Source: Acinetobacter baumannii (GTDB lineage: Bacteria > Pseudomonadota > Gammaproteobacteria > Pseudomonadales > Moraxellaceae). From it: a DNA stretch of 64,000 bases. Both the position numbers and the translations under genes were made by a program. Shown here in pieces: positions 1 to 64,000 of the stretch (the stretch's first letter is position 1; every line of letters starts with the position of its first letter). The stretch lies in NCBI RefSeq assembly GCF_009759685.1, contig NZ_CP046654.1:1426001-1490000 (forward strand), read 5' to 3'. A model generated the notes under the pieces. The model saw nothing but the letters and a program-made list of their open reading frames with translations. It made no database searches and was not told where the DNA came from.

Positions 1-156
1 ATTGCAGCGCTTTGGTTCGGGTTAAATTGGTATAACGGAGAACTCTCTCAATGGGTTCGTGTTGCAGAGGTGGTAGGTTTATGCGTTGTAGGTGTGATCG
101 CTTACTTAATTGGCTTATTACTGACAGGCTTTAGACCGAGAGATTTAAAACACTAA
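1..156 (+). CDS. murJ: MurJ lipid II flippase, C-terminal end (partial)
   Basis: The first 51 codons in frame 1 are open from the window edge to a TAA at 154-156. They encode one hydrophobic helix followed by a short basic tail ending RDLKH. MurJ (MviN) flips lipid II across the inner membrane for peptidoglycan synthesis, and its last transmembrane helix and basic tail look like this. Position next to the FKBP genes and the capsule locus matches the known left flank of the Acinetobacter K locus. The rest of the gene is outside the window, so the call rests on this tail plus synteny. Confidence 0.75.
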   Translation: MAALWFGLNWYNGELSQWVRVAEVVGLCVVGVIAYLIGLLLTGFRPRDLKH

Positions 157-160
157 AATA

Positions 161-190
161 AAAAAGCGATCAATTTAGATCGCTTTTTTT
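161..190. terminator. Bidirectional intrinsic terminator between murJ and the FKBP gene
   Basis: GCGATC and GATCGC arms surround a short AT loop, with an A tract on one side and a T tract on the other. The hairpin can therefore terminate both murJ (plus) and the FKBP gene (minus). Confidence 0.85.
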
Positions 191-201
191 ATCTTCGAAA
201 A

Positions 202-897
202 TTATTTTGGCAAAACTTGTAGCAACTCAATATCAAAAATTAAAGTACTATTTGGACCGATACTATCCCCAGCGCCAACTTCACCATAAGCAAGTTTTGC
301 TGGAATGAAGAAACGGGTTTTACCGCCTTCTTTCATAGTTTGTAAGCCTTCGGTCCATCCAGCGATCACTTGATTTAACTGGAAATCAACAGGGTGATTA
401 CGTGCAATTGAGCTATCAAATACAGTTCCGTCGAGTAAACGTCCTTCATAGTTTACTTTTACACGAGAGGTGGCTTTAGGTGTTTTACCAGTGCCTTCTT
501 TTAATACCTGATATTGCAGACCTGATTTAGTCGCAATCACACCAGATTTTTTAGCATTTTCTGCCAGAAAAGCTGCACCAGCCTGAGCGTTTTGTTGACC
601 TTGTTTTTGAAATTCGACTAGCTGTTTAGCTTCTAATGTTTTTTTATAATCATTAATTGCTTTCGCCATTTCTTCATCAGTTAGGCGTGCTGTCTTATTT
701 TGAGCACCTTCTTGTAAACCTTGGTAAAAAATATCAAGATTTAAATCTGTTAACGCATCAGTATTATTACGGCCCATTAAATAACCATAACTATAACTAA
801 ACTGATCTTTTGCCGGACTTTTATTTGTTATCGGTGCAGCAGCAAAAACAGATAAACTCATCGTTGACGCTGCAATAACCAAACTGATTTTTTTCAT
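202..897 (-). CDS. fkpA: FKBP-type peptidyl-prolyl cis-trans isomerase
   Basis: This 231-residue exported FKBP isomerase helps fold periplasmic proteins. An N-terminal signal peptide (MKKISLVIAAS, Ala-Ala-Ala cleavage region) is followed by an alpha-helical FKBP_N dimerisation region at about 30-115. The C-terminal FKBP domain carries VKVNYEGRLLDGTVFDSS and ends with the usual FDIELL strand. The reading frame extends upstream to a TTG at 909, but the ATG at 897 is preferred because GGAAAA lies just upstream and it begins a proper signal peptide. A paralogue follows on the same strand about 50 bp upstream in transcription order. The gene name is the one used for this K-locus border gene; FklB would be an alternative label. 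Confidence 0.9.
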   Translation of the reverse strand: MKKISLVIAASTMSLSVFAAAPITNKSPAKDQFSYSYGYLMGRNNTDALTDLNLDIFYQGLQEGAQNKTARLTDEEMAKAINDYKKTLEAKQLVEFQKQGQQNAQAGAAFLAENAKKSGVIATKSGLQYQVLKEGTGKTPKATSRVKVNYEGRLLDGTVFDSSIARNHPVDFQLNQVIAGWTEGLQTMKEGGKTRFFIPAKLAYGEVGAGDSIGPNSTLIFDIELLQVLPK

Positions 898-946
898 GTC
901 ATTTTCCAAAAAAACAGGAGAGTATAACGACTCTCCTGGATTGTTA

Positions 947-1669
947 TTATTTCACTGAAATGAGTTCTACATCAAAAATCAGTGTACTGTTTGCTGGAAT
1001 TCCAGGAAGCTCTTGTGGGCCATATGCAAGATTTGATGGTATAAAGAAAGTCGCTTTTCCACCTTCTTTCATGAGTTGAAGACCTTCAGTCCAACCCGGA
1101 ATGACCTGATTAAGCGGGAATTCTACTGGTTGACCACGCTTATAAGAACTATCGAAAACCTGTCCATTAATTAAGCGGCCTTCATAATGTACTTTAACAA
1201 TAGACTGAGCAGTTGGCTGTTTACCAGTACCTTCTTTAGTAATGATATATTGCAAACCTGATACAGTAGTTTTTACACCAGCTTTCGTTTTATTTTCTGC
1301 AAGGAACTGTGCATCTGCAGAGTCAGTAGCTGTACCTGCTTGCTCAGGTTTGTCTTGATGCTGCATTTTTTGTTGTAACTCTTTTTCATAAGCAGCAACG
1401 GCAGCTTTTAAATCTTCTTGAGTATAAGCGCTAGGCTGCTTATTACGCGCATCATGGATCCCTTGAACAAATGCTTTGGTATCCAGCTCAGGAGGGGTTT
1501 GTTGAGCAACTTCATACCCAAGAACATAACTGATTTTTTGAATTGGAGAAGCATTTTTGTCTGCTTTACGTCCGACTTCTGTGGTCGGATGTTGAGTTGC
1601 ATAATATACAGGTACAAGTGCAGCACCGCCTAAAACTACAGCGACAGCAATGGGTAAGGCTTTACTCAT
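947..1669 (-). CDS. FKBP-type peptidyl-prolyl cis-trans isomerase (second copy)
   Basis: This is a 240-residue FKBP protein similar in build to its downstream neighbour: an N-terminal hydrophobic segment at about 5-25, FKBP_N helices, then a C-terminal FKBP domain with VKVHYEGRLINGQVFDSS. The N-terminus (MSKALPIAVAVVLGGAALVPV) looks like an uncleaved anchor or a signal peptide without a clear cleavage site, so the protein may be membrane-tethered, unlike its neighbour. The ATG at 1669 is chosen over a TTG at 1681, with GGAA just upstream. The two genes probably arose by tandem duplication and are likely co-transcribed on the minus strand. Confidence 0.88.
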   Translation of the reverse strand: MSKALPIAVAVVLGGAALVPVYYATQHPTTEVGRKADKNASPIQKISYVLGYEVAQQTPPELDTKAFVQGIHDARNKQPSAYTQEDLKAAVAAYEKELQQKMQHQDKPEQAGTATDSADAQFLAENKTKAGVKTTVSGLQYIITKEGTGKQPTAQSIVKVHYEGRLINGQVFDSSYKRGQPVEFPLNQVIPGWTEGLQLMKEGGKATFFIPSNLAYGPQELPGIPANSTLIFDVELISVK

Positions 1670-1817
1670 AAAGGGTTCCAAAAATAATCATTTGAGTCTA
1701 AAAGGCTGCTTCGATCTTAGCATGCTTCGACTTAAGCATAGAATGTTTAACAAAAAAAACGAGTGGTTTTTTATATATTTTAGTTAGTTTTAATGTGGCA
1801 AAACTTAAAAAGCAAAT

Positions 1818-1848
1818 AAAAAACCGGATCATTTGATCCGGTTTTTTA
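1818..1848. terminator. Intrinsic terminator after wzc
   Basis: AAACCGGATC and GATCCGGTTT arms with a four-base loop, flanked by A and T tracts. It lies just beyond the wzc stop codon on the minus strand and can also stop readthrough from the other side. Confidence 0.85.
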
Positions 1849-1861
1849 TGAAGAGTTTTAA

Positions 1862-4048
1862 TTAGTCTTCTTTTTGTGCCTTATAGGCATAAGCATAGTT
1901 ATAGCCATAACCATAGCCAGCGCTAGCACGTTGAATATCATTGAGAATAAAGCCGTTGACTTTAACACCCGCCTGTTCAAAACGATTAACAGTTAGTTCA
2001 AGCTCTTTCATTTGTGACTTGGCGTAGCGTGCAACAATTAAGTTCACACCAGTATATTGCGAAATAATAATACCATCGGTTACTGCAAGCACTGGTGGAG
2101 TATCAATAATGATGTGGTCGTATTGGCTTTGTAGCTGCTCAAGTAATTCCTTAAATTGGTTTGAGCTTAAGATCTCTGAAGGGTTTGTTGGGCTCTTACC
2201 ACGAGTGATCACATCAAGATTGGCTACCTGAGTTTTGTGCAATACTTTTTGTAAATCAGCTTGTCCACTTAAAAGTTCTGATAGACCTGGTTTCACATCA
2301 ACATCGAAATATTTGTGCATATAACCACGGCGCATATCGGCATCGATCAATAGTACTCGTTTATTACCTTGCGCGAAAATAGTTGCCAAGTTAGTTGAAA
2401 TAAACGATTTACCCACTTCAGGAGAAGGACCAGCAATCATAATGATATTATTTTTTGCATTTGCTAATGCAAAGTGAATAGCTGTACGGATACTGCGTAA
2501 GCTTTCAATGGCAATATCATCACTGTTTTTAACCGCAAGAATAGGAATGCTCTTCTTCTTCTTTAAAATCTTGATACGGCTTTCTTGAATTGGAGAACGA
2601 GGAACGGTTGCATAAACCGGTAAATCCATTTCATTTTCAATTTGACCAGAGTCTTTAATACCTGTACGTAACATATTACGTAATAAGGCTATTAGAGCTC
2701 CAATAAAGCCACCCACAAATACCGATAAAATAAGGACTAACAACTTTTTCGGTTTAATTGGTTCAACTGGCTCAACTGCAGTGTCAACAATACGTACATT
2801 ACCAATTTCACCAGCTTTGGCAATACGAAGTTGTTGGTATGAGTTTAAAAGGGCTGTATAGAGTTGTGTCTTAACTTCAACTTCACGATAAAGCTGTAAA
2901 TATTGGCGTTGAACATCCGGTAATTGTTTTAAAGTACTATTGAGCTCACCAATTTGCTTATTAATCGCAGCGAGCTGGCCATTAATTTCACGCATTGCTG
3001 GATGTTCAGCTGTATATTTAGCTGCCATTTCAGCTTGTTTCTGCTCAAGCTCTGCTTTTTTAGTTTCCAAAGTAATACTTTGGGTTAAATAAAGCTCAGA
3101 CTCTTTAGTCACATCAACGGTATTATACTGTTGACGGAATTTATTAAATTGACGTTCTGCATCATCTAGCTGTTTTTTCAGATCAGGTAGTTGTTCATCT
3201 AAAAATTTTAAGGTTTGAGCAGACTCTGCTGAACGGCGCTCAATATTTTGTGCACTATAGGTCGCTAAAATCGCATTGAGAACTTTGGTAATATGCTCTT
3301 TGTCTTGACCTTGATAGTTAAGACCTAACACTCCTGTAAGCTTGCCGCGTTCTGCTACTGAATAATTTGTGCTAAGTGCATTTACAGCAGCTGGTATTGA
3401 TTGACTTTTAATATTATAGGTCGCGTCAAATTGATCTTTCGTAAAGATAGCAACTTTCCATAAACCATGAGGACCAGCAACGTGATTAGCTTGGTTTAAT
3501 GGAACAGTTAAGATGACTTCTTCAGTATCTGGATCTGTTAAACGTAAAGACTGTTTATCAAAATTAAGAAGTAAGTTTCTGTCAAGATAGTAAGCTGGAA
3601 CTTCAAATTCACGTACTTCAAAACTTTTTAAGTCATCTTTAAATAAAACTGATTTCTTAGTGTATTCAGTTTTATAGTCAGTATCACTTAATAAGCGATG
3701 GGTAAGTGTATTTTCAGTGCTAGAGACCTGTATATTTAGATGTAAGTCCTTAATGACCGTGCCTAAAACCAAACGAGATTTTAAAATTTCTATTTCTGCT
3801 TGAGCTGGTGATTTTTGCTCAATCATTTGTGAGAGATCACCTAAAAGTGCAGCAGAAGCCCCTTTACTGTCCTCAACCTGAACTAAAGCATCTACCGAAT
3901 AGGTATCTGGCGTTACACGTAAATAGAGTAGGGCACATACAACGCTTAAAATAACGCATAGAGCAATGAGTTTCCACTGAGCAATCAGTGAAAAAAACAA
4001 TTCTTTTAAGTCAATTGTATCTTCGGTATTAGTATTCTGTTGGTTCAT
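1862..4048 (-). CDS. wzc: Wzc polysaccharide co-polymerase / bacterial tyrosine kinase
   Basis: This inner-membrane tyrosine autokinase controls capsule chain length and couples polymerisation to export through Wza. At 728 residues it has family-typical length. A Wzz domain with a transmembrane helix lies near residue 30-50, a long coiled-coil periplasmic region follows at about 260-400, and a second transmembrane helix near 430-455 precedes the cytoplasmic kinase. The kinase shows Walker A (GPSPEVGKS, about 540), Walker A' (LLIDADMR, about 567) and a C-terminal tyrosine cluster (YGYGYNYAYAY) that is the autophosphorylation tail. Wzb, the phosphatase, is directly upstream in the same transcription unit. 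Confidence 0.97.
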   Translation of the reverse strand: MNQQNTNTEDTIDLKELFFSLIAQWKLIALCVILSVVCALLYLRVTPDTYSVDALVQVEDSKGASAALLGDLSQMIEQKSPAQAEIEILKSRLVLGTVIKDLHLNIQVSSTENTLTHRLLSDTDYKTEYTKKSVLFKDDLKSFEVREFEVPAYYLDRNLLLNFDKQSLRLTDPDTEEVILTVPLNQANHVAGPHGLWKVAIFTKDQFDATYNIKSQSIPAAVNALSTNYSVAERGKLTGVLGLNYQGQDKEHITKVLNAILATYSAQNIERRSAESAQTLKFLDEQLPDLKKQLDDAERQFNKFRQQYNTVDVTKESELYLTQSITLETKKAELEQKQAEMAAKYTAEHPAMREINGQLAAINKQIGELNSTLKQLPDVQRQYLQLYREVEVKTQLYTALLNSYQQLRIAKAGEIGNVRIVDTAVEPVEPIKPKKLLVLILSVFVGGFIGALIALLRNMLRTGIKDSGQIENEMDLPVYATVPRSPIQESRIKILKKKKSIPILAVKNSDDIAIESLRSIRTAIHFALANAKNNIIMIAGPSPEVGKSFISTNLATIFAQGNKRVLLIDADMRRGYMHKYFDVDVKPGLSELLSGQADLQKVLHKTQVANLDVITRGKSPTNPSEILSSNQFKELLEQLQSQYDHIIIDTPPVLAVTDGIIISQYTGVNLIVARYAKSQMKELELTVNRFEQAGVKVNGFILNDIQRASAGYGYGYNYAYAYKAQKED

Positions 4049-4067
4049 ATGCTTAAAAATCTATACG

Positions 4068-4496
4068 TTAAATATAAGGTTTCCAGTCAGCCACGCATTG
4101 CTGAATGAGCTGGCAAGTTTCATCAAATACAGCTTGCTCATGCTGGTAGGGATCGGGCACATTTTTATTTTGCCAATGACCTAAACGGAAAGTTTTTCCT
4201 TTTGCAAAGGGCCAAGTTTGTTCAATATGCTTTTGTTGGTTACTGCTCATCACTAGAATAAGATCAGCTTTTTTGATGAGCTCGGCATTGAGCTTTCTCG
4301 CAATATGAGGCTGCATATCAATGCCTAAACGCTGCATACAGAGCTGCGCCTTTTCATCGGCTTGATGCCCAATCAACCCCGAAATACCCGCAGATTCAAT
4401 ATTGAGTTGAGGATATTGCTGTTTTAATAAATATTCTGCCATAGGGCTACGGCAAATATTCCCAATACAAACCACCAAAATATTTTTAATTTGCAT
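4068..4496 (-). CDS. wzb: Wzb low-molecular-weight protein-tyrosine phosphatase
   Basis: This 142-residue cytoplasmic phosphatase removes phosphate from the Wzc tyrosine tail, and the cycle is needed for capsule assembly. The P-loop CIGNICRS (residues about 10-17, the CX5R-S active site) follows the first beta strand, and the general-acid motif VPDPYQ lies near residue 113-118. Length and order are normal for the family. The gene ends 20 bases before wzc and starts 4 bases after the wza stop, consistent with a wza-wzb-wzc operon on the minus strand. Confidence 0.97.
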   Translation of the reverse strand: MQIKNILVVCIGNICRSPMAEYLLKQQYPQLNIESAGISGLIGHQADEKAQLCMQRLGIDMQPHIARKLNAELIKKADLILVMSSNQQKHIEQTWPFAKGKTFRLGHWQNKNVPDPYQHEQAVFDETCQLIQQCVADWKPYI

Positions 4497-4500
4497 AAAA

Positions 4501-5601
4501 TTATTGTCCCAAACGGTCTATGTTATATAAAGCATTTGAGAACGGGATAATCTGATTAACCACACGTTGCCAACGTGTCAAGCCAGTCGCATCAATATAA
4601 ACAATATCATTACTACGTAGTCTAAATTGATTGGCTAAGCCGAAATCACCGAGACTCATTAAATTTAAATGATAAATTTCAGTAACATGATCATTTGGAT
4701 TAGTCCGTACAACATATATACGGCTTGCACTTGCAGAGTTTGGATTAATGCCCAAACTTTCACCCAAAGCATCAGTTAAAGTCATGCCTTGATCACGCAT
4801 TGGTAAAGCTTGATTTTTACCTGACTCACCCATCACATAAATTTTTTGGTTCTCACGTGTGCTTACATAAATAGTATCGTTTGGCTGAACCAGAAGTTTA
4901 TGAAGTGAATAGCCTGCTTTCTCTAAATCAATCGTATTTAGGTTATAAGTTCGGCCATTCCGAATCAGTTGAATATAAGTGTTATCACCTGTCGTAGTGA
5001 CGCCACCTGCCATACCTAATGCAGTATAAATACTCACCGGTTGATCGCTTAGGTAAAATTGGCCACCTTTGGTAACACTACCTTGAACAGAGAAGCGCTG
5101 CCCTTCATATGAAAGCACGCGAACAATAACATCAGGATTTTTTAAAAAGCGGGCGAGTTGGTTGTGTAACTCACGGTTGACTTGAGCAAGTGTTTTACCA
5201 GCAGCTTTGTAGCGTCCAACCAACGGAAACTGAATATAACCACTCTGATCGATTGGGTAGCCATTGGCTTGAATAGATTGTTCGCTGCTAATACCATTAA
5301 CTGGAGGAGTAATTTCTGGATATGCCCAAAGCTGAATAGAAAGAATATCGCCAGGGCTTAAACGATAAATAGACTGCTGCGTTTTAAATAATGATGCGTA
5401 GTCGCGTTGATAGTCAATTTGAGCAGGCTGAATTGCCGGTAATGTTTCTTGAGAAATTTTAACTACATTAACTGTAGTTCCGAGGTCCGTTTTATAAACA
5501 CCCTCACTAGGAATATCATAAGTTTGTAAACCGGAAGTAACCGCACAGCTGGCAGCACTTAAGCTTAAAGCAAGAACAGAGAAAAACTGGCAATACTTCA
5601 C
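4501..5601 (-). CDS. wza: Wza outer-membrane capsule export lipoprotein
   Basis: This is a 366-residue outer-membrane polysaccharide export channel. A lipoprotein signal peptide with a Cys at about residue 19 (SLSAASC) is followed by the Poly_export domain (YRLSPGDILSIQLWAYPE, about 77-95) and SLBB-type repeats. A C-terminal segment (TRWQRVVNQIIPFSNAL) is the amphipathic helix that lines the outer-membrane pore. It forms the end of the Wzx/Wzy/Wzc/Wza export path. Being first in the minus-strand operon, it is transcribed from the intergenic region shared with the divergent gna operon. Confidence 0.97.
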   Translation of the reverse strand: MKYCQFFSVLALSLSAASCAVTSGLQTYDIPSEGVYKTDLGTTVNVVKISQETLPAIQPAQIDYQRDYASLFKTQQSIYRLSPGDILSIQLWAYPEITPPVNGISSEQSIQANGYPIDQSGYIQFPLVGRYKAAGKTLAQVNRELHNQLARFLKNPDVIVRVLSYEGQRFSVQGSVTKGGQFYLSDQPVSIYTALGMAGGVTTTGDNTYIQLIRNGRTYNLNTIDLEKAGYSLHKLLVQPNDTIYVSTRENQKIYVMGESGKNQALPMRDQGMTLTDALGESLGINPNSASASRIYVVRTNPNDHVTEIYHLNLMSLGDFGLANQFRLRSNDIVYIDATGLTRWQRVVNQIIPFSNALYNIDRLGQ

Positions 5602-5961
5602 ACGCGACCCTTTGTGTATTTATCTTTAATTGATATTTTCTACTGCGTATTAACAAGTGTCTATTAAACGCAGGATGCACAGATTCTAGCTGAAAAGAAA
5701 TCAAAAAACATCGAAAAATCGTAGTGCTTTGTATGTTTAGTTTATCCGAACGGCTATTTTTCCGTTGAAAAAGTTTAACACTAAATATGAAAAACATTTC
5801 AAAAAAATTAAACCGTCTTATTAGTAAATGCTGTAAACACTTTTATACAATTGCATTACGGAGAATAAAAAAAAACTGCTATAGTTACGCTCGACTATAT
5901 CCAGTTAACATGCAACATATATTTAATAGATACAATCTTGTAAGGAAAAAGGCTAACTTTT
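5602..5961. promoter_or_regulatory. Divergent capsule promoter region between wza and gna
   Basis: This 360-bp gene-free, AT-rich stretch must hold the promoters for wza-wzb-wzc (minus) and for gna and the rest of the K locus (plus). No JUMPStart-like sequence was found, and I could not place -35/-10 boxes with confidence. A good ribosome binding site (AAGGAAAAAGG) precedes gna at about 5941-5951. Short open frames across this stretch look fortuitous. Confidence 0.6.
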
Positions 5962-7257
5962 ATGCAACTTGCCGATTTAAGAATAGCGATTATAGGTTTA
6001 GGATATGTAGGCTTGCCATTGGCAGTTGAGTTTGGCAAAAAAGGGCCAGTAATTGGATTCGATATTAATCAAAATCGTATTGATGAATTAAAGAGTGGAA
6101 AAGACCATACTTTAGAAGTTTCTCCAGAAGAGCTTCAAAAAGCAGAACAATTAAGTTTTAGTGCAAACTTAGATGATTTAAAAACGAGTAATTTTTTTAT
6201 TGTAACAGTTCCTACACCTGTGGACCAAGTTAACCGACCAGATTTAACCCCTTTAAAAAAGGCAAGTGAGACAGTTGGTCAAGCTCTAAAAAAGGGCGAT
6301 ATTGTTGTTTATGAATCAACGGTATATCCAGGTGCTACTGAAGAAGTATGTATTCCAATATTGGAAAAAGTATCGGGACTTAAATTTAATCAGGACTTTT
6401 TTGCAGGATATAGTCCTGAGCGTATTAACCCGGGAGATAAGGTTAATACACTAACCAAAATTAAAAAAATTACGAGTGGTAGCACACCAGAAGTAGCTAA
6501 TACGGTGGATGCAGTGTATGCCAGCATTATTACTGCAGGTACTCATAAAGCTTCTAGTATTAAAGTCGCAGAAGCAGCAAAAGTTATTGAGAATACTCAG
6601 CGTGATTTAAATATTGCTTTGGTTAATGAGCTATCGGTAATTTTTGACCGTATTGGTATTGATACCTTAGATGTGTTGGAAGCAGCGGGTAGTAAGTGGA
6701 ACTTCTTACCTTTCCGTCCTGGTCTGGTAGGTGGACACTGTATCGGTGTTGACCCTTACTACTTGACCCATAAAGCAGAAGAGGTAGGTTATCATCCGCA
6801 GGTAATTCTTGCTGGTCGTCGTATTAATGACAATATGGCGCGCTATGTTGCTCGTAATACGATTAAACTAATGCTTCAAAATGGTATTGATGTACCGCGC
6901 TCAAAAGTAGGGGTATTAGGTGTCACATTTAAAGAAAACTGTCCTGATATTCGTAATAGTAAAGTAGCCGATTTAATTAAAGAGCTCGAATTTTGGGGTG
7001 CACAGGTTGTGGTTGCAGACCCTTGGGCTGATGCAGAAGAAGTTAAGCATGAATATGGTGTTGAGCTTGGTACCGTGAATGCTCAAAATCCAGTTGATAG
7101 TTTGATTGTCGCAGTAGGCCATAGTGAGTTCCGTTCTCTTTCTGCCAGTGAATTACGTAGCTACGTAAAAGCTGAAAAACCAGTTTTAGCTGATGTGAAG
7201 AGTCTTTTTGACCGTACACAAATGTCAGATGTTGGTTTTACTGTATTCCGTCTCTAA
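5962..7257 (+). CDS. gna: UDP-N-acetylhexosamine 6-dehydrogenase
   Basis: This 431-residue dehydrogenase of the UDP-glucose/GDP-mannose family oxidises C6 of UDP-N-acetylhexosamine to the uronic acid using NAD. The NAD-binding loop GLGYVGLPLA is at residues 12-21. The catalytic Cys is in GGHCIGVDPYYL (C260). The C-terminal UDP-binding domain with GVTFKENCPDIRNS is near 315-328. Followed immediately by dgaA-dgaB-dgaC, it most plausibly supplies UDP-D-GlcNAcA for the diacetamido-uronate pathway. It is the first gene of the plus-strand K operon. Confidence 0.92.
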   Translation: MQLADLRIAIIGLGYVGLPLAVEFGKKGPVIGFDINQNRIDELKSGKDHTLEVSPEELQKAEQLSFSANLDDLKTSNFFIVTVPTPVDQVNRPDLTPLKKASETVGQALKKGDIVVYESTVYPGATEEVCIPILEKVSGLKFNQDFFAGYSPERINPGDKVNTLTKIKKITSGSTPEVANTVDAVYASIITAGTHKASSIKVAEAAKVIENTQRDLNIALVNELSVIFDRIGIDTLDVLEAAGSKWNFLPFRPGLVGGHCIGVDPYYLTHKAEEVGYHPQVILAGRRINDNMARYVARNTIKLMLQNGIDVPRSKVGVLGVTFKENCPDIRNSKVADLIKELEFWGAQVVVADPWADAEEVKHEYGVELGTVNAQNPVDSLIVAVGHSEFRSLSASELRSYVKAEKPVLADVKSLFDRTQMSDVGFTVFRL

Positions 7258-7287
7258 TTTTATTTATATTAAATTGAAGTTTTAAAC

Positions 7288-8238
7288 ATGAAAAAATTTG
7301 CATTAATTGGTGCTGCTGGTTATATCGCACCGCGTCACTTAAAAGCAATTAAAGAAACTGGTAATACTTTAGCGGTTGCGATGGACGTAAATGACTCTGT
7401 TGGGATTATGGATAGTCATTTTCCTGAGGCTGAGTTTTTTACAGAATTTGAAGAATTTGAAGCATATGTAGAAGATCAAAAGTTAAAAGGTGAAAAGCTA
7501 GACTATGTAGCAATTTGCTCACCTAATTATTTACATGCGCCACATATGAAATATGCTTTAAAAAATGGTATAGACGTTATTTGTGAAAAGCCATTAGTTT
7601 TGAATTCAGAAGACTTAAATATGCTAGCTGAATATGAAAAGCAATATGGTGCGAAAGTAAACTCGATTCTACAACTACGCTTACACCCGTCTATTATTGC
7701 ACTGCGTGATAAAGTTCAAGCTGCCCCAGCCCATAAAGTATTTGATGTTGACCTTACCTATTTAACTTCTCGTGGTAAATGGTATTTAAAGTCATGGAAA
7801 GGCGTTGATAACAAATCTGGTGGTGTAGCGACAAATATTGGTGTGCACTTCTACGATATGTTGCATTTTATTTTTGGAAAAATTGTAAAAAATGAAGTGC
7901 ATTATCGCGATGAGAAAACTGCATCTGGTTATTTAGAATATGAGCGTGCACGTGTACGTTGGTTCTTATCAATTGATGCTAATAATCTACCAGAAAATGC
8001 GGTGCAAGGTGAAAAATTAACTTACCGTAGCATTACTATTGAAAATGAAGAACTTGAATTCTCTGGTGGTTTTACCGATTTACATACTCAGAGCTATCAA
8101 CGTGTATTAGAAGGTAAAGGCTACGGTGTTGAGGAGAACCGCGCGGCAATTGAAACGGTCGAGGTGATCCGAGTTTCTCCAATTATTGAAAATCCTGAAA
8201 ATCCACATCCACTATTAGCAAAGGTGAAAAAAGCATGA
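7288..8238 (+). CDS. dgaA: UDP-GlcNAcA 3-dehydrogenase, Gfo/Idh/MocA family
   Basis: This 316-residue NAD-dependent oxidoreductase has an N-terminal Rossmann fold ([14 protein letters not shown], residues 5-18) and the family's EKP motif near residue 99 ([12 protein letters not shown]). It belongs with WbpB/WlbA, which oxidise C3 of UDP-GlcNAcA to give the 3-keto sugar. dgaB overlaps it by 4 bases, and dgaC completes the WbpB-WbpD-WbpE-like set, which makes the assignment firm as a set even though Gfo/Idh proteins are hard to assign alone. Confidence 0.9.
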
Positions 8239-8813
8239 GCTTTTATCAACATGAAACTGCGATAGTCGATAATGGTGCACAAATTGGTGACGGTTCGCGT
8301 ATTTGGCATTTTGTTCATGTCTGTGGTGGGGCCAAAATTGGCAAGGGTGTTTCTTTAGGTCAAAACGTATTTGTTGGTAACCGAGTTGTAATTGGTGACC
8401 ATTGTAAAGTCCAAAATAATGTATCGGTTTACGATAATGTTACTTTGGAAGAAGGGGTTTTTTGTGGCCCAAGCATGGTATTTACGAATGTTTATAACCC
8501 GCGTTCCCTCATTGAGCGTAAAGATCAATACCGAGACACCTTGGTGAAAAAGGGCGCTACGCTTGGTGCAAACTGTACCATTGTTTGTGGCATTACTATA
8601 GGTGCTTATGCTTTCGTTGGGGCGGGTGCAGTTGTTAATAAAGATGTTCCTGCTTATGCGCTGATGGTGGGTGTACCTGCTAAACAAATCGGTTGGATGA
8701 GTGAATTTGGTGAACAGCTTGATTTACCTTTGCAGGGACAAGCTCAGGCTATCTGTTCTCATACAGGAGCGGTTTATCAACTCGATGGAACAACACTAAC
8801 AAAGCAAGGTTAA
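8235..8813 (+). CDS. dgaB: UDP-GlcNAc3NA N-acetyltransferase (left-handed beta-helix)
   Basis: This 192-residue acetyltransferase is built of hexapeptide repeats ([50 protein letters not shown]), the left-handed beta-helix fold of WbpD/WlbB. In the pathway it acetylates the 3-amino group after the aminotransferase step, giving UDP-GlcNAc3NAcA. The start overlaps dgaA by 4 bases and the stop is one base from dgaC, so the three genes are translationally coupled. Confidence 0.92.
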
Positions 8814-8814
8814 T

Positions 8815-9894
8815 ATGATTGACTTTATTGATTTAAAAGCACAACAAAATCGAATTAAAGATAAAATTAATGCTGGTATTCAAAATGTATTGACACATGG
8901 TCAATACATTTTAGGGCCGGAAGTAATTGAGTTAGAAGAAAAGCTAGCTTCGTATGTGGGTGCTAAGCACTGTATTACTTGTGCAAATGGCACAGATGCC
9001 CTGCAAATTGCACAAATGGCTTTCGGTATTGGGCCTGGTGATGAAGTGATTACACCAGGTTTTACTTATATTGCTACTGCTGAAACAGTTGCACTCTTAG
9101 GTGCAAAACCTGTATATGTTGATGTAAATCCGAAGACTTATAATTTAGATATTGAAAAATTAGAAGCTGCAATTACACCTCGAACTAAGGCTATTATTCC
9201 TGTGAGTTTATATGGCCAATGTGCAGACTTTGATGCAATCAATGCAATTGCTAAAAAGTATAGTATCCCTGTAATTGAAGATGCTGCCCAAAGCTTTGGG
9301 GCCACATATAAAGGTCGTAAAAGCTGTAACCTAAGTACAGTTGCTTGTACGAGTTTCTTCCCAAGTAAACCATTAGGTTGTTATGGTGATGGTGGCGCTA
9401 TTTTTACCAATGATGATGAACTAGCTAAAGTGATTCGTCAGATTGCACGTCATGGACAAGATAAGCGTTATCACCATATCCGTGTTGGTGTGAACAGCCG
9501 CTTAGATACCTTGCAGGCAGCAATTTTATTACCAAAATTAGAAATTTTGGATGATGAAATGCAAGCACGTCAAAGAGTAGCGGAAGTTTATAACCGACTA
9601 TTTAACGATGTAGGGATTCATACTACGCCGTATATTGAATCGTATAATACCAGTGCATGGGCTCAATATACGATTCAGGTTGATAACCGTGCAGAAGTAC
9701 AAGAGAAATTAAAAGCTCAAGGTATTCCAACAGCAGTGCATTATCCAATACCACTTAATAAGCAACCTGCTGTAGCGGATAGTGACATTCATCTCCCTAT
9801 TGGAGATGCGATTGCGGAGAAAGTAATGAGCTTACCTATGCATCCCTACTTAGTTATTGATGATCAATTAAAAATTGTTAAGGCTTTTGGTTGA
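8815..9894 (+). CDS. dgaC: PLP-dependent 3-keto-sugar aminotransferase (DegT family)
   Basis: This 359-residue DegT/DnrJ/EryC1 aminotransferase is of the WbpE type. It shows CANGTDALQIA (cofactor phosphate region, near 57-67), EDAAQSFGA (about 150-158) and the Schiff-base Lys in FFPSKPLGCYGDGGA (K185). It converts the 3-keto intermediate from DgaA to the 3-amino sugar, usually with glutamate as donor. No 2-epimerase (mnaA-like) gene follows, so the expected product of the set is the gluco form rather than the manno form. Confidence 0.93.
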   Translation: MIDFIDLKAQQNRIKDKINAGIQNVLTHGQYILGPEVIELEEKLASYVGAKHCITCANGTDALQIAQMAFGIGPGDEVITPGFTYIATAETVALLGAKPVYVDVNPKTYNLDIEKLEAAITPRTKAIIPVSLYGQCADFDAINAIAKKYSIPVIEDAAQSFGATYKGRKSCNLSTVACTSFFPSKPLGCYGDGGAIFTNDDELAKVIRQIARHGQDKRYHHIRVGVNSRLDTLQAAILLPKLEILDDEMQARQRVAEVYNRLFNDVGIHTTPYIESYNTSAWAQYTIQVDNRAEVQEKLKAQGIPTAVHYPIPLNKQPAVADSDIHLPIGDAIAEKVMSLPMHPYLVIDDQLKIVKAFG

Positions 9895-9901
9895 TTAAGC
9901 T

Positions 9902-11281
9902 GTGAAAAGCCTTTTTGAAAAGATTAATATGAGGTTAAATGCTCAGGGAGGCTTTTTAAAAGCCGTGTCAGTCCTAGTCGGAGGTACAGCTTTTGCTCAA
10001 GGTTTGGCTATAATAGCTTTGCCTTTTATAACACGATTATATAGTCCTAGTGATTTTTCTATATTTGCTGTTTATGCATCTATATTAGGTATTGTGACAG
10101 TAGCTAGCTGTTTGCGTTTTGAAATTGCTATACCAATTCCTTCTGAAGATGAGGAAGCAGCAATATTAGTTATATTGGCATTAATTAGTAATCTTGCTAT
10201 CAGTATATTAACTGGACTTTTAATTTGGGTATTTCATGTAGAAATTATTTCTTTATTAAAAAAACCTAATTTTAATCATATAATTTGGTTAATCCCTTTG
10301 GGCGTTTTTTTTTCAGGAATATATACAGCGCTTCAATATTGGGCTACCCGAAAGAAAAATTTTACTGTAATTGCTAGAACAAGAGTTGTACAGTCGATAA
10401 GTGGGGTAGCTACACAAATAATATTGGGGTTTTGGGGTACAGCAGCTTTGGGGCTAGCTCTCGGTCAAATTATTAAGGTTTCCTTCGGGATCGGAAAGTT
10501 AGCTAAGAACTTTTGGAAGGAATCAGAAGTTTTTATAAGAAATATAACAATTATAAAATTGTATAATGTTTTTAAAAAAAATGATCAATTCCCTAAATAT
10601 TCAACTCTTGATTCTTTAGCTAACTCTGCAGGAGCTCAACTTCCTATAATTATTATTGCTACACTTGCTTTAGGTTCTGAAGCTGGTTATTTAATGATAG
10701 CAATGCAAGTATTGGCGGTGCCTATTCAGTTAATTGGCGGGGCAGTTTCGCAAGTATATTTAGCTCATGCCCCTGCGGCTGTGCAAGAAAAAACTATTGC
10801 TCATTACACTACAAATATATTGGAAAATTTATTTAAATATGGTGTAAGTAGTTTAATTTTTATAGGTCTAGTTAGCCCCATCTTGGCTAAATATATATTT
10901 GGCTACGAATGGGAAAAGGTCGGTTTAATTATAAGCTGGATGATACCGTGGTTTGCTTTCCAACTAATAGCTTCACCTATATCAATGATTATGCATATTG
11001 TTGGTCGTCAGAAACAAATGCTTTTATTGACTCTAACAGGTTTTATATTACGTATAGGTATATTATATGGACAGTTCTATTTAAATCCTACCTATTTATT
11101 AGAGGCATATGCAATCTCAGGAGGGATATTTTATGGAATTTGTTATATCGTTTTTTCTAATTCTGCTGGCCTTGAAGTTAAAGATCATATTCTATTGGTT
11201 AAGAAAGTTGGTTTCTTATTAATATTTATAACTTCATTGGGCGTAATGGTGAATATAACTTTAAGAGTGTTGGGTCTATGA
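9902..11281 (+). CDS. wzx: Wzx capsule repeat-unit flippase
   Basis: This 459-residue polytopic membrane protein of the PST/MATE-like flippase family has about 12 hydrophobic segments and the family N-terminus (LVGGTAFAQGLAIIALPFITRLYSP). It moves the undecaprenyl-linked K unit to the periplasm. The start is uncertain: GTG at 9902 gives the full ORF, while ATG at 9929 would remove nine residues, and neither has a strong ribosome binding site. GC content falls visibly from here on compared with the dga genes, marking the serotype-specific part of the locus. Confidence 0.92.
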   Translation: MKSLFEKINMRLNAQGGFLKAVSVLVGGTAFAQGLAIIALPFITRLYSPSDFSIFAVYASILGIVTVASCLRFEIAIPIPSEDEEAAILVILALISNLAISILTGLLIWVFHVEIISLLKKPNFNHIIWLIPLGVFFSGIYTALQYWATRKKNFTVIARTRVVQSISGVATQIILGFWGTAALGLALGQIIKVSFGIGKLAKNFWKESEVFIRNITIIKLYNVFKKNDQFPKYSTLDSLANSAGAQLPIIIIATLALGSEAGYLMIAMQVLAVPIQLIGGAVSQVYLAHAPAAVQEKTIAHYTTNILENLFKYGVSSLIFIGLVSPILAKYIFGYEWEKVGLIISWMIPWFAFQLIASPISMIMHIVGRQKQMLLLTLTGFILRIGILYGQFYLNPTYLLEAYAISGGIFYGICYIVFSNSAGLEVKDHILLVKKVGFLLIFITSLGVMVNITLRVLGL

Positions 11282-11844
11282 AAAAAAAACTTCGGAAACT
11301 AATCTATTTTATATTGCCTTGTATTCGTCTATTTTTAAATTTGTTTTTTAAAAGAAAATACTTAGAAGGACGCTTTTTTTCTAAAAGTTTAAGTGGTTAT
11401 GTTTGGGCTGTAAGATCTATTTGGGTGAAAAATATACTGAGATTAAGCAAGCCTACCCCTTTTCCTACGGCTTTAACTTGTTCGATTTCAAATCCTTATA
11501 ACATTCACTTTCATCCAGATGATTTAAATAATTTTCAATCACCTGGAACGTATTTTCAAAATTTTAGTGCTCACATATATATTGGTAAAGGTTCTTATAT
11601 TGCTCCAAATGTTGGAATAATTACTTCAAATCATGATCTTGCTGATTTGGAAAGCCATACAGAAGGCAAAGATGTAGTTATTGGTGACAAATGTTGGATA
11701 GGCATGAATAGTGTAATTTTGCCAGGTGTTGTTTTAGGTAATGGAACAATAGTTGCTGCTGGAGCAGTCGTAACAAAAAGTTTTAAACAGGGTAATATCG
11801 TAATTGCTGGAGTGCCTGCAAAAATTATTAAGGAGATTAAGTAA
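11278..11844 (+). CDS. Hexapeptide-repeat acyltransferase of the K locus
   Basis: This 188-residue protein has a basic, hydrophobic N-terminus (about 1-35). Its C-terminal left-handed beta-helix has repeats (IYIGKGSYIAPNVGII, VVIGDKCWIGMNSVILPG) and the NHD motif near residue 119 (SNHDLADL) typical of sugar O-acetyltransferases of the NodL/LacA/WbbJ type. It overlaps wzx by 4 bases. It most likely acetylates a sugar of the K unit; the acceptor cannot be read from the sequence. Confidence 0.85.
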   Translation: MKKKLRKLIYFILPCIRLFLNLFFKRKYLEGRFFSKSLSGYVWAVRSIWVKNILRLSKPTPFPTALTCSISNPYNIHFHPDDLNNFQSPGTYFQNFSAHIYIGKGSYIAPNVGIITSNHDLADLESHTEGKDVVIGDKCWIGMNSVILPGVVLGNGTIVAAGAVVTKSFKQGNIVIAGVPAKIIKEIK

Positions 11845-12020
11845 TAGTAAAGTTATAATAATATTAGGTATAAGATATCAATTTATTATGGCTTTATTTA
11901 GATGAATGGTTGGATTGAGTTTCTCAAGTTGATTTTAAATGTTTATTTAAAGCTGAACTATCTAAAAATTTTTATATGTTTTTTTAGATAGTGAATTTAA
12001 CTATTTTTTAAGGTTACTAT

Positions 12021-13184
12021 ATGAAAATTGGATTGACAAAATTTAATTATCCGGAAATTAGATGTGTTACAACTTCGCAGGAAAATGACTATATAAATTT
12101 AAAAAAATATAATATTTATTATTATTTTAATAATATACCAGTCATTAAGAATTATTTTCATCGTTTTTTGTTTAAACCTATTTCTGTAAAAAATGTAGAT
12201 GTAATACATTCTTTTAATGATATTTGTTTAACAAATAATAAATGGGTGGTTACTTTCGAGACAATGTTACCACGGTTTTTGGATATTTTGAGTAATCATA
12301 AGAATTTGAATCCTGAATATATTTATAATGATGAAATAAATAAATATTTGGAAGTTGTTGCAAGGGATAATTGTTTAGGTGTTATTGCATTGTCAAAAAG
12401 CGCAAAAAAAATTCAATCAGATATTCTAAAAGCTTATCCAAAAGTAAGAGATAAGATTGAAAAAAAAATGTTCGTTTTGTACCCTCCTCAAAAAATATAT
12501 ACTACTCAACATGAGATTGAAGAAAAAGTCTTAAAACCATTAAAATTAATTTTCGTTGGAAATGATTTTTATTTAAAGGGTGGTGCAGAATGTATATTAG
12601 CGATTAATGAGTTACTTGAAGAGGGGATAATTTCTGAAAATGAAATTATGTTGACAGTTGTAGGAATTTTAAATCGGACCCATAATTATTCCTTTGGTAT
12701 TTATCAAGATGATTCTGATTTTTCAAAAAATATTAATACCATAATTATGAACAGAAAAAATATTAAAATATATTCTAATGTGGACAATAATAAAGTAATT
12801 GAAATGATTAGAGAGCATCATATAGGCCTTTTACCGACATGGGCAGATACATTTGGATATTCTGTTTTAGAGTTCCAAGCTTGTGGTTGCCCTGTAATTT
12901 CAACGGATGTTAGAGCATTGTCGGAAATTAATAATAACGATATTGGTTGGTTAATTAATGTTGATAAAAATAAATATGGTGAGATTGTAGTTGATTCTTA
13001 TTCAAAGAAAGACTTATGCAGAAGAACTATTATTGATCAGTTGAAGAAGCATATTCTCAGTGCATATGAAAATCCTAATGTTGTTATTAATAAAGGTGTT
13101 GAATCATTGAATCGTATTAAAAAAGAACATTCTATTGATTATTATAATGATAAAATTAAGAGTGTTTATACTATTGGTATTTAA
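12021..13184 (+). CDS. Glycosyltransferase, GT4-like (K locus)
   Basis: This 387-residue GT-B-fold glycosyltransferase has a weakly conserved N-terminal half. Its C-terminal half has LIFVGNDFYLKGGAECIL (about 176-193) and the GT4 donor-binding region (TWADTFGYSVLEFQACGCPVI, about 273-293), including the E...E-type acidic pair. It is very AT-rich, like the whole 9.9-17.3 kb block, and is separated from the acyltransferase by a 176-bp gene-free gap. It is one of four transferases that add sugars after the initiating sugar phosphate. Donor and linkage are not predictable here. Confidence 0.85.
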   Translation: MKIGLTKFNYPEIRCVTTSQENDYINLKKYNIYYYFNNIPVIKNYFHRFLFKPISVKNVDVIHSFNDICLTNNKWVVTFETMLPRFLDILSNHKNLNPEYIYNDEINKYLEVVARDNCLGVIALSKSAKKIQSDILKAYPKVRDKIEKKMFVLYPPQKIYTTQHEIEEKVLKPLKLIFVGNDFYLKGGAECILAINELLEEGIISENEIMLTVVGILNRTHNYSFGIYQDDSDFSKNINTIIMNRKNIKIYSNVDNNKVIEMIREHHIGLLPTWADTFGYSVLEFQACGCPVISTDVRALSEINNNDIGWLINVDKNKYGEIVVDSYSKKDLCRRTIIDQLKKHILSAYENPNVVINKGVESLNRIKKEHSIDYYNDKIKSVYTIGI

Positions 13185-13275
13185 TATGTTATCTTGTTAT
13201 TAATGTACCTAATAATGATGTCGTAGGTGCTAATATTTAGTTATAATATATAAGTTTAACTTTTCCGGTCTTTAT

Positions 13276-14367
13276 ATGAAAATTTTACATGCTGCTTATA
13301 TGAAAGATGCTTCCTCAGGTATTGTTAATCAAATGTATTGGGAACAAGAGGCTGCTAAAGAGCTTGGGATTTCTTGGAAATCCATTTTATTTGTACAAAA
13401 TCCTAATGGATTTCATAATAATGAAATTGTTACAGTATGTAATGATATTATGGGGGGAGAGTTAAAAAAATGGTTTAAAGCGAAAAAGTCTTATTATTCT
13501 TGGCTAGAAGGGATTATGCAAGAGTATGATGTGCTTATAATTAGGCATAGTTTATGTGATCCATTTGAGCCATTCTTTATAAGAAAAATGATCAAACCTG
13601 TATATATTATGCATCATACTTTTGAAATAGATGAACTTTATTCATATAATTATGGAGTTAAAACTAAAATCAAAAGTTTGATGGAAATTTATTTTGGTAA
13701 AAAATCTATTTCTTATTCAAAAGGGATTGTTGCAGTAACTAAAGAAATTTTTCTATATGAAAATTCAAGAGTTAATGGGAAGTTTAAAAAAGAAATAGTT
13801 TATCCTAATGGAATTATAAGTCAACATGATATTATTTTAGATGACCGTAATGATAATATTCCAGAAATTGTTTTTATTGCTAGCTATTTTAATGGTTGGC
13901 ATGGTTTAGATTTATTGCTTCACAATCTAAGTTCGATAAATGATGATTTTATATTGCATATAGTTGGCGATGTTAGTGTGGAGGATGAACTTTTAGCAAA
14001 GAAGGATAGTCGTGTCATCTTACATGGACATTTGAATAATATCGAAATTTCACAATTGATGTCAAAAATGTGGATTGGGCTAGCATCATTTGGTTTATTT
14101 AGAAAAGGAATGAAAGAAGCCTGTACATTAAAAGTAAGGGAATACTTAAATTATGGTTTGCCTATTTATTCTGGTCATAAGGATATATTTCCAGAGGAAT
14201 TTGAATACTATAAATTTGGAGAACCAAAATTTGTTGATATCTTGTCTTTTGCCCATTTAATGAGAAAAGTCAGTAAATCTGAAGTAAAGCAAGCCGCAAT
14301 AAAATTTATTGATAAGAAAATTCTTCTAAAAGAATTGTATGAACAACTTCTGGAAGAAAAGAGTTAA
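13276..14367 (+). CDS. Glycosyltransferase, GT-B type (K locus)
   Basis: This 363-residue predicted GT-B glycosyltransferase has an N-terminal acceptor-side domain (MKILHAAYMKDASSGIVNQM) and a C-terminal domain with FIASYFNGWHGLDLLLHNL (about 199-217), a glycogen-phosphorylase-like arrangement used by GT4 enzymes. The usual EX7E motif is degenerate, so family membership is less clear than for the next transferase. The start ATG follows TTTCCGGTC, a weak binding site. It is flanked by another transferase and by wzy. Confidence 0.78.
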   Translation: MKILHAAYMKDASSGIVNQMYWEQEAAKELGISWKSILFVQNPNGFHNNEIVTVCNDIMGGELKKWFKAKKSYYSWLEGIMQEYDVLIIRHSLCDPFEPFFIRKMIKPVYIMHHTFEIDELYSYNYGVKTKIKSLMEIYFGKKSISYSKGIVAVTKEIFLYENSRVNGKFKKEIVYPNGIISQHDIILDDRNDNIPEIVFIASYFNGWHGLDLLLHNLSSINDDFILHIVGDVSVEDELLAKKDSRVILHGHLNNIEISQLMSKMWIGLASFGLFRKGMKEACTLKVREYLNYGLPIYSGHKDIFPEEFEYYKFGEPKFVDILSFAHLMRKVSKSEVKQAAIKFIDKKILLKELYEQLLEEKS

Positions 14368-14449
14368 ACCATGTAAAATTAATACATTCTTTATTTCGTC
14401 TAGTATAAAATGTAAGTTGTATTTGAAGTCTATTTCTTAAGGTGATAAT

Positions 14450-15490
14450 GTGAGTTTAAAAATAAGAAAAGAGTTGCTCATTTTTTTAATTCTTTCCTCA
14501 TTTTTATCATTACTTGTAGGATTTAGGGGGAATACTAATGATACAATTACATATTATATGATTTTTAAGAATATAGGATCCTATGATCTTACAAATTTTT
14601 CTCTTTTTTATAATGAAACAGGAGTAGAGATTGGTTGGGGGTTATATAGTAAAATTATTTCCTTGTTTTCAGATTCTCCTGTAGTTCTTTTTACCATTTT
14701 TTCTTTTTTTACTTTTTTTACTTTTTATAGAATATCTAGATTAGTAGAAATCAAATTTCTATATGTAATGTTGTATTATTTGCCCACTGGTTTCTTTATG
14801 ATGCAACAGTTTATGCAAATTAGGCAAGGTTTTGCTATTCCATTGGTTATTTACGGTAGTGTTTTATATTTATCTGGTAAAAAATATATTTCATTGGTTT
14901 TTTTTATTTTGGCTATATTGTTTCATCAAAGTTCTTTAGCATTTATTCTTATTTTTATTTCTTATCTTTTCTTTAATAATTTTTTGAAAATAAATACTTC
15001 AGTTTTTAAATTTTTTATAATTAATATTTTGATTTTAGTTTTCGGATTTATTGTGGCAAGATTTATACTTTTAGACGCTGCTATGGATTATTTTCAAAGA
15101 TTAGAGGCCTATTCTACTACTGATTATGCTGAAAGTGTTGGCTTTTTTTCACTTTCGAATATAAAATTTTATATAGAATTCTTTTTAATTTTTTTATTAT
15201 TGAATAATAGGTTGTTATTAAATAAATTTATAGTTTTTTTTGTATTTATTTTTACAGTTGGTTTGTCATTACGCGTGGCTTTTTATGATTTTGGTATATT
15301 AAGTGGTAGACTATCAAATACATTTTTACTAATTGAAGTTTTTCTAATGCCTATGTTACTAAGTAGTAGATTAAATAAAATTTATTTGTATATATATTTT
15401 TTATTATACTTTTTAGTGATTTTTTATGTTACATGGACATTCCAAGCTTCAGAGTTTATAAAAAATAACTATTTCCTACCATTGAGTTAA
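14450..15490 (+). CDS. wzy: Wzy capsule polymerase
   Basis: This 346-residue integral membrane protein has about ten hydrophobic segments and an EpsG-like organisation. A short N-terminal anchor precedes a first loop with RGNTNDTITY (residues about 25-34) and QFMQIRQGFAIPLVIYG near 122-138, motifs shared by capsule polymerases of the EpsG/Wzy type. It is the only polytopic protein in the locus apart from wzx, and every Wzy-dependent locus needs one. The start is GTG, with AAGGTG spaced 7 bases upstream. It would link K units at the periplasmic face. Confidence 0.88.
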   Translation: MSLKIRKELLIFLILSSFLSLLVGFRGNTNDTITYYMIFKNIGSYDLTNFSLFYNETGVEIGWGLYSKIISLFSDSPVVLFTIFSFFTFFTFYRISRLVEIKFLYVMLYYLPTGFFMMQQFMQIRQGFAIPLVIYGSVLYLSGKKYISLVFFILAILFHQSSLAFILIFISYLFFNNFLKINTSVFKFFIINILILVFGFIVARFILLDAAMDYFQRLEAYSTTDYAESVGFFSLSNIKFYIEFFLIFLLLNNRLLLNKFIVFFVFIFTVGLSLRVAFYDFGILSGRLSNTFLLIEVFLMPMLLSSRLNKIYLYIYFLLYFLVIFYVTWTFQASEFIKNNYFLPLS

Positions 15491-15493
15491 GAT

Positions 15494-16528
15494 ATGAAAA
15501 TTCTTTTTTTAATTAATTCTTTGAAGAGTAAATCTGGTTCTGAACGAGTTGCAGTTGAGCTGGCTAATAAAATGGCAGCAATAGGAAGCTATAATATTAC
15601 TCTTTTGAATAGGGAATCTATAAAAGAAAATGCAGCTTACCCAATTGCAGATAATGTAGAAGTAATTGCTTTATCTGGCAGTTTATTTGAGTTTTATAAA
15701 AAGCTTAAAAAACAGATTTCTTCTAATAATTATGATGTTGTAGTTGTACATAATATGGGTAAATTATCCCTACTATGTGCTTTTGTTCCAAATATAAAGA
15801 AATTAGTAGTTTTGGAACATGTTTCTTTTATTAGTCGCCCTAAAAAAATACAAATTCTAAGTAAGTTCTTATATCGTAATATTGATCAAGTGGTAACACT
15901 AACCCAAAATGATAAAGAACAATTTGATAAGTTTCATTCAAATGTAATTGTCATTCCTAATTTTTCTCCCTTTTCTATCGCTTCGCAACCACAAAATAAT
16001 AATAAACAAATTGTAACGATTGGCCGTTTAACTGATCAGAAAAACTATATTCATTTACTTCAAGCTTGGAAGAAAATATATCAATCTATTCCGGATTGGA
16101 AGCTTAATATTTATGGTGAAGGTGAGCATGAGGAGATGTTGCAAGATTATATTAAACAACATTCTCTTAAAAATGTGAGTTTGAAGGGTAGTACCTCAAA
16201 TGTAAAAGAAGTTTATGAACAATCTAGCTTTTTTGTAATGTCATCCAAATATGAAGGTTTACCAATGGTGCTAATTGAGGCTCAGAGCTTCGGTTTACCT
16301 ATTGTGTCATATAATTGTCCTTATGGTCCAAGTGATGTCATTCGCGATAGTAAAAACGGTTTTTTAGTTGAAGATCAAAATGTGGAAGAGTTAGCTGCAG
16401 CGATTTTAAAACTTGCTTTATCTCCTCAGCTATTAGAACAGTTTTCTCAAAGTTCATTGTTAAATTCCAAAAAATATCAGCCTGAACAGATTTTAAATAT
16501 CTGGATTGAAAAGGTTTTAGAAGGATAA
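15494..16528 (+). CDS. Glycosyltransferase family 4 (K locus)
   Basis: This 344-residue GT4 transferase is well conserved. The N-terminal domain has NSLKSKSGSERVAVELANKM (residues 8-27). The C-terminal donor domain has VTIGRLTDQKNYIHLLQAW (about 174-192) and SSKYEGLPMVLIEAQSFGLP (about 251-270), with the E254...E263 pair of the EX7E motif. Starting three bases after the wzy stop codon and followed closely by a GT2 gene, it is clearly in the K operon. The retaining mechanism is expected for the family; the sugar is unknown. Confidence 0.92.
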   Translation: MKILFLINSLKSKSGSERVAVELANKMAAIGSYNITLLNRESIKENAAYPIADNVEVIALSGSLFEFYKKLKKQISSNNYDVVVVHNMGKLSLLCAFVPNIKKLVVLEHVSFISRPKKIQILSKFLYRNIDQVVTLTQNDKEQFDKFHSNVIVIPNFSPFSIASQPQNNNKQIVTIGRLTDQKNYIHLLQAWKKIYQSIPDWKLNIYGEGEHEEMLQDYIKQHSLKNVSLKGSTSNVKEVYEQSSFFVMSSKYEGLPMVLIEAQSFGLPIVSYNCPYGPSDVIRDSKNGFLVEDQNVEELAAAILKLALSPQLLEQFSQSSLLNSKKYQPEQILNIWIEKVLEG

Positions 16529-16534
16529 ATTTTT

Positions 16535-17362
16535 ATGTTTTCTGTATTAAGTTCTATTTATCATAAAGAACAACCGGAACATTTCAATACTTGTATGGAA
16601 AGCATTTGGGATAATCAAACTTTAAAACCTACAGAAATTGTTTTAATCGAAGATGGCCCTTTAACTCCTGAATTAGATCAAGTAATTGCTCAGTGGCAAA
16701 AAAAACTTGGGAATGTTTTACGAGTTACTAAACTTGAGAAAAATGTAGGTACAGGAAAGGCAAAAAATATTGGATTACAAGAATGTAATTATGACATTGT
16801 ATCTATTGTTGATACAGATGATATTTATGTCCCTGAACGTTTTGAAAAACAGATTAAATTTTTACAACAAAATCCTGAAATTTCTATTGTTGGAGGACAA
16901 ATTTTTGAATTTATTGAGGATATTGGAAATCCGGTAGGAATGCGTAAAGTTCCTCTATCAAATGAGGAGTTAAGAAATTATGCAAAAAAGCAAAGTCCGT
17001 TTAATAATATGACTATTACGTATCGAAAGTCACATATCCTTGAGGTTGGTGGTTATCAACATCATTTATGGATGGAAGACTATAACCTTTTTTTACGGGT
17101 GATTGCTAAAGGGTATAAAATTGAGAACTTACCAGATGTATTGGTCTATGCACGTATTGATAATGGTATGCATGGTCGCCGCAAAGGTTTACAATATATT
17201 AAAAGTGAAAAACAGTTACTAGATTTAAAAAAACAACTAAAGTTACAAAATCCTCTATATGCTAACATGCTGTTTCTGGTACGGTCTGCGTTTAGACTGT
17301 TACCAGCGAATTTATTAGGTACAATTTATAATACCTTTCTTCGTAAAGATATTAAAAAATGA
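16535..17362 (+). CDS. Glycosyltransferase family 2 (K locus)
   Basis: This 275-residue inverting GT-A transferase has the nucleotide-binding start (FSVLSSIYHKEQPEHFNTCM), EDGPLT near residue 41 and the metal-binding DXD region in SIVDTDDIYVP (about 90-100). A C-terminal MEDYNLFLRVIAKG supplies the catalytic base region near 181-194. This type usually acts as the first transferase after ItrA in Acinetobacter loci and often sits directly before itr, as here. That role is inference from position. Confidence 0.9.
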   Translation: MFSVLSSIYHKEQPEHFNTCMESIWDNQTLKPTEIVLIEDGPLTPELDQVIAQWQKKLGNVLRVTKLEKNVGTGKAKNIGLQECNYDIVSIVDTDDIYVPERFEKQIKFLQQNPEISIVGGQIFEFIEDIGNPVGMRKVPLSNEELRNYAKKQSPFNNMTITYRKSHILEVGGYQHHLWMEDYNLFLRVIAKGYKIENLPDVLVYARIDNGMHGRRKGLQYIKSEKQLLDLKKQLKLQNPLYANMLFLVRSAFRLLPANLLGTIYNTFLRKDIKK

Positions 17363-17374
17363 GTGAATGAAAAT

Positions 17375-17995
17375 ATGAAGCGTTTAGTAGACATAGTCAT
17401 TTCTTTAATAGCTTTAACTGTTCTGTCGCCAATATTTCTGATAGTTGCTTATAAAGTCCGTAAAAATTTAGGTTCACCAATATTCTTTTACCAAGAAAGA
17501 CCTGGTAAGGACGGAAAATTATTTAAAATGATTAAGTTCCGTTCTATGAAAGATGCATTTGATGCTCAAGGAAATCCATTGCCAGATGAAGCTCGTATTA
17601 CACCATTTGGTCAAAAATTGCGTTCAACTAGTCTGGATGAAATGCCGCAGCTCATTAATGTACTGAAAGGTGACATGAGCGTAGTGGGTCCGCGTCCAAT
17701 GTTAAAAGACTTTGTTGCTTTATATTCACCCGAACAAGCTCGTCGTTTAGAAGTTCGCCCAGGAATGACGGGTTTAGCTCAGGTAAGTGGTCGTAATGAA
17801 CTTGATTATGAAGAACGATTTAAGTGTGATGTATGGTATGTAGATAACCACAACATTTGGGTTGATTTCAAAATCATGTTTAAAACAGTCAAAGTGATGT
17901 TAAAACGTGAAGGAATCAATGCTCCAGGGCATGTTGGGCCATCTTTATTTAAAGGTAATGATACCCAAGAAAATATTGATTCTTCTGTTAAGTAA
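17375..17995 (+). CDS. itrA2: Initiating sugar-phosphate transferase, ItrA2-like
   Basis: This 206-residue polyprenyl-phosphate HexNAc-1-phosphate transferase starts the K unit by loading the first sugar onto undecaprenyl phosphate. One N-terminal transmembrane helix (residues 5-25) precedes a WbaP/PglC-type catalytic domain with RPGKDGKLFKMIKFRSM (about 43-59), MSVVGPRPM and MTGLAQVSGRNELDYEERF. A GTG at 17363 gives a longer frame, but the ATG at 17375 matches the usual MKRLVDI start. ItrA types set GalNAc or GlcNAc as first sugar; subtype 2 is assigned from general resemblance, not by alignment. Confidence 0.88.
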   Translation: MKRLVDIVISLIALTVLSPIFLIVAYKVRKNLGSPIFFYQERPGKDGKLFKMIKFRSMKDAFDAQGNPLPDEARITPFGQKLRSTSLDEMPQLINVLKGDMSVVGPRPMLKDFVALYSPEQARRLEVRPGMTGLAQVSGRNELDYEERFKCDVWYVDNHNIWVDFKIMFKTVKVMLKREGINAPGHVGPSLFKGNDTQENIDSSVK

Positions 17996-18019
17996 ATTTT
18001 ATATCTTGAAATCTTTCTT

Positions 18020-18895
18020 ATGATTAAAAAAGCAGTTTTACCAGTAGCCGGTTTAGGTACACGTTTTCTACCCGCAAGTAAGTCTATTCCAAAGGAAATG
18101 GTTACCGTTGTTGATCGTCCTGCAATTGAATATGTAGTACGAGAAGCGGTAGAAGCTGGAATTGAGCAAATTATTTTGGTTACTCATTCATCGAAAGCAT
18201 CAATTGAAAATTATTTTGATCGTAACTTTGAGTTGGAAACCACTCTAGAGCAAAAGAAAAAATTCGATTTACTTGCAGAGATTACTCAAATTGTGCCTGA
18301 GCATGTGAGTGTAGTAAGTGTTAGACAACCTCAGCCTTTAGGCCTAGGGCATGCTGTTTTATGTGCAAAGAGTGTTGTTGGTCAAGTTGATTTTGCAGTG
18401 CTATTACCAGATGTACTAGTGAAAGATAGCTCTGGAAAAAATGATCTATCTCGTATGATTGCTCGCTATAACTCAAGCCAAGCTGCTCAAATCATGGTTG
18501 AAGCAGTGCCAGACCATTTAGTGGATCAATATGGGATTGTGGATGTAAAACATAGTCCAAATGAAGGCGAAAGTATTGCTATGCAGGGTATTGTTGAAAA
18601 GCCTGCAGTAGGCTCTGCACCATCAAACTTATCTGTGGTTGGCCGCTATGTGTTACCTGCCAAGATTATGCAATTACTTGAGAACACGCCGAAAGGTGCG
18701 GGTAATGAAATTCAGTTAACTGATGCAATTGCAATGCTTCAAGAAACAGATACTGTTGAAGCTTATCGTATGCAAGGTCAAACGTTTGATTGTGGTAGTA
18801 AGATTGGCTATTTAAAAGCTGTACTACACTATGGAGTTGAACACCCTAAGTTAGGAAATGATTTTAAACAGTTAATTCAGGAACTTAAATTATAA
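18020..18895 (+). CDS. galU: UTP-glucose-1-phosphate uridylyltransferase
   Basis: This 291-residue cytoplasmic enzyme makes UDP-glucose from UTP and glucose-1-phosphate. The signature PVAGLGTRFLPASKSIPKEM spans residues 7-26, with the Arg and Lys that bind nucleotide, and VEKPAVGSAPSNLSVVGRYV lies near 194-213. It begins the conserved right-hand module of the K locus (galU-ugd-gpi-gne1-pgm) that supplies common sugar precursors. Length and start are as expected. GC returns to chromosomal level here. Confidence 0.97.
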   Translation: MIKKAVLPVAGLGTRFLPASKSIPKEMVTVVDRPAIEYVVREAVEAGIEQIILVTHSSKASIENYFDRNFELETTLEQKKKFDLLAEITQIVPEHVSVVSVRQPQPLGLGHAVLCAKSVVGQVDFAVLLPDVLVKDSSGKNDLSRMIARYNSSQAAQIMVEAVPDHLVDQYGIVDVKHSPNEGESIAMQGIVEKPAVGSAPSNLSVVGRYVLPAKIMQLLENTPKGAGNEIQLTDAIAMLQETDTVEAYRMQGQTFDCGSKIGYLKAVLHYGVEHPKLGNDFKQLIQELKL

Positions 18896-19010
18896 AATTT
18901 TGTAGCTCTGCTTAACTATTTGTAAAAACGAATGAATATATGAGCAGAGCAATATATTCTCTTCCTGTAAAGGGAAGAGAATTTTATAGAATATTAAAAT
19001 CAGGTGTACA

Positions 19011-20273
19011 ATGAAAATCGCGGTATTTGGAACCACCTTACATGCTGGTGTAATGGCAGCATTATTAGCTGAATATGGCAATCAGATCTATTGGTGTACA
19101 AGTGTCACCTGTGAAGAAAACATTTCTATACTTTCTTATCAAGATCAAGAAGTTAATCATTATTTAAATAAACAGAGAAAAGCAGGTTTTTTAAAAGAAA
19201 GTCCTTTTTCTGAAATTCCTTTAGATATTGAAGTTTATTTATTTTGTTTTAGCCCAACACAAATCGAGCTTGCTTTAAAAACAGTTGAAAAGTTGAGCGA
19301 GCGTCCGATAGTTCATCCACGTTTAATGATCAATGGCTCTACTTTTGGTCTACATGGTACGGATCAATTAAAACAACATTTGCCAAAAGATGAGTGGGTT
19401 TATTTTCCTGATGTGATTCAAGAAGGAAATGCAATTAATAGTGTGCTGAATGTAAAGCATGTGATTGTTGGTGTTGAATCGAGCTATGCTCAAGACACTA
19501 TGCAAGAGCTGTTACGTCCTTTTTTCCGTTTTAGCTATCAATATTTATTTATGCCAATTTTAGATGCTGAATTTACAAAGCTCAGCATTTCGGGAATGTT
19601 GGCAACCCGTATTAGCTACATGAATGATTTGGCAATGGTGGCCGAAAAACTCGGTATTGATATTGCTAATGTAAAACATGGTATTGCTGCAGATACACGT
19701 ATTGGTGCAGCCTATTTGTCGGCAGGTGTTGGATTTGGTGGTGAAAACTTTTCACATGATATTTTAACGCTTTCGAGTACTGTATCTGGAACAGGGGCTA
19801 AAAGTCGGTTGCTAGAGCAAGTGTGGGCGATTAATGAGCAACAAAAAGAAATTTTATTCCGTAAATTATGGAATTATTATCACTGTGATTTGAGCGGTAA
19901 AACTGTTGCGATCTGGGGGGCTTCATTTAAGGAAAACACCTCTAGCACTCATAACTCACCTATTCATATTTTGTTAGCTGCATTATGGGCACAAGGGGTA
20001 AAAGTGCGTTTGCATGACCCACAAGCCTTAGATGAGATCGCAACAACTTATGGAGACCGTGAAGATCTGGTTTTATGTGCTGACCAATATGAAGCTGCAC
20101 AGGGAGCTCATGCTTTATGCTTAGTGACAGCATGGAAACAATATTGGAGCCCTGATTTTAAACAGTTACAACAAGTAATGCAGCATCCTCTTATTTTGGA
20201 TGGGCGTAATATTTACGATCCGGCATATGTGAAAGCAAAAGGTTTCGCTTATGAAGGAGTAGGTCGATTATGA
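19011..20273 (+). CDS. ugd: UDP-glucose 6-dehydrogenase
   Basis: This 420-residue enzyme oxidises UDP-glucose to UDP-glucuronate with two NAD. The N-terminal nucleotide-binding segment ([23 protein letters not shown]) is less canonical than in other Ugd proteins. Instead of the usual GGxCxPKD motif the active-site region reads [12 protein letters not shown] (about 240-251), so the catalytic Cys is not obvious. This form is standard for the Acinetobacter K-locus ugd. It lies 115 bp after galU and overlaps gpi by 4 bases. Confidence 0.88.
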
Positions 20274-21940
20274 GTAAATCTATCGAGAAGTTTCCTAAAG
20301 AGTTAGTCTCGCCTATAGCACAGCTTCATTCATTAGTTGAGAAGAATTCAAAATTACATATCAAAGAATTATTTGCAGCCGAGCAAGACCGCTTTCAAAA
20401 CTATTCGGTAAAGTTCGATCAATTGGTTTTTGATTATAGTAAACACCGTATAACAAAAAGTGTTTTAGAACAATTGTTTGCTTTAGCAAAGACGAAACAA
20501 TTAACTCACTGGATTGAGCGCTTATTTTCCCAAGACAAAGTCAACTGTACTGAGCAGCGTGCAGCTATGCACTGGGCTTTGCGTTTACCATCGGAATATT
20601 CTAAATTTCCTGAACTCACAAAACAGGTTCATACTCAATTACAGCGTATGTACGCTTTGGTTGAAAAAATCCATGCTGGGCAATACCGCGGTGCTACGGG
20701 TGAAGTGATTCAGGATGTCGTTAATATTGGTGTAGGTGGTTCCGATTTAGGGCCTCAAATGGTGACCCATGCACTATGCGATTTTAAAGTAAAAACTGCC
20801 AAACCACTTAATGTACACTTTGTTTCGACTATGGATGGTAGCCAGTTATCAGACTTACTCCATCAACTGCGTCCGGAAACAACTTTATTTATTATTTCTT
20901 CAAAGTCATTTGGTACTATTGATACCTTATCAAATGCACAAACAGTTCGTCAGTGGCTTGAAAAAGCTTTAGGAAAGCATGACCGCGTTGTAAAAAGTCA
21001 CTTCATTGGTGTATCTACAAAAGCTGAAAAAATGACTGATTGGGGTATTGCTCCTGAAAATCAGTTGTTGCTTTGGGACTGGGTAGGTGGTCGTTATTCT
21101 CTTTGGTCTTGTATTGGTTTCCCTATAGCTCTGACGATTGGTATAGATGGCTTTCAACAGCTTTTAGCTGGCGCACATGCTGTCGATGAACACTTTCAAA
21201 ATACAAGCTTTGAGCAAAATATACCGGTTCTCATGGCATTACTCGGTATCTGGAATAATAATTTTTTAAATATTCAAACCCATGCGGTATTACCTTATGA
21301 CGGAAGATTAAAGTATTTTGCTGCCTATTTGCAGCAGCTTGAAATGGAGTCTAATGGTAAGTCAGTACAACGTGATGGCCAAAAAGTTGAATTAGATACT
21401 TGTCCGATTGTATGGGGTGAGGTTGGCCCAAATGCACAACATGCATTTTACCAGTTACTCCACCAAGGAACACAGGCAGTAAGCTGTGATTTCATAGCAC
21501 CGATTCAACGCTATAATGCAGATCACTTTACGTATGTAGAGAATGCTGAGGCATTGTTTGAACAACATCACCTCGCATTATCAAATTGTTTGGCGCAATC
21601 ACGTTTATTGGCTTTTGGCAATGAAGCTTTGGATTCAGCTGAATTAAAGAATTTACCAATTTATAAACAATATGAAGGTAATCAGCCAAGCTCGACATTA
21701 CTTTTAAAAGAACTTAATCCATATAGTTTAGGAATGTTGATTGCCTTATATGAACATAAGGTATTTGTTCAGTCGGTAATTTGGAATATTAATCCGTTTG
21801 ATCAATGGGGGGTTGAAAAAGGTAAGCAGATTGCTGATCAGTTACTTCCAATTTTAAACGGTGCTCAAAATGATCTTTCAACACTTGATGCTTCAACACG
21901 TGGTTTGATTAAAATTTTATTAGGAAAAGTCGATGGCTAA
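20270..21940 (+). CDS. gpi: Glucose-6-phosphate isomerase
   Basis: This 556-residue phosphoglucose isomerase interconverts glucose-6-P and fructose-6-P. It shows [18 protein letters not shown] near 153-170, the signature [17 protein letters not shown] near 269-285 and [14 protein letters not shown] near 522-535. Its presence in the K locus links central carbon metabolism to UDP-sugar and UDP-HexNAc synthesis. It overlaps ugd upstream and gne1 downstream, so the genes are coupled. Confidence 0.97.
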
Positions 21941-22949
21941 AATTTTAGTTACAGGTGGTGCAGGTTATATTGGTTCGCACACTTGTGTAGAGCTCTTAGA
22001 AGCAGGTCATGAAGTTATTGTATTTGATAATCTTTCAAATAGTTCAAAAGAATCTTTAAATAGAGTTCAAGAGATCACTCAAAAAGGTTTAACTTTTGTA
22101 GAGGGTGATATTCGGAATTCTGGTGAGCTTGACCGAGTGTTTCAAGAGCATGCAATTGATGCGGTTATTCATTTTGCAGGTTTAAAAGCAGTAGGTGAAA
22201 GCCAGGAAAAACCGCTTATTTATTTTGATAATAATATTGCAGGCAGTATTCAACTGGTGAAGTCAATGGAGAAAGCTGGTGTTTATACATTAGTATTTAG
22301 CTCCTCTGCGACCGTATATGATGAGGCAAATACCTCTCCGCTGAATGAAGAAATGCCAACAGGTATGCCAAGTAATAATTATGGATATACAAAACTAATT
22401 GTTGAGCAATTATTACAAAAACTTTCAGTAGCTGACTCTAAATGGTCTATTGCTTTACTACGTTATTTTAACCCTGTAGGTGCACATAAGAGTGGGCGTA
22501 TTGGTGAAGACCCTCAAGGTATTCCAAATAATTTAATGCCTTATGTGACTCAAGTTGCTGTGGGTCGCCGTGAGAAACTATCTATTTATGGTAATGATTA
22601 CGATACAATAGATGGTACAGGTGTGCGAGATTATATCCATGTTGTTGACTTGGCGAATGCACATTTATGTGCTTTAAATAACCGCTTACAGGCGCAAGGT
22701 TGCCGTGCATGGAATATTGGTACAGGTAATGGTTCATCTGTTTTACAAGTCAAAAATACCTTTGAACAAGTGAATGGTGTACCTGTTGCTTTTGAGTTCG
22801 CTCCACGTAGAGCAGGGGATGTTGCGACTTCTTTTGCGGACAATGCTCGCGCAGTTGCTGAGTTGGGTTGGAAACCTCAATATGGCTTAGAAGATATGCT
22901 TAAGGATAGCTGGAATTGGCAAAAGCAGAATCCTAATGGCTACAATTAA
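21933..22949 (+). CDS. gne1: UDP-glucose / UDP-GlcNAc 4-epimerase
   Basis: This 338-residue extended SDR epimerase has NAD-binding GGAGYIGSH (residues 7-15), catalytic SSSATVY (about 123-129) and YGYTK (about 149-153). It interconverts UDP-Glc with UDP-Gal and probably UDP-GlcNAc with UDP-GalNAc, as inferred for the K-locus gne1. It overlaps gpi by 8 bases and is the last plus-strand gene of the locus, followed by a terminator shared with convergent pgm. Confidence 0.94.
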
Positions 22950-22957
22950 ATTCGGAT

Positions 22958-22987
22958 AAAAAAGGAGCGATTTGCTCCTTTTTTATT
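22958..22987. terminator. Bidirectional terminator between gne1 and pgm
   Basis: AAAGGAGC and GCTCCTTT arms around a five-base loop, with A and T tracts on the two sides, between convergent genes. Confidence 0.88.
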
Positions 22988-22992
22988 TTTAA

Positions 22993-24363
22993 TTAGTTCT
23001 GAATTAATCCAGTCAACTCATCTACATAATATTGCATTGGCTGAGCTTGACTATCTGTACGGCTTTCAATATTAAGACGTAACAAAGGCTCAGTATTTGA
23101 AGCACGGACGTTAAAGCGCCATGTGCCAAAGTCGAGGCTTACCCCATCGGTACGGTCAATTTGTGGATTTTGATTCGCATAGAAGTCGAAAATCTTTTGA
23201 ATCGTAGTTTGCGTATCGACTACTTTAAAGTTGATTTCACCACTACAAGGGAACTTGGCAATCATATTTTCAACGAGTGTTGAGAGAGATTGTCCTGTTT
23301 CAGAGAGTAGAGCAATGGTGAGTAACCAGGGAATCATACCACTGTCACAGTAAGCAAAATCACGGAAATAGTGGTGAGCACTCATTTCACCGCCATATAC
23401 GGCATTGTGTTCACGCATAACATCTTTAATAAATGCATGCCCCGATTTTGACTGTACAGCAACACCTTTGTATTCGTCGACGATATCAAATGTGTTCCAC
23501 ACTAAACGTGGGTCATGCACAATTTTTTCGCCTGACTGTTTGATTAAGAAAGCTTGAGCCAATAGGCCAACAATATAGTAGCCCTCAATGAATTGTCCTT
23601 TTTCATCGAACAAGAAACAGCGGTCAAAGTCGCCGTCCCATGCAATACCCATATCTGCTTTATGCTCAAGAACAGCATTTCGGGTACTGTCACGGTTTTC
23701 AATTAAAATTGGGTTAGGGATGCCATTTGGGAAAGTACCATCTGCTTCATGATGAATTTTAATAAATTCAACCGGTACATTAAGCGCTTTAAATTTTTCT
23801 TCAATGGCATCAATCACATGACCAGCTGCACCATTACCCGCGTTTACCACTAACTTTAATGGACGGATTTTTGCAGGTTCAATATAAGTCAGTAGATGGT
23901 CAACGAACTCAGGCAAAATGTTATAGCTTTGCGTTGTACCTTTTTGGCTAACTTCTTCAAAGTTATTGGTCTCTGCTAAAGCCTGAATTTCTTTTAAACC
24001 AGTATCGGCACTAATTGGACGAGCATTTTCTCGAACCAATTTCATACCGTTATAGTCCATTGGGTTATGACTCGCAGTTACTTCTATACCACCTTGTACG
24101 TCTAAATGAAAAGCGGCAAAGTACACTTCTTCAGTACCCGTCATGCCTAAATCAAGCACATTCACACCCGCATCATTTAAACCGCGGATGGTCGCTTGTT
24201 TTAAAGCCTCACTGCTTAGACGAATATCACAACCTACAACCACAGTTTTTGGTTTATAGATTTGTCCGTAAGCGCGGCCAATTTTATAGGCGATTTCTTC
24301 ATTCAATTCGGTGCCGAGTTTGCCTCGGATATCATAAGCTTTAAAACACGTTAAAGTAGTCAT
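22993..24363 (-). CDS. pgm: Phosphoglucomutase / phosphomannomutase
   Basis: This 456-residue alpha-D-phosphohexomutase interconverts the 6-phosphate and 1-phosphate of glucose or mannose, feeding galU. The N-terminal domain has [10 protein letters not shown] (8-17). The phosphoserine loop [13 protein letters not shown] is near residue 96-108, the Mg loop DGDFDR near 244-249, the sugar-binding GGEMSAH near 323-329, and the phosphate-binding loop [10 protein letters not shown] near 419-428. It is convergent with gne1, the usual Acinetobacter arrangement. Confidence 0.96.
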
Positions 24364-24553
24364 TATTCAATTCAATACATGTGGTTTGAGTTGTGTGCAC
24401 ATTATACATAGATCATCAAATTGGTACGTTTATAGTTTTTATATTCAAATTTTGCACTTCATTTCTGTAGGTCATATTTAAGTTTATAAGGAAGCTTTTT
24501 TACGACTTTAGTCGAATAAATAAATTAGAAATAGCTTGATTTTTCTTAGTTAT

Positions 24554-24568
24554 ATTGGTCATACCAAT
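24554..24568. promoter_or_regulatory. Candidate LldR operator O1
   Basis: Perfect dyad ATTGGTCATACCAAT. FadR-family LldR proteins bind TTGGT-N3-ACCAA-like sites ahead of lldP. An identical copy lies 105 bp downstream and a degenerate one (ATTGATCTTACCAAT) at 24587-24601. Confidence 0.75.
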
Positions 24569-24586
24569 TATGGTAATTATTTAATC

Positions 24587-24601
24587 ATTGATCTTACCAA
24601 T
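24587..24601. promoter_or_regulatory. Candidate imperfect LldR operator between O1 and O2
   Basis: ATTGATCTTACCAAT keeps the right half-site ACCAAT and four of the first five bases on the left (ATTGA against ATTGG). It lies 33 bp centre-to-centre from O1. Confidence 0.5.
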
Positions 24602-24658
24602 AACTGTGTTTATGATGCGCATTGTGGTTTAAGGAAAAACATTTGCACTTAAATTTTA

Positions 24659-24673
24659 ATTGGTCATACCAAT
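24659..24673. promoter_or_regulatory. Candidate LldR operator O2
   Basis: Exact copy of the 15-bp dyad at 24554-24568, 63 bp before the lldP start codon and 105 bp centre-to-centre from O1, a whole number of helical turns. That spacing would suit DNA looping by LldR. Confidence 0.75.
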
Positions 24674-24735
24674 TTGTGTTGAATGTTGAAATTTTAAGGT
24701 ACAAAAATTCGCCCCGGCATTTCAAGGAGATGACA

Positions 24736-26397
24736 ATGCTCAATATGTGGCAACAACTTTATGACCCTTTAAATAATATTTGGCTGTCTAGTGCGGTTGC
24801 ATTAATCCCGATTATTTTCTTCTTTTTGGCCTTGGCTGTTTTTCGTTTAAAAGGCAGTATCGCGGGTACGGGCACAGTTATTATTGCATTACTGATTGCG
24901 CTATTTTTCTATCAAATGCCTGGTCAAATGGCCTTTGCGTCAATCATTTACGGTTTCTTCTACGGTCTATGGCCAATTTCATGGATCATTATCGGGGCAG
25001 TTTTTCTATACAAGATTTCGGTAAAAACAGGCCAGTTTGAGGTTATTCGCTCAAGCATTCTATCTATTACCGAAGACCAACGTCTGCAAATGTTACTCGT
25101 TGGTTTTGCATTTGGTACTTTCCTTGAAGGAGCTGCGGGCTTTGGTGCTCCTGTCGCAATTACCGCTGCACTACTTGTCGGTTTAGGGTTTAAGCCACTT
25201 TACGCTGCTGGTTTATGTTTAATTGTAAATACAGCGCCAGTGGCATTTGGTGCGATGGGTATTCCAATTATTGTGGCGGGGCAGGTTTCCGGTGTAGACA
25301 CTATGGAAATTAGCCAGATGGTGGGTCGTCAGTTGCCATTTTTAACCATTATTGTGCTGTTCTGGATTATGGCGATTATGGATGGCTGGCGTGGTGTTAA
25401 GGAAACTTGGCCTGCGGTATTGGTCGGTGGTGGTGCTTTTGCGATTGCTCAGTATCTCACCTCTAACTTTATTGGCCCTGAGTTACCAGACATTACCGCA
25501 GCAATTGCTTCATTGGTCAGCCTGACGTTGTTATTCCGTGTTTGGAAACCAAAACATATTTTCCGTTTTGAACCTGAAGCAGGTCAGACTTTGACTCAGC
25601 AACCTACAACAGTTCAACGTTATAGCATTGGCAAAATTGCAAAGGCATGGTCTCCATTTGCTATTTTAACGGTAATGGTCACGATCTGGAGCGTTAAGCC
25701 ATTTAAAGCATTATTTGCAAAAGATGGTGCTCTTGAACACTGGATTTTTAAACTTGAAGTGCCGTATTTACATAAATTGGTCGAGAAAATGCCGCCGATT
25801 GTGTCCGAGATAAAACCATACGAAGCAATTTATAAGTTTGACTGGTTCTCTGCAACAGGTACTGCAATTTTTATTGCTGCGATCATCACAGTTATTTTCT
25901 TAAAAAGGAAAGCAAGTGAGGCAGTAACAACCTTCGGTGAAACGCTCAATGAGTTAAAAACACCGATTTACTCGATTGGTATGGTGTTGGCATTTGCTTT
26001 TATTGCGAACTATTCAGGTTTATCTGCAACTTTGGCTTTGGCTCTATCGCATACGGGTCATGCGTTTACTTTCTTCTCGCCATTTTTGGGTTGGCTTGGT
26101 GTGTTCCTTACTGGTTCAGACACTTCTTCAAATGCTTTGTTCTCGGCATTACAGGCAACCACCGCTCAGCAAATTGGTATTCCGGAAGTGTTATTGGTCG
26201 CTGCGAATACCAGTGGTGGTGTGACAGGTAAAATGATTTCGCCACAGTCGATTGCGATTGCTTGTGCCGCAGTAGGCTTAGTTGGAAAAGAGTCTGACTT
26301 GTTCCGTTTCACGGTAAAACATAGCATCATATTCACTGTCTTTGTTGGCATCATTATCACGGTTCAGGCTTATCTGGTTCCGTGGATGATTCCATAA
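24736..26397 (+). CDS. lldP: L-lactate permease
   Basis: This 553-residue lactate:proton symporter of the LctP family has about 12-14 transmembrane segments and conserved stretches [20 protein letters not shown] (about 145-164) and [14 protein letters not shown] near 460. The start is placed at the ATG at 24736, preceded by AAGGAG at 24724-24729. The frame stays open to 24622, but that N-terminal extension would overlap operator O2 and is not hydrophobic. It is first gene of the lldP-lldR-lldD-dld operon. Confidence 0.95.
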
Positions 26398-26416
26398 CTC
26401 CAGTGAAGGAAACGCG

Positions 26417-27168
26417 ATGAGAATCTCCGATCAAGTGGTCATGAAATTGCAGGCATTAATTGAAGAGCGTCATATGAAAAAAGGTGATCGTTTGCCTGCC
26501 GAGCGCCAGCTTGCAACTAGCTTAGGAGTTTCTCGTCCATCCTTACGTGAAGCAATTCAACAGCTCAATAGTCAAGGTGTACTGATTAGTCGCCGTGGCG
26601 ATGGAACTTATATTCAGCAATTACCTGAACAATGGCCCCAGCAACTGATTGTGAACCCAATCAGCAACCTGATTGAAGAAGATCCGTTATACCGTTTTGA
26701 TGTGCAAGAGGCGCGTTTGGTACTCGAAGGGGGACTGCATGGTATGCCGCATTACGTTCAACGCCTGAGGATCGCGCCAAAATTCATCATTATTTTAATG
26801 AAATTAGTCGCCATCAAAATGCGGGTGACTCAGCACAGGCTGCGGTCGCGGATGCTGAATTCCACTTAGCGATTGCTGAAGCATCTCACAATGTGGTGCT
26901 GATTCAAATGATGCGAAGTCTATTTGATTTGCTGCAATACAACGTCTTGTTAGGGCGTAAGAAAGTTTATAACGACCCCGTAAATGGTGACTTGCTGAGC
27001 GAGCAGCATTTTCAGGTGATGGATGCTATTGATCGTAAAGATCCCGAGGCCGCACGCCAAGCTGTCTGCGGTCATATTGAATTTGTGATTAATCATGTGC
27101 GTTCTCTGGATGAAGATGAAGCTCGCCAGAAACGTGCAAATCGTTTAAATAGAGTTGATTCAAAATGA
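26417..27168 (+). pseudogene. lldR: lldR, GntR/FadR-family lactate regulator, frameshifted
   Basis: The two halves of LldR are in different frames. The first (26417-26869) has the GntR winged helix (RLPAERQLATSLGVSRPSLR, about 24-43) and continues in frame up to LVLEGG. The second frame (from about 26734, with its open end at 26893-27168) carries the rest of the ligand-binding FCD domain (TAWYAALRSTPEDRA onward, then FHLAIAEASHNVVLIQMMRS). The break falls in a run of five G at 26729-26733. A sixth G restores a single product of about 250 residues reading EGGTAWYAA, the family consensus. So this copy is either a true one-base deletion or a sequencing error. If real, the protein keeps the DNA-binding domain but loses lactate sensing. 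Confidence 0.85.
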
Positions 27169-28316
27169 TTATTTCTTCTGGCAATGATTATCGTGCTGCG
27201 GCACAACGTCGCTTACCCCCATTTTTATTTCACTACATTGATGGTGGTGCGTATGCGGAATATACCTTAAAGCGTAACGTACAAGATTTGTCAGAAATTG
27301 CATTGCGTCAGCGTGTGCTGAATGACATGTCCGCGTTGAGTTTAGAGACAAAACTGTTTAATGAAACGCTGTCGATGCCAGTTGCCTTGGCGCCTGTGGG
27401 TTTAACAGGTATGTATGCACGCCGTGGTGAAGTACAAGCCGCAATGGCAGCCGATAAAAAAGGTATTCCATTTACGCTTTCAACGGTTTCTGTTTGCCCG
27501 ATTGAGGAAGTTGCACCTGCAATTAACCGTCCGATGTGGTTCCAGCTTTATGTATTACGCGATCGAGGTTTTATGCGTAATGCTTTGGAACGTGCAAAAG
27601 CAGCGGGTTGTTCAACACTGGTGTTTACCGTAGATATGCCTGTGCCGGGTGCACGTTACCGTGATGCCCATTCGGGTATGAGTGGGCCAAATGCTGCGAT
27701 GCGTCGTTATATGCAATCAGTATTTCATCCGCATTGGTCATGGAATGTTGGCTTAATGGGTCGTCCGCACGACTTGGGTAATATCTCTAAATATTTAGGT
27801 AAACCGACTGGGCTTGAAGACTATATCGGCTGGTTAGGCTCGAACTTTGACCCATCGATTTCATGGAAAGACCTTGAGTGGATTCGTGAGTTTTGGGATG
27901 GCCCAATGGTGATTAAAGGCATTTTAGACCCTGAAGATGCCAAAGATGCTGTGCGTTTTGGTGCAGATGGTATTGTGGTATCGAATCACGGCGGTCGTCA
28001 GTTAGATGGCGTGATGTCATCTGCTCGTGCATTGCCTGCAATTGCCGATGCCGTGAAAGGTGATTTGGCCATTTTGGCTGACTCAGGCATTCGTAATGGT
28101 TTAGACGTGGTGCGTATGTTGGCGCTCGGTGCCGATACGGTTTTACTTGGTCGTGCGTTTGTGTATGCCTTGGCAGCAGCAGGTGGGCAAGGGGTTTCGA
28201 ACTTGCTTGATTTGATTGATAAAGAAATGCGTGTTGCGATGACGCTCACGGGTGCTAAGTCGATTTCGGATATTAATGCGGATTGTTTAGTACAGGCGAT
28301 TAAACAAGGACTTTAA
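27165..28316 (+). CDS. lldD: L-lactate dehydrogenase (FMN, quinone-linked)
   Basis: This 383-residue FMN-dependent alpha-hydroxy-acid oxidase converts L-lactate to pyruvate and passes electrons to quinone at the inner membrane. [20 protein letters not shown] is near residue 71-90 and [12 protein letters not shown] near 106-117. The catalytic His and substrate Arg are in [11 protein letters not shown] (about 273-283), and the FMN phosphate loop is [15 protein letters not shown] (about 303-317). It overlaps the remains of lldR by 4 bases. Confidence 0.96.
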
Positions 28317-28641
28317 AACATAGTAAGTGAAGCAGTAAGCACAGCCTCAAAATTTGGTGATTTGCTGATGTTTTACGTATAGGCATTTGTCACTTTTGAA
28401 AGGTCAAAAGTAACCAAAAACCTTTTGTTGAGCAAACCGTACTTCCTTGTACGGTTGCTCAACAGGCGGCATCCCTGCCGCCAATGCGTCGCCAATTTGC
28501 ATTAAATCTAATACCTAGAGATTAGCTGCTGGTGCTAAGCGTCAATGAGCTGCTTACATCGAAGTTTTCCCTGTAAGACTACGTCGTGTTGCTCTAAATT
28601 TAAAAAAACTATGTGGTATGGATGACCAAAAGGAAACCATC
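28317..28641. other. Gene-free region between lldD and dld
   Basis: This 325-bp spacer inside the lactate operon holds three consecutive stem-loops, described separately. No protein-coding potential was recognised. A frame open back to 28618 upstream of dld is not the preferred start. Confidence 0.6.
28393..28482. repeat. Cluster of three stem-loops (REP-like element)
   Basis: Three adjacent perfect or near-perfect hairpins: CTTTTGA/TCAAAAG (28393-28410), TTGAGCA-ACCGTAC with GTACGGT-TGCTCAA (28428-28462) and GGCGGCA-TCCC-TGCCGCC (28465-28482). None is followed by a T tract, so they are not classical terminators. The layout looks like a dispersed intergenic element or an mRNA-processing/stabilising structure between lldD and dld. 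Confidence 0.65.
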
Positions 28642-30348
28642 ATGCAAACATTTTCTCCTAAAGCAGTGATCGAACGTTTACAGAATATTGTAGGGCGTTC
28701 TTATGTTTTGACCGATGATCAAAGTACGCGTCAGTACCGTCAAGGTCGTCGTTTTGGTGAGGGGAAAGTGCTTGCAGTGGTTGTACCAGGGACCTTGCTA
28801 GAGCAATGGCAGGTGCTCCAAGCTGCAATTGAGGCAGACTGTATTGTGATTATGCAGGCGGCCAATACGGGATTGACCGGTGGTTCAACTCCGTATGGCG
28901 ATGACTATGATCGTCCTGTTTTGGTGATGAGTACCCGCCGTTTAAAGGGTATTCAAGTCATCCATGACGGCAAGCAAGTCATTTGTTTACCGGGTGCGAC
29001 CTTAGATAATTTAGAGCAAATTTTAAAAGGCTATAATCGTGAACCACATTCGGTGATTGGTTCATCTTGTATTGGTGCATCGGTACTCGGCGGTGTGTGT
29101 AATAACTCTGGTGGTGCACTGGTACGCCGTGGTCCTGCGTATACGGAACTGGCGTTATATGCTCAGGTGAACTCTGCTGGTCAATTAGAGCTGGTGAATC
29201 ATTTAGGCGTAAATTTGGGCTCGACACCCGAAGAAATTTTGACTCGTTTAGAGAAGCAGCAATACAAAGCCGTAGATATTTTAGATGATAGCGAAAAGCA
29301 GGCGTCTGACCATCGTTATGCGCACGATGTGACGCAAGTGGATGAGGATACGCCTGCTCGTTTTAATGCAGACCCGTCACGATTATTTGAAGCATCAGGT
29401 TCGGCAGGTAAAGTCTGTGTGTTTGCTGTACGCCTTGATACCTATGAAAAAGTAGAGAGCAGTGTTTTTTATATTGGTAGTAATGATGCCGATGATTTAA
29501 CGGCTATTCGTCGCTACTTACTGACCTCACTGCCAAGCTTGCCAATTGCGGGCGAATATATTCACCGTGATGCTTATTTGATTGGTGAAAAGTACGGAAA
29601 AGACACCTTCTTATTTATTGAAAAGTTTGGTACAGCCAATGTTCCAAAAGCTTTCGCGATGAAAGACAAAGTCGATGGCTTTTTAGAAAAATTTAAAATT
29701 AAAGGTTTAACAGACCAGATTTTACAGGCAATTACCTTCTTTTTACCGAGTCATTTGCCTAAGCGTATGACCGAATATCGAGATCGTTATGAGCACCATT
29801 TAGTGTTACGTGTTGAAAATAATTCAAAAGCTCAGACCGAGCAGTTTTTAAAAGAATATTTTGCAGTGCATCAGTCAGGCAACTATTTCGTATGTAGTGA
29901 AGAGGAAGGTCGAAAGGCGTTCTTACACCGTTTTGCGATTGCAGGAGCTGCAATTCGTTATCGCGATACACACCGTAGTGAAGTTGAAGATATTGTGGCG
30001 CTTGATATTGCGTTACGTCGTAATGACCGCGAATGGGTAGAGCAACTACCAGCCGAGATGGAAAACAAAATTCTCTATAAACTCTATTATGGGCATTTCT
30101 TTTGTCATGTGTTCCATCAAGACTATATTCTTAAAAAGGGCAATGACCCTTTAGAAATGGAACATCAAATGTGGAAATTACTCGATGCGCGCCGTGCTGA
30201 ATATCCGGCAGAGCATAATGTCGGGCATCTTTATATTGCCAAGCCTGCCTTAGCCAACTTTTATCAAAAACTCGACCCAACCAATAGCTTTAATGTGGGG
30301 ATTGGACATACCTCAAAACTGAAATATTGGGGCAAGGCTAAATCGTAA
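28642..30348 (+). CDS. dld: D-lactate dehydrogenase (FAD, quinone-linked)
   Basis: This 568-residue peripheral membrane flavoprotein oxidises D-lactate to pyruvate. The FAD_binding_4 domain is at about 40-210, with ANTGLTGGSTPYG near 74-86 and IGSSCIGASVLGGVCNNSGG near 138-157. The rest is the membrane-binding Lact-deh domain characteristic of Dld. The ATG at 28642 follows AAAGGAAACC and gives the standard N-terminus (MQTFSPKAVIERLQ). It is last gene of the lactate cluster and is followed by a strong terminator. Confidence 0.96.
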   Translation: MQTFSPKAVIERLQNIVGRSYVLTDDQSTRQYRQGRRFGEGKVLAVVVPGTLLEQWQVLQAAIEADCIVIMQAANTGLTGGSTPYGDDYDRPVLVMSTRRLKGIQVIHDGKQVICLPGATLDNLEQILKGYNREPHSVIGSSCIGASVLGGVCNNSGGALVRRGPAYTELALYAQVNSAGQLELVNHLGVNLGSTPEEILTRLEKQQYKAVDILDDSEKQASDHRYAHDVTQVDEDTPARFNADPSRLFEASGSAGKVCVFAVRLDTYEKVESSVFYIGSNDADDLTAIRRYLLTSLPSLPIAGEYIHRDAYLIGEKYGKDTFLFIEKFGTANVPKAFAMKDKVDGFLEKFKIKGLTDQILQAITFFLPSHLPKRMTEYRDRYEHHLVLRVENNSKAQTEQFLKEYFAVHQSGNYFVCSEEEGRKAFLHRFAIAGAAIRYRDTHRSEVEDIVALDIALRRNDREWVEQLPAEMENKILYKLYYGHFFCHVFHQDYILKKGNDPLEMEHQMWKLLDARRAEYPAEHNVGHLYIAKPALANFYQKLDPTNSFNVGIGHTSKLKYWGKAKS

Positions 30349-30360
30349 TATCGAGACATA

Positions 30361-30388
30361 AAAAAAGGCGCCGAAGCGCCTTTTTTTA
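30361..30388. terminator. Bidirectional terminator between dld and the aminotransferase
   Basis: GGCGC-CGAA-GCGCC stem flanked by A6 and T7 tracts, between convergent genes. Confidence 0.92.
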
Positions 30389-30396
30389 TAGATGAT

Positions 30397-31611
30397 TTAT
30401 GCAGCTTCTACAGATTTAGCAAGCACTTCAGCCATCGCTTTAGCAACAGTGTAAACATTGTTCATGTTTAAACCTGCTACACAAATACGGCCACTACGTA
30501 CTAAGTAGATTGCATATTCTTCACGCAAGATATCAACTTGCTCAGCAGTTAGACCTGTGTAGCTGAACATACCTTTCTGGTTTACAAGGTAGCTAAAGTC
30601 ACGGTCTGGTAATGCTTTAGTGAGTTCGTCTTTCAAGATGCTACGCATTTTGATAATACGCTCACGCATCTCTTTCACTTCACCTTGCCATTGTTGGTTA
30701 AGTTCAGCGTCATTTAACACTTCATCAACTAGCCAAGCACCTGTTGTAGGAGGGCTAGAGTAAATACGGCGTACAGTCGCTTTTAACTGACCGAATGTGC
30801 ACTGAGCAGCTTCTGCATCGTCACATACGAAAGTTAAGCCGCCAACACGCTCGCCATATAAAGAGAAGATTTTAGAGAACGAGTTGCTCACAATGAAGTT
30901 TAGACCCGCTTGGTCTAAAGCACGGATTGCATACGCATCTTCTTCCATACCGTCACCAAAACCTTGGTAAGCGATGTCTAGGAATGGAATAAGGTTACGG
31001 TCTTTTAATACTGCAATTACTTGGTCCCATTGCGCTGGGTTTAAATCAGCACCCGTTGGGTTATGGCAGCATGGGTGCAACAACACAATGCTTTGCTCAG
31101 GCAAAGTTTTAAGTGTAGAAAGCATACCGTCAAAATCTACACCACGCGTTTCTGCATCGAAATATGGGTAGAAATGAGTCTTAATGCCAGCGCCATTGAA
31201 AATCGCAACGTGGTTATCCCAAGTTGGTTGGCTCACCCAAACGTCTGAATTTGGGAAATAAGTTTTTAAGAAATCCGCACCAACTTTCAATGCACCTGAA
31301 CCACCAAGCGTTTGGATGGTTACAGCACGGCCAGCTTTAACTGCTGGGCTGTTTGCACCAAATAAAAGTGCTTGAATTGCTTCACGGTAAGGTTTGAAGC
31401 CTTCCATTGGCAAATAAAGTTTGGTTTTACCGTTCTTAGGCTCAATACGCTTTTGTGCCTCGATAATGGTCTCTAACTGAGGAACAATGCTGTCTTCGTT
31501 ATAATAAAGACCAATACTCAAGTTTACTTTTTCAGAACGAGTATCAGCATTGAACTGTTCCATTAAAGAGAGAATTGGATCGCCTGCGTATGGGGGGATA
31601 TGTTGAAACAT
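30397..31611 (-). CDS. tyrB: Aromatic amino acid aminotransferase
   Basis: This 404-residue class I PLP aminotransferase of the AspC/TyrB type transfers amino groups between aromatic (or dicarboxylic) amino acids and 2-oxoglutarate. The N-terminus is [35 protein letters not shown] lies near 181-195. The Schiff-base Lys is in [15 protein letters not shown] near 247-261, and the substrate Arg is near 379 in [13 protein letters not shown]. The ATG at 31611 is preferred over one at 31635, as AAAGGA lies upstream. Aspartate specificity cannot be ruled out. Confidence 0.92.
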
Positions 31612-31834
31612 CAAAAAAGTCCTTTCATTCAACAATATGCATAGTGCTGGGTTTTTTCTGTCTCGAAAAATACGCTACAACTATGTCGATGCTCAATAAT
31701 GTATCAATAAAGCTACCGTGAAGCACCTGATAATTTCACTAATATCGATATTTTCTGGATGAAAATGATAAAAAGATTTAAAAGAAATTACGGTAAATAG
31801 AAACTAATTTCTAACTCATGCTTTCATTCAAGCA

Positions 31835-31848
31835 GATTGTCTACAATC
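31835..31848. promoter_or_regulatory. Candidate operator of the GntR-type prp regulator
   Basis: GATTGTCTACAATC is a near-perfect dyad differing by one base from the palindrome overlapping the regulator start. TTGTNNACAA-like sites suit FadR-subfamily GntR proteins. Confidence 0.55.
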
Positions 31849-32114
31849 TTGCTGTAATACATTGGTTGTAGACTAAAGTTTGAAACAAAAGTTTAATGAC
31901 TAAAAAGTAACTAAGAAAGAGTCATAAAACTATAGATAAATTGACACTAAATTATTGTTTTATAAATATTAACTGGCAAGTGGTGTAATGCTCTAAATAT
32001 AAGGTGAGAGAACAGGCCAAACGATAAAAATTGACCTGATACGTTCTGTAAAGTGTCAACAATCACCTTGATTTTTTTCATTCATACCGCTATAAAACTC
32101 ATAATTGATTAAAA

Positions 32115-32126
32115 ATTGTCGACAAT
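32115..32126. promoter_or_regulatory. Palindromic operator abutting the prp regulator start codon
   Basis: ATTGTCGACAAT is a perfect 12-bp palindrome ending at the base before the ATG of the GntR gene. Binding there would block transcription or initiation of the whole prp operon. Confidence 0.65.
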
Positions 32127-32837
32127 ATGCAAGATTTGACCTTCGCACCAGAGCCACTACAAAGTCAGGGAAGAACACTGACCGAGAATGTATTTAAACA
32201 AATACAGACGGCGATTGTTTTAGGTCAAATTCCGGCAGGTAGCAAAATTTCCGAGCCTGAACTGGCGCGCACTTACGGCATTAGCCGTGGGCCTTTGCGT
32301 GAAGCAATTCATCGCCTTGAAGGGCAACGTTTGGTTGAGCGTACTGCACATGTGGGCGCGCGTGTGGTTTCGCTCTCACTGCAACAGTTTAAAGAGCTTT
32401 ACCAGATTCGTGCGTCATTAGAAGGTTTAGCTTGCAAACTTGCGGCACAGCATATTGATAAAAAGCAAATTTTGGCGCTACGTGATGTCTTACGTATGCA
32501 TGCCGAAGATGAAAACTTTAAAGCAGGTAAAGGATATTACTTGCAAGAAGGGCAGGACGATTTTCACTACTGCATTATCAAAAGTAGTGGCAATAAAACC
32601 CTAGAAAAAATGCTATGTGATGAGCTTTATCATCTCATCCGTATGTACCGAATTCAGTTTTCAAACACACCCGATCGTCCAAGCAAAGCTTGGGACGAAC
32701 ATATCCGTATTTTAGATGCAATTGCAGAAGGCGATGGTGAACTTGCCGAGCTGCTCATGCATCGACATATCAATGCTTCTTACAAAATTATTGAGCAAAC
32801 ACTGCTACAAGCACAAGGAGAACATAACAATGGCTAA
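32127..32837 (+). CDS. GntR-family (FCD) regulator of the methylcitrate operon
   Basis: This 236-residue regulator has an N-terminal winged helix ([28 protein letters not shown], about 38-65) and a C-terminal all-helical FCD ligand-binding domain. That domain has metal/ligand His residues spread in [11 protein letters not shown] (about 147-157) and [14 protein letters not shown] (about 211-224). It starts the prp operon and overlaps prpB by 8 bases, so it very probably controls it, possibly in response to 2-methylcitrate. It differs from the sigma-54-type PrpR of enteric bacteria. No ribosome binding site is obvious because the palindromic operator occupies that position. Confidence 0.88.
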
Positions 32838-33714
32838 ACAATCCGCAGGTCAGCTATTTCGCGATGCCGTAGCCCAAGAAAAGCCATTACAAGTGGTGGG
32901 AACCATCAATGCCAATCATGCACTTTTGGCAAAACGTGCAGGTTATAAAGCGATTTACTTATCAGGTGGTGGTGTAGCAGCTGGTTCTTTAGGCTTACCT
33001 GATTTGGGAATCAGTAACCTTGATGATGTGTTGACTGATGTACGCCGAATTACTGATGTATGTGATCTTCCATTATTGGTCGATGCTGACACAGGTTTTG
33101 GTGCTTCTGCATTTAACATTGCCCGTACTACGAAATCACTTATCAAGTTTGGTGCTGCGGCAATGCACATTGAAGACCAAGTGGGTGCAAAACGTTGTGG
33201 TCACCGTCCGAACAAAGCCATTGTGACTCAAGAAGAAATGGTTGACCGTATTAAAGCTGCGGTCGATGCGCGTGGTGATGACAGCTTCGTGATTATGGCG
33301 CGTACCGATGCGTTAGCGGTTGAAGGCTTACAAGCTGCCATTGACCGTGCGGGTGCCTATATTGAGGCAGGCGCAGACATGTTGTTCCCTGAAGCAATTA
33401 CCGAGCTTGATATGTACAAGCAATTTGCTCAGAAGACAGGCGTACCAATTTTGGCAAACATTACCGAGTTTGGCTCGACACCACTGTTTACCACTGAAGA
33501 GTTAGCATCTGCCGATGTAAGCCTTGCGCTTTATCCGCTTTCTGCTTTCCGTGCCATGAACAAGGCAGCCGAAACTGTGTATGAAACCTTGCGTAAAGAA
33601 GGCACGCAAAAGAATGTGGTTGATATTATGCAAACGCGTAAAGAGTTATATGAACGCATTAACTACTACGCGTTTGAAGACTACTTAGACAACGCATTTG
33701 CTAAAAAGAAATAA
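32830..33714 (+). CDS. prpB: 2-methylisocitrate lyase
   Basis: This 294-residue ICL/PEPM-family enzyme cleaves 2-methylisocitrate to pyruvate and succinate, the last step of the methylcitrate cycle for propionate use. The signature KRCGHRP is near residue 121-127, and the metal-binding region VDADTGFG (about 84-91) is present. The ATG at 32830 with AAGGAGA upstream is chosen over an in-frame start at 32716 that would lie inside the regulator gene. The gene is translationally coupled to the regulator. Confidence 0.96.
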
Positions 33715-33721
33715 GAAGTAA

Positions 33722-33743
33722 AACACGGTACATATGCCGTGTT
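33722..33743. other. Hairpin between prpB and prpC
   Basis: AACACGG and CCGTGTT arms with an eight-base loop and no T tract. It may modulate prpB/prpC mRNA stability rather than terminate. Confidence 0.5.
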
Positions 33744-33780
33744 CCCCAAATAATTTAAATAGATAGGAAAGGACAATCTT

Positions 33781-34938
33781 ATGAGCTCAAATGAAACAAC
33801 AACAGGCTTCAAACCAAAAAAATCAGTTGCACTTAGCGGACAAGTTGCAGGCAACACAGCACTTTGTACCGTAGGACGTAGCGGTAACGACTTGCACTAT
33901 CGTGGCTATGACATTCTTGACCTTGCGGCAGGTAGCGAGTTTGAAGAAGTTGCTCACTTGCTCGTACATGGCAAATTACCAAACAAAGCTGAACTCAAAG
34001 CATATAAAGCAAAATTAAAAGCACTTCGTGGCTTACCGGCAGCACTTAAAACTGCACTTGAGCAATTACCACCATCTGCACACCCAATGGATGTGATGCG
34101 TACTGGTGTTTCAGTACTAGGTTGTTTAACTCCAGAACACGAAGACCACAATGAAGCGGGCGCAAAAGACATTGCTGATAAATTAATGGCAAGCTTAGGT
34201 TCAATGCTGCTCTATTGGTATCACTTCAGCAACAACGGTCGTCGTATTGAAGTTGAAACAGATGATGACTCAATTGCAGCGCATTTCTTGCACTTACTTC
34301 ATGGCGAAAAACCATGTGAAGAGTGGATTCAAGCGATGCATACATCACTTATTTTGTATGCTGAGCATGAGTTCAACGCATCTACATTTACCTCACGCGT
34401 GGTTGCAGGTACAGGTTCTGACATGTACTCGGCAATTACAGGCGGTATTGGTGCACTTCGCGGACCTAAGCACGGTGGTGCAAACGAAGTTGCATTCGTG
34501 ATTCAACAACGTTACGACAATCCAGACGAAGCAGAAGCTGACATCCGTAAACGTGTTGAAAATAAAGAAGTCGTAATCGGATTTGGTCACCCTGTATATA
34601 CAGTTTCTGACCCACGTAACGAAGTGATCAAGAAAGTGGCGCATGACTTAGCAGAAGCGCAAGAGAACACCAAAATGTACCTCATCGCTGAGCGTTTGGA
34701 AGCAGTGATGAAAGAAGTGAAAAACATGTTCCCGAACCTCGACTGGTTCAGTGCGGTGAGTTATCACTTAATGGGTGTTCCAACTGCAATGTTTACACCG
34801 TTATTCGTAATTGCACGTACAGCAGGTTGGTCAGCGCACGTGATTGAACAACGTCAAGACGGCAAAATCATTCGTCCAAGCGCGAACTACACAGGCCCTG
34901 AAAACCTCGAATTTAAACCATTGGCGGAGCGTGGTTAA
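33781..34938 (+). CDS. prpC: 2-methylcitrate synthase
   Basis: This 385-residue member of the citrate synthase family condenses propionyl-CoA with oxaloacetate. [12 protein letters not shown] (about 223-234) and [14 protein letters not shown] (about 263-276) carry the two catalytic His residues, and the catalytic Asp region is near 311-318. The short length and context separate it from GltA. AGGAAAGGA precedes the ATG, and it shares its last base with the start of acnD. Confidence 0.96.
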
Positions 34939-37544
34939 TGAACACAAAATACCGTAAACCGCTGGCAGGTACCCAGCTTGAATACTACGACGTGCGTCAA
35001 GCCGTTGAAGATATTCAGCCAGGCGCATACGAAAAACTGCCTTACACCTCTAAAGTACTCGCTGAGCAATTGGTACGCCGTGCCGATGCCGAGAACTTAA
35101 CTGCTTATTTAACGCAGTTGATTGAACGCCGTCAGGACTTGGACTTTCCTTGGTATCCAGCGCGCGTGGTGTGTCATGACATTTTGGGTCAAACTGCATT
35201 GGTTGACCTTGCAGGTTTGCGTGACGCGATTGCTGAGAAGGGCGGTGACCCATCTAAGGTTAACCCAGTTGTACCAACACAGCTCATTGTCGACCACTCT
35301 TTAGCAGTGGAATATGGTGGTGCTGACCCAGACGCTTTTGCAAAAAACCGTGCTGTTGAAGACCGCCGTAATGAAGACCGTTTCCACTTTATTGAGTGGA
35401 CCAAAACTGCATTTAAAAATGTTGATGTGATCCCTGCGGGGAACGGCATTATGCACCAGATTAACCTAGAGAAAATGTCTCCGGTGATTCAGGCGCGTGA
35501 TGGCGTAGCATTCCCAGACACATGTGTCGGTACAGACTCACACACACCACATACAGACGCTTTGGGCGTAATTTCTGTGGGCGTGGGTGGCTTAGAAGCT
35601 GAAAACGTAATGTTAGGCCGTGCATCTTGGATGCGTCTGCCAGACATTATTGGTGTTGAGTTTGTAGGTCAGCGTCAGGCAGGCATTACTGCAACAGATA
35701 TCGTACTTGCTCTAACTGAATTCTTACGTAAAGAACGCGTGGTTGGTGCTTACCTTGAGTTCTTTGGTGAAGGCGCTGACAGTATGTCTGTGGGTGACCG
35801 TGCAACCATTTCGAACATGACACCAGAATATGGCGCTACGGCTGCGATGTTCTACATCGACCAAAACACAATCGACTACTTACGCCTAACAGGCCGTGAA
35901 GATGCTCAAGTGGCATTGGTTGAACAGTACGCAAAAGAAATTGGCCTTTGGGCATCTGAAATGACCAAAGCAGAGTACCCACGTGTACTACGTTTTGATC
36001 TGTCAACAGTCACACGTAACATTGCTGGCCCCTCAAACCCACATGCACGTGTTTCAACTGCGGACTTAAAAGAAAAAGGCATTGCAGGTGTAGTTGAAAA
36101 CCGTTCTGATGGCTTAATGCCAGATGGCGCAATCATTATTGCTGCAATTACTTCATGTACCAACACTTCTAACCCACGTAACACTGTGGCGGCAGGTTTG
36201 TTGGCACGTAAGGCAAATGAGCTAGGTTTGGTTCGTAAACCTTGGGTGAAATCATCATTTGCACCGGGTTCAAAAGCGGCCGCACTTTACCTTGAAGAAG
36301 CAGGTGTTCTAAAAGACTTAGAGAAACTTGGTTTTGGTATTGTGGCTTACGCTTGTACGACGTGTAACGGTATGTCTGGTGCGTTAGATCCAGCTATCCA
36401 GCAAGAAATTATTGACCGTGACTTGTACGCAACCGCAGTACTCTCTGGTAACCGTAACTTCGATGGCCGTATCCATCCTTATGCAAAACAAGCATTCTTG
36501 GCATCTCCACCGCTTGTTGTGGCATATGCAATTGCAGGTACGATTCGTTTTGACATCGAAAAAGATGCGTTAGGTTATGACAAAGAAGGTAACCCGATTT
36601 ACCTCAAAGACATCTGGCCATCCGACGCTGAAATTGATGCCTTAGTTAAAGAAGCCGTGAAGCCTGAACAGTTCCGTAAAGTCTACATTCCAATGTTTGA
36701 CTTGGGCGAAGTGGAGCAAGCGAAAAGCCCACTTTACGACTGGCGTCCGCAAAGTACTTACATCCGCCGTCCACCATATTGGGAAGGGGCGTTGGCTGCA
36801 CCACGTACTTTGGCGAACATGCGTCCGCTTGCGATTTTGGGTGACAACATCACCACCGATCACTTGTCACCTTCAAATGCGATTTTGATGGACTCGGCTG
36901 CGGGTGAATATCTTCACAAAATGGGCGTACCAGAAGAAGACTTCAACTCATACGCAACGCACCGTGGTGACCACTTGACTGCACAACGTGCAACATTTGC
37001 AAACCCGAAACTGTATAACGAAATGGTTCGCCGTTCAGACGGTACCATTAAGCAAGGTTCAAAAGCGCGTGTAGAGCCAGAAGGCGAAGTGATGCGCATG
37101 TGGGAAGCAATTGAAACCTACATGAACCGTAAGCAACCGTTAATTATTATCGCGGGTGCTGACTACGGTCAGGGTTCAAGCCGTGACTGGGCTGCAAAAG
37201 GTGTCCGCCTTGCAGGTGTTGAAGCGATTGTAGCAGAAGGTTTTGAGCGTATTCACCGTACCAACTTGGTGGGTATGGGCGTGTTACCACTTGAGTTTAA
37301 ACCGGGTGTAAACCGCAAGACTTTAAAACTAGATGGTACAGAGCTTTATAGCGTGATTGGTAATATTGCGCCGCGTTCGACTTTAACTTTGGTTATTGAA
37401 CGTGCCACAGCGGATGGTAAAGAAGAGATTCTTGAAGTGCCTGTGACTTGCCGTTTAGATACAGAAGAAGAAGTTTCTGTATATGAAGCGGGCGGTGTAT
37501 TACAGCGTTTTGCGCAAGACTTTTTAGAAGGCCAAGTGGCTTAA
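34938..37544 (+). CDS. acnD: Fe/S-dependent 2-methylcitrate dehydratase
   Basis: This 868-residue aconitase-superfamily enzyme dehydrates 2-methylcitrate. Its 4Fe-4S ligands are in ITSCTNTSNPRNT (about 409-421) and ACTTCNGMSG (about 474-483). The C-terminal swivel domain shows GADYGQGSSRDWAAKG near 740-755. The start overlaps the prpC stop (ATG within TTAATGA). AcnD-type enzymes are usually accompanied by PrpF, which isomerises the methylaconitate product. No prpF lies next to this gene, where the accessory block begins instead. Confidence 0.95.
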   Translation: MNTKYRKPLAGTQLEYYDVRQAVEDIQPGAYEKLPYTSKVLAEQLVRRADAENLTAYLTQLIERRQDLDFPWYPARVVCHDILGQTALVDLAGLRDAIAEKGGDPSKVNPVVPTQLIVDHSLAVEYGGADPDAFAKNRAVEDRRNEDRFHFIEWTKTAFKNVDVIPAGNGIMHQINLEKMSPVIQARDGVAFPDTCVGTDSHTPHTDALGVISVGVGGLEAENVMLGRASWMRLPDIIGVEFVGQRQAGITATDIVLALTEFLRKERVVGAYLEFFGEGADSMSVGDRATISNMTPEYGATAAMFYIDQNTIDYLRLTGREDAQVALVEQYAKEIGLWASEMTKAEYPRVLRFDLSTVTRNIAGPSNPHARVSTADLKEKGIAGVVENRSDGLMPDGAIIIAAITSCTNTSNPRNTVAAGLLARKANELGLVRKPWVKSSFAPGSKAAALYLEEAGVLKDLEKLGFGIVAYACTTCNGMSGALDPAIQQEIIDRDLYATAVLSGNRNFDGRIHPYAKQAFLASPPLVVAYAIAGTIRFDIEKDALGYDKEGNPIYLKDIWPSDAEIDALVKEAVKPEQFRKVYIPMFDLGEVEQAKSPLYDWRPQSTYIRRPPYWEGALAAPRTLANMRPLAILGDNITTDHLSPSNAILMDSAAGEYLHKMGVPEEDFNSYATHRGDHLTAQRATFANPKLYNEMVRRSDGTIKQGSKARVEPEGEVMRMWEAIETYMNRKQPLIIIAGADYGQGSSRDWAAKGVRLAGVEAIVAEGFERIHRTNLVGMGVLPLEFKPGVNRKTLKLDGTELYSVIGNIAPRSTLTLVIERATADGKEEILEVPVTCRLDTEEEVSVYEAGGVLQRFAQDFLEGQVA

Positions 37545-37570
37545 TAAAAAAGTTGTTGAAATTTAATAGT

Positions 37571-37609
37571 ATAAACCCCAAGTAAAAGCTAAATTAGCTT
37601 GGGGTTTAT
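37571..37609 (+). terminator. Strong hairpin after acnD, overlapping the next gene's ribosome binding site
   Basis: Long stem ATAAACCCCAAG (37571-37582) with CTTGGGGTTTAT (37598-37609), extended inside by AGCTAA/TTAGCT pairing. The 3' arm contains the only G-rich (GGGG) stretch in front of the TTG start at 37613, so it may both end acnD transcription and hide the next gene's initiation site. Confidence 0.7.
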
Positions 37610-37612
37610 ACA

Positions 37613-38230
37613 TTGACAAGTATTCAAGAAGTCATCAATAAAAGAGAAATTAAATCTATTTTTCATTTTACGAGGGTTGAAAATCTTAATAATATTTTAA
37701 CAAACGGAATAATTCCAAGAAATAATTTATCCAATAAAACATCGATATTTAATGATACTGTAAGAGCTGATGGAAAATTAGACTATAGTAGTTTCAGTAT
37801 AAGTTTTCCAAATCATCTAATGTTTTATCGATTGAGATGTGCTGTTCCTGAAAGCAAATGGGCTATTTTAGTTTTCAAATCTGATTTATTAACTACAAAC
37901 AATTGTTTATTTTACCCTGTGAATGCGGCGTCATCTAATGTTAGTAGATCACCAGTAGATATGTTCCGTGGAGGGCAAGCATTGGAAAGAATGTTTACTT
38001 ATTCTGCCGAGAGTCGTGAAAGTGTTCTTAGAGCATGTGATCCTACAGATGTTCAGGCAGAAGTAATGATTCCTGGAATAGTTACTATGGAAAATTTGAA
38101 AGGTTGTATTTTGAGTGAAAAGGATTTAGTAGAATTTTTTTCTAAAAGATTTCCAAACATTAAATTCGTCCACTGTCATTCAGGAAGACAAGTATTTAAT
38201 ACAAGAAAAGCTTTCCTTTGGGGCTATTAG
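37613..38230 (+). CDS. DarT-like DNA ADP-ribosyltransferase toxin (DarT1 type)
   Basis: This 205-residue protein matches the DarT (DUF4433) family in its order of motifs. HFTRVENLNNILTNGI (18-33) contains the NAD-binding His. A variable loop follows with R51 and the FPNHLMFYRLR segment (65-75). The C-terminal DVQAEVMIPG (146-155) places Glu150 at the catalytic position. DarT enzymes add ADP-ribose to bases in single-stranded DNA and arrest replication. The partner gene 9 bases downstream is of NADAR type, and that pairing is the one described for DarT1, which modifies guanine. The start is TTG and its Shine-Dalgarno lies in a hairpin, which suggests low expression. AT-rich composition suggests horizontal origin. 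Confidence 0.8.
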   Translation: MTSIQEVINKREIKSIFHFTRVENLNNILTNGIIPRNNLSNKTSIFNDTVRADGKLDYSSFSISFPNHLMFYRLRCAVPESKWAILVFKSDLLTTNNCLFYPVNAASSNVSRSPVDMFRGGQALERMFTYSAESRESVLRACDPTDVQAEVMIPGIVTMENLKGCILSEKDLVEFFSKRFPNIKFVHCHSGRQVFNTRKAFLWGY

Positions 38231-38239
38231 AGGTGTGAA

Positions 38240-38947
38240 ATGGCAAAACGACCTGTTTTTATTCCTAATTCTAGTGGTTCTACACTTGTTGATACAAAAA
38301 TGATAGATTTTCAATATCATTCAGGTTTTGCAGTTGTTCAAAAGCAAAAATCTATTAATTCGCTACATGACAGTATTCGAGATAAATTAGATATTTTCAA
38401 CATTTTGGAAATATCTAGTAAATCAGAGGTAGAGTTGGGGGTGGCTCTTAGTGCTTTTAATCTAATGATGTTTGATAAAAAAACACATCAAAAATTTAGT
38501 GTTGAATGTGCTTTTCAAAGTAGTAAAGTTTTTCAAAATGGAGGCCCATTTTTGGATCTTTTAAACGTTACTTCAAGAGAAGCGAAAAAGGACGAAAGAT
38601 TAAAAACTTCAGGACAGTTAAAAAAGTTTACTTTTTATGGAATTGATTGGGCTTTAGATCCATTAACAGCATTCTATGATTGGTTATATATTAACGCATT
38701 AAATTTTAATGCTGAGTATCATCAAGAACTCTTAGCATATGAAGCGTTTACTGATATTGAGTTTAATCCTGAAAAATCAATAAATTGTCAGGCTTATTCA
38801 ATTGCAATGTTTGTAGCTTTATCAAAAAGAAATCTGTTAGATAAAGTTAGAAATCCTAAAGAATTTCTTAAGTTTTATAGTGATTTTAAAGTAAATAATG
38901 CTTATTTTGCTATTCAAAACAATTCTCAAGCAGGAAATCTTTTTTAA
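38240..38947 (+). CDS. NADAR-family antitoxin (ADP-ribosyl-guanine hydrolase type)
   Basis: This 235-residue protein has a central SVECAFQSSKVFQNGG (87-102), which resembles the NADAR (DUF1768) core (V-E-x-A-x-Q-x-x-K, Glu89 likely catalytic), followed by SREAKKDERLKTSGQL (112-127) and ALDPLTAFYDWLYINAL (138-154). NADAR proteins paired with DarT1 remove ADP-ribose from guanine and act as antitoxins. It follows the toxin gene with a good ribosome binding site (GAGGTG, 7 bases from ATG), stronger than that of the toxin, as expected for an antitoxin that must be in excess. Function is inferred from motif and pairing. Confidence 0.78.
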   Translation: MAKRPVFIPNSSGSTLVDTKMIDFQYHSGFAVVQKQKSINSLHDSIRDKLDIFNILEISSKSEVELGVALSAFNLMMFDKKTHQKFSVECAFQSSKVFQNGGPFLDLLNVTSREAKKDERLKTSGQLKKFTFYGIDWALDPLTAFYDWLYINALNFNAEYHQELLAYEAFTDIEFNPEKSINCQAYSIAMFVALSKRNLLDKVRNPKEFLKFYSDFKVNNAYFAIQNNSQAGNLF

Positions 38948-38979
38948 TTCAAAAATTCTTAGTTAGGGGGATGTTTGTT

Positions 38980-39132
38980 ATGCGGTATGTTTCAATAATT
39001 AGATTTATACCGTTAGCAAATAATCAAATTCCACTTGGAGAATTTCCATCCTGTAGAGAAGCTGTTGCTTATGCAAAGCTAGAATACAATAGCGCTAGAA
39101 TTAATGGGTGTGCTTATTGTCATACTACCTAA
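38980..39132 (+). CDS. Small hypothetical protein downstream of the NADAR gene
   Basis: A 50-codon frame (MRYVSIIRFIPLANNQIPLG...) preceded by AGGGGG nine bases upstream; an earlier in-frame ATG at 38971 is too close to that site. It contains three Cys (two in GCAYCH near the C-terminus). It sits 32 bases after the NADAR stop on the same strand and is followed by a terminator, so it could be the third gene of the toxin-antitoxin transcript. No family was recognised. Confidence 0.45.
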   Translation: MRYVSIIRFIPLANNQIPLGEFPSCREAVAYAKLEYNSARINGCAYCHTT

Positions 39133-39163
39133 GTTAAAGTAATTGATTCTATTTAACAAAAGG

Positions 39164-39190
39164 CCTACTTTAGAGTAGGTTTCTTTATTT
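39164..39190 (+). terminator. Intrinsic terminator ending the toxin-antitoxin unit
   Basis: CCTACT-TTAG-AGTAGG stem followed by TTTCTTTATTT. Confidence 0.75.
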
Positions 39191-39202
39191 TTAGAGGCTT
39201 TT

Positions 39203-40141
39203 ATGAGGTTTAGAGATAGAAATTTAAAAGATATTGCAGACTGTATTGTGGGTGACAGGCAATATTTTCCTTATAGAAGTAGTTTTTATATTACACAGTT
39301 TTTTGATGAGTGTGATTTACCTTATGTACATGATGGTAGTACTAGATGGTGGTGGACAGCAGAAAGATTAAAGGAATTATTGGAAGAACCTTGTGCAAAA
39401 GACTCTTTACCTGAGAAATTTATCAATCTGCTTAGGATATTAATGTATAAGTCTGATGCAACAGAAGATGATCCTGAAAGAATAAATGCATTAATTGAAT
39501 TGAATAAACCATTAAGTCGGGAGGGATTCGAAGCTTTTTATGGAAACGATAATATTTTATATGTAAGAAATATAAGAACCAATAATTTGATAAAACCAAG
39601 TGAAAATCCACATAGACCATTCACAGAAGATGAGCTAAAGAAAAGAGAATTACTTATAAACTTTTTAGAGCGATGTTCAGAAGATGAGTTAATTGAAAAA
39701 ATTTTATTACCTTTATTTAGAATATTGGGTTTTCAAAGAATTACGGTAGCTGGACATAGAGACAAAGCTTTAGAATATGGGAAAGATATTTGGATGAAAT
39801 TTACGCTGCCCACCCAACATATAATTTATTTTGGGATACAAGTTAAGAAAGGAAAATTAGATTCTTCTGGAATGACTAAAGCAGGGAATCATAATATTGC
39901 TGAAATTTATAACCAAACTACAATGATGTTAGGACATGAGATTTTTGATCCAGAAACAAATAAAAGAGTTTTAGTTGATCATGCTTATATCATTGCAGGT
40001 GGAGAAATTACTAAAGCAGCAAGAAATTGGTTGGGAAATAAACTTGATGCTAATAAGAGAAGTCAAATAATCTTTATGGACAGAGAAGATATTCTAAATT
40101 TATTTACGGTTAACTTAATCGAAGTTCCGCAATTATCTTAG
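39203..40141 (+). CDS. AbiJ-like N-terminus with nuclease-like C-terminus, putative defence protein
   Basis: This 312-residue protein is not confidently assigned. The N-terminal part (FPYRSSFYITQFFDECDLPY, then HDGSTRWWWTAERLKELL, about 22-60) resembles N-terminal domains found in AbiJ-type abortive-infection proteins. The C-terminal part (about 165-290) fits an Mrr-like PD-(D/E)XK restriction fold. LFRILGFQRITVAGH is followed by GKDIW (Asp195) and FGIQVKKGKL (Gln213, Lys215), the D...QxK pattern of that family. It is AT-rich, monocistronic between two terminators and next to a toxin-antitoxin pair, all consistent with phage defence. The target is unknown. Confidence 0.55.
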   Translation: MRFRDRNLKDIADCIVGDRQYFPYRSSFYITQFFDECDLPYVHDGSTRWWWTAERLKELLEEPCAKDSLPEKFINLLRILMYKSDATEDDPERINALIELNKPLSREGFEAFYGNDNILYVRNIRTNNLIKPSENPHRPFTEDELKKRELLINFLERCSEDELIEKILLPLFRILGFQRITVAGHRDKALEYGKDIWMKFTLPTQHIIYFGIQVKKGKLDSSGMTKAGNHNIAEIYNQTTMMLGHEIFDPETNKRVLVDHAYIIAGGEITKAARNWLGNKLDANKRSQIIFMDREDILNLFTVNLIEVPQLS

Positions 40142-40147
40142 ATCAAT

Positions 40148-40345
40148 AAAAAAAGCCCGACATCCTGTCGGGCTTTTTCGTATTTGGTTGCTAGATATGA
40201 CTCCTGTCGTATCTCACGATCCTGATGCATGAACCTATTATTGTTGTTTTATGTTCCGGAACATCCTGTTCCTGTATGAGTTCATATTAGAAAAAAAGCA
40301 GGGGACGGCCAATCCGCTAAATCCCTAAATCTGTGTAAGATAAAT
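40148..40345 (-). ncRNA. Repeated sRNA-like element, copy 1 (candidate CsrA sponge)
   Basis: This is one of three near-identical copies (others at 41330 and 41999). Read on the minus strand it begins near the conserved GCGGATTGGC block, carries five CAGGA motifs and ends in the terminator hairpin GCCCGACAGGATGTCGGGC plus T7. The motifs lie in or beside hairpins: GGAACA-GGA-TGTTCC, GAC-AGGA-GTC and the terminator itself. CAGGA in loops is the hallmark of CsrB/RsmX-type RNAs that titrate CsrA. In the plus direction the same hairpin terminates the preceding gene. Expression is not shown by sequence. This copy is the most diverged of the three. Confidence 0.6.
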
Positions 40346-40399
40346 CGTACAAATAACATTTTTTGCATTTATGCCATCATCATCGGGCGAAATGGACAA

Positions 40400-40427
40400 T
40401 TGACAATCACTCTAACTGGGTTATATT
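40400..40427 (+). promoter_or_regulatory. Strong sigma-70 promoter for the zinc-ribbon gene
   Basis: TTGACA, 16-base spacer, TATATT. It stands 36 bases upstream of the start codon at 40464. Confidence 0.7.
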
Positions 40428-40463
40428 CCTGTTTAATATATATACGATTATAGGAATGTAATC

Positions 40464-40598
40464 ATGGTAACAGCTGGCGAAAAACCCGGAACAGGCTTCT
40501 ATTTCTGTGCTCAGTGCGGACATAGAGTGTTTTTAGAAATTAATACCGACCCTTTACCACCTTGCACAAAATGCTACTGCACGCAATTTAAACGTTAA
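40464..40598 (+). CDS. Small zinc-ribbon protein
   Basis: This 44-residue protein carries CAQCGH (15-20) and CTKCYC (34-39), spaced to form one zinc ribbon, and the phrase LPPCTKC that recurs in small bacterial zinc-ribbon proteins. Its role is unknown; such proteins are usually cytoplasmic. It has its own promoter and terminator. AGGAATG precedes the ATG at a workable distance. It was recognised directly from sequence because it is very short. Confidence 0.75.
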   Translation: MVTAGEKPGTGFYFCAQCGHRVFLEINTDPLPPCTKCYCTQFKR

Positions 40599-40627
40599 GA
40601 ATGAAATAATATTTGCGTTCGCATTTA

Positions 40628-40662
40628 ACAAAAAGCCCTGTCACCCGATGGGGCTTTTTGTT
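40628..40662 (+). terminator. Terminator after the zinc-ribbon gene
   Basis: AACAAAAAGCCC and GGGCTTTTTGTT arms around an 11-base loop, ending in a T-rich tract. Confidence 0.85.
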
Positions 40663-40720
40663 AATTTAAAAATAAGACTTACATAACAAGACCCGTGATG
40701 GGCATTAAAAGGAAACCGTT

Positions 40721-41296
40721 ATGGAAACAATATTGGGTTTATGTATTGGTGTGGGCCTGAGCGCTGCCTGCGGTTTTCGCGTGTTTGTGCCGCTACTGGT
40801 TATGAGCATTGCCACCATGATGGGATGGTTCGAGCCATCAAAAGGCTTTGAATGGTTAGCTCTGCCATCGGTGTGTTTGGCTTTAGGTGTGGCAACGGTG
40901 TGTGAAGTCGCGGCTTACTATATCCCGTGGGTCGATAATGCTTTAGACACAGTCGCAACCCCTGCGGCCATGATCGCGGGTACGTTAGCGACAATGGCGG
41001 TCAGTAGTGGAGAAATGTCTCAGTTTGCCAGTTGGGCAGCAGCCATTATTGTCGGTGGTGGTACGGCTGGCGTAGTGCAAATGAGTACCGTTGCTGCACG
41101 TGGTGTTTCAACTGCAACCACGGGTGGCTTGGGTAATTTTGTCGTTGCGACAGGGGAGTGGATTGGAGCAATCTTACTTTCAGTTTCAGCTATGCTGGTG
41201 CCTGCGCTTGTTGCAATAGTGGTGCTGATTGCGGTTATTTGGGTGGTGCGTTGGATTCGCCATAAAAAGCAAGAACAGGCACATACCCCGCTATAG
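40721..41296 (+). CDS. DUF4126 family membrane protein
   Basis: This 191-residue very hydrophobic protein starts METILGLCIGVGLSAACGFRVFVPLL, the characteristic DUF4126 opening, and has about five to six transmembrane segments. Internal similarity between the segments around 88-108 and 138-160 is visible (small residues and TG/GG motifs). A short basic cytoplasmic tail (RWIRHKKQEQ) ends the protein. Function is unknown. It has higher GC than the neighbouring defence genes and is followed by repeat copy 2. Confidence 0.85.
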   Translation: METILGLCIGVGLSAACGFRVFVPLLVMSIATMMGWFEPSKGFEWLALPSVCLALGVATVCEVAAYYIPWVDNALDTVATPAAMIAGTLATMAVSSGEMSQFASWAAAIIVGGGTAGVVQMSTVAARGVSTATTGGLGNFVVATGEWIGAILLSVSAMLVPALVAIVVLIAVIWVVRWIRHKKQEQAHTPL

Positions 41297-41665
41297 GTGA
41301 GTGTAAATATCATTTTTAAATGACCATAAAAAAAGCCCGACATCCTGTCGGGCTTTCTTGTATTTGGTGATTAGATATGACTCCTGTCGTATCTCACGCT
41401 CCTGGTGCTTGAACGTATTATTGTTGTTTTATGTTCCGGAACATCCTGTTCCTGTATGACTTCATAATAGGAAAAAAGAGGGATGTCGCCAATCCGCAAA
41501 AACCCTAAAAGTTTGTAGGATAAAACGTACATTAGAAAGTGGCTTGTGGAATCTTAATTATTGTAAATATATATTGAATACCCTGTAAAAAGTAGCAGTA
41601 GATTTTTGATAAAAATATGCTCAATATAAAAATGAATAACTCTAAAATTTAGGGAGAACTATCCT
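41297..41665. other. Gene-free stretch holding repeat copy 2
   Basis: Apart from the repeat element this 369-bp stretch is AT-rich and shows no coding frame. GGGAGA at about 41651-41656 is the ribosome binding site of the next gene. Confidence 0.6.
41330..41526 (-). ncRNA. Repeated sRNA-like element, copy 2 (candidate CsrA sponge)
   Basis: This is a near-identical partner of copies 1 and 3. Five CAGGA motifs are read on the minus strand, including GGAACA-GGA-TGTTCC, GACAGGAGTC and the terminal GCCCGACAGGATGTCGGGC plus T7. It is more similar to copy 3 than to copy 1 across the region 41365-41420. Similarity to the others stops at the GTAC near 41530. Confidence 0.6.
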
Positions 41666-41971
41666 ATGAAGAAGGCCTATAAAAATATAGTTTTAAAGTT
41701 TAAAAAACTTAAAAAGCGTGAATTTAAAGAAATGCCTGACTATCTATTAGTTATTTTCGGTGCTTCAGCCTTTTTGATTTCGAGTTATTGGGGATTCGTT
41801 GTAACCGAAGTGACTCCAGACTTTATTAGAGCTGTGAACAAGCAAGCACATATAGATATATTGGGTATCTCAGTCGGAACTATTTTATTAGCTTTGGCCG
41901 CAGAGGTATGGTTTTTTGGTGCAATAGCTTTTCGCTGTAATAATCTTCTTTATGAAAGATGGTTTAAGTAA
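41666..41971 (+). CDS. Small two-helix membrane protein, hypothetical
   Basis: This 101-residue protein has a strongly basic N-terminal 25 residues (KKAYKNIVLKFKKLKKREFK) and two predicted transmembrane helices (about 28-48 and 71-92). No family was recognised. The upstream GGGAGA supports the start. The gene lies between repeat copies 2 and 3 and looks like accessory cargo; small basic membrane proteins in such places can be toxins or effectors, but nothing here proves it. Confidence 0.6.
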   Translation: MKKAYKNIVLKFKKLKKREFKEMPDYLLVIFGASAFLISSYWGFVVTEVTPDFIRAVNKQAHIDILGISVGTILLALAAEVWFFGAIAFRCNNLLYERWFK

Positions 41972-41998
41972 TTATTTAAGCTAGGATAATAAACATAA

Positions 41999-42194
41999 AA
42001 AAAGCCCGACATCCTGTCGGGCTTTTTCGTATTTGGTGATTAGATATGACTCCTGTCGTATCTCACGCTCCTGGTGCTTGAACGTATTATTGTTGTTTTG
42101 TGTTCCGGAACATCCTGTTCCTGTATGACTTCATATTAGGAAAAAAGCAGAGTATCGCCAATCCGCAAAAACCTTAAAAGTTTGTAGGTTAAAA
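41999..42194 (-). ncRNA. Repeated sRNA-like element, copy 3 (candidate CsrA sponge)
   Basis: This is the third copy, with the same five CAGGA motifs on the minus strand and the same T7-flanked terminator. Upstream on the minus strand a TTGTAC lies 17 bases from a weak -10 (TTTAAG), also seen for copy 1. Copy 2 has ATGTAC at the same place, so the promoter is only tentative. Confidence 0.6.
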
Positions 42195-42205
42195 CGTACA
42201 AGCTA

Positions 42206-42550
42206 CTATTCATCTTGGGGTAAAGGCCAAAGAATATCTTTGTTTTGCTTGAATTTTTTGTACCAATATTGGCTTATCAGCGCTTTGTCATCTCTATCGA
42301 AATGATAAACGAATATATCTAAAGCTTCATTTAAGTCGAGGTCATAGCGAAACTTGGCAGTAGCTAAATGATCTTGTATTTCATATAATTGATTAAATAC
42401 AGGCAAAGAATCTTCATAAGTTAATAATTGAATTTGTTGAAGAAGTTCTTTTATTTGATGCTCATACGCATCTAAAATTCTTGCCAGATCAATCCATGCA
42501 TCTCTATATGTGATAAGTCTTTGCTCAAATTCATCCCATGTGTAATTCAT
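42206..42550 (-). CDS. Hypothetical protein, helical
   Basis: This 114-residue acidic, mostly helical protein (MNYTWDEFEQRLITYRDAWI...) has no signal peptide or membrane segment and no recognised motif. The gene ends just upstream of repeat copy 3 on the minus strand, and its start at 42550 has no clear Shine-Dalgarno. It may be real because the frame is long for this AT-rich stretch and has balanced amino-acid use. Confidence 0.6.
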   Translation of the reverse strand: MNYTWDEFEQRLITYRDAWIDLARILDAYEHQIKELLQQIQLLTYEDSLPVFNQLYEIQDHLATAKFRYDLDLNEALDIFVYHFDRDDKALISQYWYKKFKQNKDILWPLPQDE

Positions 42551-42742
42551 TCTAATAAATGTTCAAAAGTTGAATGTAAGCACAGCATAACTTGATTGGT
42601 TATAAAATTGATCTGATTTTTCAAAATGCTAGATCGGCAAATCAAAAAACTTAGGCCTCTGTGTCACAACAGACTTTAATTTTTTGCGCTGATTTAAAGT
42701 ACAACACCATTGCGACACAGAGATAAAGAGCTAAGCCAACGC

Positions 42743-43027
42743 TTAGCCCAGACTACTTTTGTCACACCGCTGCATGGTGCTTAAAAAAGTAGGGGCAAAG
42801 TCCCGTGGGAGAACAGGACTTTGCAAACTGACATGTTCTAGGTGCTGCATAAGCTTCGGGGAATAGGTTTGTTCGAGTCGCTGGTAAATACATTCGCAAC
42901 TGGTCTTGCTATGCCCACTCGACAGGCAAATTTTTTCAAACTCTTGCTGAGTGTGGAGGTTACAGCCTGAAATACCCAAGCTAACTAGAACAAAACTTAA
43001 AGCCAAAAAAGGTTTATAAATTGTCAT
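42743..43027 (-). CDS. Small lipoprotein, hypothetical
   Basis: This 94-residue protein has a lipoprotein signal (LALSFVLVSLGISGC, Cys at about 22) and four further Cys, three of them close together in ICLSSGHSKTSCECIY (about 33-48) and one near the C-terminus. The cysteine pattern suggests a small disulfide-bonded, membrane-attached periplasmic domain. No family name can be given. It is transcribed alone. Confidence 0.7.
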   Translation of the reverse strand: MTIYKPFLALSFVLVSLGISGCNLHTQQEFEKICLSSGHSKTSCECIYQRLEQTYSPKLMQHLEHVSLQSPVLPRDFAPTFLSTMQRCDKSSLG

Positions 43028-43693
43028 ATTATTCTCATAATGATTTGTATCTATGCGTAGAATAAAAATATAATCTGTTTAAAAATTAAAATAATTTTTT
43101 AGGTAATAATTAATCCTCCTATGCATACAGGAAAATAAAATTTTAAAATAAAAAATAATTTATAAATTTAAAAAATAGGGCGTAAAAAACCAAATTTTAA
43201 ATCAATAAAATAGTTAAATAAGAGAGAAAATGAGTTTGAAAAATGGCATAGTCAACTCCTTAAAAATGGAGTTCTACCACCAGATTACCGCGAATTAATT
43301 AGGGTGGTAGAACGAAAGGGGGTTGACAGACTGGACTCGTAGAACCAGCACGCGCGGGGCGTCCCCCTCCCGTCCTACCGCAAAGAAAGGGGACGCAAGG
43401 GTCTAACGAATTATAGTAGAACTACAATTCGCTACGAGTTACGGTCTGTCAAAACCGTCTGGCAATGTAGGCCAGCAACGGAATAATAATCGGTGATTTT
43501 AAATACGTCAATTTAATATTTAAAATATTTTTGATTTAATAATAAAACTAAATAGATTTTAAAATAAAAATTTTATTATTAACTTTTTATTTATATTTGA
43601 TGAGAAAAAATAATAAATATAGAAATATTTTGCCAGTTCCAAAAAAGAACTTGATTGTTAAGATCTATTTTTGTCGTTTTTATAGAGATAAGA
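43028..43693. other. Gene-free, very AT-rich region containing a folded GC-rich element
   Basis: This 666-bp stretch before the ketoacyl synthase has no credible gene. Most is over 75% A+T by eye, but 43271-43481 is GC-rich and self-complementary (described separately). Confidence 0.6.
43271..43481. ncRNA. Multi-stem folded element, possible structured RNA or mobile-element end
   Basis: Five nested or consecutive inverted repeats: GTTCTACCACC/GGTGGTAGAAC (43271-43281, 43303-43313); TTGACAGAC/GTCTGTCAA (43323-43331, 43444-43452); ACTCGTAG/CTACGAGT (43335-43342, 43432-43439); GCGTCCCC/GGGGACGC (43359-43366, 43389-43396); CGAATT/AATTCG (43407-43431). A CTGGC/GCCAG hairpin follows at 43459-43475. 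The long outer stem closes a three-way junction. No protein frame crosses it. Strand and function are unknown. Confidence 0.5.
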
Positions 43694-44920
43694 ATGGAAC
43701 GTGTTGTCATCACAGGTATGGGAATTAATTCTTGTATTGGAAATACATTAGAGAAAGTAACCGAGTCCTTAAAAGCAGGCCGCTCAGGCATTCGCTATAA
43801 CGAAGTCTATGCAAAACTGAACTTTCGAAGTCATGTGAGCGCCACTGCCGAAATGAATTTTGAAAATATTGATCCTGAGCTAAAAAAACACATGGGCGTC
43901 TGCGCGATGTATGCCTATAACTCGGCACTCGATGCGCTACAACATGCCAAGCTTGATGTAACTGACATTGCCAACAACCCAAAATATGGCGTGATTGGGG
44001 GAACAGGCGGCACCTCTACAGCGTCTATCATCGACATGCTGCATACCCTAAAAGAAAAAGGCGCAAGCGAAGTATCACCCGATTTAGCACCACGCTACCT
44101 CACCAGCACCATTAGCTCTAACTTATCACGTGCTTTCAACCTAAAAGGCGTATCTCAATCAGTCGCGAGTGCCTGTGCGACTTCAGCCGATGCAATCGGT
44201 TATGCATATCACCTTATTGCCGCTGGCAAACAAGACCTGATGCTGGCGGGCGGTGGCGAAGAAGACCATTGGTCCCAAACCGCAATATTCGATGCGATGG
44301 GTGCCTTATGTTCTAAATATAACGATGCGCCTGAAACCGCTTCACGCCCATATTCAGTCGATAACGATGGCTTTGTGATTGCTGGCGGCGGTGGCATGGT
44401 GGTTTTGGAGTCTTTAAGCCATGCCCAAAAACGCGGAGCAAAAATTTTAGCAGAAGTGGTTGGGTACGCTGCCAATAGTGACGGTGTCGATATGGTTGCC
44501 CCAAGTGGTGAAGGGGCGACTCGCTGCATCAAACTGGCACTCGCAGAAGCTAAGCAAAATGGTTCAGACACCATCGACTATATCAACACGCATGGTACTT
44601 CAACGCCAGCAGGCGACATTCCTGAACTATTGGCCATAGAGCGAGCTTTTGGTAGTGAAAAAGTACCGCCGCTGAGTTCAACCAAGTCGATGACTGGCCA
44701 TAGTTTGGGGGCCGCAGGGGTACACGAAGCTATTTATTCTATTTTAATGCTGCAAAATAACTTTATTGCGCCGAGTATTAATATTGCCGAACTGCGCGAA
44801 GAAGCTAAAAAGTTCGATATTGTTCAAACAAGCCGAGAAACCGAACTAAAAACAGTTATGAGTAATAGCTTTGGTTTTGGTGGCGTAAATACTTGTCTGG
44901 TTTTTAGAAAATGGGAATGA
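43694..44920 (+). CDS. 3-oxoacyl-ACP synthase (KAS I/II type)
   Basis: This 408-residue condensing enzyme of the FabB/FabF family has the full catalytic triad: Cys in SVASACATSADAIG (about 156-169), His in NTHGTSTPAGD (about 298-308) and His in STKSMTGHSLGAAG (about 328-341), plus the C-terminal NSFGFGGVNTCLVF. The N-terminal MERVVITGMGINSCIG supports the ATG at 43694 over an upstream extension to 43655. It stands alone, away from fab genes, so it is an extra synthase rather than the housekeeping fabF of the fab cluster. Confidence 0.9.
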   Translation: MERVVITGMGINSCIGNTLEKVTESLKAGRSGIRYNEVYAKLNFRSHVSATAEMNFENIDPELKKHMGVCAMYAYNSALDALQHAKLDVTDIANNPKYGVIGGTGGTSTASIIDMLHTLKEKGASEVSPDLAPRYLTSTISSNLSRAFNLKGVSQSVASACATSADAIGYAYHLIAAGKQDLMLAGGGEEDHWSQTAIFDAMGALCSKYNDAPETASRPYSVDNDGFVIAGGGGMVVLESLSHAQKRGAKILAEVVGYAANSDGVDMVAPSGEGATRCIKLALAEAKQNGSDTIDYINTHGTSTPAGDIPELLAIERAFGSEKVPPLSSTKSMTGHSLGAAGVHEAIYSILMLQNNFIAPSINIAELREEAKKFDIVQTSRETELKTVMSNSFGFGGVNTCLVFRKWE

Positions 44921-44929
44921 CTGTCTTAT

Positions 44930-45622
44930 TCAATCTAAACTTTTAAGCATTTCTTTCGCATCCGAATCACCTGCATCGGCAGCTTGTTGGAACCATTTCT
45001 TTGCCAGTTGTAGGTTTTTCGGCGTGCCTTCACCATTTAAATACATCTGGGCCAAGTTGTACTGGGCATCGCTTTCATTATGCTCAGCCGCTTTGGTGTA
45101 CCACTTAAGGGCTTGCTCATCGCTTTGAGCGACGCCGTGACCTTTTTTATATAGATGAGCTAAATTATATTCTGCGGGCGGATAGCCTTGCTCTGCAGCA
45201 CGACTATACCATTCAAAAGCCTGCTCATAATTTTGCGCAGTTCCTTCACCTCTGTCATATAACACCCCTAAGTTATATTGCGCTTTGGCATGGCCCTTAT
45301 CCGCAGCTTTAGCAAAATATTCAAAAGCGCGTTTCATGTCTTTTTCCACGCCTGTACCCGTGAAATACATCATTCCTAAACTATATTTTGCCCCCACGCT
45401 TCCATTTTGGTCAGCAGCAGTTAACCATTTAAAAGCTTGTTCATAGTTTTTAACGACACCTTGTTCACCAGTTAAAAGCATGATGCCAAGATGATATTGC
45501 GCAATCGGTTGTCCTTGCTGTGCACGATATTGAACATCAGCAACACTCGGCTCAGCAAATGCTGAAGAATGAAGCGAAAAAATCATGGTAAATATATAAA
45601 AAGCAGACTTTTTTATTTTCAT
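44930..45622 (-). CDS. Exported Sel1-repeat protein
   Basis: This 230-residue protein has a signal peptide (MKIKKSAFYIFTMIFSLHSSAFA) and five to six consecutive Sel1-like repeats of 36 residues with the pattern A-x-x-x-L-G-x-M/L-Y-x-x-G-x-G-V/T (for example KYSLGMMYFTGTGVEKD, QYNLGVLYDRGEGTAQN, QYNLAQMYLNGEGTPKN). Sel1 repeats form alpha-solenoids that bind proteins. It is convergent with the ketoacyl synthase. Location just upstream of a vgrG gene is suggestive but not proof of a T6SS role. Confidence 0.9.
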   Translation of the reverse strand: MKIKKSAFYIFTMIFSLHSSAFAEPSVADVQYRAQQGQPIAQYHLGIMLLTGEQGVVKNYEQAFKWLTAADQNGSVGAKYSLGMMYFTGTGVEKDMKRAFEYFAKAADKGHAKAQYNLGVLYDRGEGTAQNYEQAFEWYSRAAEQGYPPAEYNLAHLYKKGHGVAQSDEQALKWYTKAAEHNESDAQYNLAQMYLNGEGTPKNLQLAKKWFQQAADAGDSDAKEMLKSLD

Positions 45623-45882
45623 ATCTCATCCTGAATTTTATTAATCTTAAAATTTAATTTCTTGCTATATGTTTGATTTTTATTTAAAAAATTTAATAAT
45701 ACCTCTATGATTTATAGTACTTTAAAATGTTCGACTTTTACGGTTTAAATACCTATTTAATAAGAAATTAACGTAAAACTGCATATTTAGACTAGTTACA
45801 TTTTGAAAATGAGTATAGATAGACAGATTAGTCTTTTTTTAATTAAAATATGGCTTAAATATAAGTTTGATTGATAATAAAA
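45623..45882. other. Divergent intergenic region between the Sel1 gene and vgrG
   Basis: About 260 bp, AT-rich, no gene recognised. It must hold the promoters of both divergent genes. Confidence 0.5.
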
Positions 45883-48729
45883 ATGCAGATGAGTGTGTCG
45901 AGTATATTGGAACGTTTAGGCCTTGTTTCACAAAATCGTGCTGTTCATATCCAATTCTCAAATCAGTCTTTAAATCAGCAAGTCTTCTTACAACGTATTG
46001 AAGGCGAACATACGCTTAATCAGGGCAGCGTTGCTGAGTTATTGTGTCTGTCGACGAACGCCCATATTGCATTAAAACAGTTTATTGGCTGTCAGGTTGC
46101 CGTCGATCAGGTCACCGATACAGGCCAGTTTTTTAGAACGACAGGTATTATTACCGAAGCCAGCCAAGGGCAAAGCGACGGCTCACTCACTATTTATAAT
46201 TTAACTTTAAAAGACCCAACTGCACTCTGGCATAAGCGCCGTAATAGTCGCGTGTTTATGAATAAAAGCGTGCGCGATATTAGTGAAATTCTGTTTAAGG
46301 AATGGCAGGGAAAAAGCCCGTTATTTGCCTCAAGCATAACGCTCGATACATCTGGCTTAACTAAAGACTACGATGTGCGTCCATTTGTGATGCAGTCAAA
46401 CGAAAGCGATTATGACTTTTTAACCCGTTTGTGGCGTAGTGAAGGCATTAACTGGCTGGTCGATGAGTCACAGCTTTTTGTCGCTGACCCAAATGCTTCT
46501 ATCCAGCCACAAGTCTTACGTTTAATTGACGATAACCAAAATTATCAGGCACTTGAACGCCGTAGCATCCGCTATCAACGCAGCAGTGCGACAGAGCAGT
46601 TCGATACCATTACCCAAGTCAAAGCTGAGCGTCGTTTACAACCAACCTCGGTTCATGTGCAACGCTGGCAAGCCGATGCTTTGCAACAAGAAGAAGGTAG
46701 CGGCAGCGTACAAGGCACCCAAAAGCACAGCGAACACTATGACAATGCAAGCCTGAACCTTGAAGATGCATGGCATGTTAGCCCAGCGTGGATGCAGGAT
46801 TTAAACGGGGAAGATCAAGCCACCGCTTCAGGCAATAGCCAGATTGAACAGCTTAACCAGCACATCAATGCTTACCATCACTTGAGTTCTAAACAGTTTA
46901 CTGTTGCAGGGAATGTCCGTGATGCACAGGTAGGTTACTGGTTTGAACTCAATGACCATCCGGAACTTGACCAACATGACAGTGCTGATAAAGAGTTCTT
47001 AATCTTAAGCAAACACTACTATAACCAGAATAATTTACCGAAAGAATTACAACAGCAACTTGAGCGCCTATTACCACAAGGCAAACTCAAGGCAGCCCAA
47101 CTCGACAGTCAAAACCCTGAGCAGCGCCACTTTGCTGAACTGAACATTGTTCGTCGTAACATCAAAGCTGTGCCTGAATATAACCCGCTAGAGCACCGAC
47201 CAGCCGCTCACCCACAGCGCGCTAGAGTGGTGGGTTTAGAGGGTGAAAGCATTCATGTCGACCAGTGGGGACGCATTAAAGTCCGTTTCCTGTTTACCCG
47301 AGCTGATGACCACAGTCATGATGGTGGAGCTGGAAGTAACGACAATGACACCGACTCGGCTTGGGTCGATGTGCTAACCCCATGGGCAGGGGCAGGTTAT
47401 GGCGCACGTTTCTTGCCTCGCGTGGGCGAGATCGTTGTCATCGATTTCTTTGACGGTAATATTGACCGCCCGTTTGTGGTGGGGCGTATTCATGAAGCCG
47501 AGCGCCACCCGACCCAGTTTGACCAGAAAGGTCAGCTACCTGACACTAAAAAACTCAGCGGTATCCGTTCAGAAGAAGTTGATGGCAAAGGCTTTAACCA
47601 GCTCCGTTTTGATGACACCACAGGCCAAATCAGTGCCCAGCTACAAAGTAGCCATGCCGCCAGCCAGCTAAACTTGGGTAACTTAAGCTATCCAAAAGAC
47701 AAGGCGGAAAGCGATGGTCGTGGGGAAGGTTTTGAACTTAGAACTGACCAGTGGGGCGCGGTTCGAGCTGGTAGCGGCTTACTCATTAGTACCCACAAAC
47801 AGGATCAGGCTCAAGGTGTACACCTTGATGCAAATGAGGCCAAGCAACAAATCGAAGGCGGCCTCAATAATGCCAAGGCACTCAGTGAAGTTGCTAAAAA
47901 TCAGCAAACTGATCCATTGGAAATGCTTGAGAACTTAAAAACGTTCATAGAGCAAATTGAAGAGAAAGATCAAGACAAAGCTGCTGCTTTTAAGCAAGCT
48001 TTGATGATTTTAACTGCGCCTAACAGTATTGCTCTAGCCAGTAACGAAGACATTCACTTAAGTGCAGATGGTCAGCTCAACCAAACTGCCGGAGATAGCA
48101 TTAATCTGTCTACTCAAAAGAACTTGATTGCACATGCCCAAAATAAGATTAGCCTTTTTGCAGCGCAACAAGGGGCAAGACTGTATGCAGGCAAAGGTAA
48201 AGTCGAAATACAGGCGCAAGGCGATGGAGCTGATTTAATTGCCCGTAAAGCTGTTCAGGTGATTTCGACTGAAGACAAAATCGAAGCGACCGCAGCCAAA
48301 GAAATTGTTCTTACCGCAGGCGGCTCTCAAGTCAAAATTACTGGTTCAGGTATTTTTATGACTACAAGCGGCAAGTTTGAGGTGAAGGCTGGACAGCATG
48401 TGTTTATGGGAGGCGGGAGTGCGAATGCTAATGTTCCTGCATTGCCTAAATTGGAGTTTGCTCAATCTCCGTATTCTGCTCAATATCAATTATTTAAAGC
48501 AGATGGTAGAAATTTCCAAGGATATAAATATTTTATCCATGATTCAAAAAATAATTTAATAAAGCAAGGTATTACTGATAATCAAGGTTTTACTGAACAA
48601 GTAGTGACAGAGAGTAAAGAAAGAATCATAGGTTATAAATCTGTAATGAGAGAAAGTGAGCGTATTACTGAGAATTGGGAAGCAAAGTTAGAACAGGTAG
48701 CTAATAAAATGAGTTCAGTAGGAAAATAA
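45883..48729 (+). CDS. vgrG: Type VI secretion spike protein VgrG
   Basis: This 948-residue trimeric spike protein carries effectors on the tip of the T6SS needle. The gp27-like region at about 20-400 includes RNSRVFMNKSVRDISEILF and NESDYDFLTRLWRSEGINWL. The gp5 OB-fold at about 440-545 has GRIKVRFLF, WVDVLTPWAGAGYGARFLPR, GEIVVIDFFDGNIDRPFVVG. The repetitive beta-helix DUF2345 spans about 690-860. A C-terminal tail of about 90 residues follows (from KLEFAQSPY) and probably docks the neighbouring effector. The frame starts with TTG at 45871; the ATG at 45883 is preferred. It is followed two bases later by the effector gene. Confidence 0.96.
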   Translation: MQMSVSSILERLGLVSQNRAVHIQFSNQSLNQQVFLQRIEGEHTLNQGSVAELLCLSTNAHIALKQFIGCQVAVDQVTDTGQFFRTTGIITEASQGQSDGSLTIYNLTLKDPTALWHKRRNSRVFMNKSVRDISEILFKEWQGKSPLFASSITLDTSGLTKDYDVRPFVMQSNESDYDFLTRLWRSEGINWLVDESQLFVADPNASIQPQVLRLIDDNQNYQALERRSIRYQRSSATEQFDTITQVKAERRLQPTSVHVQRWQADALQQEEGSGSVQGTQKHSEHYDNASLNLEDAWHVSPAWMQDLNGEDQATASGNSQIEQLNQHINAYHHLSSKQFTVAGNVRDAQVGYWFELNDHPELDQHDSADKEFLILSKHYYNQNNLPKELQQQLERLLPQGKLKAAQLDSQNPEQRHFAELNIVRRNIKAVPEYNPLEHRPAAHPQRARVVGLEGESIHVDQWGRIKVRFLFTRADDHSHDGGAGSNDNDTDSAWVDVLTPWAGAGYGARFLPRVGEIVVIDFFDGNIDRPFVVGRIHEAERHPTQFDQKGQLPDTKKLSGIRSEEVDGKGFNQLRFDDTTGQISAQLQSSHAASQLNLGNLSYPKDKAESDGRGEGFELRTDQWGAVRAGSGLLISTHKQDQAQGVHLDANEAKQQIEGGLNNAKALSEVAKNQQTDPLEMLENLKTFIEQIEEKDQDKAAAFKQALMILTAPNSIALASNEDIHLSADGQLNQTAGDSINLSTQKNLIAHAQNKISLFAAQQGARLYAGKGKVEIQAQGDGADLIARKAVQVISTEDKIEATAAKEIVLTAGGSQVKITGSGIFMTTSGKFEVKAGQHVFMGGGSANANVPALPKLEFAQSPYSAQYQLFKADGRNFQGYKYFIHDSKNNLIKQGITDNQGFTEQVVTESKERIIGYKSVMRESERITENWEAKLEQVANKMSSVGK

Positions 48730-48731
48730 TT

Positions 48732-49730
48732 ATGCTTCCTGTAGTGATTGGAATAATTGAACTAGCTGGATATGCAATAACGGCATATGAATTATATCGT
48801 ACAGCAGCAAATGCTTATGATGAGGTCAAAAACTATCAAGATAATATTAAAAAGGCAAAAGAAGAAATCAAGAAAATAATGAAAAATCTTGATAAGGAGA
48901 TCACTGACAAAATTGATCGGCAACGTGAGAAAGTATTATTAACGACCTTGACCACAGGTGATAAACAAACTAACAGTACAAAGTCTGCTTCTGGAAGACC
49001 ACAAGTAAAAAGTAATGTAATTACTGCTGCCATAAAGCAGAAAATTCCCTTTAGGCCTATTATTAGTCAAATATGTGAAAAAGCAGATCATTTGCCGATG
49101 ATCCAGTTAAGAAAACAAAAAGGTAAAAAATTAAAAGATGTTATACCGAAGAGTAAGGTGGATATCGTCGCAAAGCTATTGAAGATGACTGCTCAAGAAT
49201 TAGCAGGTGCAAGTGTTGATGAATATATTATTATTAGATTAAAGCAGCTTGCCGTAAACTTCATGTTTGAGTTTATGGATGAGCTTTTAAAATGGCGTAG
49301 TCCTTTAAAATCAGAAGTATGTTTCGGTTATGATATAAAAACTAGGAAATATTTAGCGCCTCAATTAGATGGTCAGACACGTATTAAAAGAGTAGGTTCA
49401 GAATTAAATCCATTTTGGCCAATGCCTTATAAAGGTAAAGGTGTAATTGGTGCAGATATTATTATTCCTGAATATCGTGGTGAGCCTTTAACTTTGACTA
49501 ATATTTTTGCATTGGTTGAAATTAAATTTCAGAATGACCGGATTGATGAAAAACAATTTAATAATTATAACGACTTGAAAAAACAGTGTGCTGATGTCAA
49601 GCATGCGGGTAAGATTACGGGAAGTGAGGGTTTTAAACTATCATTGTTCCGCTATCCTGAAGATGCATCAACTACAGAAGCTAAAGACTCTAAGCCAGCT
49701 ACAATGAATAAAAAGCGTAAAACCAATTAA
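48732..49730 (+). CDS. Putative T6SS nuclease effector, VRR-NUC-like
   Basis: This 332-residue protein starts two bases after vgrG. An N-terminal hydrophobic segment (LPVVIGIIELAGYAITAYEL, 2-21) and a short coiled coil (about 30-70) resemble the delivery part of T6SS cargo. The C-terminal third has KGKGVIGADIIIP (Asp242) and LVEIKFQNDRID (Glu263, Lys265), the D...ExK pattern of PD-(D/E)XK and VRR-NUC nucleases, seen also in known T6SS DNase effectors. Activity is inferred from this motif. The following gene is its probable immunity gene. Confidence 0.75.
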   Translation: MLPVVIGIIELAGYAITAYELYRTAANAYDEVKNYQDNIKKAKEEIKKIMKNLDKEITDKIDRQREKVLLTTLTTGDKQTNSTKSASGRPQVKSNVITAAIKQKIPFRPIISQICEKADHLPMIQLRKQKGKKLKDVIPKSKVDIVAKLLKMTAQELAGASVDEYIIIRLKQLAVNFMFEFMDELLKWRSPLKSEVCFGYDIKTRKYLAPQLDGQTRIKRVGSELNPFWPMPYKGKGVIGADIIIPEYRGEPLTLTNIFALVEIKFQNDRIDEKQFNNYNDLKKQCADVKHAGKITGSEGFKLSLFRYPEDASTTEAKDSKPATMNKKRKTN

Positions 49731-49740
49731 GGAATATTAC

Positions 49741-51027
49741 ATGAGTACTTCTGAAACGTATTTAAATGATGAAGAGATTTTTGAGTTAGTACGGGATATT
49801 CCACTTGATACTTCAATTATTTATGGTGAGGAAGATCAAGAGTTTGGTATTTGTCCATACATTACCTTTTATATTTATCATCAAGATAATGAAGTAGATG
49901 AGGTAGCTAATAAAATTATCGATCTGTATGAAGAATTTGAAAATGAAATAATTGATAAGCCCTTTAAGTTAAGATACAGAGATACGGGAGTATGGAAAAA
50001 TGCGAATAAATGGCGACCGTCAAGACAAGTAATGTTAGATGAAATGCATGAGAGTTATAAAAAGTATTTTGTTTATTTTATTGGGGCTACAACGGGGGAT
50101 TCGGGGGGGCAAAGTGCACGTTGGGCTTTACAGGCAATTATTCGAGATAATGGCTTAAGATATACTAGCCTAAAAATTTCATTTGGCGATAAGTGGTTTA
50201 GAGAAAATAAGAAAAAATGGTATGCATTTGTTGAAAATTGTCTAATAAAACTTAATCCGATTCAGGCTTATAGTGGGTATGAGATTGGTAGTCCACAAAG
50301 CTTTAATTGTGTATCACCTGAATTTGAAACAGTAGAGCGAATTTTTAGTGATTACTTCTATGGTTTGGATATTGATCATCCAAGTAATATGAGTTTCTCT
50401 CATGATGATCCTAGTGGTCTTATTTATACCCCTTCTTTAGCTGCAGGAATAAGAACCCCAACATGGTGTTTTTTGCTTTCACCTTATTGGATAGAAAAGC
50501 TAGGGTTAAGCGAGGAGCAAATCCGCCTAAAACTCAATGATCCACGAATCGAGATTACCAAATTACCAGATCCAGCAGACCCTGAAAAATACAGTCTATG
50601 GATTCGACTTGGAGAATTATCACTTTATCCAATTGAAGAGGGTGTTCCAGATTTACTGGTGATGGCAAATGAACTTATTAAGCCAATTCGTTGTAATGAT
50701 TTAAAATTAACGACTTTAGATGCATGGGATGATGATCCAAATCCAAGATTTGATATAGACAACTCTCCGCAATGGATTGCTCGTTTCGATGAGGATAGCC
50801 ATTGGCCTGAAGGAAAACGAGTCAATAAAATTCATGCGGTATTGCTAGAGCAAAATGCAATTAAGGTACTAGGCGGTGAAATTTGCCCGAAAACAGGTGA
50901 ATGGTATAGCCCTGCAAATAATATGAAGAAGCGCTACTTTGCAGAAGGTGAAATCATGCCTGAGATTAAAGATAACCCTTGGGGCGAAACGATTTGGTAT
51001 TTGGAAGTTACAAATAAAACAGAATAA
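49741..51027 (+). CDS. Putative type VI immunity protein (DUF3396)
   Basis: This 428-residue acidic cytoplasmic protein has an N-terminal half (FELVRDIPLDTSIIYGEEDQ through PTWCFLLSPYWIEKLG) that matches the type VI immunity family DUF3396. The C-terminal region (from about 340), with GGEICPKTGEWYSP and RYFAEGEIMPEI, looks like an additional immunity-type domain found in other cargo loci. No signal peptide is present, fitting neutralisation of a cytoplasmic nuclease. It lies 10 bases after the effector gene and is followed by a terminator. Confidence 0.8.
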   Translation: MSTSETYLNDEEIFELVRDIPLDTSIIYGEEDQEFGICPYITFYIYHQDNEVDEVANKIIDLYEEFENEIIDKPFKLRYRDTGVWKNANKWRPSRQVMLDEMHESYKKYFVYFIGATTGDSGGQSARWALQAIIRDNGLRYTSLKISFGDKWFRENKKKWYAFVENCLIKLNPIQAYSGYEIGSPQSFNCVSPEFETVERIFSDYFYGLDIDHPSNMSFSHDDPSGLIYTPSLAAGIRTPTWCFLLSPYWIEKLGLSEEQIRLKLNDPRIEITKLPDPADPEKYSLWIRLGELSLYPIEEGVPDLLVMANELIKPIRCNDLKLTTLDAWDDDPNPRFDIDNSPQWIARFDEDSHWPEGKRVNKIHAVLLEQNAIKVLGGEICPKTGEWYSPANNMKKRYFAEGEIMPEIKDNPWGETIWYLEVTNKTE

Positions 51028-51030
51028 CTA

Positions 51031-51056
51031 AAGTGCCCTTCGGGGCATTTTCTTTT
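51031..51056 (+). terminator. Terminator after the immunity gene
   Basis: GTGCCC-TTCG-GGGCA stem with a TTCG tetraloop and a T-rich tail. Confidence 0.85.
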
Positions 51057-51121
51057 ATAAATTAAATCCAATCATTTAATAGTGCTATCAAATTACACTT
51101 TCTAATAAATGGAAAATTGTT

Positions 51122-51988
51122 TTGAAATTTATTTTTCTTATGATCACTACATGTCTCTTTTTAGTTGCATGTAGTAAACCAGCAAGTAATAACCGAATGA
51201 ACCAAAATCAAGATGTAATAGCCCTCCATTTTGGTGAACAAGGGATGCAAGATTTTAGTAAAAATAGTACTACACCAGTTGATCGTCAGCCTGCAGGGAT
51301 GAATTTTTTATCATTAGATTGGACTCCACCGAAACTAGGTCGAGTGCGTGTATTTAGTGAAAAGAGTAATTTAGAAATTGAAAATGTAATCAGTGTGCTA
51401 GGTACACAAGTAGCTCGACGAAGCAATGATGGTATTCAAATCATGGACATTAATGCTAGCTTGCATCCAAATGAATATACTACGAGCCAAGAGGCTTATA
51501 CTGCTTATACTAAATTAGTACATCAGATTAATGACAAACAATGGAAGCAGTATTTTTTACCTTTTAGTGCTCGAATTGATAAACAAGATAATCTAAAGCA
51601 TATGACTGAAACTATGGGGGAGGTTATAGATCCAACTTATATCTTAAATTTTAAAGAATGGCAGGATGTGCTTTCGAAAACAAATAGGTTGGTATTTAAT
51701 TTGTATAATGGGGATGTGGAGTTGGGTATTAGTCTTCGACGGACCTATAAAGATGATAAAAAAGAACAGTATATGGTGAGGTACAGCTTTGAAAACTTTA
51801 AATATGCAGGGCGAAATGCTATCTCTGATTCAGATAAGATGAATTCAGAGCAGTTAAAGCAAGCATTTGAAACTGAAGTTGCTAATAATAAAAAAGCCCG
51901 TAAAACTGAAGAAAATAATATGAAAAAAGAGGGTTACCATATAGATGAGAGCTATATAGACCCAGATATTTGGCCTTATGTACAATAA
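51122..51988 (+). CDS. Putative periplasmic lipoprotein near the T6SS module
   Basis: This 288-residue protein has a lipoprotein signal peptide ending LFLVACSK (Cys about 17). The mature part is soluble and beta-rich without transmembrane segments. No family was recognised with confidence. It starts with TTG, with GGAAAA upstream. It lies 94 bases after the immunity gene, beyond a terminator. Lipoproteins with such placement can be immunity proteins for periplasmic effectors, but no matching effector gene is present, so this is only a possibility. Confidence 0.65.
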   Translation: MKFIFLMITTCLFLVACSKPASNNRMNQNQDVIALHFGEQGMQDFSKNSTTPVDRQPAGMNFLSLDWTPPKLGRVRVFSEKSNLEIENVISVLGTQVARRSNDGIQIMDINASLHPNEYTTSQEAYTAYTKLVHQINDKQWKQYFLPFSARIDKQDNLKHMTETMGEVIDPTYILNFKEWQDVLSKTNRLVFNLYNGDVELGISLRRTYKDDKKEQYMVRYSFENFKYAGRNAISDSDKMNSEQLKQAFETEVANNKKARKTEENNMKKEGYHIDESYIDPDIWPYVQ

Positions 51989-51993
51989 GTTGT

Positions 51994-52021
51994 AAGAAGC
52001 GTAACTGATTACGCTTCTTCT
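51994..52021. terminator. Bidirectional terminator between the lipoprotein and SDR genes
   Basis: AGAAGCGTAA-CTGA-TTACGCTTCT stem between convergent genes, with a TTCTTCT tail on the plus side. Confidence 0.75.
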
Positions 52022-52036
52022 CACATCAGAAATAGT

Positions 52037-52738
52037 TTAAGCAGCTTGAATGGCTTCTCCACAAAGAGAAACTGTTTCTTGTTTATGTTGGTGTAAGTAC
52101 CAGAACTGCTCCGCAACTGTTTCTGGGTGTACCGTGTAGGTTTTATCTTTGGCTTCAGGTCTGCCATCTACGAAACCATTTACAATCACTTGGCTCACAT
52201 AAACATTTGAGTCAGCAAGACTATGGACAAGCAAGTTGGTGGTTTTGTATTGAGCGGCAGCAGTAGTTGCTAACGATGAATACTCTTTGGCAACCAAGTC
52301 GATGCCCACTGCATCGAAAGCAAAAATTCCGTTTGTCGATAAAATGCTACCGTGGTTCTTCTCTAAATCGCCTAGACAAGCCTGTACCGTCGCAATATAG
52401 CTCGACACGCGAATATGAAAGCTTTTGGTAAGCTCTAGTGGAGGGGTTTCTAAGATATTGCCTTCAATATCATGGAAAGCATTCCAATGAATATTTTTAA
52501 TCTCTCCTAATCGATCTTTAATGCGTTTAATAAGATTTGGTATATCTTCAAGAACAGCTAAATCACATGCAAAAGCGTAAGCTTCAATACCTTGTGCCTT
52601 AAGTTCTAGAATAGCCTTTTCAAGTTTTTGGGCGTTTCGTGCCACTAACCCGATTTTATAGCCTTCTTTACCAAATTTATGTGCTACAGCTTGGGAAATA
52701 CCCGTTCCATAACCAAAAATTATAATATTGTTGTTCAT
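52037..52738 (-). CDS. Short-chain dehydrogenase-like protein, atypical active site
   Basis: This 233-residue Rossmann-fold protein has MNNNIIIFGYGTGISQAVAH at the N-terminus (cofactor loop GYGTGI) and a following VARNAQKLEKAI, typical of SDRs using NADP. At the catalytic position the sequence is TTAAAQYKTTNLL: the Lys is present but the Tyr four residues before it is Ala. The protein may therefore have lost normal redox activity or use a different residue. The ATG at 52738 is chosen over a TTG at 52759, with GGAAC upstream. A palindrome lies in its promoter. Confidence 0.75.
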   Translation of the reverse strand: MNNNIIIFGYGTGISQAVAHKFGKEGYKIGLVARNAQKLEKAILELKAQGIEAYAFACDLAVLEDIPNLIKRIKDRLGEIKNIHWNAFHDIEGNILETPPLELTKSFHIRVSSYIATVQACLGDLEKNHGSILSTNGIFAFDAVGIDLVAKEYSSLATTAAAQYKTTNLLVHSLADSNVYVSQVIVNGFVDGRPEAKDKTYTVHPETVAEQFWYLHQHKQETVSLCGEAIQAA

Positions 52739-52753
52739 TATAAAGTTCCAAAA

Positions 52754-52769
52754 AACCAATCATTTGGTT
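52754..52769. promoter_or_regulatory. Palindrome in the SDR promoter
   Basis: AACCAA-TCAT-TTGGTT, 16 bp, just upstream of the SDR start on the minus strand. It is operator-like, but no regulator gene is encoded next to it in this window. Confidence 0.6.
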
Positions 52770-53540
52770 AGAAATAGTTTATAATATGTTTTTATAATGT
52801 ATTCAAGCGCAAAAGTTATCTCTAAGAATAGTGCCCAAAGAATAAAAATGCTTAAAAGCGGGGATTAGGGAGTCAGCTTTACATGAGTTATTCGGCTAAA
52901 TATAGGCTGTTGAAAGAACTTCCAATTTGGTCTACAAATTTTTTGACTGGTAAAATAAACCGAAAAATACAAATAAAGTGGAATTTAAATTTAACTAATT
53001 ATAGGTAAATGGGAATATATTCTTTTAAATTTTCCTAATGGCGTAAAAATTCCCAAAAATAATAAAAATTCGCTTTTCTTAGAAAAACAATCCCGCAGAG
53101 TGCTGGCTAAACTATATCTCAAGGGTGTGATAGGGATCGAAAAGAGTAGCATGCACCGAAACGTATAACGTTAGTGTGTACTCACCCAAAAGGTCTCGAT
53201 TCGGCTTAGGACGCTATAGATCAAAAGTTTATAGGCACAAAGTTATAACTTACAAAGTTATGATTGTTGAAGTAAACCATAGATGTTTTCCCTTGACACC
53301 CTAAAAAATTCTCAATAATAAAAATGATATTTTACAAGAATATAATTTATGAATAAGCCTAATCTTTCTGCGCTACTCCTGACATTTAAATCTCATTATA
53401 TGAAGCCTGTGATTTCTGCCCACCGAAAAATAGTTTCAGCGACTTTACAGATTTTAGGTTAGAGCGCTATTTTTATTTACGATGCGATCAATCAAAATCG
53501 TTTATATACTAATTTTAAGATCAATTGCGAGCTGGATAAT
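52770..53540. other. Long gene-free region with a folded GC-rich segment
   Basis: About 770 bp between divergent genes. Only two small frames were seen, at 52883-53008 (41 codons) and 53349-53462 (37 codons); neither has a good ribosome binding site. The segment 53093-53230 is more GC-rich and partly self-complementary (AACGT-ATA-ACGTT at 53159-53171, GGGTG/CACCC around it). This could be the site of a lost regulator gene or of an unannotated RNA. Confidence 0.45.
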
Positions 53541-54242
53541 ATGGAGAATAAAAATCAGTGTCGCCAATGCGCCGTATGTGGAAAGAGCTTTCCTTTAAAA
53601 GATTTAGTATCGGGTGAAGTCATCCGTAACGTGATTAGTGATGAAATTTTAAAAGACCATCCAGATTGGAGCTACTCAAGCTTTATTTGTCGGGCCGATC
53701 TGGCAGATTATCGAATTAAATATGTGCAGTCATTATTACGCTCGGAAAAGGGCGAGTTATCTAACCTAGAAAATGAAGTGATTGGCAGTATGCAACGGCA
53801 TGAACTGATTAGCCGAAATACAGAGTCAGATTTTGATCAAAACTGGACGTTTGGAGAAAAACTGGCAGATAAAATCGCATCATTTGGTGGTAGCTGGGCT
53901 TTTCTTATTTGTTTTGCTTTATTTTTAACGGGGTGGATTGTTTTAAATACGGTTGTGATGGTGGTCCGTCCCGTCGACCCTTATCCTTTTATTTTGCTGA
54001 ATTTAGTGTTGTCATGTTTAGCTGCAATTCAAGCACCTATTATTATGATGAGTCAAAACCGCCAAGAAGCAAAAGACCGTTTGCGTTCGCAACATGACTA
54101 TCAAATTAATTTAAAAGCCGAGCTTGAGATTCGCCATTTACATGAAAAAATGGACCATCTTTTATCGCATCAGTGGGAAAGGCTTGCACATATTCAAGAA
54201 ATTCAGCTCGATCTTTTAGCTGAAATGAATAAAAAACGATAA
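53541..54242 (+). CDS. DUF1003 family membrane protein
   Basis: This 233-residue protein has an N-terminal CAVCGKSF motif (9-16, one CxxC), a cytoplasmic linker and two transmembrane helices (about 117-139 and 149-170). It then has the DUF1003 signature (FILLNLVLSCLAAIQAPIIMMSQNRQ, about 150-175) and a C-terminal coiled coil. Function of DUF1003 is unknown. It stands alone with a long upstream intergenic region. Confidence 0.9.
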   Translation: MENKNQCRQCAVCGKSFPLKDLVSGEVIRNVISDEILKDHPDWSYSSFICRADLADYRIKYVQSLLRSEKGELSNLENEVIGSMQRHELISRNTESDFDQNWTFGEKLADKIASFGGSWAFLICFALFLTGWIVLNTVVMVVRPVDPYPFILLNLVLSCLAAIQAPIIMMSQNRQEAKDRLRSQHDYQINLKAELEIRHLHEKMDHLLSHQWERLAHIQEIQLDLLAEMNKKR

Positions 54243-54353
54243 AGATTTTCCGAGTTTCACGTGGAACATAAGTAGGGCGCTATAGATTATTTTGCGGTAG
54301 GTCTGAAATTTCTTTATGATTTGCCGCCATGCTCCATTGCTGCTTCTACGACC

Positions 54354-55019
54354 ATGCCTTTAAACGACAACTTTGTTTACGCTCCACCACAAGATCCGCT
54401 TTCAATTTTATTTGAAGATGACGATTTAATTGTGGTTGATAAACCTGCGGGTTTGTTGTCGGTCATGGGTCGGTTACCTGAACATCATGACAGTGCGTAT
54501 TTAAGGGTATTGGAAAAGTTCCCTTTAGCAAAGGTTACGCACCGTTTAGATATGGCAACCTCAGGTTTACTTATGTTTGCCAAACATCGCGATGCAGAAG
54601 TTGCGGTAAGTAAAATGTTTCAGGCCAGAACAGTCAAAAAACATTATATTGCTTTGGTGCAAGGCCAAGTAAAACAAGAGGGCAGTGTTGAAGTTCCACT
54701 CATTACTGACTGGGAAAATCGCCCAAGACAAATTGTACATTTTGAATTAGGTAAACATGCTAAAACCTTGTTTCAACCATTGGTTTATGATGCAACAACA
54801 GATCAAAGTCGTGTGTTGCTGGAACCTGTGACAGGGCGTTCGCATCAGTTACGTGTACATATGATGCATATTGGGCATCCGATTATGGGGGACAAGTTAT
54901 ATCATCCTGAACCTAAACGGTTTCATTTGAATCGTATGGCTTTACACGCTGCATATCTTGCTTTTCAACACCCCTTGAAGGGAACAGATGTGGTGATTGA
55001 GTCACAAGTGCCTTTTTAA
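54354..55019 (+). CDS. rluA: RluA-type pseudouridine synthase
   Basis: This 221-residue enzyme isomerises uridine in RNA. VVDKPAGLLSVMGR is near residue 27-40, and the catalytic HRLDMATSGLLMFAKH with Asp is near 64-79. The RluA family C-terminal segment is RSHQLRVHMMHIGHPIMGD. The short length and lack of an S4 domain match RluA (23S U746 and tRNA U32) rather than RluC or RluD. The frame is open to a TTG at 54321, but the ATG at 54354 gives the usual length. Substrate is inferred from family. Confidence 0.88.
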   Translation: MPLNDNFVYAPPQDPLSILFEDDDLIVVDKPAGLLSVMGRLPEHHDSAYLRVLEKFPLAKVTHRLDMATSGLLMFAKHRDAEVAVSKMFQARTVKKHYIALVQGQVKQEGSVEVPLITDWENRPRQIVHFELGKHAKTLFQPLVYDATTDQSRVLLEPVTGRSHQLRVHMMHIGHPIMGDKLYHPEPKRFHLNRMALHAAYLAFQHPLKGTDVVIESQVPF

Positions 55020-55129
55020 AAAATTAAAATTTGATGCAATTCGCAACTGAATACATATCCAAACTGCAATAAAAGTCGGTTATTCTTAATGCCGAATAAT
55101 ACAAATAGAGCAACAACAAGGACAATCTA

Positions 55130-55504
55130 ATGAACCGCGATTACGAACAATTTCCAGATGATGATAACGGCAATGTACTTTGGCAAATGGTTGAAGACGG
55201 GGATGATTTAACCGAGCTTCATGAAATTGAATTTTCAATTGCATTTCAAGATCAGCAAAATGCAGAGCAATGCGCGATGCATTTACTCTATCAAGAGCAA
55301 AAAATTTCTCTTTTCCAAGATGATTCCGTTGAACCGAATGAATGGATCATTACCATCTTTGTTACGATGGAACCAGAGTATTCAGATATTGTTGATCTGG
55401 AGCAGTGGTTTTCGACAATCGCTGAGCAATTTAACGGCGAATATGATGGGTGGGGATGCATGGCTTATGTCTTCGACGAAGAAGAAGATGACATTTTACA
55501 GTAA
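55130..55504 (+). CDS. rraB: RraB-like regulator of ribonuclease E activity
   Basis: This 124-residue acidic protein matches the RraB family: MNRDYEQFPDDDNGNVLWQM at the N-terminus, central EFSIAFQDQQNAEQCAMHLL, and a C-terminal GEYDGWGCMAYVFDEEE. RraB-type proteins bind the RNase E scaffold region and inhibit some of its cleavages. AAGGACAATCT precedes the ATG. Acinetobacter RNase E has its own C-terminal scaffold, so the exact partner site is unknown. Confidence 0.9.
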   Translation: MNRDYEQFPDDDNGNVLWQMVEDGDDLTELHEIEFSIAFQDQQNAEQCAMHLLYQEQKISLFQDDSVEPNEWIITIFVTMEPEYSDIVDLEQWFSTIAEQFNGEYDGWGCMAYVFDEEEDDILQ

Positions 55505-55532
55505 AGCCTAAATATAGCCGGGAGGTTCTACA

Positions 55533-55913
55533 ATGAGCTTATCTCAAAAAGAAATTGCGGTACGTTTTTTAGAGCTTGCTGCCGCTGGCGAGGTCGATGA
55601 AGCCTACGGCAATTACACCGCCCCAAACTTTAAGCATCACAATCCTTATTATGCTGGTGATAAGACTTCTTTAAAGGAAGGGATGCGTGAAAGTGCAATT
55701 GAAACTCCAAACAAAGTTCTTGAAGTTCAGCATGTCATTGAGGATGGTGCTTTAGTTGCAGTACATTCGAAACTGGAAATGCAAATGAATGACAAGCTAA
55801 CAATTTTAGCTGTGGTTCATATATGCCGTTTTGAAAATGGAAAAATTGCGGAGTTTTGGGATATTGGGCAAATACAGCCCGATCCACTCGTTAATGAAAA
55901 TGGTATGTTCTAG
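55533..55913 (+). CDS. NTF2/SnoaL-like protein
   Basis: This 126-residue protein has a helical start (LSQKEIAVRFLELAAAGEVDEAY) and an NTF2-like cone fold. The conserved C-terminal strands read HICRFENGKIAEFWDIGQIQ (about 98-117). Such proteins include ketosteroid isomerase-like enzymes and many of unknown function, so no reaction is claimed. GGGAGG precedes the ATG. It is 28 bases after rraB and may share its transcript. Confidence 0.82.
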   Translation: MSLSQKEIAVRFLELAAAGEVDEAYGNYTAPNFKHHNPYYAGDKTSLKEGMRESAIETPNKVLEVQHVIEDGALVAVHSKLEMQMNDKLTILAVVHICRFENGKIAEFWDIGQIQPDPLVNENGMF

Positions 55914-55915
55914 TG

Positions 55916-55946
55916 AAAAGCCCGAAACTATTCGGGCTTTTTTATT
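55916..55946. terminator. Bidirectional terminator between the NTF2-like gene and the TonB receptor
   Basis: AAAAGCCCGAA-ACTA-TTCGGGCTTTT stem between convergent genes. Confidence 0.9.
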
Positions 55947-55957
55947 TTATAGAAGAA

Positions 55958-58048
55958 TTAAAACTTCCACTGTGCCGAAATTGAGGCGTTCAGTGGTTCA
56001 CCCGGTTGAACCCATAAATCGCTATAGCTTGAGACATAGTAGGTCTTATCAAATAGGTTATTTATATTCAGCTGATAGCGTAAACGGTCAGATGGTGCAT
56101 AGTAGCCATTTAAATTGACCAGCGTATAACTTGGTAAATTAAAACCGTTATCTAGGTTATGCCCGCTACGCTCACCCACATAAGTGAGATTGGCACCTAC
56201 GCCTGCTTTTCTTGCACCGTCTTGTAGAAACTCATAGTTAGTGCTTATAGCACCTTGGTGTTTTGGAACATTGCTCAGCCGTGCGCCTTTTGCCAAGTCT
56301 TGGTCTTTTTCAATTTGAGCATCGGTATAACTATAGTTGGCATTGACGAACCAGCGGTCATTGATCTGGCTATTTAAGTCAAACTCAATCCCTTTACTGC
56401 TCACTTCGCCTGCTGCGGTTTGAAAGTTACTGTCGATTGGGTCAGTTGTGAGTACATTTCGTTTTTTCATTTTAAACAAAGCGAGGCTCAGCACACTTTG
56501 GTCGTTTATTTTATATTTGGTACCGACTTCATAGCTTTCGCCTTTTTCAGGAGCGAAGGTTTGTCCATTTCGGTTCATACCACTATTCATGGCAAATGAG
56601 CGACCATAGTTTGTATAAAACGCCCATTGCTCAGAGGCTTTAAAATTTACTCCGAAACGTGGACTATTCTGGTGAAGTGTCTGGTTATCTTCGGTCTGTT
56701 TTATATGATTTTTAAAGTCTTGTTCGACCTGATCAAAACGGTTACCGAGTAACACGCTCCACTGGTCATTGAAAAAGATCTGATCTTGTACATTAAGCGC
56801 GAAGTAACGCTGGCGCTCTTTGGTGTCGGTAAACGGAGTGAGATTCGGTAAATATTTGCCATATTCAGGTTGGTAGATATCAATTGTGTTTGGTGAGTCT
56901 GTGCTGTGGTTGCGACGAAGCTGGTTTTGTTTGTAGTCGAGTTGACCAAGTTCGGTTGAAAGTAGAATTTCATGACGAGCCCAAGACGTATCAAGCTTGC
57001 CAAGTAACTCTGTCTGAGCCAGAACATCTTCACTCGTATAATCACGATAGCGACGTTGACGCTCTAAAGTACGTCCATCGTTTTGCATACGACGAGGTTC
57101 GGTCGCAAAGCCGACCATTTGTGCATCTTTATAACTGACCGCACTATTTAGTTTCCAGTCAGGGTTAAATTCGTGACTAAGACGTAATTGGTAAAAGTAA
57201 TCTTTTATTTTCAAATCGCCGTCGTCAGGTTCACCTGTAAAGGTTTTCGGGTCCATCACAAACTGGTGATTGACTGTGCTGACCCCACGGTCAAAGGTTC
57301 CTTTATGCTCAGTAAATTCACTGTCAAAGTCGAGTTGCGTTTGGTCTGAAATTTTCCATGTAAGCTGTGGTGAAAAGAACCAGCGTTCACTGCTGACATG
57401 ATCACGGAAGCTTTGATTATCTTCATGAGCCACTGCTAAACGATAGGCGAGTTCATCGTTAATAGGCGCGGTATGCTCCAGACTAATTCGATATTGTTCT
57501 TGGGTATTGGCACGTAGGTTAAGTTCACTTTCGCTTTCCCACTGTGGTTTTTTACTGTTGAGGTTCAGCAAACCTCCTGTTTCGCCGCGACCATATAGCG
57601 CCGCCATTGGTCCTTTTAAAAATTCTAAAGATTCAATATTTACTACATCTTTTGGAGCATTAATTCCTCGGTTAACACTCAAACCGTTACGGATCATAGC
57701 CGCACCTAAATTGGGGTCGGTACTAAAGCCACGAAATGAGTAGTTATCCCAAAAACCACCACCAAAACTATTTTGATGAAAAACCCCACTGACTAAAGTT
57801 AATGCGTCATCAATCCGTTGCACGTCTTGCTGTTCCATTATTTGTTTAGAAAGATAAGCACGGTTAAAAGGGACATCTAAAACATCGTGAGTAAATTTAG
57901 TTGCCGAGCTATTTTGGCTCACATCTTCTCGGGTACTTTCAGCCTGAACACGTATGGTCTCAAGTACCGTTGACGTTTCCTCTCCCCAAGTGAGTGTCGA
58001 TATAAATGATAGACCTAACGAAGACAACAATCCTAATTTGTGTCGCAT
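55958..58048 (-). CDS. TonB-dependent outer-membrane receptor (siderophore type)
   Basis: This 696-residue receptor has a signal peptide (MRHKLGLLSSLGLSFISTLTWG) and a TonB box near ETIRVQAEST (about 30-39). The plug domain at about 50-165 has LSKQIMEQQDVQRIDDAL and FLKGPMAALYGRGETGGLLN. A 22-strand barrel ends in SAQWKF, with C-terminal aromatic. It belongs to the siderophore-receptor subfamily; the substrate is unknown. It is divergent from the acyltransferase-like membrane gene. Confidence 0.93.
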   Translation of the reverse strand: MRHKLGLLSSLGLSFISTLTWGEETSTVLETIRVQAESTREDVSQNSSATKFTHDVLDVPFNRAYLSKQIMEQQDVQRIDDALTLVSGVFHQNSFGGGFWDNYSFRGFSTDPNLGAAMIRNGLSVNRGINAPKDVVNIESLEFLKGPMAALYGRGETGGLLNLNSKKPQWESESELNLRANTQEQYRISLEHTAPINDELAYRLAVAHEDNQSFRDHVSSERWFFSPQLTWKISDQTQLDFDSEFTEHKGTFDRGVSTVNHQFVMDPKTFTGEPDDGDLKIKDYFYQLRLSHEFNPDWKLNSAVSYKDAQMVGFATEPRRMQNDGRTLERQRRYRDYTSEDVLAQTELLGKLDTSWARHEILLSTELGQLDYKQNQLRRNHSTDSPNTIDIYQPEYGKYLPNLTPFTDTKERQRYFALNVQDQIFFNDQWSVLLGNRFDQVEQDFKNHIKQTEDNQTLHQNSPRFGVNFKASEQWAFYTNYGRSFAMNSGMNRNGQTFAPEKGESYEVGTKYKINDQSVLSLALFKMKKRNVLTTDPIDSNFQTAAGEVSSKGIEFDLNSQINDRWFVNANYSYTDAQIEKDQDLAKGARLSNVPKHQGAISTNYEFLQDGARKAGVGANLTYVGERSGHNLDNGFNLPSYTLVNLNGYYAPSDRLRYQLNINNLFDKTYYVSSYSDLWVQPGEPLNASISAQWKF

Positions 58049-58086
58049 AAATAATCAGCCATAAAAAGACAAAAGGAATTAAATGT

Positions 58087-58108
58087 AATAGTATAACGTT
58101 ACATTATT
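58087..58108. promoter_or_regulatory. TetR-like dyad in the divergent promoter region
   Basis: AATAGTATAAC and GTTACATTATT arms match at 8 of 11 positions about the centre AC|GT, lying between the TonB receptor and the membrane gene. It does not match the Fur consensus. Confidence 0.4.
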
Positions 58109-58123
58109 TTGTTGATTACTGCT

Positions 58124-59269
58124 ATGTCTTTAGAAAAGAATATTGAACGTTTACAGTCGATTGATGCATTGCGTGGTTTGGTGATCATCATTATGTTGCT
58201 CGACCATGTAAGAGAAACTTTCTATTTACATAAACAGGTTACCGACCCAATGGACGTAACAGTAACAGAACCGGCTTTATTTGGCAGTCGATTATTGGCC
58301 CATATTTGTGCTCCGGTTTTTGTACTTTTAACCGGTATTTCTGCTTTTTTATTTCAGTCAAAAAAACAAGATTTACAGCAAACACGTGCTTTTTTATTAA
58401 AGCGTGGCTTATTTTTGATTGCACTAGAGCTCACGCTGGTGAACTTTGCATGGACAGCAACTTTTCCACCTGAAGTCATTTATTTACAAGTGATCTGGGC
58501 GATTGGTATTAGCATGGTGGTGCTAGCGTGCTGTGTAAGTTTGCCTTTGCCTGTTCTTGCTAGTGTAGCGTTGGTGATTATTTTTGGACACAACTTATTA
58601 GATTCTGTGCACTTCTCACAAGGCATCCTACAGAATATATGGTTCGTTTTACACGAACGTGGCTGGCTTGAGATTGCAGGCATCAAGCTTCGTACAAGTT
58701 ACCCTGTTTTACCTTGGATTGGGGTGATTTTATTAGGCTACGTATTAGGTCAGTTCTTTAGTTCAAAATATTCAGCAAATCAAAGAATCCGCGCTTTACT
58801 CAGTCTTGGTTTAGCAAGTATCGGGTTATTTGTTTTACTGCGTTTTATCAATGTCTATGGTGACCAGCCGTGGCAACATTTTGAGTCATTACAACTGAGC
58901 CTCATGAGCTTTTTTAACCTCACCAAGTATCCGCCGTCTTTATTATTTATTTTGCTGAATGTTGGAATTGGCTTGCTTGTGCTCGTTGCTTTTGAACGTA
59001 TGCAGCAATATTCATTTCTAAAACCATTGGTCGTGTTTGGTTCGGTGCCGATGTTCTTTTATTTACTGCACTTATATGTGTTGAAACTGATGTATGTGTT
59101 GGCACTCAGTGTGTGGGGAGCTAACTACGGAAACTATTTGTCGGTCAATCATGTGTGGATGTTATGGTTAACCACGATTGTATTGTCTTTTGTACTCTAT
59201 CCAGCGGTGAAATGGTTCTCGAAATTTAAACATCAAAACAAACATATTTCGATTTTAAAATATTTCTAA
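58124..59269 (+). CDS. DUF1624/HGSNAT-like membrane protein
   Basis: This 381-residue polytopic protein has about ten transmembrane segments and the family opening RLQSIDALRGLVIIIMLLDHVR (about 9-30). The Asp-Ala-Leu-Arg-Gly and Asp-His residues are typical of the DUF1624 heparan-alpha-glucosaminide N-acetyltransferase-like family, related to other membrane acyltransferases. It probably moves an acyl group across the inner membrane, acceptor unknown. The ATG at 58124 is preferred over the TTG at 58109. Confidence 0.8.
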   Translation: MSLEKNIERLQSIDALRGLVIIIMLLDHVRETFYLHKQVTDPMDVTVTEPALFGSRLLAHICAPVFVLLTGISAFLFQSKKQDLQQTRAFLLKRGLFLIALELTLVNFAWTATFPPEVIYLQVIWAIGISMVVLACCVSLPLPVLASVALVIIFGHNLLDSVHFSQGILQNIWFVLHERGWLEIAGIKLRTSYPVLPWIGVILLGYVLGQFFSSKYSANQRIRALLSLGLASIGLFVLLRFINVYGDQPWQHFESLQLSLMSFFNLTKYPPSLLFILLNVGIGLLVLVAFERMQQYSFLKPLVVFGSVPMFFYLLHLYVLKLMYVLALSVWGANYGNYLSVNHVWMLWLTTIVLSFVLYPAVKWFSKFKHQNKHISILKYF

Positions 59270-59309
59270 TTTTTAAAACACGAGTAAAGCGAGTTCAATA
59301 ATGCTCGCT

Positions 59310-59777
59310 TTACTTGCTTACATCTAAATACAGAGTTTCTTTCACTTCTTCCATGACCACATAACTGTGTGAAGATGCCGAAGCTGGGAGTTTCTTTAAT
59401 AGATCTCCTAACAAGCGACGGTATGCACTCATTTCTTTTAAACGCGCTTTTACAAGGTAGTCAAATTCACCTGAAATGAGGTGACATTCGAGCACTTCAG
59501 GAATCTCAACTAAGTCTCTAGCCACCTGATCAAATACATCGCCAGATTTGGCAGATAACTTAATTTCTAAAAAGACAAGCAGGTTACGGTCAACGTAGGC
59601 GGGGTTTAGCCGTGCGTAATAACCCATGATAATGCCATCGCGCTCAAGGCGCTTTACACGCTCTGAACAAGGGGTGGTAGAGAGGTTGACTCTTGATGCC
59701 AATTCACTAATCGCAATTCGTCCTTCACGCTGCAAAATATCCAGAATCATGCGATCTATACGATCTAAGGGGCGCAT
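59310..59777 (-). CDS. Lrp/AsnC-family regulator, likely of D-alanine catabolism
   Basis: This 155-residue protein has an N-terminal helix-turn-helix (REGRIAISELASRVNLSTTP, about 16-35) and a C-terminal RAM domain (VLECHLISGEFDYLVKARLKEM, about 94-115). It is divergent from dadA-dadX, which matches the DadR arrangement where the regulator responds to alanine and activates the operon. The AT-rich gap between (about 59778-59913) would hold its binding sites. Confidence 0.88.
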   Translation of the reverse strand: MRPLDRIDRMILDILQREGRIAISELASRVNLSTTPCSERVKRLERDGIIMGYYARLNPAYVDRNLLVFLEIKLSAKSGDVFDQVARDLVEIPEVLECHLISGEFDYLVKARLKEMSAYRRLLGDLLKKLPASASSHSYVVMEEVKETLYLDVSK

Positions 59778-59913
59778 AGATATTTCCTCTTTTTTTTAAA
59801 TTCTCGCGAGAAAAACATAAATTTACCTAGATTATAGCCTGAAAAACAGTGAAATAAACTATTGAAGCAGAAATATACTAGTGAAATAAACTGGTGTGCG
59901 TGAGGGAATGGAA

Positions 59914-61179
59914 ATGCGCGTAATTGTACTAGGTAGCGGCGTTATTGGAGTGGCAAGTGCCTATTATCTGGCTCGACAAGGAGCCGAGGTTACTGTTCTC
60001 GATCGCCAGTCAGGTCCTGCTGAAGAAACAAGTTTTGGTAACGCAGGTCAAATTTCGCCTGGGTATTCGACCCCTTGGGCAGCACCAGGAATTCCTTTTA
60101 AAGCTGTGAAATGGATGTTCCAACACCATGCACCGCTTGCGATTAATTTAGATGGCAGCATGTGGCAATTACAGTGGATGGCGCAAATGCTGAAAAACTG
60201 TAATCCGCAGAGTTATGCTGTGAACAAAGAACGTATGATGCGTGTGGCTGAATACAGCCGTGACTGCTTACGCGAACTTAGAAAAGACACGGGTATTCAC
60301 TACGAAAACCGCGCTAAAGGTACGTTGCAGTTATTCCGTAAAGAAGCACAAATGGAAGCGGTTCAACGCGACATTAGCGTGCTTGAAGAATGCGGCGTAA
60401 GCTACGAATTATTAAATGGCAACGAGCTTGGTCGTGTAGAACCAGCTTTAGCAAATGCACAAGATAAACTCGTGGGTGGTTTACACTTACCAAATGATGA
60501 AACAGGCGACTGCTATTTATTTACCAATGCTTTAGCTCAAATTGCTAAAGAGCTAGGCGTTAACTTCCAGTTTAATCAGAACGTAGAAAAATTGATTGTC
60601 GAAGGCGATCAAATTAAAGGCGTACAGGTAAATGGCAAGGTTTTAACCGCAGATCGTTATGTTCTAGCCTTTGGTAGCTATTCACGTGATTTCTTGAAAC
60701 CGCTTGATCTACAGTTACCTGTATATCCTGTAAAAGGTTACTCGTTGACGATTCCTATTGTTGACCCTGCTTTTGCTCCACAATCTACCGTGCTGGATGA
60801 AACTTACAAAATCGCGATTACTCGTTTTGACCAACGTATTCGCGTAGGTGGAATGGCTGAGTTAAGTGGCTTTAACTTAGGTCTGAACGAAGACCGCCGT
60901 GCAACCTTGCAAATGGTGACTCAAGACTTGTTCCCGGGTGGTGATATGGAACAAGCATCTTTCTGGACAGGTTTACGTCCAATGACACCAGACAGTACTC
61001 CAATTATTGGTGCGACTCGCTTTAAAAATCTGTTCTTGAATACAGGTCATGGCACTTTAGGTTGGACCATGGCGTGCGGTTCAGGAAAATTAATCAGTGA
61101 CATCGTATTGAATCATAAGACTGATATCAGTACCGATGGCCTTTCAATTCAGCGTTATTCACACGCACATGCGGCTTAA
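59914..61179 (+). CDS. dadA: D-amino acid dehydrogenase
   Basis: This 421-residue FAD-dependent, membrane-associated dehydrogenase oxidises D-alanine to pyruvate and ammonia. The FAD-binding [20 protein letters not shown] (7-26) follows MRVIVLG at the start. [20 protein letters not shown] is near 46-65, and the C-terminal [19 protein letters not shown] is near 350-368. The ATG at 59914, with GAGGGA about seven bases upstream, is chosen over a GTG at 59896 and an ATG at 59908 because it gives the standard DadA N-terminus. Confidence 0.95.
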
Positions 61180-61199
61180 CGGACGTTAGGAAAGTAATC

Positions 61200-62303
61200 A
61201 TGCCTCGTCCTATTACCGCAGTGATCCACCGTCAAGCCTTACAAAATAACTTGGCGGTGGTGCGCAAGGCTATGCCAAACAGTAAGGTCTTTGCCGTTGT
61301 CAAAGCCAATGCTTATGGACATGGAATTGAACGTGTCTATGAAGCATTTAAAGCAGCAGATGGCTTTGCCTTACTGGATCTTGAAGAAGCAAAACGAATT
61401 CGTGCTCTAGGTTGGACGGGTCCGATTTTGTTGCTCGAAGGGATTTTTTCTCCTCAAGATTTATTTGATTGTGTGCAGTATCAGCTTAGTTTCACCATTC
61501 ATAGTGAAGCGCAAATCGAGTGGGTAGAACAGCATCCTTATCCTGCTCAATTTGATGTTTTTTTGAAAATGAACAGTGGTATGAACCGTCTTGGTTTTAA
61601 ACCACAGCATTATGTGCAGGCTTGGGAACGTTTAAATAATTTGGCAAATGTCGCCAAGATTACCCACATGATGCATTTTTCGGATGCAGATGGTGATCGT
61701 TTCGGTCAGCAAGGTATTGATTATCAAATTACTGCCTTTGAAGAAATTGTGAAGGATTTACCGGGTGAAAGATCGGTAAGTAATAGTGCGGCAATTCTGC
61801 GTTATCAAGACCAGCTCAAATCAGATTATGTCCGTAGCGGCATCATGCTTTATGGCAGCTCGCCTGATTACCCAACCCATAGTATTGCGGATTGGGGCTT
61901 GCAGCCGACCATGAGCTTACGTAGTGAAATTATTTCCGTTCAGCATTTGGAGCCGAATGAAAGCGTAGGTTATGGCTCAAACTTTGTCGCAGAGCAACCC
62001 ATAACGATTGGGATTGTGGCTTGCGGCTATGCCGATGGTTATCAACGTATTTCGCCAACAGGTACTCCAGTTTTAGTGGACTCAGTACGCACACGTACAG
62101 TTGGCCGCGTCAGTATGGATATGTTGGCAGTCGATTTAACGGGTATTGAGAGTGCCAAAGTTGGTAGTGAAGTGGTGCTCTGGGGTCAGTCAAGTACAGG
62201 CGTCGTTCTATCTATTGACGATGTTGCAGTTTCATCCGGTACGGTGGGTTATGAACTGATGTGTGCCGTCACCGCCCGTGTTCAATTTATTAATCAGGTA
62301 TAA
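61200..62303 (+). CDS. dadX: Catabolic alanine racemase
   Basis: This 367-residue PLP enzyme converts L-alanine to D-alanine for DadA. The Schiff-base Lys is in VVKANAYGHGIERV near 31-44 (K33), and NSGMNRLGF is near 125-133. The second catalytic base Tyr is in SVGYGSNFVAEQP (about 257-269). It lies 20 bases after dadA in the same operon, which marks it as the catabolic DadX rather than the cell-wall Alr. Confidence 0.95.
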   Translation: MPRPITAVIHRQALQNNLAVVRKAMPNSKVFAVVKANAYGHGIERVYEAFKAADGFALLDLEEAKRIRALGWTGPILLLEGIFSPQDLFDCVQYQLSFTIHSEAQIEWVEQHPYPAQFDVFLKMNSGMNRLGFKPQHYVQAWERLNNLANVAKITHMMHFSDADGDRFGQQGIDYQITAFEEIVKDLPGERSVSNSAAILRYQDQLKSDYVRSGIMLYGSSPDYPTHSIADWGLQPTMSLRSEIISVQHLEPNESVGYGSNFVAEQPITIGIVACGYADGYQRISPTGTPVLVDSVRTRTVGRVSMDMLAVDLTGIESAKVGSEVVLWGQSSTGVVLSIDDVAVSSGTVGYELMCAVTARVQFINQV

Positions 62304-62313
62304 GGAAATCCGA

Positions 62314-62673
62314 ATGTCTAATTCAGATATACAAAAGATTAACACTAACGAAGTCATGAGCGCCGTGACTGTTTTTAACAAAGTGGTTTATTTGTCAGGT
62401 CAGGTGCCTAAAAATACCGAGCAGGACGTGGCAGGTCAAACCCGTGAAATTCTTGCAACAATTGATGAACTTTTGGCATTAGCCAATACCGATAAATCTC
62501 GCTTGCTCTCTGCGCAGCTCTATTTGAAAAATCTTTCTGACTTTTCAACTGTAAATGCAATTTGGGTTGACTGGTTAAAAGGGTGTGTTGCTCCATCGCG
62601 TGCCACAATTCAGGCCGATTTGGTCAATCCAGATTGGTTAATTGAAATTGCCGTGACGGCAGCACAAAAGTAA
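62314..62673 (+). CDS. RidA-family imine/enamine deaminase
   Basis: This 119-residue RidA/YjgF/UK114 protein hydrolyses reactive enamine and imine products that arise from amino-acid oxidation. It shows YLSGQVPKNTEQDVAGQTRE (about 28-47) and SRATIQADL with the conserved Arg near residue 102. It follows dadX by 10 bases and AGGAAAT gives a good ribosome binding site for the ATG at 62314. A frame open to 62263 lies inside dadX. Placement in the dad operon suits removal of 2-iminopropionate. Confidence 0.92.
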   Translation: MSNSDIQKINTNEVMSAVTVFNKVVYLSGQVPKNTEQDVAGQTREILATIDELLALANTDKSRLLSAQLYLKNLSDFSTVNAIWVDWLKGCVAPSRATIQADLVNPDWLIEIAVTAAQK

Positions 62674-62762
62674 TTCGGCTTTACTCCAAAAATGATGATG
62701 TATCTAACAGAAGGAAGATAGATACGGTTTAACCAGTCGTTTTTTGGTGAACAGATTCAGTG

Positions 62763-62796
62763 ACCTATGGCATACGGTTCAATTTTCGCCATAGGT
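62763..62796 (+). other. Hairpin between ridA and cycA
   Basis: ACCTATGGC and GCCATAGGT arms of nine perfect base pairs around a 16-base loop, not followed by a T tract. It may limit readthrough or processing between the genes. Confidence 0.5.
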
Positions 62797-62835
62797 TGCT
62801 GATCTTAACAAAGGAATTCAAAAAGGAATTTTAAT

Positions 62836-64000
62836 ATGACAACGGCTCGTCATTCAGATACGGAAAATTCTCCCGATCATCTGCAACGAAAACTGTCTAA
62901 CCGTCATTTACAACTGATTGCAATTGGCGGTGCAATTGGAACTGGCCTATTTATGGGCTCAGGTAAAACCATCTCCCTCGCAGGTCCTTCAATTCTCTTT
63001 ATTTATATGATTATTGGAGGAATGTTCTTTTTCTTAATGCGTGCAATGGGTGAGTTACTCCTTGCAAATCTGCATTACAAATCTTTTGTTGATATGGCCC
63101 ATGACCTGATTGGTCCTTGGGCTGGTTATTATTTGGGTTGGACCTATTGGTTAGGTTGGGTGCTGGTCGGTATTGCGGACCTTTCAGCAGTCATTAACTA
63201 TTTGAGCTTCTGGCTACCCGATGGTGCAAGCTTCTCACCAATACAGCAGGCCATGATTAGTGCAGGCTGTGTGTTGTTTGTGATGGGTCTTAACCTCCTT
63301 ACAGTACGTCTATTTGGTGAAATTGAATTCTGGTTTGCCCTTATTAAGATTCTGGCAATTATTGGCCTGATCGGCGTGGGTGGCTATATGATTTTCAGCC
63401 ATTTCCAAGCTCCGCAAGGCGCTGTTGCCAGCATTAGTAATGTTTGGTCACATGGCGGTTTATTCCCGAAAGGTACAGAAGGCTTCTTGGCAGGATTCCA
63501 GATTGCCGTTTTTGCATTTGTCGGGGTTGAATTGGTTGGTACGACAGCTGCTGAAACGAAAGACCCACAAAAGAACTTACCGAAAGCAATTAACGCGATT
63601 CCTGTACGTATTATTTTGTTCTATGTATTGGCGTTATTTATTGTGATGTCGGTAACACCGTGGGATCACATTCGTGCAGATAAAAGCCCGTTTGTTGAGT
63701 TATTCTTAAATGCAGGTATTCCGGTTTCTGCGATCATTATGAACTTGGTGGTGCTATCTTCGGTCATGTCTTCAATGAACAGCGGTGTTTTTTCAACCAG
63801 TCGTATGCTGTTCGGTTTATCAAAAGACGGGCAGGCACCGGGAGCATTTGGACGTTTATCAAAACGCGCAGTCCCTTCAAATGGTTTGATTTTCTCTTGT
63901 ACTTTCATTATGGGCGGGGCAGTGCTTCAGTACTTTGTTCCAAACACAATGGAGGCATTTACATTAGCAAGTTCACTCTGTGTGATTCTCTTCATTAGTG
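62836..64000 (+). CDS. cycA: Amino-acid permease, CycA-like (partial, runs off the window)
   Basis: An open frame from the ATG at 62836 to the window edge (388 codons, no stop). It encodes an APC-superfamily permease: the start LSNRHLQLIAIGGAIGTGLF is the classic transporter opening, with about ten transmembrane segments visible and motifs FVGVELVGTTAAETKDPQKN and SSMNSGVFSTSRMLFGL. CycA carries D-alanine, D-serine and glycine with protons, which fits its place after dadA-dadX-ridA. AGGAATTTT precedes the start. Substrate is inferred from context. Confidence 0.88.
   Translation, partial: MTTARHSDTENSPDHLQRKLSNRHLQLIAIGGAIGTGLFMGSGKTISLAGPSILFIYMIIGGMFFFLMRAMGELLLANLHYKSFVDMAHDLIGPWAGYYLGWTYWLGWVLVGIADLSAVINYLSFWLPDGASFSPIQQAMISAGCVLFVMGLNLLTVRLFGEIEFWFALIKILAIIGLIGVGGYMIFSHFQAPQGAVASISNVWSHGGLFPKGTEGFLAGFQIAVFAFVGVELVGTTAAETKDPQKNLPKAINAIPVRIILFYVLALFIVMSVTPWDHIRADKSPFVELFLNAGIPVSAIIMNLVVLSSVMSSMNSGVFSTSRMLFGLSKDGQAPGAFGRLSKRAVPSNGLIFSCTFIMGGAVLQYFVPNTMEAFTLASSLCVILFIS

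Follow-up and report, generated by a model that had tools for sequence, protein, structure and literature searches.

Three closely similar genes lie in tandem on the minus strand of the 64,000-nucleotide stretch of Acinetobacter baumannii DNA analysed here (contig NZ_CP046654.1; hereafter the window), and each appears to encode a small RNA that works like the CsrA sponges of the CsrB/RsmX type. We put the probability of this reading at roughly 0.85, with dependence on GacA, binding of CsrA and its sequestration all presumed from the computational evidence. The earlier note on this DNA, made from its letters, had proposed such CsrA sequestration, and the proposal is now supported by the features that would be expected of a sponge: several GGA motifs, mostly in hairpin loops; loops that are conserved over stems that covary; a GacA/UvrY palindrome, matched to the consensus, at a nearly constant upstream distance; and a host with both CsrA and a GacA-like regulator, the latter matching below the NF007018 cut-off.

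The repeated unit is 213 nt long and occupies 40139-40351 (copy 1), 41319-41531 (copy 2) and 41988-42200 (copy 3), all on the minus strand, copies 1 and 3 being respectively 85% and 94% identical to copy 2, the reference. The three near-identical copies first described are therefore real, at 85-94% identity, but the unit then given as about 195 bp is 213 bp and takes in the promoter and GacA box besides the RNA. Read along the minus strand, every unit has the same order: palindrome, -35-like and -10-like elements, an RNA with hairpins and five AGGA motifs, and a terminator. The span matched by the covariance model described below is 138 nt in each case, at 40144-40281 (166.8 bits), 41324-41461 (160.8 bits) and 41993-42130 (163.1 bits), and the inferred transcript of each copy is likely to be about 128 nt long rather than the 180 nt originally suggested. 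All the AGGA motifs of the three copies are preceded by C, in agreement with the five CAGGA per copy noticed at the outset. Five AGGA are held by 0.08% of 138-nt pieces of the window (sliding scan of both strands, step 20), and the probability of reaching five or more, from 5,000 shuffles of copy 3, is 0.0004. The terminator, a stem-loop placed around 40150-40178 in copy 1 and at 42028-41998 in copy 3 (both minus strand), has in each copy the loop CAGGATG and seven T, just as had been described. The copies fold with z-scores of -4.7 to -5.2. The claimed placement of three motifs in hairpin loops is borne out by the minimum-energy folds of copies 2 and 3, which contain all three hairpins, and less fully by copy 1, where hairpin 1 is missing from the minimum-energy fold but kept in the centroid.

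The GacA-box palindromes lie on the minus strand at 40334-40351 (TGTACG-N6-CTTACA), 41514-41531 and 42183-42200 (both TGTACG-N6-CCTACA, with one mismatch to the search pattern). The GacA consensus is TGTAAG-N6-CTTACA, and its usual place in Pseudomonas is near -66. In the copies about 66 bp separate the centre of the box from a predicted start downstream of it, placed by eye 7 nt past the -10. For rsmX, rsmY and rsmZ, part of an earlier report (PMC2375449) describes an upstream palindrome as a potential GacA site. The predicted minus-strand promoters, each with a 17-nt spacer, are TTGGCC and TAATAT at 40284-40312 (copy 1), TTGGCG and TATTAT at 41464-41492 (copy 2), and TTGGCG and TAATAT at 42133-42161 (copy 3). 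These -35 and -10 calls are weak: the promoter scan found 8 sites against 6.0 expected and lists only that of copy 2 (9/12), those of copies 1 and 3 having been read by eye. With one mismatch allowed, TGTAMGN6CKTACA matches the window at the three palindromes and nowhere else (3 against 0.46 expected; 4 of 100 shuffles reach three), and the box scores 10-12 of 12 positions in all seven copies of the source genome. The exact pattern occurs at 10 places in that genome, four of which belong to the sRNA family, against 0 for the reversed pattern; in A. baylyi the corresponding counts are 4 and 1.

Conservation was examined with a covariance model, R1, built from 32 copies, and with a held-out set of 60 matches outside the model, hand-picked from the matches listed rather than drawn at random; some of these share genomes with rows of the model, and L106 all but duplicates one such row. 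Since the model contains no upstream sequence, the box is an independent feature. It was sought at -85 to -55 from the model start with the consensus given above, and in 57 of the 59 readable held-out matches (L150 being masked) a box of at least 9/12 lies at -68 to -71, a score reached by 1.75% of mononucleotide shuffles offering an equal number of positions. Poor boxes among the held-out matches are those of L118 (7) and L143 (8), and the model-set copy L023 also has a box of only 7/12. Within 150 nt of the model start, four AGGA are found in 37 held-out matches, five in 15 and six in 1, so that 53 of the 60 keep four or more; in the other seven, among them the masked match, the count is 1-3.

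The held-out alignment, fitted to the model structure, comprises 60 rows from 59 loci (L125 gives two and L150 was left out). In it 96.4% of cells pair, and both sides have changed at 23 of 26 pairs, in 194 cells, a result equalled by none of 500 shuffles, while slid partners give 5-11 pairs; the 32 rows of the model pair in 97.7% of cells, with double changes at 11 of 26 pairs in 41 cells. Each column of the four AGGA stretches is 90-100% constant, and many stem columns fall to 0.6-0.85. By a simple pattern count over the 60 rows, a GGA loop is present in 59 for hairpin 1, 56 for the terminator and 55 for hairpin 3, the last being an undercount. Also conserved is a linker of the form N-AA-N-AA-N-AA-N-AA-N, or (AAN)4, with A columns at 83-100% and N columns free. 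The ARN pattern is the motif bound by the distal face of Hfq; the linker resembles such a site, and Hfq binding is predicted from this likeness.

It might be asked whether this is a family of Hfq-dependent base-pairing sRNAs, with the linker binding Hfq, the AGGA loops or stems pairing with mRNAs, and CsrA not a partner at all. The ARN-like linker is what such RNAs would have. Outside the linker and the terminator stem, however, the letters that vary least are those of the loop AGGA, the CsrA site, the stems change and covary, and AGGA is like the Shine-Dalgarno sequence itself and not its complement, so that we consider this reading very unlikely. A dispersed repeat serving mainly as a bidirectional terminator for the adjoining convergent genes would account for the position of the plus-strand terminator stems, which begin about 9, 28 and 36 bp past the ORFs at 39203-40141, 41666-41971 and 40721-41296, respectively; but conservation extends to the loops, the linker and the GacA box, well away from the terminator, the stems covary, and a terminator has no need of GGA in its loop, all of which makes this explanation extremely improbable. 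Conservation confined to the terminator had been named beforehand as an outcome that would speak against the sponge; what is seen instead is conservation of loops, linker and box as well.

The host has the protein partners that a CsrA sponge would require. Its CsrA gene (C1:2636189), anticipated in the earlier note, encodes a protein identical in 51 of its first 57 residues to PDB 1y00_A, a carbon storage regulator of E. coli, and CsrA was matched in 116 of 118 Acinetobacter genomes. The GacA-like regulator (C1:1619342) scores 266.8 bits, under the NF007018 cut-off of 280, and GacA was matched in 117 of the 118.

The copies are not a member of an existing Rfam family. A scan with the CsrB, CsrC, RsmX, RsmY and PrrB/RsmZ models, the check proposed earlier, gave no match at gathering score in the three copies and eight relatives, and none at gathering score in the flanks of the genome's other copies or of the plasmid pMAC; around the recD-linked RNAs and L171 there was none at E 0.5. 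A relaxed search with E as high as 5 gave 55 matches, every one of them under gathering score; four alignments that were inspected are mainly terminator-based or on the opposite strand, and an RsmY match, of 21.7 bits where 57 are needed, also lies opposite. The recD-linked RNAs were considered as further CsrA sponges and set aside: the box is present, but GGA shows no enrichment (P 0.69 and 0.22).

The RsmX, RsmY and RsmZ RNAs of Pseudomonas are alike in size (about 110-130 nt), loop GGA, GacA palindrome near -66 and intrinsic terminator; the Acinetobacter family differs in having no Rfam match at gathering score, a median of at least 6 copies, a tandem array, the (AAN)4 linker and plasmid copies beside pdif sites. 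CsrB and CsrC of E. coli share the CAGGAUG-type loops and the sponge logic, acting on a CsrA very close to that of the present host, but the Acinetobacter RNA is shorter, has 4-5 sites against some 18, and finds no match among their Rfam models. Duplication of rsmX has been reported in Pseudomonas, according to part of one source (PMC7911923).

R1 matches (E <= 1e-5) were found in at least 114 of the 118 Acinetobacter genomes, with at least 1 to 12 copies per matched genome and a median of at least 6. The four genomes of this set that gave no R1 match (G026, G032, G050 and G077) have both GacA and CsrA, and a test of co-absence is therefore uninformative. The source genome, searched for further copies as had been suggested, has seven, six on the 3.98-Mb chromosome and one on a plasmid; the unusual dosage and tandem arrangement inferred from three copies in 2 kb are upheld, but the genome's total is seven, not three. 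In a sample of 149 Moraxellaceae genomes, 38 Acinetobacter have an R1 match and three do not, among the rows listed, and one genome of another genus has a borderline match (E 6e-5), among the matches listed. A scan of named genomes with an 18-base RNA pattern found at least 80 stretches, four of them under other genus names: those in an 8.4-kb Pseudomonas mendocina contig and a 5.6-kb MAG contig are real copies with a box, attributable to transfer or contamination, and the other two are chance matches. At the search sensitivity used, the family is thus nearly confined to Acinetobacter. A phage origin was considered and rejected: 7 of 50,697 phage records match, six of which are contigs of 46-128 kb named MD-2021a and probably chromosomal, while the seventh, AB2I3 (partial), has genes for replication and for a sulfate permease and is by appearance a piece of plasmid.

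The triple array lies downstream of acnD (TIGR02333) in the source genome. Between copies 1 and 2 are two plus-strand ORFs, a 44-amino-acid zinc ribbon (DUF1451; 40464-40598) and a DUF4126 protein (40721-41296), the latter convergent with the gene of sRNA copy 2; a plus-strand ORF of 101 amino acids (41666-41971) separates copies 2 and 3. In A. baumannii NZ_CP104448 the triple array is also downstream of acnD (the same protein in the ORF list), with a different ORF, of 169 amino acids, between copies 2 and 3. A. baylyi DSM 14961 has seven strong copies; three of these form a tandem group next to the end of acnD and are separated by other ORFs. The copies hold their position, and the cargo between them changes.

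Copies are also found on plasmids. Copy 3 matches 425 PLSDB records (404 from Acinetobacter, 17 Klebsiella, 3 Raoultella and 1 Enterobacter), the best three of which are chromosome-sized records filed as plasmids. The 9,540-bp plasmid of the source genome is 100% identical to pMAC over the 251 bases compared. Among 14 distinct plasmids, hand-picked from the matches listed (L058 and L071 both being pMAC), 12 have a pdif-like Xer site, judged against the pdif consensus, at 247-268 bp on the upstream side of the box. Ten of these sites agree in 20-22 of 22 letters, that of L067 has a five-base spacer, and the twelfth is that of L074. Of the other two, L062 showed no pdif-like site and L069 is cut at the start of the record. 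In the held-out matches a site of at least 19/22 is seen at 239-269 bp in 11 of 60. Sites at 254-266 bp also accompany L019, on a 3.3-Mb contig, L020, L022 and L037, and one at 164 bp accompanies L028, so the link extends beyond plasmids. The four chromosomal copies of the source genome that were scored reach at best 14/22; the scoring omitted L005, L007, L023, L044, L045 and L074 among others, the site of L074 having been found separately. The stretch between pdif site and box is partly conserved.

The number of AGGA motifs over the 14 plasmids runs from 0 to 4, and in four plasmids it is 4, so that, judged by sequence, some plasmid copies look like intact sponges. The pMAC-type copies (L058, L072 and L073) keep the box at 11/12 and also the linker, with only 0-1 AGGA, ATGA replacing AGGA in two loops, and for them CsrA binding cannot be assumed. 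These same three copies are what would be expected if copies on plasmids, and perhaps also some in chromosomes, were DNA decoys titrating GacA instead of sources of an RNA. A decoy made of DNA, however, needs no RNA structure, most held-out copies keep at least four AGGA, and the stems covary; we regard it as very improbable. A more speculative reading of the plasmid copies, to which we give somewhat less than even odds, is a mobile form of the sponge: GacA-driven CsrA-sponge genes would be a recurrent leader of plasmid pdif modules, at some 265 bp from the recombination site, shifting the global translational control of the host in answer to its own GacS/GacA signal and spreading by site-specific recombination with changing cargo, with the pMAC type as a repurposed branch. 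The plasmid protein RsmQ of Pseudomonas offers a parallel, in that part of the report on it describes crosstalk between a plasmid and the Gac-Rsm pathway (PMC9928087), but RsmQ is a CsrA-like protein and the Acinetobacter plasmid gene specifies an RNA.

Transcription of a relative has been reported by others, and is tied to the family through one locus. In the parts of PMC5320573 available to us, Weiss et al. (2016) describe in strain AB5075 a Group 3 of homologous sRNAs of 128-147 nt (ABUWs005, 061, 081 and 083), with ABUWs061 detected by RNA-seq; its distances from the tmRNA gene and rnpB are 15,927 and 51,481 bases. For our copy L005 the two distances are 15,977 and 51,501 bases, with matching order and strand relation, which makes ABUWs061 its counterpart and gives substance to the suggestion in the earlier note that the repeats might be one of the multi-copy sRNA groups of A. 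baumannii transcriptomes. By the authors' homology grouping, as given there, the other three Group 3 sRNAs belong to the same family, and 081 and 083 are in rough agreement as to strand and spacing (97.8 kb against 104-106 kb). The AB5075 table, as far as that source extends, has a single Group 3 sRNA near the position of the array instead of three. Group 1 of Weiss, the C4 antisense RNA, was considered as an identity for the copies and rejected, the Rfam C4 match lying outside them at 43300-43385. The portions of the Weiss paper covered give Group 3 no function, GacA box or CsrA link (a text search for CsrA/Rsm was empty); the four names were found in no other paper of the open-licence literature searched, and the part of that literature covered held no paper linking Group 3 or the array to CsrA.

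The kind of RNA proposed is a known one. Fakhry (2017), in the part of that paper seen (PMC5568370), reports two predicted loci for RsmA/CsrA-regulating sRNAs in A. baylyi ADP1, at 25035-24917 and 2690560-2690698, and credits Kulkarni (2006) with earlier predictions; compared by description only, these agree with the present family in proposed function, in genus and in one locus spanning 139 nt, and differ in that two loci are named. What seems new, as far as the literature was searched, is a single genus-wide, high-dosage, Gac-boxed family with a conserved tandem array, an Hfq-like linker and a pdif-linked branch.

Taken as sponges, each copy would be an independent minus-strand gene for an RNA of about 128 nt. 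GacA would bind the palindrome centred near -66 and activate a sigma-70 promoter; the RNA would then display four to five AGGA, most of them in hairpin loops, with ACAGGAUGU in hairpin 1 and the terminator, and these motifs would capture CsrA, taking it away from its target mRNAs, while Hfq is probably recruited by the (AAN)4 linker, which is single-stranded. Together with their three single chromosomal relatives, the three genes of the array would increase the amount of one sponge, and buffer it, under a single switch.

Such a family bears on a regulatory pathway of some consequence in these organisms. According to parts of the published accounts, GacS/GacA is linked in A. baumannii with virulence, the transfer of plasmids and carbon use (PMC10746170), and in A. 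baylyi both competence and carbon use are linked with CsrA (PMC12442408). In A. baylyi a phenotype of gacA loss requires csrA, and the 2025 model of the GacA-CsrA link presumes CsrA-binding noncoding RNAs, with none named in the portion of the paper at hand (PMC12455638). The family supplies candidate loci for that link, testable by deletion in A. baylyi, a harmless species in which the tandem array is also present, and it proposes a function for RNA-seq Group 3, which had none. Some effects of GacA might then be explained otherwise than by its direct control of promoters, and the family raises the possibility that plasmids may dose the Csr system of their host.

In the window, the array of three predicted CsrA-sponge sRNA copies is adjoined by a DarT-like gene and, after it, a gene for a NADAR-DarT1 antitoxin (37613-38947, plus strand; Pfam PF14487 and PF22397). 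A. baumannii NZ_CP104448 has neither of these ORFs at the equivalent place. A C4 antisense RNA lies on the minus strand at 43300-43385 (Rfam RF01695, 57.2 bits) and belongs to a family that Weiss et al. (PMC5320573) tie to sRNA Group 1 of AB5075.

On plasmids, a query consisting of the Xer recombination site pdif, the spacer and the sRNA, taken from plasmid locus L063 (2225-2500), matched 1,026 plasmid records, and many among the matches listed cover the pdif-spacer part alone. This part, which has a terminator-like hairpin of its own, may serve Xer recombination as an accessory element. The plasmid sRNA copy L074, from A. pittii NZ_CP018910, is flanked by an OXA-72 carbapenemase gene and a RelE/HTH pair, which pMAC has too. 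Two copies filed outside Acinetobacter, on an 8.4-kb contig of Pseudomonas mendocina EF27 (L231) and on a small MAG contig (L239), each have a GacA box matching at 10/12 positions and reflect plasmid transfer or contamination.

Elsewhere on the window's own chromosome (C1), exact GacA boxes occur close to the chromosome start (C1:1029), within a SurA-like gene (C1:3223112) and adjoining an acetyl-CoA acetyltransferase-like gene (C1:3394119). Another exact box belongs to a putative sRNA, L171 (C1:1822665), which contains eight GGA motifs (shuffle P 0.0055) and has the terminator loop GCAGGACGC; a search against Rfam at E 0.5 returned zero matches.

Directly 3' of recD, assigned by TIGR01447, lies a tandem pair of putative sRNAs that have exact GacA boxes, in this genome (L169, C1:1747170; L170, C1:1747617) as well as in A. 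baylyi (locus L305). GGA enrichment was looked for in these recD-linked RNAs and none was found. Among the mutations that Gifford 2024 (PMC11426457) reports for evolved A. baylyi, some fall in a predicted but unknown sRNA located between recD and ACIAD0400, and others in csrA, rnd and hfq.
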